From a virus, in the IMG/VR virus record IMGVR_UViG_3300027985_000378, positions 1 through 23,520 of that record: 23,520 nt of DNA, one strand, 5' to 3'. Under the pieces are notes generated by a model, which was given only the letters and a program-made list of their open reading frames with translations, searched no databases and was not told the DNA's origin. The position numbers and the translations under genes are program-made. Below are positions 1-23,520 of this stretch, piece by piece; positions within the stretch are counted from its first letter, which is position 1, and each line of letters begins with the position of its first letter.

Positions 1-19
1 CACAACTGACGCACGGCAT
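1..19 (-). CDS. 5' end of a possible further cysteine-containing protein (cut by window edge)
   Basis: An ATG on the minus strand (bases 19-17) overlaps the TGA of the upstream gene as TGATG, the same coupling used elsewhere in this window. A GGAG lies a short distance upstream, inside the end of the preceding gene. The visible start reads MPCVSC, a CxxC pair, so it could be another zinc-ribbon protein like its neighbour. Only six codons are present, so the call rests on the coupling and the motif, not on homology. Confidence 0.4.
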
Positions 20-240
20 CACGCAGTCTCCTTCTTCGGCTCGATCTCGGCCTCGCACAGCTCGCACAGCTCTCCGCTTCCGCCGTGCCACTCTCCGCAC
101 TCGCATGGGCGCGGCCCGTGCTCGCAGCAGTCCTCGCAGAGCCACACGCCGTTGCGCTCCTCTGCTACGTCGGTGAGCTTTCCGCAGTCGTTGCACTCGA
201 TCAGCTCTTCCTCTTCAGGGTTCAGATCGCGGTCGAGCAT
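19..240 (-). CDS. small zinc-ribbon-like hypothetical protein (73 aa)
   Basis: This acidic 73-residue protein begins MLDRDLNPEEEE and is rich in cysteine pairs: CNDC near residue 17, CEDC near 31, then CEC and CELC further on. The spacing of the CxxC pairs suggests one or two structural zinc ribbons. The frame stays open upstream, but ATG at 240 is chosen because it overlaps the preceding stop as TAATG; the upstream extension lies inside the neighbouring gene and looks like shadow sequence. It is the third gene of a minus-strand cluster. Small zinc ribbons in phages often bind DNA or host proteins, but I recognise no specific family and assign no function. Confidence 0.6.
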   Translation of the reverse strand: MLDRDLNPEEEELIECNDCGKLTDVAEERNGVWLCEDCCEHGPRPCECGEWHGGSGELCELCEAEIEPKKETA

Positions 241-575
241 TAGGCAACCCTCCTCATCGTCGTTTTGCCCATCGTCGAACCGCACTCGAGGCACGTCCGG
301 TATTCCGTTACGACGCTGATGCGAGCAGAGCGATAGCCGCGCACTCCATCGAACCGCAGCGCATCCCAATCGGCCTGCGTCATGTTCATCTCGAGGTCGC
401 CGCACCTATGCGTCCTCACGATGACCTCGGATGCGCGTTCGACAAGCTTCTCTTCGGCCTCGGCGTGCTCATCGAACGTTAGGCCGCAGTAGCTATCGGC
501 AAGCGGAACGCCGTGGAGAACGCTTCCTGGGACCACCTTGCCGCTTCGCAGCACAACGCATCCGCGCCAGAGCAT
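240..575 (-). CDS. hypothetical protein (111 aa)
   Basis: The ATG at 575-573 is preceded by a perfect AGGAGG five bases upstream, and the stop of the upstream gene (TAG, 587-585) is embedded in that ribosome binding site, which indicates coupling. The protein starts MLWRGCVVLRSGKVVPGS, has an acidic middle and ends with a CLECG element, a single CxxC followed by a basic tail (GKTTMRRVA). A second cysteine pair is not obvious, so metal binding is uncertain. It overlaps the next gene by one base (TAATG). I do not recognise the family. Confidence 0.6.
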   Translation of the reverse strand: MLWRGCVVLRSGKVVPGSVLHGVPLADSYCGLTFDEHAEAEEKLVERASEVIVRTHRCGDLEMNMTQADWDALRFDGVRGYRSARISVVTEYRTCLECGSTMGKTTMRRVA

Positions 576-584
576 TGAGGCCTC

Positions 585-812
585 CTAGCTCGCCATCGCC
601 TGGATTTCGGCCTGCCTGTCTTCGGCGCGACGCTTGATGGATCTGCGCATGCGTTCGTCGCGGCGCTCCAACCAGCGCATGTAGTTTCGATTGGCACACC
701 GCAGGAGCTTCGAGATGCAGTTTCCGAGCGCACCGTCGTGATTCCAATCGCCGCGCTTGATGCACTGCCGCGCCTCTGCCTTGATTGCGTCCTTTTTGGC
801 CTTGCTGGACAT
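585..812 (-). CDS. small basic hypothetical protein (75 aa)
   Basis: The protein begins MSSKAKKDAIKAEARQC and is strongly basic and probably helical, with an arginine-rich stretch (ERRDERMRRSIKRRAEDR) in its second half, which would suit nucleic-acid binding. The ATG at 812-810 follows a GAGAGGTG-type ribosome binding site (minus strand, 813-822). It is the first gene of the left minus-strand cluster and is separated by about 290 bases from the peptidase gene upstream on the same strand. No known family is recognised, and the function is open. Confidence 0.55.
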   Translation of the reverse strand: MSSKAKKDAIKAEARQCIKRGDWNHDGALGNCISKLLRCANRNYMRWLERRDERMRRSIKRRAEDRQAEIQAMAS

Positions 813-1102
813 GCACCTCTCCCGCTCGCGCCGAACGGAAGCCCGGCGCGCACCATGGTTGACCTGTCGGATTGACCTGCTCGCTTCGCTTCGTTCGGCT
901 CAGCGCGACCCGGCCTATCGTCACCGGTTGCTACCGTCCACCTTGGCCCATCGGACCCCACCATCTGCTCGCGCCGTCTCGCTCAACAACGATGGCAGAG
1001 TGACACAGCATCGAGCACAGGTCAACAGTGGTGATGGCAAAACAGCAAAGCAGCGGACGCAAAAAGAGCGCGATCGATGGATACCGACCGCGCTCCGAGT
1101 CG
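813..1102. other. mostly non-coding stretch between peptidase and left cluster
   Basis: No open frame here has both a convincing ribosome binding site and protein-like composition; the frames that cross it are shadows. It contains the octamer TTGACCTG twice on the plus strand at 859-866 and 872-879 (13-base period) and once inverted at 1018-1025. A TTGACC on the minus strand at 1025-1020 could be a -35 box for the left cluster, but I see no good -10 at the right distance. It may hold a promoter or operator for the genes to its left. Confidence 0.35.
859..1025. repeat. three copies of octamer TTGACCTG (two direct, one inverted)
   Basis: TTGACCTG occurs at 859-866 and 872-879 on the plus strand, 13 bases apart, and as CAGGTCAA at 1018-1025. 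All three copies fall in the non-coding stretch. This could be a regulator binding site, but the octamer is short and chance is possible. Confidence 0.3.
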
Positions 1103-1870
1103 TTAGCGAGGGATGGTGATGCTGATAGCGCGCTTGCCTGGGCCGGTGAGGCGCCACGCAACCGCCACCATGTCTCGGCTCGCGGCGATTCCGCGGCCTG
1201 TCTTCATATAGGCGCGCTGGACTGCCTGCCGCTCGAGATCGGTGAGGTCGGCAACAGCAGCAGAGCCGAGCGAGCGCCCTCTGTGCGGCTCGCAGTCAAC
1301 CCAGGCAGCCGCAACGACTCCAGGCAGCAACTCGGCCAGGCGGACGCCCAACACCTGATAGCTCGCGTGAGGCCACTTGCGTCTTAGCGCTGGCAGCTCG
1401 TAGCCGCACAGCGCCGCGCTTCGCAGGTACGCGCGCGCCGGCAGCAGCAGGGCAGACGCGATGCGCTGGCACATGATCTCGCGCGTGTCGTTGGGCACAG
1501 AGTCGTCGATGGTCAACTCGCCGATCTCATGGCCGCAGGCGAACTCCTCGCGCGGCCTGTACCGCTCTGGGCGCAGGTAGATGACCGACTCGGCGCTGTA
1601 GCCGCGGGCGCCTCCGGCGATCTGCGGATCGCGGAAGACGGTGTACCCAAGCGCCTGCGCGATTTCTGTTGCTGGAGCGCCAGGACGCAGCCGCGTCTTC
1701 TTATGGAGCGCCTTCGCCAGATCCTCCGCCTCGCACAGCAGCTGCGCGTCGACGGTAGGAGTCGACGACTGCCCACCACCAAGCGTCTTCTTCTGGGAGG
1801 AAAGTTGGGTCGTCTTCGATGAGGAAGCGGACCTTCTCGAGGAACCGTTGCTCTGCTGGCGAAAGCTCAT
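1103..1870 (-). CDS. ImmA/IrrE-like metallopeptidase (phage repressor-associated)
   Basis: ImmA-type peptidases cleave or inactivate the phage repressor, promoting induction. The core resembles the M78 family: a GHEIGEL helix followed about 20 residues later by REIMCQRIASALLLPARAYL, which matches the usual E..AN.FA..LLMP helix carrying the third metal ligand. The canonical HExxH is HEIGE here, so the second histidine is replaced. The start is uncertain. The only ATG in frame near the domain is at 1870, with GAGAGG upstream, giving about 255 residues and a 170-base overlap with the repressor gene. Residues before the conserved domain (starting near 1753) are Ser/Thr/Gln-rich and may be untranslated shadow. 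It lies directly downstream of the repressor, as ImmA genes usually do. Confidence 0.7.
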   Translation of the reverse strand: MSFRQQSNGSSRRSASSSKTTQLSSQKKTLGGGQSSTPTVDAQLLCEAEDLAKALHKKTRLRPGAPATEIAQALGYTVFRDPQIAGGARGYSAESVIYLRPERYRPREEFACGHEIGELTIDDSVPNDTREIMCQRIASALLLPARAYLRSAALCGYELPALRRKWPHASYQVLGVRLAELLPGVVAAAWVDCEPHRGRSLGSAAVADLTDLERQAVQRAYMKTGRGIAASRDMVAVAWRLTGPGKRAISITIPR

Positions 1871-2189
1871 CCCTGTGCCTCTCGATGAACGCTCGGCGTG
1901 ACGTGTCGAGTCGGGATGATGATGCCACAGCAGCACTGCCAGTGATCGTGCGATTTACCACAGGCTGTCGATTTTCGGCCTCTCCAGTCAGCGCAGATGC
2001 AGAGACTCCGATGGCGCGAGCCAGAGCGTCGATCTCGTCCTGAGTGATCGACCGCTGGCCATGGCAGATGCGCGCGAGTCGGCTCGGCTCGATGCCTGCA
2101 GCCTTTGACGTAGCGAGTCGGCTCTTACCTGCCTGCTCGATCGCGCTGTCGATTCGCCTGCCGATGTCCTCGCCTCTGTAGCTCTTCAA
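1701..2189 (-). CDS. XRE-family phage repressor (CI-like, 162 aa)
   Basis: The N-terminal half carries a Cro/CI-type helix-turn-helix: RRIDSAIEQAGKSRLATSKA, then GIEPSRLARICHGQ and a third helix DEIDALARAIGVSASAL. The C-terminal part (ERHRDELSPAEQRFLEKVRF onward) is a short helical region with no LexA-like Ser-Lys protease, so inactivation may depend on the adjacent ImmA-like peptidase. The chosen start is TTG at 2189-2187 because GGAGG lies five bases upstream; an ATG at 2231 and a TTG at 2261 are in frame but lack good ribosome binding sites. It is transcribed divergently from the Cro-like gene and would bind the inverted repeats in between. Its 3' end overlaps the peptidase frame. Confidence 0.78.
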   Translation of the reverse strand: MKSYRGEDIGRRIDSAIEQAGKSRLATSKAAGIEPSRLARICHGQRSITQDEIDALARAIGVSASALTGEAENRQPVVNRTITGSAAVASSSRLDTSRRAFIERHRDELSPAEQRFLEKVRFLIEDDPTFLPEEDAWWWAVVDSYRRRAAAVRGGGSGEGAP

Positions 2190-2243
2190 TCTGTCCTCCA
2201 AGATCCGATAACGACTGCCATTCAGCAGCATCAGTCGTGCTTG

Positions 2244-2271
2244 ATGTTGCCATCGCGGCAACGGGTGTCAA
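2244..2271 (-). promoter_or_regulatory. leftward promoter for repressor/peptidase
   Basis: On the minus strand a perfect -35 TTGACA (2271-2266) is followed after 16 bases by CAACAT (2249-2244), a weak -10. Transcription would start near 2237, giving a leader of roughly 45 bases to the TTG start at 2189. The -10 overlaps the inverted repeat at 2246-2262, which suits autoregulation. Confidence 0.5.
2246..2262. promoter_or_regulatory. probable operator: GTTGCC-n5-GGCAAC
   Basis: This is a perfect 6-5-6 inverted repeat of 17 bp, the size of a lambdoid operator. It overlaps the -10 and spacer of the leftward promoter. A repressor or Cro dimer bound here would block that promoter. Confidence 0.5.
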
Positions 2272-2281
2272 GAAGAACCCA

Positions 2282-2299
2282 TGTGGCCGATTTGCCACA
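2282..2299. promoter_or_regulatory. probable operator: TGTGGC-n6-GCCACA
   Basis: This is a perfect 6-6-6 inverted repeat of 18 bp. It overlaps the TTGCCA -35 box (2292-2297) of the rightward promoter. The half-site differs from the one at 2246-2262, so the two sites may be read with different affinity or by different proteins. Confidence 0.5.
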
Positions 2300-2320
2300 G
2301 TTGACTTTGGCTTTGGTAAT
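2292..2320 (+). promoter_or_regulatory. rightward early promoter for Cro-like gene
   Basis: TTGCCA (2292-2297), a 17-base spacer and GGTAAT (2315-2320) form a sigma-70-like promoter. An overlapping alternative is TTGACT (2301-2306), 18 bases, CACAAT (2325-2330). Either one starts transcription within about 0-10 bases of the ATG at 2337, and no Shine-Dalgarno is present there, so the first message may be leaderless or nearly so. Confidence 0.5.
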
Positions 2321-2336
2321 TCAGCACAATGCGCGC

Positions 2337-2555
2337 ATGGCAACAGCGCACCCAATCGGACAGTGGCTGCAGGAGAACAACCTCAGCCAGAGGCAGCTCG
2401 CCATCAAGGCGGGCATCCCACCATCAACCGTGTCGCGCGTGCTGGGAGGCAAGCGGCGGCACTTCTCCGTCGAGGCCGCCGAGGCGCTCAAGCGCATCAC
2501 CGGGCTCTCGCTCGACGCGATCCTTGTGCCTGCAAAGAAGGGAGGCAGACGATGA
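2337..2555 (+). CDS. Cro-like helix-turn-helix protein (72 aa)
   Basis: The protein is a single HTH domain: HPIGQWLQENNLSQRQLAIK (residues 5-24), recognition helix region PPSTVSRVLGGKR, then SVEAAEALKRITGLSLDAIL and a basic tail. It is the first gene rightward of the control region and opposite the repressor, the position of Cro in lambdoid phages, so it probably turns down the repressor promoter and sets early transcription. ATG at 2337 is chosen because it begins the domain and sits just after the promoter; the frame is open back to 2241 but that extension lies in the operators. Its stop overlaps the next start as ATGA. Confidence 0.78.
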   Translation: MATAHPIGQWLQENNLSQRQLAIKAGIPPSTVSRVLGGKRRHFSVEAAEALKRITGLSLDAILVPAKKGGRR

Positions 2556-3307
2556 GCGCGCTCCAAGTCTTCGACTACGAGGGCGCCGCCGTTCGCGTCG
2601 TTGGCACGCCTGACGAGCCGCTGTTCGTGGCTGCCGACGTGTGCCGGGCACTCGAGATTGGTGATACCGAGTCGGCACTGCGCCGCCTTGACGACGACGA
2701 GAAGGGTACGGATTCAATCCGCACCCCTGGCGGCGAGCAGACCATGTCCGTCGTCACCGAGTCCGGCCTTTACTCGCTCGTGCTCGGCAGCCGCAAACCC
2801 GAGGCCAAGGCGTTCAAGCGCTGGATCACGCACGAGGTCCTCCCGACCATCCGCCGCACTGGTCGATACGAGGACCGCGCAGGCGTGCTCGCTCGTGAGC
2901 CTGTGCCGCCGACGATTCCGACGCTGCCGAAGCTGGACAGCGGCGGCTTCCTCGCATGGGCCGTCGAGCGGTCCGGGGCACTGCTCGGCGTGAGTCCCGA
3001 GGCGCAGGCCGTGCGGATGCTGAAGGCCGCCGAGCTGCTCACTGGGCGCGATCTCGCGCCGCTCATGCCGCAACTCCAGGCGCGCACCTACTCGGCGACT
3101 GAGGCGGCGGAGGTGCTCGGCTGCAGCGCGAACCGCGTCGGACGGCTCGCCAATGCGCTTGGGCTCAAGGACGACTCGAGCGCGTGCCTCGTGACGCTCA
3201 ACGAGATCTCGAACGCCAGCTACACGAAGCAGGTCCAGGCCTACCGCTACACACCGGCTGGCGTCGAGCGGATGCGGGCCGCGCTCGAGGCTGGGGGTGC
3301 GCGATGA
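2552..3307 (+). CDS. BRO-N domain antirepressor-like protein (251 aa)
   Basis: Residues 1-105 form a BRO-N domain: LQVFDYEGAAVRVVG, LFVAADVCRALEIGD, a TESGLYSLVLGSRKPEAKAF segment and the hallmark FKRWITHEVLPTIRRTGRY (88-106). A linker follows, then a C-terminal region with a helix-turn-helix-like segment, YSATEAAEVLGCSANRVGRL (180-199), of the type found at the end of many phage antirepressors. Such proteins bind DNA and often antagonise the repressor or control early genes. The ATG at 2552 has GGGAGG upstream and overlaps the Cro-like stop (ATGA). The open frame begins much earlier, but that part is out-of-frame translation of the control region and cro-like gene. Its direct target is unknown. 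Confidence 0.82.
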   Translation: MSALQVFDYEGAAVRVVGTPDEPLFVAADVCRALEIGDTESALRRLDDDEKGTDSIRTPGGEQTMSVVTESGLYSLVLGSRKPEAKAFKRWITHEVLPTIRRTGRYEDRAGVLAREPVPPTIPTLPKLDSGGFLAWAVERSGALLGVSPEAQAVRMLKAAELLTGRDLAPLMPQLQARTYSATEAAEVLGCSANRVGRLANALGLKDDSSACLVTLNEISNASYTKQVQAYRYTPAGVERMRAALEAGGAR

Positions 3308-3591
3308 CGACCAGCGGTTCGTACTACGTCACGAAATGGGCGCTGACTAGAGGGATCGTGGAGATTCCGTCTTCGTGCGCAGAGATTGTCGATGTGGTTT
3401 ACCTGTCATACAGGGAAAAGTCATATCCGATGTTTGTTGGCAAGCCGCACTGGCACGAAACGCTTGAAGATGCCTATGCGGAAGTCAGAAAAATGACTGA
3501 GCGCAAGTTGGCATCGCTCGTCAAGCAGATTGACCGAATGAAGCGGTTCGATGTGCGCTCCATTCGCGTTGAGAAGGCCGGTGCGAAATGA
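3304..3591 (+). CDS. conserved-looking hypothetical protein (95 aa)
   Basis: The protein starts MTTSGSYYVTKWALTRGIVE and has a mixed composition with several aromatic residues, ending in a basic helix (MTERKLASLVKQIDRMKRFD). Short phage early proteins beginning YYVTK.ALT.GI are familiar, but I know no function. The start overlaps the preceding stop (ATGA) and has GGGGG upstream. The gene uses visibly more A/T-ending codons than its neighbours (for example the stretch 3390-3470), hinting at a separate origin. Confidence 0.65.
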   Translation: MTTSGSYYVTKWALTRGIVEIPSSCAEIVDVVYLSYREKSYPMFVGKPHWHETLEDAYAEVRKMTERKLASLVKQIDRMKRFDVRSIRVEKAGAK

Positions 3592-3854
3592 CCGACCTAG
3601 ACCTCTCGCGCATCAATCTCGGCGTCCGCACCGCGCAATCGGCCCTGCATCGAGTCCGTGACCGCCTGCCTCAATGTCGAGGCGATGGCGTGGTCCCGCG
3701 CGAGCAGCACGCACTCTCGCTTGTTTTCGAGGCGATCGGCGTGTTCGCCGCGGTCGTCAAGCGCAGCACGGCGCGCGTCCAGTTGGCGAAACACCTAGCC
3801 GACGAGGCTGCCGAGTTTGCGCGGCTGATCGCTGATGGAGGGGAGGCGCAATGA
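3588..3854 (+). CDS. hypothetical protein (88 aa)
   Basis: The mostly helical sequence begins MTDLDLSRINLGVRTAQSAL and ends EFARLIADGGEAQ, with no cysteine cluster or catalytic motif. The start overlaps the stop of the gene before as ATGA and the stop overlaps the next start in the same way, so it belongs to the early operon. No family is recognised. Confidence 0.6.
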   Translation: MTDLDLSRINLGVRTAQSALHRVRDRLPQCRGDGVVPREQHALSLVFEAIGVFAAVVKRSTARVQLAKHLADEAAEFARLIADGGEAQ

Positions 3855-3946
3855 CCCGCTTCGAATTCCTGCGCGCATCGGTCGCGCTGCTCGCAGTGAG
3901 CGCCATCCCGGCGCTCGCAATTTTGGCTGCAGGGGGTGCGTGGTGA
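3851..3946 (+). CDS. 31-residue single-helix membrane peptide
   Basis: ATG at 3851 overlaps the previous stop (ATGA) and is preceded by GGGGAGG. The reading frame gives a basic N-terminus (MTRFEFLRA) followed by one hydrophobic stretch of about 20 residues (SVALLAVSAIPALAILAAGG) and a terminal tryptophan. It could be a small inner-membrane peptide. Its stop overlaps a GTG start (GTGA), which keeps the coupling chain unbroken and supports translation. No function is assigned; it is too short for homology-based claims. Confidence 0.5.
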   Translation: MTRFEFLRASVALLAVSAIPALAILAAGGAW

Positions 3947-4626
3947 AGCGCGAATTACGCATCAGCAATCCGAAGCTCGTCAACCTGGCAAAGCTCAACG
4001 GCATCGGCGAGCGGCGCGCGTGGGGCAAGCGCGCGAACGGCACGAACAGGATCGGAACGTTCGTGAGCGCGGACGAGCTAGAGCGCCTCAACGCACTGCG
4101 CACAGAGCAGGTCAAGCGCGCCAAGCCCGGAGAATGGAGGGCGCAGATCGAGCGCGAGATCGCCGGCTCAACCTCGACTGAGCGCACGATCCACCTCGGC
4201 CAGCACAGCAGCCACTACGGCCGGATCTGCGTCGATCTCGGGATCGGCAAGCACGTCCCGCCTCCGACGAATCATCGCATCTCCGCTCAGGTCGGCTGGT
4301 TCGTCTCTCCGGTAGAGATGCGAGCCATTTTCGATGAGGCCGACAGGCGCGCGACAGATCGCAGTTGCTCTCGAGTGGTCGCCTCGACGCCAGTCTATCG
4401 CGCCCAAGAGCGCACCGAGGAGGCGTGGCGCGACGAATGCGCGGACCCGTACTCGGTGCGCACTCCAGAGGAGGCGTGGACCTACGCTGTCAGGCTCTAC
4501 ATGGGCATCGAGGATGCGGATCGGATGCCACCGATGCCGCTCGATCCGCCACCCAGGCAGCGGCGCGACATCGAGCGGTACTGCCGGCGCAGCTGCTACG
4601 GAGCAGAGCTTGGGACCGCGTCATGA
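3943..4626 (+). CDS. hypothetical protein (227 aa)
   Basis: The GTG at 3943 is chosen because it overlaps the preceding TGA (GTGA) and begins a plausible N-terminus, (M)KRELRISNPKLVNLAKLNG. The protein is basic in its first third (GERRAWGKRANGTNRIG), mixed in the middle, with an aromatic patch near EEAWTYAVRLYMGIEDADRM and a C-terminal CRRSCYG pair. I see no catalytic motif and no known domain. It lies between small early proteins and a DNA methylase, all coupled, so an accessory early role is likely. Confidence 0.6.
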   Translation: MKRELRISNPKLVNLAKLNGIGERRAWGKRANGTNRIGTFVSADELERLNALRTEQVKRAKPGEWRAQIEREIAGSTSTERTIHLGQHSSHYGRICVDLGIGKHVPPPTNHRISAQVGWFVSPVEMRAIFDEADRRATDRSCSRVVASTPVYRAQERTEEAWRDECADPYSVRTPEEAWTYAVRLYMGIEDADRMPPMPLDPPPRQRRDIERYCRRSCYGAELGTAS

Positions 4627-5222
4627 GCAGCACGTGCCGAGGCGCCAAGCGAGTGCCGCTCGACAACTACCCGACGCCAGCATGGTGCGTGCGGCGGCTC
4701 CTCGAGGCTGTCGATCTGCCAGTGGGTCTGTGGCTCGAGCCTGCGTGCGGAGACGGCGCGATCATTCACGCGGTGGACGTGCACTTCGGCGACATGCCGA
4801 TGGAGCCAACGTGGGACGCGGTCGACGTGCGCGGAGAGCACGATCACTCGCTGAGGCTGCGCGGAGTCGATTTCTGCCGCGCCGACTTCCTCGAGTGGGC
4901 CGCGTACAGGCGTCGATATGACGTGGCGATCACCAACCCGCCGTACAGCATCGCCGGCGAGTTCATCGCGAAGTGCCGGGCGATCTCCGACGTTACGGTG
5001 ATGCTGCTGCGGATCAACTACCTCGCGAGCGAGAAGCGCGCGGACATGATGCGGTCCGACCCTCCAGACGTCTACGTGCTGCCGGATCGGCCCAAGTTCG
5101 TCGGCGGGAAGGCCGACTCGTGCGAGTACGCCTGGTTCGTCTGGGGCCAGTCCGGCGGGCGCTTGCGCGTGCTCGCTACGACTCCGCTCGATGAGCGCAA
5201 GGCCGACGAGGTGGCGCGATGA
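4623..5222 (+). CDS. adenine-specific DNA methyltransferase (199 aa)
   Basis: The sequence has the hallmarks of an N6-adenine methylase: a YPTP substrate-side motif at residues 16-19, the SAM-binding loop EPACGDGAI (39-47), an acidic position after the next strand (DAVDVRG), and the catalytic TNPPYS (104-109). The SAM donor would methylate adenine in DNA. At 199 residues it is compact and has no obvious separate target recognition domain or partner restriction gene. As an orphan phage methylase it may protect phage DNA from host restriction or tune gene expression. It overlaps both neighbours by four bases within the early operon. The target site cannot be read from the sequence. Confidence 0.82.
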   Translation: MSSTCRGAKRVPLDNYPTPAWCVRRLLEAVDLPVGLWLEPACGDGAIIHAVDVHFGDMPMEPTWDAVDVRGEHDHSLRLRGVDFCRADFLEWAAYRRRYDVAITNPPYSIAGEFIAKCRAISDVTVMLLRINYLASEKRADMMRSDPPDVYVLPDRPKFVGGKADSCEYAWFVWGQSGGRLRVLATTPLDERKADEVAR

Positions 5223-5362
5223 CTCCGCAATGCGAGCGCTGCGGCGCCGTCCCAGCACGCGAGTTCGTCCCGGACCAGAGGGATGGCTGGAAGCGCCCGC
5301 GGAGGCTCTGCGCGCGGTGCGCTGACGAGGTGCTCGAGCAGCGCAGGAAGGAGCAGAGGTAG
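5219..5362 (+). CDS. 47-residue zinc-ribbon protein
   Basis: A short frame coupled to the methylase (ATGA) with GAGGTG upstream encodes MTPQCERCGAVPAREF, a basic middle and LCARCADEVLEQRRKEQR. The two CxxC pairs (CERC and CARC) about 25 residues apart are the pattern of a single treble-clef or ribbon zinc site. Its TAG is followed immediately by the ATG of the initiator gene. It may be an accessory to the methylase or initiator, but nothing in the sequence shows which. Confidence 0.6.
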   Translation: MTPQCERCGAVPAREFVPDQRDGWKRPRRLCARCADEVLEQRRKEQR

Positions 5363-6250
5363 ATGGCTGGGCGCATGGACTGGATCGCAGTCTCGGTCGA
5401 TCTCGCCGACCACCCGAAGGTCGCCGCGCTTGAGTTGGAACTCGGCGAGGAGCGCGTTGAGGCGTACCTCGTGCGCCTCTGGGCGTTCTGCGGTCGGCTC
5501 GTTTCGGATGGGATTCTCCGCGGAGATTCCGCGGAGATCTCCGCGGAGAAGGCGAGCGGATGGCGCGGACCCTCCGGCACGCTTGTCGACGCGCTGCTGA
5601 AAACTGGCTGGCTCGACAGGACGGAAGACGGGCTCCGCGTCCACGACTGGAAAGACCACGCAGGGCGCCTGATCGAAAAAGCTGAGAAAGAACGGGCGCG
5701 TAAGCGAACAGCCTACCAATCGTCGGGTTCCATTCTCCGCGGAGATTCCGCGGAGATTCCGCGGAAATCGCGCGGAGACTCCGCGCTTTCTCCGCCCATA
5801 GAGGTAGAGGTAGAGAGAGAGGTAGAGAAGATAAAGACTCTTGCGCCGAGTCGTACCGACTCGCCGCCGGCGGCAGGCATCGCGCCGCTCCCATGCGTCG
5901 GCGATGGGGCTCACGAGTTCTCGCCGACCGAAGCGCAGGTCGCCGAGTGGCGCACTGCCTTCCCGGCCGTCGACGTGCTCGCCGAGCTCCGCAAGGCGGG
6001 CGCGTGGCTCAACGCCAACCCCGCCAAGCGCAAGACCGCACGCGGGATGCCGCGCTTCCTCGTCGCGTGGCTCGGCCGCGCCCAGGACTCTCCGCAGCGT
6101 GCGGCCGCGGCCAAGGCCAGTAGGCCAGACCCAAACGAACTGCAGCGGCGGTGGGATGCGGACCCGACGGGTGGATGGAGCGAGAGCCCGGCATTTGCGA
6201 GGAACCTCGATGGACCGGATAGCGGCAAGCGTGAAGGTGACCTGTTTTGA
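5363..6250 (+). CDS. phage replication initiator (O-like), carries internal origin repeats
   Basis: The N-terminus (MDWIAVSVDLADHPKVAALE) and following helices resemble the winged-helix N-terminal domains of phage replisome organisers, with a GTLVDALLKTGWLD element around residues 72-85. The C-terminal half after a low-complexity linker (residues 145-180) would contact the helicase loader. The gene lies directly before a DnaC-like gene, as lambda O precedes P. Two copies of the peptide ILRGDSAEI (residues 51-59 and 124-132) are encoded by CCGCGG-centred iterons, so the coding sequence doubles as the origin. ATG at 5363 follows the upstream TAG directly. It overlaps the loader gene by 41 bases. 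Role assigned by fold resemblance, context and iterons. Confidence 0.7.
   Translation: MAGRMDWIAVSVDLADHPKVAALELELGEERVEAYLVRLWAFCGRLVSDGILRGDSAEISAEKASGWRGPSGTLVDALLKTGWLDRTEDGLRVHDWKDHAGRLIEKAEKERARKRTAYQSSGSILRGDSAEIPRKSRGDSALSPPIEVEVEREVEKIKTLAPSRTDSPPAAGIAPLPCVGDGAHEFSPTEAQVAEWRTAFPAVDVLAELRKAGAWLNANPAKRKTARGMPRFLVAWLGRAQDSPQRAAAAKASRPDPNELQRRWDADPTGGWSESPAFARNLDGPDSGKREGDLF
5513..5836. other. probable replication origin: CCGCGG iterons plus purine-rich tract
   Basis: Cluster A (5515-5549) has three CCGCGG-centred units at 5518, 5529 and 5541; two of them are the full palindrome TCTCCGCGGAGA. Cluster B has three at 5737, 5748 and 5759, followed by a perfect 8-1-8 inverted repeat at 5770-5786 (GCGCGGAG-A-CTCCGCGC). 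A 26-bp block (5513-5538) is repeated exactly at 5732-5757. The 11-12 base spacing places sites on one DNA face. Just after, 5801-5836 is an almost pure purine, AT-richer strand built on GAGGTA repeats, like the easily melted part of the lambda origin. The array lies inside the initiator gene, as in lambda O. Confidence 0.65.
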
Positions 6251-6902
6251 CGAGGAGCCGGAGCTGACTGGCGAGCAGCGCAAGGCCGCGCACGAGGCGG
6301 CGCAGGAGCGGCGGCTCGCAGAGCACCTGCAGCAGTGCGGCGCACCGCGGCGCGTGGTCGAATCGATCTCGACTGGCGGGCTGCGCGAGACGGCGGCAAT
6401 CCTCGGCGTGCGGCAGTGGCTGCGCTCGGGGCTGACCTTCTGCTCGCTCGACGGCGGGGTCGGCACCGGCAAGACGCTGGCCGCCTGCCAGGTGCTGCGG
6501 ATGGCTCGGCGCGGAACCTACTTCTACGCCGACGACGGCTCGATCCTCACGTCGTGGTCGTACTCCTCGCGCGAGGGTCTCTTCGTTCGCGCTGCCGAGC
6601 TCGCCTCGACGTCGCCATACGCCGAGGAGGGCAAGGGCCAGTGGGCACGGGTCCGCGACGTGTCGCTGCTCATCCTCGATGACCTCGGGGTGGAGCGGAT
6701 GGACAACGCAGGCATCTGGGCACAGCAACTCGACATGCTCATCGATGCTCGGTACGCGGGCCGACTGCGGACGATCATCACCAGCAACCTCGACCGCGCG
6801 GCTTTCATTGAGCGCTACGGGGCGCGCGTGATGGATCGCCTCGAGAGCGATGGGCTTCGGGTCGCGTGTGGTGGCGATTCGCTTCGCGGGAGGTCGGTAT
6901 GA
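6210..6902 (+). CDS. DnaC/IstB-like helicase loader ATPase (230 aa)
   Basis: AAA+ ATPase features are clear: Walker A GGVGTGKT (residues 82-89), Walker B LLILDDLG (153-160), sensor I TSNL (191-194) and a downstream GARVMDRLESDG segment carrying the probable arginine finger (R206). The N-terminal 75 residues would contact helicase or initiator. Such proteins load host DnaB onto melted origin DNA. The ATG at 6210 has GAGGA six bases upstream; the frame is open further back only within the initiator gene, which it overlaps by 41 bases. No phage DnaB is visible, so use of the host helicase is likely. It is more like DnaC than a transposase-associated IstB by context. Confidence 0.85.
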   Translation: MDRIAASVKVTCFDEEPELTGEQRKAAHEAAQERRLAEHLQQCGAPRRVVESISTGGLRETAAILGVRQWLRSGLTFCSLDGGVGTGKTLAACQVLRMARRGTYFYADDGSILTSWSYSSREGLFVRAAELASTSPYAEEGKGQWARVRDVSLLILDDLGVERMDNAGIWAQQLDMLIDARYAGRLRTIITSNLDRAAFIERYGARVMDRLESDGLRVACGGDSLRGRSV

Positions 6903-7285
6903 GCGGCCGCGCATCGAGAGAGAAAGGCAAGCGCGGTGAGCGGCAGACGGTCGCCGAGCTCGCCGAGGTGTTCGGCGCCGCGGTGAAGCGCGGGCTATCG
7001 CAGTCGCGCTCCGGCTCAGAGTGCCCCGACGTCGAGCTTCCACCCGGCGTGCCGCTGTGGGTCGAGGTCAAGACGCAGCAGCGAGTCAACGCTCGGGCCG
7101 CGCTCGAGCAGGCGCGCGAGGCCATTGACGCGCAGTACGCCGCGTTCGAAGCGGCACCGATGCCGCTGGCCGTCTGCCGCGACACCGGAAAGCGCGTCGT
7201 GGCGGCGATGTACCTGGACGATCTGCGCGTGCTGCTCAAGCGCTGGTGGGATCTCGAACAGAAGGCAAACGGAGGTGACCAATGA
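6899..7285 (+). CDS. PDDEXK-superfamily nuclease, possible Holliday junction resolvase (128 aa)
   Basis: The N-terminus REKGKRGERQTVAELAEVFG supplies the conserved Glu of the first helix (E14), followed by QSRSGSECPDVELP with the Asp (D44) and LWVEVKTQQR with the E-x-K pair (E56, K58). This arrangement matches small PDDEXK enzymes such as Hjc-like resolvases and phage nucleases. A metal-dependent endonuclease acting on recombination or replication intermediates is the natural reading, given its place right after the helicase loader. It overlaps both neighbours by four bases (ATGA). Substrate specificity cannot be judged from sequence. Confidence 0.68.
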   Translation: MSGRASREKGKRGERQTVAELAEVFGAAVKRGLSQSRSGSECPDVELPPGVPLWVEVKTQQRVNARAALEQAREAIDAQYAAFEAAPMPLAVCRDTGKRVVAAMYLDDLRVLLKRWWDLEQKANGGDQ

Positions 7286-7764
7286 TCGCAATTGACGAGT
7301 TGCTTCGACGAGCCATGGAGCGCGGACTCACTCACCTGTCGGCGACGTGCGACGGGCGGACGCTGCAGATCCTCGGGAGCGCAGGCAGCGCGCCCTACGT
7401 CGAGCTCGAGCGGCTGGAGCTCGCCGTGAGCGGCCCAGGCGAGGGCGACGAGGTCGAGCAGTACCGGCAGCGGCTTGCGCTGACGCGGCAGCGGCTGGAG
7501 CAGACGCAGCTGCAGGCCAAGGCGGCCACCGAGCGCGCCGAGTGCTACTGGCGCACGATCGAACTCGCGCACGAGGCCATCGGGGCGGATGGAGACGAGA
7601 GTCTGGTCGACGCCTGCCGCAAGCTCGTGACCGACCGCGCCGAGGCAGTGACGCGGGCGATCCGAGCCGAGGACGCCACAGACCGTGTGATGCTGGCTGG
7701 CATGGTGATCGCAAGCCAGAACGCGCGGCTGATGGAGCAGGCCGAGCAGGGAGGTGCGGCATGA
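7282..7764 (+). CDS. hypothetical coiled-coil protein (160 aa)
   Basis: After an N-terminal globular-looking segment (MIAIDELLRRAMERGLTHLS to about residue 50) the protein has a long Arg/Glu/Gln-rich helix (EQYRQRLALTRQRLEQTQLQ and onward) likely to form a coiled coil, and ends in another helix. GGAGGTGA precedes the ATG, which overlaps the nuclease stop. I do not recognise it. A structural or scaffolding accessory role in replication is possible but is only inferred from position. Confidence 0.6.
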   Translation: MIAIDELLRRAMERGLTHLSATCDGRTLQILGSAGSAPYVELERLELAVSGPGEGDEVEQYRQRLALTRQRLEQTQLQAKAATERAECYWRTIELAHEAIGADGDESLVDACRKLVTDRAEAVTRAIRAEDATDRVMLAGMVIASQNARLMEQAEQGGAA

Positions 7765-8000
7765 GTGCCCAGAAGGCCGCAGGACGCGCGCGAGCACTCA
7801 AGACGACTGCAGGTGCCACCCAGACCGCTGGAATCGCGGGGCGGGCCGATTGCGCGCGAATTTGCGGGCTCAGCGTCGAGGACTTGCAGCACCTCCGCGA
7901 GATGTGGGCTGAGTACGATGAGCTCACCAGGGGCGAGTGGCGCCCGAACCGTGCGCTGACGCTGCGGAAGCGCATTCGCGCGATCTTGGGGGCGCGATGA
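7761..8000 (+). CDS. hypothetical protein (79 aa)
   Basis: The small protein has a basic Ala/Thr-rich N-terminus (MSAQKAAGRARALKTTAG), then a helical part with LSVEDLQHLREMWAEYDELT and a basic C-terminus (LTLRKRIRAIL). GGGAGGTG lies upstream of the ATG and the gene is coupled at both ends. No family is recognised. Confidence 0.55.
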   Translation: MSAQKAAGRARALKTTAGATQTAGIAGRADCARICGLSVEDLQHLREMWAEYDELTRGEWRPNRALTLRKRIRAILGAR

Positions 8001-8296
8001 GGCGCATCGTGCTCGAGCGCAGACCGCACAGGTACGCCAGGCGCATGAAGATCAGTGCGACCGTAGTTCGCATCTCAGCGCATTGCCTCATGCTCGATGT
8101 GGATGGCGAGCGCGGCTGGGTCGATCGCAGCTCAGGCGAAGGGATGCGCATGCAGGGCAATCCAGCGCTGCAGCGCGTGCCGGTCCGCGACCTGACAGGG
8201 TGGCGGCTGAGGTGGTCCGACTGGTCTGAGTGGTACGTCGAGCAGCCTGGCGGGCGTCCGCTAGGGTGGTCGCAGTCGAGAGGGGGGCGCGGGTGA
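7997..8296 (+). CDS. hypothetical protein, Trp-rich C-terminus (99 aa)
   Basis: The protein starts MRRIVLERRPHRYARRMKIS, very basic, and its second half holds five tryptophans within about 35 residues (GWRLRWSDWSEWYVE and a later GW). The ATG overlaps the previous stop and GGGGGCG lies upstream. A basic N-terminus with aromatic patch might bind nucleic acid, but no family is recognised. Confidence 0.55.
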   Translation: MRRIVLERRPHRYARRMKISATVVRISAHCLMLDVDGERGWVDRSSGEGMRMQGNPALQRVPVRDLTGWRLRWSDWSEWYVEQPGGRPLGWSQSRGGRG

Positions 8297-8625
8297 GGCA
8301 ACTGGCTCTGCTGACAGTCTCGGTCGACCCGTCGAGGTGGCTGCGCAGCCGCGGTTTTCTATGTCAGCGATACGGCTGCACGCTGACGCCGGCTGCCTGT
8401 GTGGCTGCTCAGACAGGGGCGCGCGGACCCGGCACACACTGTGCCAGCGGGGAGTGCGCGCAGGGGTTGCGGCATCTGGTCGAGGCTGGAGTGATCGAGA
8501 AGGCCACGTGTGAGTGCTGCGGCGGGAGTGGGTGGGTGCCAAGGACCCGGGGTGGTGCTCCTGTTCGTAGACCCCTCGACGGCGGTGCCGCCCCGCGCAA
8601 GCGTGCAAAATCCCGAGGTGAATAG
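8293..8625 (+). CDS. cysteine-rich small protein, probable zinc-binding (110 aa)
   Basis: GTG at 8293 overlaps the preceding TGA (GTGA) and has a G-rich site upstream. The protein contains CQRYGCTLTPAAC, then CASGEC and a CECCGGSGW element reminiscent of a DnaJ-type zinc module, so one or two metal sites are likely. Its place at the end of the early operon just before the terminase genes is where late-gene activators or antiterminators often sit in temperate phages, so a regulatory role is possible, but the sequence alone does not show it. Confidence 0.55.
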   Translation: MRQLALLTVSVDPSRWLRSRGFLCQRYGCTLTPAACVAAQTGARGPGTHCASGECAQGLRHLVEAGVIEKATCECCGGSGWVPRTRGGAPVRRPLDGGAAPRKRAKSRGE

Positions 8626-9086
8626 TGGATCGCGACGACGTTCGGGCCTGGCTCAACGAGAGCGGAGAGAGCCAAGAGGAGTTGGCGCGCCTTTCGCAAG
8701 TCGATCCGTCAACGCTCTCAAAGTGGCTCTTGGGCACCACGAAATCACTATCTGCTGCCTCTCATGCGGCCGTTTGTGCCGCCATCCGAGCACTCGGTAA
8801 GAAGCGTGCCAAGCCGAAGCAGAAGGCGCGAAAGCGAAAGCGCATTCGGTCGAGCGCAGACATGCAGGGGGCCGCTCGGCTGGCGACCTCGGAGTGCATC
8901 GCCCTATGGCGCGAGATTGTGTCCGATTCCGATGCACCGCTACAGGCCCGCCAGCGTGCGGCCGAACAGTTGATGAGTTTCGCGTGGGGGAAGCCGCCAA
9001 AACTCCAGGTCGAGAAGAAGATCATCGAGCCCGGCTCTGACCGCGCTTTGCTCGAGATCTTCCAGCGGGCGGCTAATGGATCCTAG
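8625..9086 (+). CDS. terS: terminase small subunit (probable), HTH plus C-terminal domain (153 aa)
   Basis: The N-terminal domain is a helix-turn-helix (VRAWLNESGESQEELARLSQ then VDPSTLSKWLLG) suited to binding a packaging site. A very basic linker (59-75) separates it from a helical domain ending QARQRAAEQLMSFAWGKPPK, a segment typical of small terminases and related phage proteins. It sits directly before, and overlaps by 11 bases, the large terminase gene. GTG at 8625 overlaps the previous TAG by one base and has GAGGTG upstream. Small terminases recognise phage DNA and recruit the large subunit. Identification rests on architecture and position. Confidence 0.68.
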   Translation: MDRDDVRAWLNESGESQEELARLSQVDPSTLSKWLLGTTKSLSAASHAAVCAAIRALGKKRAKPKQKARKRKRIRSSADMQGAARLATSECIALWREIVSDSDAPLQARQRAAEQLMSFAWGKPPKLQVEKKIIEPGSDRALLEIFQRAANGS

Positions 9087-10482
9087 GCTGCAAGCGGCCA
9101 TCGCTGCCGTTGGCCCGCAAGCCCTGCACGACATGCTGTCGCCAGAGGACCGCCTGCGCCTGCGCTACTCGTGGCGCCTGCTCGCGCGCCCATGCATTCC
9201 TCGCGAGCAGCCGTCGTGGCTACGCAAGGCGCCTGGGTATGGCGTGTGGGGCGGACAAATCCCACCTCCGGGCGACTGGACCGTATGGCTCGACATGATG
9301 GGCCGAGCGGGCGGAAAAACGTGGGTCGGAGCGAACTGGTCGTGCGAGCAAGCCGAGTTGCTGCCTAATGAGCGCAGTGCAGTTGTCGGCGCAACAAGTG
9401 CCGACGCGCGCAGAACAATGCTCAAGGGCAAAGCCGGAATCTTACGCATGGCCAAGCCCTGGTTTTACCCGAGGTGGTACCACACTGATCAGACGCTGAC
9501 GTGGCCCAATGGTCACGTCACGACGCTCTACACGGCCGACGAGCCTGGGCGCCTGCGCGGTCCAGAGCATGCTGTTGCATGGGCAGACGAGGTGTGCGCG
9601 TGGTCCGACCCAGAGGCGTGGGACATGCTGCAAATGACCATGCGCGGCGGGTCGCACCCTCGCGTGTTGGTCACGACCACTCCGATCAAGAACCGCATTA
9701 TCCTCGAGCTAGTCGAGTCGACCGACACGGCGCTTTCAATCGGAAGCACGCGCGAGAATGCGGCCAATCTCCCCAAGGCGTTCACCGATCGCCTGATGCG
9801 CAAATACGAGGGCACGAGCCTCGGGCGGCAGGAACTTGACGGAGAGCTGGTCGATGAGCTCGAGGGGGCGCTTTGGACGCGCGCACTGCTCGAGGCATGG
9901 CGCGTCGAGAAGGCTCCCGAGCTGCAACGCATCGTCGTTGCTGTCGACCCGTCCGGCTCAAGCAAGGCCAGATCTGCATTGTGCGGCATTGCCGTCGTGG
10001 GAATAGGCGAGGACGGCGAGGGTTACGTGTTGGCCGACCTGAGCGGAATCATGAGTCCTGACGCATGGGCTCGCCGCGCAGCTCGTGCATACGAGGCATT
10101 CAAGGCCGACCGTATCGTCTACGAGTCGAACCACGGCGGCGAGATGGTTGCCCAGGTATTCCGAACGCTGGACGATAGCCTACCGCTCCAGGCGGTCAGT
10201 GCGACACGAGGCAAGTTCGCCCGCGCCGAACCGGTCGTTGCGCTCTATGAGCAGGGCCGCGTCCGCCACGTCCGCGATTGCGGAGTCGATCTCCGCGAGT
10301 TCAAGCGCGGCGACGATGACGTTTCGCTGGTCGCGCTCGAGGATCAGATGTGCACATGGACGCCAGACGGGGCATCGCGCTCGACAGGCGTCCGCTATTC
10401 GTCGCCCGACCGCATGGACGCGCTTGTCTGGGGTCTGACCGAGTTGATGATCTCGAACGAAGGCAGCTTCCACTTGTTCTAA
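9076..10482 (+). CDS. terL: terminase large subunit (468 aa)
   Basis: This is the ATP-driven packaging motor and nuclease. Visible features are a Walker A variant GRAGGKT (residues 76-82), Walker B AVAWADE (166-172, with D171/E172), a coupling motif VLVTTTP (197-203), and a nuclease domain with D291 in VVAVDPSGSS, E350 in VYESNHGGE and D448 in SPDRMDALVW. Length is normal for the family. It acts with the portal at the prohead vertex. It overlaps the small subunit gene by 11 bases. The stop is followed by a 14-bp sequence that recurs after the portal gene. Confidence 0.93.
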   Translation: MDPRLQAAIAAVGPQALHDMLSPEDRLRLRYSWRLLARPCIPREQPSWLRKAPGYGVWGGQIPPPGDWTVWLDMMGRAGGKTWVGANWSCEQAELLPNERSAVVGATSADARRTMLKGKAGILRMAKPWFYPRWYHTDQTLTWPNGHVTTLYTADEPGRLRGPEHAVAWADEVCAWSDPEAWDMLQMTMRGGSHPRVLVTTTPIKNRIILELVESTDTALSIGSTRENAANLPKAFTDRLMRKYEGTSLGRQELDGELVDELEGALWTRALLEAWRVEKAPELQRIVVAVDPSGSSKARSALCGIAVVGIGEDGEGYVLADLSGIMSPDAWARRAARAYEAFKADRIVYESNHGGEMVAQVFRTLDDSLPLQAVSATRGKFARAEPVVALYEQGRVRHVRDCGVDLREFKRGDDDVSLVALEDQMCTWTPDGASRSTGVRYSSPDRMDALVWGLTELMISNEGSFHLF

Positions 10483-10494
10483 CCGTAAGCGCGA
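10481..10494 (+). repeat. intercistronic repeat AACCGTAAGCGCGA, copy 1
   Basis: This 14-bp sequence overlaps the end of the terminase gene and is identical to 11766-11779 at the end of the portal gene. A shorter form (GTAAGCGCGA) lies at 15648-15657 at the end of the tail terminator gene. Confidence 0.5.
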
Positions 10495-10505
10495 CGATGC
10501 GCTTA
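10486..10505 (+). promoter_or_regulatory. hairpin TAAGCGC-n6-GCGCTTA abutting the portal start
   Basis: This is a perfect 7-bp inverted repeat around the six-base loop GACGAT. Its last base is the A of the portal ATG at 10505. No Shine-Dalgarno is seen before that ATG, so this structure could govern how much portal protein is made. Confidence 0.4.
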
Positions 10506-11773
10506 TGGGATTTGGAGCATGGGCGCGCGGTGTTTGGCGGGCTCTGGTCGGCGTCACTCCGACCGGAGCGTCTGCCTATGTCTCCTCTCGAGGGTCTCGA
10601 CCAAAGCGCGGCACATCCGAGCTTCTACGCGGCTACTCTTCGATGCCTGCGTTGCGTGCGCCAGTCGCGCGCATCTCCGAGGATTTCGCGAGCGCTCTGG
10701 TCTGGGAGTTGTTCGACAAGCCGCGCGGGCACCCGGACCGGAAGCAAATCCACGACGACCCGATTCTCGACCTGTTGCGATCGCCGCACCTCGAGATCGA
10801 ACCATTCTCGTTTTGGAGGCTCATCCAGATTTGGCGCGAACTAGCCGGTGAGGCGTTCATCGCCGTAGACACGTTCGCTGGCCGGCCGTCTCGCCTGACG
10901 CCAATCGCACCGCACTGGATTACGAGCACGCCGACCGCCGAGCGACCGACGTTCCAGACCTGTATGCGTGCTGCGAGCGGGATGATTGAGATCCCATCAC
11001 AGAACGTAATCTGGCTTCGCGACCTCGACCCGATGGACCCGTTCGGCCGCGGTTCAGGCGTTGCGGCCTCGCTCGTTGACGAGCTGGACACAGACGAGTA
11101 TGCGGCCCAATACGTTCGCGCGTGGTTCCAAAATGGCGGCGTGCCGGACTACATCATCAGCGCGAAGGGCGCCCGGAAAGAGGACGTCGAGGCAGCCCGA
11201 GAGAAGTGGGAAGCGCGCTACCGCGGACCGAAATCTGCGCACCAAACGCACTGGGCGAGCGGAGAACTGGCCGTCCACGAGATTGGCCACACGTTCAAAG
11301 ACCAAGAACTGAACGAGTTGCGGCGGTCCATTCGCGACCGTTGCAACCAGACGTGGGGGCTTCCGCCTGAGAAGCTCGGAATCATCGAGAATTCGAACCG
11401 CACGACAATCGAAGCCGCCGAGTATTTCAGCGCTCGATCGCTACTCGTGCCGCGCATGGAGACTCTGTGCGGGCAGTTCCAGCTCCGCTTGATTCCGATG
11501 TACGGGCGCAAGGACCGGTTCCTCTCGTTCAAGTCTCCCGTGCCTGATGACCTCGACCGCACCCTCCGTGCGATGGCCGTGTTCCCGCCAGCGTTCGACA
11601 CTGGCGAGTTGCGCGGAGTCGCAGGAATGCTGCCGGGTCCGAGGGCCAATGAGCCGCTCACCGCTGGCTCGGCAGTTGCGACGGAGACGCAGCTTCCGAA
11701 GGGCCGAATCGCAGGCGACCCTGCGTGGACTGCATCCGCTCGTCTCGAGCTTATGCACCAGCTCAAACCGTAA
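10505..11773 (+). CDS. portal protein (HK97 family, 422 aa)
   Basis: Portals form the dodecameric ring at one capsid vertex through which DNA is packaged. The order (N-terminal GWxR-like basic segment, VARISEDFASALVWELFDKP, then FSFWRLIQIWRELAGEAFIA, a DLDPMDPFGRGSGVAASLVD stretch, and SIRDRCNQTWGLPPEKLGII) matches HK97-type portals. Length is typical. It lies between terminase and the protease-capsid gene, the canonical order. ATG at 10505 is the first in frame and follows a hairpin, not a clear ribosome binding site. The C-terminal 60 residues are low-complexity. Confidence 0.88.
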   Translation: MGFGAWARGVWRALVGVTPTGASAYVSSRGSRPKRGTSELLRGYSSMPALRAPVARISEDFASALVWELFDKPRGHPDRKQIHDDPILDLLRSPHLEIEPFSFWRLIQIWRELAGEAFIAVDTFAGRPSRLTPIAPHWITSTPTAERPTFQTCMRAASGMIEIPSQNVIWLRDLDPMDPFGRGSGVAASLVDELDTDEYAAQYVRAWFQNGGVPDYIISAKGARKEDVEAAREKWEARYRGPKSAHQTHWASGELAVHEIGHTFKDQELNELRRSIRDRCNQTWGLPPEKLGIIENSNRTTIEAAEYFSARSLLVPRMETLCGQFQLRLIPMYGRKDRFLSFKSPVPDDLDRTLRAMAVFPPAFDTGELRGVAGMLPGPRANEPLTAGSAVATETQLPKGRIAGDPAWTASARLELMHQLKP

Positions 11774-11779
11774 GCGCGA
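11766..11779 (+). repeat. intercistronic repeat AACCGTAAGCGCGA, copy 2
   Basis: Identical to the copy at 10481-10494. Here the TAA inside the repeat is the portal stop codon, whereas in copy 1 the terminase stop lies just at the repeat's start, so the identity is not forced by a shared reading frame. Confidence 0.5.
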
Positions 11780-11790
11780 GAGTCGAACGC

Positions 11791-13680
11791 ATGGAACGAA
11801 CAGTTCGAAACCTTCCCATGTTGACCGGTCGCGCCGTGTTCATGCCTGACACGGTGGACGAGGAAAAGCGCACCGTCGAACTCGTGTGGACGAGCGGAGC
11901 GCGAGTGCTTCGCGGATATTGGGACCAGTTCTGGGAGGAGCTGAGTCTCGACCCTAAGCACGTTCGCATGGGACGTCTGAACAACGGCGCTCCGCTGCTC
12001 GATTCGCATTCGATGTATCGGGTCAGTGATGTGCTCGGCGTTGTCGAGTCCGCTCGCCTAGAAAAGAACCGAGGCGTTGCAGTCGTCAGATTCGCAAAGG
12101 CCGAGGACGACCCCGAGGCTGACAAGGTTTTCCGCAAGGTCAAGGACGGGATTCTCCAGAACATCAGTGTTGGCTATCGCGTCCACAAGTTCGAGCAGAC
12201 AGATGGTGCCGACGGAGACATTCCGATTCGCCTCGCAGTCGATTGGGAGCCACACGAGCTTTCGATCGTTCCTGTAGGCGCAGACGACGAGGCCGGATTC
12301 AGGTCCGCTCAGAAGCTCGAAACGCCTTGTGAACTCATTTCTGCGGCGCGTAGCCGCGCCTTGCCGCAGGACGCGGCCAAACCGGAGGAGCAAATGGCAG
12401 AGCAGGCTGAAAAGACCGCTGCGGCCCCCGCCGCCGCGCCCACCGACAACAGCGCCGATCGTATCGCGTCGCTCGAAAAGAGCGTCGAGCGAATGGCCAG
12501 CATCATGGAGCGCATTGCTCCGCAGACGAACTTCGGCGCGCAGGTCGCCGATGCGTCTCGTTCGATCGATGGCGCTCCGGCTATCGCGCAGTTCGGAAAG
12601 CGCAGGCAGCGCGCGCCCATCGAGCCCGGCAAGGATGAAGGCCGCGGGATCGCTCGGGTCGCGATGTCCGTCGCGCTCTCGCGCATGACGCCAGGCATGG
12701 GCTACGAGGACGCGGCCAAGGAACTCGGATTCGGCGAGACGGCTGACGCGATGGATCGCGAGCGCGGCTATCGGCGCGCGCTCGGCGAGTCGAGCATCGC
12801 CAGCGGCGGCGCCTTCGTGCCCGAGGAGTTCGCGGACACGTTCATTTCCGAGCTGGGCGCCAAGGCCGTAGTGCGGTCGCTCATCCCTCAGTCGAGCGTG
12901 CTTCGCGTGACGCGCGGTGACTCGCTCTCGATCCCGGAACTGACCTCGCGGCCGACCTCGGCGTTCCTCGGTGAGGCCCAGAGTCCGACGAACTCGACTC
13001 CCGGGACCGGCCTCAAGAACATCCCGCTGCACTACATGTCGACCGAGGTCGTCATCGGGAAGGACTGGCTGCTCGACGTCGCCAACGCAGACATGATGGT
13101 CCGCGACATCATGGTCCGCAGCGCCGCCGCGCGTGAGGATCTCGCGCTCGTCGAGGGCAGCGGAAGCGAGTACGAGCCCAAGGGCATCAAGCTCTTCGCT
13201 GGCAACAGCCAGGCGGCGCAGTCGAGCCCGACGTACCAGAAGACGATCGACGACCTCGACGCGCTCATCTACTTCCTCGAGCAGAACAACGTCGACATCG
13301 ATCCCTCGATGTGCGGCTACATCGGCGCACCGCGGCACTACAAGGGGCTGCGCGGCTTCCAGGACGCGCAGGGCAACCGGCGCTGGCGTGAGGAGATGCG
13401 CGGCAACAACACGCTCAACGGCCACCGCTTCGTCAGCTCGTCTCAGCTTTCGACCACCGGAGCCGCGTCCGCGTTCTACTTCGGCAACTTCTCGCACGCG
13501 ATCATCGCCGAGAAGATGGCGATGGAGATCGAGGAGGACTCGACCTACACGAGCGGCGGCGTCGCCAAAAGCGCATCGAGCGCACGTCAGACCGTCCTTC
13601 GCCTGTGGCGGCGGTTCGGGTTCGGCGTGACGCACCCCGAGGCGTTCGCCTACCTGAGCACCGTCACTTGGGGCGCCTAA
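11791..13680 (+). CDS. fused prohead protease and HK97-type major capsid protein (629 aa)
   Basis: One uninterrupted frame encodes two functions that are usually separate. Residues 1-180 match the S78 prohead protease: LLDSHSM with the catalytic His (H73), the strand VRFAKAEDDPEADKVFRKVK, then ILQNISVGYR with the catalytic Ser (S126) and EPHELSIVPVGAD. Residues 195-250 are a Gln/Ala-rich linker and short coiled coil (RIASLEKSVERMASIMERIA), like the scaffolding delta domain. Residues 285-629 are the HK97 capsid fold (SIASGGAFVPEEFADTFISE, TEVVIGKDWLLD, later FYFGNFSHAIIAEK). The protease would cut itself and the linker during maturation. ATG at 11791 is chosen; the frame upstream overlaps the portal gene. 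No stop or shift separates the parts. Confidence 0.88.
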   Translation: MERTVRNLPMLTGRAVFMPDTVDEEKRTVELVWTSGARVLRGYWDQFWEELSLDPKHVRMGRLNNGAPLLDSHSMYRVSDVLGVVESARLEKNRGVAVVRFAKAEDDPEADKVFRKVKDGILQNISVGYRVHKFEQTDGADGDIPIRLAVDWEPHELSIVPVGADDEAGFRSAQKLETPCELISAARSRALPQDAAKPEEQMAEQAEKTAAAPAAAPTDNSADRIASLEKSVERMASIMERIAPQTNFGAQVADASRSIDGAPAIAQFGKRRQRAPIEPGKDEGRGIARVAMSVALSRMTPGMGYEDAAKELGFGETADAMDRERGYRRALGESSIASGGAFVPEEFADTFISELGAKAVVRSLIPQSSVLRVTRGDSLSIPELTSRPTSAFLGEAQSPTNSTPGTGLKNIPLHYMSTEVVIGKDWLLDVANADMMVRDIMVRSAAAREDLALVEGSGSEYEPKGIKLFAGNSQAAQSSPTYQKTIDDLDALIYFLEQNNVDIDPSMCGYIGAPRHYKGLRGFQDAQGNRRWREEMRGNNTLNGHRFVSSSQLSTTGAASAFYFGNFSHAIIAEKMAMEIEEDSTYTSGGVAKSASSARQTVLRLWRRFGFGVTHPEAFAYLSTVTWGA

Positions 13681-13691
13681 TCTGACCGATA

Positions 13692-13715
13692 GCCGGGCCG
13701 AGTGATCGGCCCGGC
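13692..13715 (+). terminator. strong hairpin after the capsid gene
   Basis: A perfect 10-bp stem, GCCGGGCCGA with TCGGCCCGGC, encloses the four-base loop GTGA directly after the capsid stop. No T-run follows, so it is not a classic intrinsic terminator. It may stabilise the abundant capsid mRNA or attenuate transcription into the next gene. Confidence 0.45.
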
Positions 13716-13737
13716 ATCTCTCACGGAGATTCAAGAA

Positions 13738-14184
13738 ATGAAGAACGCGAAGGATATCGGAAGTCAGATCAAGCCCAAGTACGTCGGCGGAGGCACTGCG
13801 ACCGCGGCCGGGACCGGCGACAATACCGCCGTCAACGGCGCGGATCTCGGGCGCGTCGGCTACCAGTCGGCGGTGCTCGTGATCGCGTACACCGCGACGC
13901 TGACCGAGGACAAGACGCTCTCGTTCGCGATCTCGCACGAGGACTCGCCGGACGGCTCGACCCGTTCGACTGCCGTGGTCGATCAGGCCGCGACCGTCGC
14001 CGCGACCGGCCCTGCAGGCGGCGGGACCGTGACCGGCATCGTGGAGGTCGACGCCGACCTGAGCGGCGCCAACGCCTATCGGCGCTACATCATCACCCCT
14101 GACCTCAACGCCAGCAGCACTGACACCTGTGCATGGCGCGCGGTCTGGATCCTCGGCGGCGCTGACGTGGTTCCCGCGGTCTAA
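13738..14184 (+). CDS. capsid-associated protein, possible head decoration (148 aa)
   Basis: The protein begins MKNAKDIGSQIKPKYVGGGT and is rich in Gly, Ala, Thr and Asp with beta-strand character (YQSAVLVIAYTATL, KTLSFAISHEDSPDGST, RRYIITPDL). It sits between the capsid and the head-tail connector, a slot often filled by decoration or small head proteins in HK97-like phages. ATG at 13738 has a GGAG upstream and avoids a hairpin. Both flanks carry strong hairpins, so it may be expressed as a separate unit with the capsid. The decoration role is inferred from position and composition. Confidence 0.6.
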   Translation: MKNAKDIGSQIKPKYVGGGTATAAGTGDNTAVNGADLGRVGYQSAVLVIAYTATLTEDKTLSFAISHEDSPDGSTRSTAVVDQAATVAATGPAGGGTVTGIVEVDADLSGANAYRRYIITPDLNASSTDTCAWRAVWILGGADVVPAV

Positions 14185-14185
14185 A

Positions 14186-14240
14186 CCCCGGGCCTGAGTA
14201 GCAACGAGCCCGGGGCGCACTGCGTCCCGGGCTTTCTGTT
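14186..14240 (+). terminator. terminator/attenuator-like alternative hairpins
   Basis: Three complementary segments lie after the stop at 14184: CCCCGGGC (14186-14193), GCCCGGGG (14208-14215) and CCCGGGCT (14226-14233) followed by TTTCTGTT. The middle segment can pair with either flank, giving an antiterminator-like or a terminator-like structure. It could limit readthrough from head to connector and tail genes. Confidence 0.55.
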
Positions 14241-14249
14241 GAGGTGACC

Positions 14250-14849
14250 GTGGCTCTATCGGCAAACGCGCTCACGACATGGGCGACACTCAAAGACGCT
14301 CTGTCGCTCTCCGACGACTCTCAGCAGTCGCGCGGGGAGCGGCTGATCGCAGTGTCGAGCGATCTGATTGAGAGCTACTGCGGACGCGCGTTCGCATACT
14401 CGGACACTGCCTCCGAGCGCTTGGTGCCGAGTGGAACGAACCGGCTCGTGTTGACGCGCCTGCCCGTGATCTCCGTCGAGTCAGTCGAATGGGACGGCTC
14501 GGCAGTGGACGACTACGAGCTTGAGGACAGCGCGCTCGGGTTCGTCTGGCGCGACGGCGGTTGGCCTACCAATGATCGCGTCCCGGCTGGCGTTGCGCTC
14601 GAGCCGCGGCCGGGGACCAGCCAGAGAACGATCGTCGTCTCATTCGCGGGCGGCTACGTCACTCCGGCGCAGGCGACAGCAGAATTGCCCCGCACGCTCC
14701 CATTCGATCTAGAGCAGGCGTGCCTGGACACGGCTTGCTCGCTGTGGCGTCGAGTTGGCTCGGACGTTTCGCTGCCTGACTATGCCGCGGAGTCTCCGCT
14801 GCCTGAGCTCGTGCGCTCCGTGCTCGATCGCTACCGGGTGATCCTGTGA
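14250..14849 (+). CDS. head-tail connector, gp6-like (199 aa)
   Basis: The protein has the layout of HK97 gp6-type adaptors: an N-terminal LTTWATLKDALSLSDD helix, RLIAVSSDLIESYCGRAFAY, a beta-rich middle (LVLTRLPVISVESVEWDG) and a C-terminal helical part (DLEQACLDTACSLWRRV). These rings sit under the portal and prepare it for tail joining. GTG at 14250 is chosen over GTG at 14244 because GAGG (14241-14244) is correctly spaced only for the later codon. It is coupled to the next gene by GTGA. Confidence 0.78.
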   Translation: MALSANALTTWATLKDALSLSDDSQQSRGERLIAVSSDLIESYCGRAFAYSDTASERLVPSGTNRLVLTRLPVISVESVEWDGSAVDDYELEDSALGFVWRDGGWPTNDRVPAGVALEPRPGTSQRTIVVSFAGGYVTPAQATAELPRTLPFDLEQACLDTACSLWRRVGSDVSLPDYAAESPLPELVRSVLDRYRVIL

Positions 14850-15238
14850 GCGAGCTGCGCGGACTTGGAGATCTGCTGAAGAATCTCGACAAGTCGATCG
14901 AGCGCATCAAGGACGCGGCCGACGTTGCGGTCTATGAGGCCGGGGCTGACATCGCAGACAAAGCACAGGCCGAGGTTCCGCGCGTGACTGGACGGCTGGC
15001 AAACAGCGCGTTCGTGACCGAGCCGCGAGACTGCGCAGTGACGGTTGGCTATGGCGTCGAGTATGCGGCAGAGGTTCACGAGGAGCCGGAATCCGACGGC
15101 CACAAATGGTTTGAGCAGTCGGTCAACGCGAGTGCGTCTGGGTTCGCCCAACGCATCAGAGAGCGCACCGCGCGTGCCTTGGCGTCTGGCGAGCAGCTTC
15201 CCGGTCCGCGCTATTCGACGCGGCCAACGGAGGGATGA
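14846..15238 (+). CDS. HK97 gp10-like tail-completion protein (130 aa)
   Basis: The sequence runs LRGLGDLLKNLDKSIERIKD, then AGADIADKAQAEVPRVTGRL and YGVEYAAEVHEE, the pattern of the HK97 gp10 family, small neck/tail-joining proteins. The PxxTGxL element before a strand and the YAxxxHE element are typical. GTG at 14846 overlaps the connector stop (GTGA). Order (connector, gp10, terminator) is the usual one for siphoviruses. Confidence 0.78.
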   Translation: MSELRGLGDLLKNLDKSIERIKDAADVAVYEAGADIADKAQAEVPRVTGRLANSAFVTEPRDCAVTVGYGVEYAAEVHEEPESDGHKWFEQSVNASASGFAQRIRERTARALASGEQLPGPRYSTRPTEG

Positions 15239-15651
15239 TGGCAGAGGCAGACGCGTCCGTGCTGTCGATCCTGTCGACCGTGAGCGGCCTCAAATCCGGC
15301 GAGAGCCTGTTCCTCGGGCCCGAGGTTGCGCACCAAGAGAAAGGCGCCCGATCGTCCGTGTTCGTGCTCGATACGGGCGGACCGATCAACTCAGCGTTTG
15401 TCGGGGGCTACGGTGACTGGCGCGTGCGAACCGTCCAAGTGTTCGTGCGCTCGGACCAGTACGGCTACGAGGGAGGGCAGGCGCTCGCCCGTGCGTGTTT
15501 CGATGCGATCCATTGGGCCGACCTGAGCGCGTCCGGGTTCCTGTCGTGCGTCGTGCGCGATGCTGGCCCGGTCTATCTTCCGCCGCGCGATTCGAAGCGA
15601 CAACACCGCTGGTCGATCAATGTGGAGCTGCGCCAGATAGTCGAAGGGTAA
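15238..15651 (+). CDS. tail terminator / minor capsid-type protein (137 aa)
   Basis: The protein begins MAEADASVLSILSTVSGLKS and has WRVRTVQVFVRSDQYGYEGG, ALARACFDAIHWADLSASGF and a C-terminal RWSINVELRQIVEG strand, matching the small tail-terminator family that caps the tube at the neck. Of two adjacent ATGs, the second (15238) is chosen because GGAGG (15229-15233) abuts the first too closely. It ends at a GTAAGCGCGA copy. Confidence 0.68.
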   Translation: MAEADASVLSILSTVSGLKSGESLFLGPEVAHQEKGARSSVFVLDTGGPINSAFVGGYGDWRVRTVQVFVRSDQYGYEGGQALARACFDAIHWADLSASGFLSCVVRDAGPVYLPPRDSKRQHRWSINVELRQIVEG

Positions 15652-15657
15652 GCGCGA
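15648..15657 (+). repeat. intercistronic repeat, short copy GTAAGCGCGA
   Basis: The ten bases match the core of the 14-bp repeats at 10481 and 11766 and again contain the stop codon of the upstream gene. Confidence 0.4.
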
Positions 15658-15677
15658 TCCTCGCAGCACTGGAGGAT
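15657..15677 (+). promoter_or_regulatory. hairpin enclosing the ribosome binding site of the first tail tube gene
   Basis: ATCCTC (15657-15662) can pair with GAGGAT (15672-15677) across a nine-base loop. The second arm contains the GGAGG that serves the ATG at 15683, so folding would hide it. The stem is only six base pairs. Confidence 0.35.
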
Positions 15678-15682
15678 TGCAA

Positions 15683-16093
15683 ATGGCCCTGCTTGGCAAG
15701 GACGCAAAGATCTACGTTTCTGCAGAATCTGACGGTACGACATTCACCGAAGTTGGTGGCATCAACACGATTGACGACAATCCCGGATACGAGTCGGCAG
15801 ACACTTCGCACATGGGTGATGCTGCACCTCGCAAGCAACCGTCGCTGCACTCGTTCAGCGGTTCTGCATCTGGCGTTCGGGAGCAGACCGATGCAGGGCA
15901 GAACCTCGTTCGCGCTGCGGTTCAAGGACTCCTGCGCCTGTATGTCCGCGTAGAGGAGTCGTCTGGTGTCCACACCACTGCGCTTTGCGTTGTCAACTTG
16001 AAGCGCGGCGCCAAGCAGGGCCCTGACGCGCAGTCGTTCGCGTTCGACTACGAGATTGCTGGCGGCTCAGCCCCAACGTTCGTCAACAGCTAA
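15683..16093 (+). CDS. tail tube protein 1 (136 aa)
   Basis: The protein starts MALLGKDAKIYVSAESDGTT and contains EVGGINTIDDNPGYESADTS followed by HMGDAAPRKQPSLHSFSG, then a C-terminal FDYEIAGGSAPTFVNS. Beta-rich, with a conserved core (DTSH..GD....Q) shared with the next gene, it fits the siphovirus major tail tube family. ATG at 15683 has GGAGG seven bases upstream. It lies between the tail terminator and the chaperone/tape measure genes, the expected location for tube protein. Confidence 0.72.
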   Translation: MALLGKDAKIYVSAESDGTTFTEVGGINTIDDNPGYESADTSHMGDAAPRKQPSLHSFSGSASGVREQTDAGQNLVRAAVQGLLRLYVRVEESSGVHTTALCVVNLKRGAKQGPDAQSFAFDYEIAGGSAPTFVNS

Positions 16094-16104
16094 CGAGGTG
16101 AGCG

Positions 16105-16764
16105 ATGGCGCTGCTTGGTAGGCAGGCATCAATCAAGGTTGGCGGTACGCCTGTCGCCATGACTGACGAGCCGCTCAGCGATCTCGGCGATGAGCTGACG
16201 TACCAGATCAGCAACACGGCGAAGCAGGCGTTCGACCCGGAGACCGCAATCGCTGTCAAGGATGGCGGCGTTGACGTCGATGAGTCTGCCTACACTGTCG
16301 ACTACGCTCACGGGATCATCGTGTTCCAGTCGACGCCGGTTGGCGCTGCGACAGTTTCTGGCGCATACGTTCCGCTGCTTAGTGTAGCCGAGGCGCGCGG
16401 AGTAGACACCGACCAGACGCCAGAGAAGGTAGACGTTTCTCACTTTGGGGATCTGTCGAAGAGGCAGTTGTATAGCCGCCATCAGTGTTCGATCAGCTTC
16501 GAGCACCTTCACGGAAACAGCGAAGATCTCGATGCTGGAGCGGGCAGTTTCAAGCTCGGCGAGACGATCGGCAGCACGATCTTCGTCGAGGTCAATGACG
16601 GCTCCGAGAAGTTGCGCGGATGGTTCCTGCTCGAGAGCCAGAAGACCGCGATCTCGCTTGCCGATGCGATCGGCAAGACGGCCCAGGCAACCGGAGTTGT
16701 GCGCGATTGCGCGTCTGCCGTTGGTGGAAAGCGTAGCGAACAGGCTCTCTTTTCTTGGCGCTAG
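16105..16764 (+). CDS. tail tube-like protein 2, paralogue of the preceding gene (219 aa)
   Basis: The N-terminus MALLGRQASIKVGGTPVAMT parallels MALLGKDAKIYVS of the previous gene, and KVDVSHFGDLSKRQLYSRHQ parallels its DTSHMGD segment. It is 83 residues longer, with an added N-terminal region around FDPETAIAVKDGGVDVDESA. Tube proteins with an extra domain, or a second tube protein near the tip or terminator, are known in siphoviruses. GAGGTGA precedes the ATG. It may be the main tube subunit with protein 1 minor, or the reverse; sequence alone does not say. Confidence 0.68.
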   Translation: MALLGRQASIKVGGTPVAMTDEPLSDLGDELTYQISNTAKQAFDPETAIAVKDGGVDVDESAYTVDYAHGIIVFQSTPVGAATVSGAYVPLLSVAEARGVDTDQTPEKVDVSHFGDLSKRQLYSRHQCSISFEHLHGNSEDLDAGAGSFKLGETIGSTIFVEVNDGSEKLRGWFLLESQKTAISLADAIGKTAQATGVVRDCASAVGGKRSEQALFSWR

Positions 16765-16782
16765 TGCGCCTAGAGGTGAACG

Positions 16783-17199
16783 ATGGACCGCAAGGAATTG
16801 CGTGATCTGCTGCTCGGCTCTCAGCCGAAGCGCAAGAGCGAGATCGTCAATGTCGACGTGAACGGACGCGCGCTCGAGGTCGAGGTTCGCGCGCCGTCGA
16901 TGAAGGACGAGGAAGCGATTGGCAAGAAGGCAATCAGCGTCACTCCTCCTGCGCGGCCCGGCGGCGAGGTGAAGCTCGACCACTTCCCGGTCGAGAAGCG
17001 CATCTGGACGGCCATCAAGTGCTGCTTCGTTCCAGGCACGAACGAGCGCGTGTTCGAGCCCGCCGACGCCGAGGCGCTGCGCAACGCTCCGAGCGATTCC
17101 TGGCTCGCCAGGCTGGCCACTGCGGCCGAGAAGGCGATCGCAGTCGACGCCGAGGCCATCGAGGGAAACTCCGACGCGACGGCGACCGACTCCGAGTGA
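16783..17199 (+). CDS. tail assembly chaperone, short form (138 aa)
   Basis: The acidic-helical protein (MDRKELRDLLLGSQPKRKSE; EKRIWTAIKCCFVPGTNERV; then WLARLATAAEKAIAVDAEAI) sits just before the tape measure gene, the place of lambda gpG. Such chaperones keep the tape measure soluble and recruit tube protein. The last codons include GAG GGA AAC, the slippery heptamer GGGAAAC in the right phase, so a fraction of ribosomes should shift by -1 into the downstream frame. GAGGTGAACG precedes the ATG. Confidence 0.78.
   Translation: MDRKELRDLLLGSQPKRKSEIVNVDVNGRALEVEVRAPSMKDEEAIGKKAISVTPPARPGGEVKLDHFPVEKRIWTAIKCCFVPGTNERVFEPADAEALRNAPSDSWLARLATAAEKAIAVDAEAIEGNSDATATDSE
17163..17169 (+). promoter_or_regulatory. 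-1 programmed frameshift slippery site GGGAAAC
   Basis: G GGA AAC is in the X XXY YYZ phase relative to the chaperone start (codon 127 ends at 17163). A -1 slip reads CTC from 17169 and continues to the stop at 17331-17333, giving a 183-residue fused chaperone. Lambda uses GGGAAAG at the same gene junction. Confidence 0.7.
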
Positions 17200-17333
17200 T
17201 CGCCGTCGCGGTAGAGCTCGGCATGCTGCCCGATGAGGTCGCCGAGAAGTTGACGCGCGAAGGCCTCGAGGAGCTGTGGGCATTCTTCAAGATCCGCAAC
17301 GAGGAGATCGAGCGGAAGGCAAAGGAGCGGTAA
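17196..17333 (+). CDS. tail assembly chaperone downstream frame (T-like part)
   Basis: The frame encodes (V)IAVAVELGMLPDEVAEKLTR and then EGLEELWAFFKIRNEEIERK, a helical segment like the gpT part of tail chaperones, and lies immediately before the tape measure start. It is in the -1 phase relative to the short chaperone, so it is best read as the C-terminal extension made by slippage at GGGAAAC; the fused product would have 129 residues from the first frame and 54 from this one. A GTG at 17196 overlapping the upstream TGA could also start it separately (45 residues), the coupling style used elsewhere here. Confidence 0.68.
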   Translation: MIAVAVELGMLPDEVAEKLTREGLEELWAFFKIRNEEIERKAKER

Positions 17334-17336
17334 GTC

Positions 17337-19340
17337 ATGGCGGAAGCTGCGCTCAATCTCGGTACGCTGACTGTGCAGCTCGCGGCCGACGTGAGCGCGC
17401 TGAAGAAGGAGTTCGACAAGGCTTTCAGGGAGACGCAGAAGCTCGCCGAGGAAGCCAAGTCGCTCCGAAAGTCCTTTGACGCTGCGTTCGGCGGAGTCTC
17501 AACCGCGGCCAGTCGCGTTGCTGGCAATCTCAACCAGATCGCCGAGTCGATCGCCAAGGTGTTTGGCGAGAACGGCATTCCGCAGGCACGCGAGTTCGCC
17601 AATTCGCTGGGCCTGAGCGATGGCAAGATCAAGGGGCTCGAGACATCTCTTAAGGGCCTGTCCGGCGTGTTCTCCGTTGTGTCCGTTGCGGCTGGTGCGA
17701 TCTCTGTTCCGCTGCTCGCAGCAATCGCTGCGGTCGCAGGGCTAATTCTGCTAGGCGGAGCGCTCAAGCTTGCCTGGCAAGAGAACCTTGGCGGCATCCG
17801 CGAGATCGCGGCCGACACCTGGGAGTTCGTAACAGACGCACTGAACACCGCGGCCGAGTTCTGGATTGACGCATTTAACGGCGTCAAGGACTCGATCCTG
17901 TCGGCGCTGTCGTCCGTCATGTCCTACGCATCCAAGGTTGCCGGCGCGCTGTCTAGCGTTATTGGCGATGGTGCGTCCAAGTGGCTGTCGCGCGCGTCCG
18001 CCTCGATCGCTCCGAGCAAGAGCCGCAGTGGAAAGGAAGTGCTCGCGGACCTGCGTAGCGCCGCGCCAGGCATCATCGAGGACGTGAAGAACGTTGCCGT
18101 GGATGGATTCAAAACAGCGTTCGACAACATCAAGCAGAGCTGGAATGAGCTTGGCGGGCCGCTGCTGAAAGACCTCATGGGGCGCGTGATGGATGCGATT
18201 CCAGAGAGCAACGAGGCCGCGCAGAAGCGACTGCTAGAGCGATGGAAACTTGCAGACAAGGCGATGCGCGAAGAGGCCGAGGCGCGCAAGCGGTACGCTG
18301 ATGAGGTTGAAAAGGCAGCGCTGCGCGAGCTTGACGCGCGAGATTCGTTTAGCGATGCGCTCGCAAGGCAGACAGAGCGCGCCTACTCGACAACGTCCAA
18401 TAGAATTGGCGGTGTTTCAGTAGCTGGAGCAGGTCATGCGACAACGCTGAGCGAGGCTGAGCTTGACCGAATCTATGCACAGCGCGGTCTTGGCGGATAC
18501 GCCACTGACCAGTTCAAGAGCGCCGCGTCTCAGGGTCAATACTCTGGGGCCGCGATACAGGGTGCTTCTCAGGGGTCGCAGTACGGTCCGTGGGGCGCTG
18601 TTATAGGAGCTCTGATTGGACTGCTCACGCAGAGCCAAGGGTTTCAGAAGGTGGTCGAGTCTCTCAACGGAGTTCTCGGATCGCTTTCAGAATGGCTTGG
18701 AAACAGCATCGCTCCGTTGTCCAATGTGCTCTCCGTTGTCGGTGAGATAATCACTCCAATCCTTGAGGCGCTTGAACCATCGCTGTGGTCCGCAGCAATC
18801 GTGTTCAACGCGGTTGCGGCAGTTCTCAAGCTGCTCGTGAGTGCCGTCAACTGGGTGATCTACGGAATCAAGACGGTTACAAACAAGATCTTCGACGCAA
18901 TCGCGAATGTCGTCGACCACATCCCTGGCCTCGGGAAGTTCGCCGACTGGCTGCGCGACCAGAAGATGGACGCTGAGTCAAGCAGGCAGGCTGCGCAGCA
19001 GGCATGGGATGACTTCAAGAACGCATGGGGCACCGATCTCTTCAAGTACAAGACCGCTGCAGATCCGGTTGCGGATCTAGGAAATGCGGCGAGCACGGCG
19101 GCTGGGCAGATGCGCGAGTTCTCCGAGTCGCTGACCAATCTGCCGAGCGGATACAAGATCGCGCTCGCGCGGTTCAATGCGACGACCGCGCTCGGCGAGT
19201 TGCAGGGTGCAGGAGCCACGACGAACAACGTCACGATCAACATCCAGTCGAGCGACCCGGATGCGCAGTGGCGACAGATCAAGCGGCGCATGCAGCGCGA
19301 CGGCTACCTTGAGCCTGCCGCCGCGCCTGTCTCGGGGTGA
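17337..19340 (+). CDS. tape measure protein (667 aa)
   Basis: The tape measure sets tail length and is ejected during infection. The sequence opens with a coiled coil (SALKKEFDKAFRETQKLAEE), has a long hydrophobic segment at 110-146 (VFSVVSVAAGAISVPLLAAI and on), another around 418-432 (GPWGAVIGALIGLLT), and a third at 483-510 (LWSAAIVFNAVAAVLKLLVS), with helical charged regions between (290-345). These membrane-prone segments are typical of the family. At 667 residues it predicts a tail near 100 nm. The C-terminus (NNVTINIQSSDPDAQWRQIK) is typical of tape measures. The ATG follows the chaperone stop by three bases. Confidence 0.87.
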   Translation: MAEAALNLGTLTVQLAADVSALKKEFDKAFRETQKLAEEAKSLRKSFDAAFGGVSTAASRVAGNLNQIAESIAKVFGENGIPQAREFANSLGLSDGKIKGLETSLKGLSGVFSVVSVAAGAISVPLLAAIAAVAGLILLGGALKLAWQENLGGIREIAADTWEFVTDALNTAAEFWIDAFNGVKDSILSALSSVMSYASKVAGALSSVIGDGASKWLSRASASIAPSKSRSGKEVLADLRSAAPGIIEDVKNVAVDGFKTAFDNIKQSWNELGGPLLKDLMGRVMDAIPESNEAAQKRLLERWKLADKAMREEAEARKRYADEVEKAALRELDARDSFSDALARQTERAYSTTSNRIGGVSVAGAGHATTLSEAELDRIYAQRGLGGYATDQFKSAASQGQYSGAAIQGASQGSQYGPWGAVIGALIGLLTQSQGFQKVVESLNGVLGSLSEWLGNSIAPLSNVLSVVGEIITPILEALEPSLWSAAIVFNAVAAVLKLLVSAVNWVIYGIKTVTNKIFDAIANVVDHIPGLGKFADWLRDQKMDAESSRQAAQQAWDDFKNAWGTDLFKYKTAADPVADLGNAASTAAGQMREFSESLTNLPSGYKIALARFNATTALGELQGAGATTNNVTINIQSSDPDAQWRQIKRRMQRDGYLEPAAAPVSG

Positions 19341-19343
19341 CCA

Positions 19344-20123
19344 ATGCCGATGCTCTCCGTGAACGGGATCGATCTTCCGATCTCGCGCGACTCGTTCAAG
19401 CGCTCCGTCGTGAAGATCGGCGCGGCGGGCCGCTCGTTCTCTGGCGTCGCATGGGACTCGTACCGCGCGCGCAAGCGGGCGTTCGCGTTCGATACTGCGC
19501 CAATGTCAGCTGCCGATGCTGACGCCTGGGAGGCGCTGCTCACGCGGCAGTTCGCGAGCTGGACATTCGAGAGCGATACCTACTCGGCCCAGGGACATGC
19601 TGCGGTCGTTGTGGGCTCCGCTCCGCGCTACCTCGGCAACGCGAAATTCGGCCTCTACTCGCTACAGGTGCCGTATAGCGCAGGGGGCACGAACTACGCG
19701 TACTGGGTGCTCGGGTCTGGCTGGTCGTCGTGGACGGTCGCCTACTGGCACTACAACGCCAGCAACGCTGCCTTCAAGCACATCATCAAGACGAGCGCCG
19801 GGGCCGAGTACGTAGACGCCGTCGTGAATCCGTCGCATGAGTACCGAGGTCAGGTCACGTCGGGAATTCTACTGCTCGACGAGGACGAGCTCTACGACGA
19901 GACGTACTACGCCGACGACGTGTTCGCGCTGCCCGCTGTGGTGCCGTCGACGTGGCCTGCGCAGATGCGCGCGTTCGGGCTGCCGCTGAGTAGTAGCCTG
20001 CTCGTGACTGGCGATGCGATTGGAGGCGTTGTCTCCATGCGCGGAGAGGTCAACGTGCGCGAGCATGTCGAGACGGCGAGCGGTCTGCTGTGGCGGCTTT
20101 CCGTAGAGCTTGAGGAGGTCTAA
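19344..20123 (+). CDS. distal tail protein with LamG-like insert (259 aa)
   Basis: Residues 1-80 (MPMLSVNGIDLPISRDSFKR; ARKRAFAFDTAPMSAADADA; WEALLTRQ) and 205-259 (RGEVNVREHVETASGLLWRL SVELEEV) appear to form one tail-ring fold split by an insert. The insert, about 88-200, reads GNAKFGLYSLQVPYSAGG, then GWSSWTVAYWHYNA, the pattern of a LamG/concanavalin-like domain that may bind surface sugars. It lies between tape measure and hub genes, the slot of distal tail proteins. GGGGTGA precedes the ATG. The hub-side role is inferred from order and architecture. Confidence 0.68.
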   Translation: MPMLSVNGIDLPISRDSFKRSVVKIGAAGRSFSGVAWDSYRARKRAFAFDTAPMSAADADAWEALLTRQFASWTFESDTYSAQGHAAVVVGSAPRYLGNAKFGLYSLQVPYSAGGTNYAYWVLGSGWSSWTVAYWHYNASNAAFKHIIKTSAGAEYVDAVVNPSHEYRGQVTSGILLLDEDELYDETYYADDVFALPAVVPSTWPAQMRAFGLPLSSSLLVTGDAIGGVVSMRGEVNVREHVETASGLLWRLSVELEEV

Positions 20124-22348
20124 TGCGCGCGATCTCTGCGGCTCAAGAGAAGGTGCTCGCCGGCAACTACTCGACCCATGTTCGAGTCCAGATCAAGGAC
20201 TCCGGCGGGACGTGGCGAAACATGACATCGCTTGATGGGCGCGACTGGCTCATCGGCGCGGACTGGGGAGAGGGCGTCGATCAGCTGATGGCCGATGCAA
20301 ACGTCTCGCTTGTGCGAGATGCGCAGCGCCTCTCGCTGTCGCCGATGATTGAGGCGAGCAAGCTCAACCTGTTGACAGGGAGCTACTCGCCGCTCGTCGA
20401 CATTGGGAGAGAGATCAAGATCGAAGTGGCCGTCAAGCCGAGCTACGCGACGCCCGTGTCGGCAGATTGGTTCGAGGCATTCCGCGGGTGCGTTGAGAGC
20501 ATCGATTTCGATAGCGACGAAATGCAGCTCCAGTGCTCGGATCTGGGATCCAAGCTCGCGCGCTCGTTCATCAAGCGAGAGCTGGTCTACCCGTGCATGC
20601 CGAACTATCACCGAGCGCCAGTGTGGACTGCGAACACTGACTTTGAGGACATTTGGCCAGATGGCGCAAGGACCGGAGCCATTCGTCCAACTGTCGCGAA
20701 CGGCTACGCCTACTGCCTGTTCGATGATGATGGAGGAACAACTGGAGCAAGCGAGCCTACGTGGCCAACAACTCGAGGCTCAACCGTTTCAGATGGAACG
20801 CTGACGTGGAAGTGCATGGGATTGCTTCCTTCGAAGTATGGAGCTTCGATGTGGGAGCCGAGCAGCGATGTGTCTGTGGGCGATATTGTTGCCGTTGAGA
20901 CTGGCTCTGGATACCTCGGAGCCTACCGATGCACGACGGCAGGAACTACGTCACCTGACTCTCCGTCGATCATTGGGTGGTCGAACGGATCGCCGACTGG
21001 ATGGCAGATCATACCGGTGGCGCAGAACAGCACTCTCTATCGAGTTGCGATTGGTGGAACCAATTGCGACTACACGAGCGATTCGTCTGCCACTGTCGCT
21101 GAAATCTGCGCAGGGTTGACGAGTGCGATCAACACATTGACCGGAACACATGGACTGACTGCGACCAACAACACGAGCAATGTGATGCTTGCTGGATTGT
21201 GGGCACTGGTTCGCGTAAGTGCGAACATTTCCGTGGCTTATGCGCCCGATGGAACGGCCGCGTGGGAGGCGCTATTTGTCCCTGTGTATTCGCCGTTTGC
21301 AGGGAGGGTTCAGATTGAGGATCTGATCGACATGCTGCTGCGCGACTGGTGCGCAGTCTCAGATCTATCCGTTCCGTCGTCTCCCGGTTGGGTCGTCGGC
21401 CAGTACCAGCAACAGAAGGTCTCTCTGCTGTCTGCTCTCGATACGCTGTCTGGACAGATTGGCTGGTCGTTTCGGTACAAGTGGAGCTCCAGCGCGTCTG
21501 CGTTCCTGCCGACGCTGTATGCTACTGACCGCTCTAAATCGGCCGTGGACAGGACGATCACAACTGATGCATACGACTCTATCGACGCGATCGGTCGCTC
21601 TCTGACCGACCTGCGGAACTCGGTTGATTGCGTCTACTCGGACATGACCAGCGATCCAATCAATGGATTGGACTATCCGAGGCGCACCGAGTCTGCATCC
21701 GATGCAACGTCAATCGCTGCATATGGAGAGCAGTGGTGCGAGGTCGCAGAGGCAAGCTCGAGCCTCATCGACTCTCCTGCCGAGGCTGCTGCGCTTGCTG
21801 CTGCCGTGCTGTCCGACCTGAAAGACCCGCTCGCGGAGCAGTCAGTTTCAATGCGCACGTTTCCGTTCGTTGAGCTGGATGATCGCTACACGTTTAGCGC
21901 GAACGGAGTGCACTACGACGTTGATCAGACGTTTGCGGTGGTTGGGTATCGCCACTCGGTATCGATGGATTCAGCGAAAACAACGCTGCAGACCAGGCAG
22001 CGACCTAGCGGCGGGTTTCGTCGTTGGAAGAGACGCATTAGTGCGCCAGGAGTTGCGCCGCAGAACGGCACGGCGCCTACGCCTGCGCCGACAGTATCGG
22101 TTACGAACAGCATCGGCGCGTGTGTTGTCGAGATTGATAGCCGGTGGCCGACAACTGAAAGCGTCGAGTTGTTCGTTTCGAGTTCGGCTGGGCTAACTCC
22201 AAACGCCACGAACTTCAAGCAGCGCGCGAATAGCTCGACTCTGTATGTCGTGCTCTCTTCCGGAACGTACTACGGCCGAGTGATTGTGCGAGACAGCAGC
22301 GGCAATGCGTCGGCGCCGTCCGCAGAGTTCGTGCTGCAGCCGACCTAA
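20123..22348 (+). CDS. tail hub/tip protein with large insert and C-terminal FN3-like domain (741 aa)
   Basis: The N-terminal part (MRAISAAQEKVLAGNYSTHV; then IEVAVKP and WFEAFRGCVESIDFDSDEMQ) and the segment RVQIEDLIDMLLRDW (395-409) onward resemble baseplate-hub proteins. Residues 157-390 look like an insertion: a module with NGYAYCLFDDDGGTTGASEP TWPTTRGSTVSDGTLTW (about 193-229), a weaker second copy (245-297), and a domain GLTSAINTLTGTHGLTATNN (331-350) of a type found in tail proteins. The end (655-741) is fibronectin-III-like. AGGAGG lies before the ATG, which overlaps the previous stop (TAATG). It would contact the host surface. The stop overlaps the reverse lipoprotein stop. Confidence 0.72.
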   Translation: MRAISAAQEKVLAGNYSTHVRVQIKDSGGTWRNMTSLDGRDWLIGADWGEGVDQLMADANVSLVRDAQRLSLSPMIEASKLNLLTGSYSPLVDIGREIKIEVAVKPSYATPVSADWFEAFRGCVESIDFDSDEMQLQCSDLGSKLARSFIKRELVYPCMPNYHRAPVWTANTDFEDIWPDGARTGAIRPTVANGYAYCLFDDDGGTTGASEPTWPTTRGSTVSDGTLTWKCMGLLPSKYGASMWEPSSDVSVGDIVAVETGSGYLGAYRCTTAGTTSPDSPSIIGWSNGSPTGWQIIPVAQNSTLYRVAIGGTNCDYTSDSSATVAEICAGLTSAINTLTGTHGLTATNNTSNVMLAGLWALVRVSANISVAYAPDGTAAWEALFVPVYSPFAGRVQIEDLIDMLLRDWCAVSDLSVPSSPGWVVGQYQQQKVSLLSALDTLSGQIGWSFRYKWSSSASAFLPTLYATDRSKSAVDRTITTDAYDSIDAIGRSLTDLRNSVDCVYSDMTSDPINGLDYPRRTESASDATSIAAYGEQWCEVAEASSSLIDSPAEAAALAAAVLSDLKDPLAEQSVSMRTFPFVELDDRYTFSANGVHYDVDQTFAVVGYRHSVSMDSAKTTLQTRQRPSGGFRRWKRRISAPGVAPQNGTAPTPAPTVSVTNSIGACVVEIDSRWPTTESVELFVSSSAGLTPNATNFKQRANSSTLYVVLSSGTYYGRVIVRDSSGNASAPSAEFVLQPT

Positions 22349-22755
22349 AGCGCCGTCCACTGCGCATTGGCGCTGCCGCCTGGACACTCGATGCCGATGG
22401 TACGAGACGAGCAGGCAGGAACTCCATCATGCAGGTAGAACCGCGTGGTCGCGTTTCCGTCCCAGATGATCAAGCCATCGCGCACAATCTCTGAGCCATC
22501 GCATGCGATTAAGGCCGTGCAAGCGACCTGCTTGCTGGCTCGGACAGAAACGTCGATCTGGTAGTTGGCGCCGCCCATCTCAGGAACGCTGCCAACGGCG
22601 CTCGTGATCGAGACAGTGATCGGCTCGACGGTGCTGGAGTCGGGCTGCTGCTCGACTGAGGCATCAGCAAACTCGGGCTGCTCCTGCTGGTCCTCAATCT
22701 CTGCTCCGCACCCAACCAGTGCTGCCGCAGCCATCATCGCCAGTGCCGTGCGCAT
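22345..22755 (-). CDS. secreted lipoprotein, moron-like (136 aa)
   Basis: The only minus-strand gene in the late region. It begins MRTALAMMAAAALVGCGAEI: a short basic start, a hydrophobic helix and the lipobox LVGC with the lipidated Cys at 16. The mature part is acidic at first (EIEDQQEQPEFADASVEQQP), then beta-rich with four further cysteines (ACTALIAC; PACSSRTIGIEC) that could form disulfides in the periplasm. GGAGG lies before the ATG at 22755. Phage lipoproteins made from a prophage often block superinfection or alter the host surface, so that is a plausible but unproven role. Its stop overlaps the hub gene stop. Confidence 0.7.
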   Translation of the reverse strand: MRTALAMMAAAALVGCGAEIEDQQEQPEFADASVEQQPDSSTVEPITVSITSAVGSVPEMGGANYQIDVSVRASKQVACTALIACDGSEIVRDGLIIWDGNATTRFYLHDGVPACSSRTIGIECPGGSANAQWTAL

Positions 22756-22891
22756 GCGTCCCTCCGGTCTCTCAGTGTCGCGCCTGGCTGCCTGTAGTGC
22801 AAGCGTCCTGCCGGGCGTCGAAGCGTAAGGGCCACTCTCTCCGTAGGCGCCGAACGCCACTCACAGGCGCGCGCCACCGGAGGGACGCATG
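22753..22891. repeat. 15-bp inverted repeat spanning the two divergent start sites
   Basis: CATGCGTCCCTCCGG (22753-22767) is the exact reverse complement of CCGGAGGGACGCATG (22877-22891). Each arm contains the ribosome binding site and ATG of one of the two divergent genes. The 109 bp in between would hold their promoters; I could not identify clear -35/-10 boxes there. Confidence 0.6.
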
Positions 22892-23188
22892 TCGGTCATT
22901 CGCTTCAACGAACTGCTCGGGCGCGAGGCAACCACGACACTCTCGGTCTCGACCTCGGACGCATCGACAACGCTCGTCGCCGGCCAGCGCTACCGAGTCG
23001 TCTCGACAGCAGACTGCTACCTGCGCGTCGGCGCCGCGGCCGTGACGACCGGGGCGAGCGCGCCGCTTCTCGCTAGAGTCCCCGAGGAGATGTGCTTCGC
23101 CAAGACTGGAGACACCGCTCCAGTGGTCCACGCGATCACTGCGGCCGGCACCGGCGCGATCTACTTCTCGCCGCTCACCGAGGTCTGA
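22889..23188 (+). CDS. small hypothetical virion-type protein (99 aa)
   Basis: The protein begins MSVIRFNELLGREATTTLSV and is a Thr/Ala-rich, beta-leaning sequence (GQRYRVVSTADCYLRVGAAA; TGAIYFSPLTEV) of the kind seen in small tail or fibre-associated proteins. ATG at 22889 has CCGGAGGG upstream, identical to the lipoprotein leader on the other strand. It starts a new rightward unit after the lipoprotein. Exact role unknown. Confidence 0.6.
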   Translation: MSVIRFNELLGREATTTLSVSTSDASTTLVAGQRYRVVSTADCYLRVGAAAVTTGASAPLLARVPEEMCFAKTGDTAPVVHAITAAGTGAIYFSPLTEV

Positions 23189-23189
23189 G

Positions 23190-23520
23190 ATGAGCGCGCT
23201 CCTGCTCGTCGCTCTGCTCGCTGGGCTCGGTACTCCGTCGACCTCCACGAGCACGTCGCCGGCTCCGCAGGTGGTCGCCGCGCGCTACTCGTTCGGCTCG
23301 ACGGGTGGCGACTGGGCGGTACCAGCCGACGCGCCACAGCCGCTCGTCGACTGCCGAGGCGACTTCCGCGACGGCGCGTGCGGCGCGACGCAGTTCACCG
23401 CGTCCGGCTCTCCCGGCACCGCCCCGACCTATTGGCGGCACGACGGCGGGGCGACTGGAGTGGGCGTCGCATTCGACGGGGTGGACGACTATCTCGACGC
23501 TGGCGATGCTGGAGACCAGG
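23190..23520 (+). CDS. LamG-domain protein with signal peptide (partial, 5' end)
   Basis: The ATG at 23190 lies one base after the upstream stop; the frame is open to the window end (110 codons). It begins with a hydrophobic signal-like stretch MSALLLVALLAGLGTPSTST, a Ser/Thr/Pro linker, and then ARYSFGSTGGDWAV followed later by GVAFDGVDDYLDAGDAGD, the hallmark of a LamG/concanavalin-like domain. A secreted or membrane-anchored sugar-binding protein, or a tail-fibre component whose N-terminus merely resembles a signal, is possible. The C-terminus is outside the window. Confidence 0.6.
   Translation, partial: MSALLLVALLAGLGTPSTSTSTSPAPQVVAARYSFGSTGGDWAVPADAPQPLVDCRGDFRDGACGATQFTASGSPGTAPTYWRHDGGATGVGVAFDGVDDYLDAGDAGDQ

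Follow-up and report, generated by a model that had tools for sequence, protein, structure and literature searches.

A putative phage replication origin of 11-bp iterons within the gene that encodes its initiator

The window, meaning the whole stretch of DNA that was analysed, is a virus record of 23,520 bases (IMG/VR IMGVR_UViG_3300027985_000378, positions 1 to 23,520). It carries a replication block, and the initiator gene of this block holds two clusters of the octamer TCCGCGGA followed by a weak tract:

5363..6250, + strand: phage replication initiator gene, 295 aa (PHROG profiles, AF2 model)
5513..5538, + strand: 26-bp block ATTCTCCGCGGAGATTCCGCGGAGAT, copy 1, in cluster 1, coding for winged-helix residues 51-59
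5517..5547, + strand: iteron cluster 1, TCCGCGGA at 5517, 5528 and 5540
5732..5757, + strand: 26-bp block ATTCTCCGCGGAGATTCCGCGGAGAT, copy 2
5736..5801, + strand: iteron cluster 2, with exact TCCGCGGA at 5736, 5747 and 5758 followed by three degenerate units, all six in 11-bp register
5798..5837, + strand: purine-rich TAGAG tract, proposed unwinding element (none of 23,480 windows is weaker; z 4.2)
6210..6902, + strand: DnaC-like helicase loader gene, directly 3' of the initiator gene (phrog_50, E 5e-23)
6899..7285, + strand: RusA-like / PDDEXK nuclease gene, following gene in the replication block (phrog_244, E 1.5e-13; PF24608, E 9.7e-5, under the PF24608 cut-off)

At 3907-4626, a 239-aa ORF without Pfam or PHROG match lies between an antirepressor gene and a methyltransferase-like gene.

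The original prediction described the initiator gene as O-like, a description that could not be upheld: among Pfam and PHROG results up to E 0.1 the protein has no match to the lambda O family, and its family is phrog_9474, whose profile matches the N-terminal domain (residues 5-121, E 7.9e-24), with further matches to the PHROG initiation families phrog_3926 (E 7.7e-12) and phrog_2509. The score for Phage_rep_org_N (PF09681) was 14.2 bits and thus below the curated Pfam cut-off of 23.3, NCBIfam gave no match, and a sequence search of the PDB gave no relative. In the AF2 model (mean pLDDT 90 over residues 1-125), the N-terminus is predicted to form a winged helix at residues ~1-95 (helix 33-46, strand 51-53, helix 57-65, recognition-type helix 73-80, strands 84-87 and 90-93), followed by a long helix, a poorly structured linker and a C-terminal domain at ~185-265. 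Fold comparison with the PDB returned DnaD (2vn2; Z 4.8, rmsd 3.1, 81 aligned) and an initiator (4pt7; Z 5.0, rmsd 3.7, 87 aligned); no match stands out, all being common winged-helix matches, and no structural family is claimed from them. The gene looks mosaic, with an N-terminal domain resembling those of Myxococcus phage Mx9 and Paenibacillus phage Harrison and a C-terminal WLNANPAKRKT domain matching Vibrio phages and Ruminococcus phage phiRgIBDN1. Searches with the whole protein found L004 as the sole match among viral contigs and no match in bacterial genomes; with aligned N-terminal domains as the query, 35 were found.

The six copies of TCCGCGGA in the 23,520-base window all lie within gene 5363-6250. 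As predicted, they form two clusters of three CCGCGG-centred repeats with steps of 11-12 bp, and an exact 26-bp duplication begins at 5513 and 5732, 219 bp apart and in frame, encoding ILRGDSAEI at residues 51-59 and 124-132. Cluster 2 had been counted as three repeats, and three exact copies are present, but three more degenerate units (CGCGCGGAGAC at 5769, TCCGCGCTTTC at 5780 and TCCGCCCATAG at 5791) continue in the 11-bp register. Similarly, the repeats had been described as in frame; the two 26-bp blocks are, but the 11-bp units are not, as the six octamers occupy all three codon phases and contribute to the peptides LRGD, SAEI, SAEK, LRGD, SAEI and IPRK. Because an 11-bp step places copies in every codon phase, the repeated entity is the DNA and not the peptide. 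In the predicted fold, cluster 1 encodes residues 52-63, comprising the first strand and the start or most of the helix preceding the recognition helix; its proposed location in the DNA-binding domain is therefore right with respect to the winged helix but does not extend to the recognition helix. Cluster 2 sits in the poorly structured linker.

When the gene was recoded synonymously with the protein fixed, drawing on the phage's own codon usage, none of 20,000 trials yielded six octamers (mean 0.29, maximum 3), and recoding of single clusters yielded three octamers in 27 of 200,000 trials for cluster 1 and 11 of 200,000 for cluster 2. The 11-bp period at 5731, in cluster 2, is the strongest short periodicity of the window and lies above that of all 2,000 recodings. 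Dinucleotide shuffles of the whole window, a comparison in which clustering is ignored, reached six octamers in 1 of 100 cases.

The purine-rich tract noted after the repeats is present immediately 3' of cluster 2 at 5798-5837 (ATAGAGGTAGAGGTAGAGAGAGAGGTAGAGAAGATAAAG), and in the suggested unwinding-energy profile, calculated from nearest-neighbour energies, no other 40-bp stretch of the window is as unstable as this tract. It has 40% G+C and is rich in purines, not A+T-rich. Across 37 initiator genes, 23 have a linker window in the top 1% of their locus for instability (2,000 control draws gave a mean of 9.3 and a maximum of 20), including 15 of the 26 genes picked by protein alone. When 250 bp around the array were compared in 28 initiator genes, the weakest tract lay on the downstream side in 23 of them, with a median distance of 25 bp. 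The cumulative GC skew, likewise suggested as a check, has its minimum at 2859, near a coding-direction switch; it is not diagnostic and gives no support to the origin. The gut-phage initiators L007 (1495-2361) and L014 (1495-2346) have linkers with AGAGTAGACC-type repeats (RVDQTRVDQSR, RVDKTRVDKTR), which in L007 run in more than one reading frame. The TAGAG tract of the window, these AGAGTAGACC-type linkers and AACC-type tracts elsewhere suggest a common strand-biased unwinding tract.

Two further loci bear on whether DNA or peptide has been retained. The nearest relative, L036, is about 41% identical across the N-terminal domain and has the 14-mer ATTCTCCGCGGAGA in both clusters. Homologues keeping the peptide while the CCGCGG bases drift at synonymous positions had been named as evidence against the original prediction, and L036 does not show such drift: the 14-mer is kept, and the codon at identical residues is shared with the window at 14 of 18 positions inside the clusters and 22 of 44 outside, although these numbers are small. 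Two parts of the original prediction are thus supported, namely an origin within the initiator gene and constraint on the DNA bases themselves. In L037, the 24-mer GTGTCCGCGGACTGTCCGCGGACA occurs in the winged helix and in the linker, 188 bp apart, and is read in frames 1 and 0 as RVRGLSADSL and VSADCPRTSS; L037 thereby separates DNA from peptide, which the 26-bp pair of the window cannot do, since its two blocks share one frame. The iteron word and two-cluster layout had been considered new, but the word occurs in other phages and the layout in L036 and L037, and the spacing of 219 bp that had been singled out in the window is not conserved, being 188 bp in L037 and 291 bp in L036. At the winged-helix site of cluster 1, L036 has a 12-residue insert, and the L078 gene (2240-2824) has a long imperfect repeat run there, after D-G-I-I, with a linker that is then TAGAG-rich; the 12-residue insert and the much longer repetitive one indicate that this site tolerates inserted repeats.

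Scanning IMG/VR for pairs of TCCGCGGA 11 bp apart gave 27 stretches, with 23 distinct loci. PHROG placed L017, L019, L020, L021, L022, L026, L029, L035, L036, L037, L040, L041 and L042 among initiator, primosomal or replisome-organiser genes, these 13 loci spanning several distinct PHROGs; L024 matched an O-like family in its C-terminal half only, and L030 had no PHROG match. When repeats were masked and one phmmer rule was applied throughout, another initiator was matched at 12 of the 23 loci, compared to 7 of 24 for TCCGCGGA at steps of 9, 10 or 12 and 7 of 81 at longer steps, whereas two control words at step 11 gave 0 of 19 and 2 of 44; the resulting difference (12/23 vs 2/63 pooled, Fisher p 6e-7) is partly circular, because the queries included initiators found by the iterons and none found by the control words. 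At least seven of the 11-bp loci (L018, L027, L028, L032, L033, L034 and L038) showed no sign of an initiator gene, so the word by itself is no proof of an origin. A looser scan for three TCC-NN-GGA units (TCCNNGGA) found initiators at 16 of 42 distinct loci, the commonest middles being AC, GC and TT, and many of its non-initiator loci resemble unrelated repetitive sequence. Six records (L252, L261, L264, L266, L276 and L280) contain TCCAAGGAA-type 11-bp repeats with short overlapping ORFs unlike phage genes, and are possibly non-phage repetitive sequence in the viral collection. Among 84,980 genomes of bacteria and archaea, a three-copy pattern matched once, at L043, without sign of an initiator gene. 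An idealised array searched against cultured phages by blastn gave chance-level matches only, and Arthrobacter phage Coral gp62 and its relatives, as well as one unannotated record, were set aside as such.

Homologues chosen by protein carry frame-breaking linker repeats with other words, often at an 11-bp step, e.g., four copies of CGACCGCCGGA at this step in L049, with further cases in L050, L069 and L077, indicating that the 11-bp step and the layout are commoner than the word TCCGCGGA. No significant short-period repeat was found in some homologues of the wider set, such as L045, L052 and L071. The initiator linker of Vibrio phage VaK (L010, 1090-2082) has five in-frame 24-bp repeats (PENGTLNR).

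Since in-gene iterons, an adjoining weak tract, a winged-helix initiator and a loader gene beside it make up the anatomy of lambda ori and SPP1 oriL, we conclude from the sequence that the array is probably the replication origin of the phage, embedded in its initiator gene (probability about 0.85). The arrangement as a whole recurs in unrelated phages. By analogy, it most likely works like origins of the lambda O and SPP1 gene 38 kind but in a non-O initiator family. The winged helix of the initiator would bind the 11-bp iterons TCCGCGGA of cluster 2, which, with about one TCCGCGGA per helical turn, would be presented on one face of the helix, and cluster 1 may help or control this binding by offering extra sites, by looping or through self-regulation. 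The nucleoprotein complex would then strain and open the weak purine tract at 5798-5837, where initiator and DnaC-like loader could place the host replicative helicase and replication would start. As the 23.5-kb record is possibly incomplete, the genome may have an origin elsewhere as well.

Alternatively, the repeats could form an autoregulatory operator, at which the initiator or another phage regulator blocks transcription of the initiator gene while replication starts elsewhere. Regulators typically bind palindromic octamers such as these, the first cluster falls in the early part of the gene, and sequence cannot separate operator from origin. However, an operator has no need for the locally weakest DNA, yet such DNA follows the arrays in 23 of the 28 initiator genes, and the confinement of every octamer of the window to the initiator gene also speaks against it. 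We consider it unlikely that an operator is the whole explanation, and the two roles are compatible.

A functionless expansion by tandem slippage, retained as a harmless disordered peptide in a tolerant linker, would agree with the poor structure of the linker in the model and with the variable length of this region across homologues. It does not explain why the same octamer is found in unrelated phages and protein families, why there are two separated clusters with one in a folded domain, why the 24-mer of L037 occurs in two frames or why the degenerate units hold register, and such an expansion appears very improbable. The idea that ILRGDSAEI is a needed protein motif, with the DNA repeat as its by-product, draws on a winged-helix motif of the family at this place, ~D-G-x-hydrophobic-x-G-x-S/T-A-E/D (epsilon15 DGFLDGYSAETL, L029 DGSLAGFTAEDIA), to which the cluster 1 peptide is similar, and part of cluster 1 may be protein-driven. 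In cluster 1, protein and DNA demands thus seem to coincide, part of the peptide being expected from the family (~D-G-x-x-x-G-x-S/T-A-E/D). On the other hand, the copies encode the differing peptides LRGD, SAEI, SAEK and IPRK, the octamers do not arise from synonymous recoding, and L037 retains the DNA and not the peptide; that peptide-level selection produced the repeats is extremely improbable.

Beyond the single locus, we speculate that TCC-NN-GGA every 11 bp represents a widespread unnamed iteron class in tailed-phage initiators of several unrelated families, some with a second array in the sequence coding for the winged helix; the binding sites of the DNA-binding domain would then form part of its own code, and both arrays might act together by looping or pairing. 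We give this generalisation somewhat less than even odds. Open-access literature yielded the in-gene origins of lambda and SPP1 but not the 11-bp iteron class, of which an earlier description is possible; the in-gene kind of origin is known, whereas the 11-bp TCC-NN-GGA class, its cross-family recurrence and the winged-helix array were not found there. An 11-bp TCC-NN-GGA array inside an initiator gene, with a weak, often strand-biased tract ~25 bp downstream, could serve as a signature for likely origins in many uncultured phages, and one stretch of bases would both encode protein and supply presumed sites for protein binding, in one of its parts inside the very domain that binds DNA.

In phage lambda, the iterons of ori are located mid-gene O and followed by a weak tract, with the loader gene adjoining, and in the Stx phages P27 and 933W extra iterons are extra initiator residues (PMC7466680). 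The window resembles lambda ori in its iterons inside the initiator gene, the weak tract after them and the adjoining helicase-loader gene, and the parallel drawn in the original prediction therefore holds for the anatomy, though the initiator is outside the O family and has no sequence match to lambda O families. Lambda has one array of four iterons (six in Stx phages), which are longer, imperfect inverted repeats, whereas the window has two clusters of 11-bp units around an 8-bp palindrome, and its weak tract is purine-rich where that of lambda is A+T-rich. In SPP1, oriL consists of direct repeats and an unwinding element inside initiator gene 38, with a separate helicase loader (gp38 / gp39 / gp40) (PMC6316719). 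The window is like oriL in its in-gene layout and separate loader, the features compared; a further SPP1 origin lies about 13 kb from oriL, whereas no such second array is present within the 23.5-kb record. Closer to the window in protein, the phrog_9474-type initiators Mx9 p49 and Harrison gp65 have a related N-terminal domain (36-38% identity) and, at the equivalent place, repeats in the linker or a weak tract with strand bias, but with other words (CCCCCCTGAAACCCC twice in Mx9, ACCTAACCTAA in Harrison) and without a winged-helix TCCGCGGA cluster. L036 and L037 resemble the window in carrying TCCGCGGA in the linker as well as in the winged helix, with the weak tract downstream, and differ in the distance between clusters and, in L036, by the insert. 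With several near-identical repeats inside the initiator gene, a low-stability duplex adjoining them and a loader gene beside, the window shows sequence features of origins of the lambda ori and SPP1 oriL kind, in which the initiator would also bind the repeats and replication would start there.
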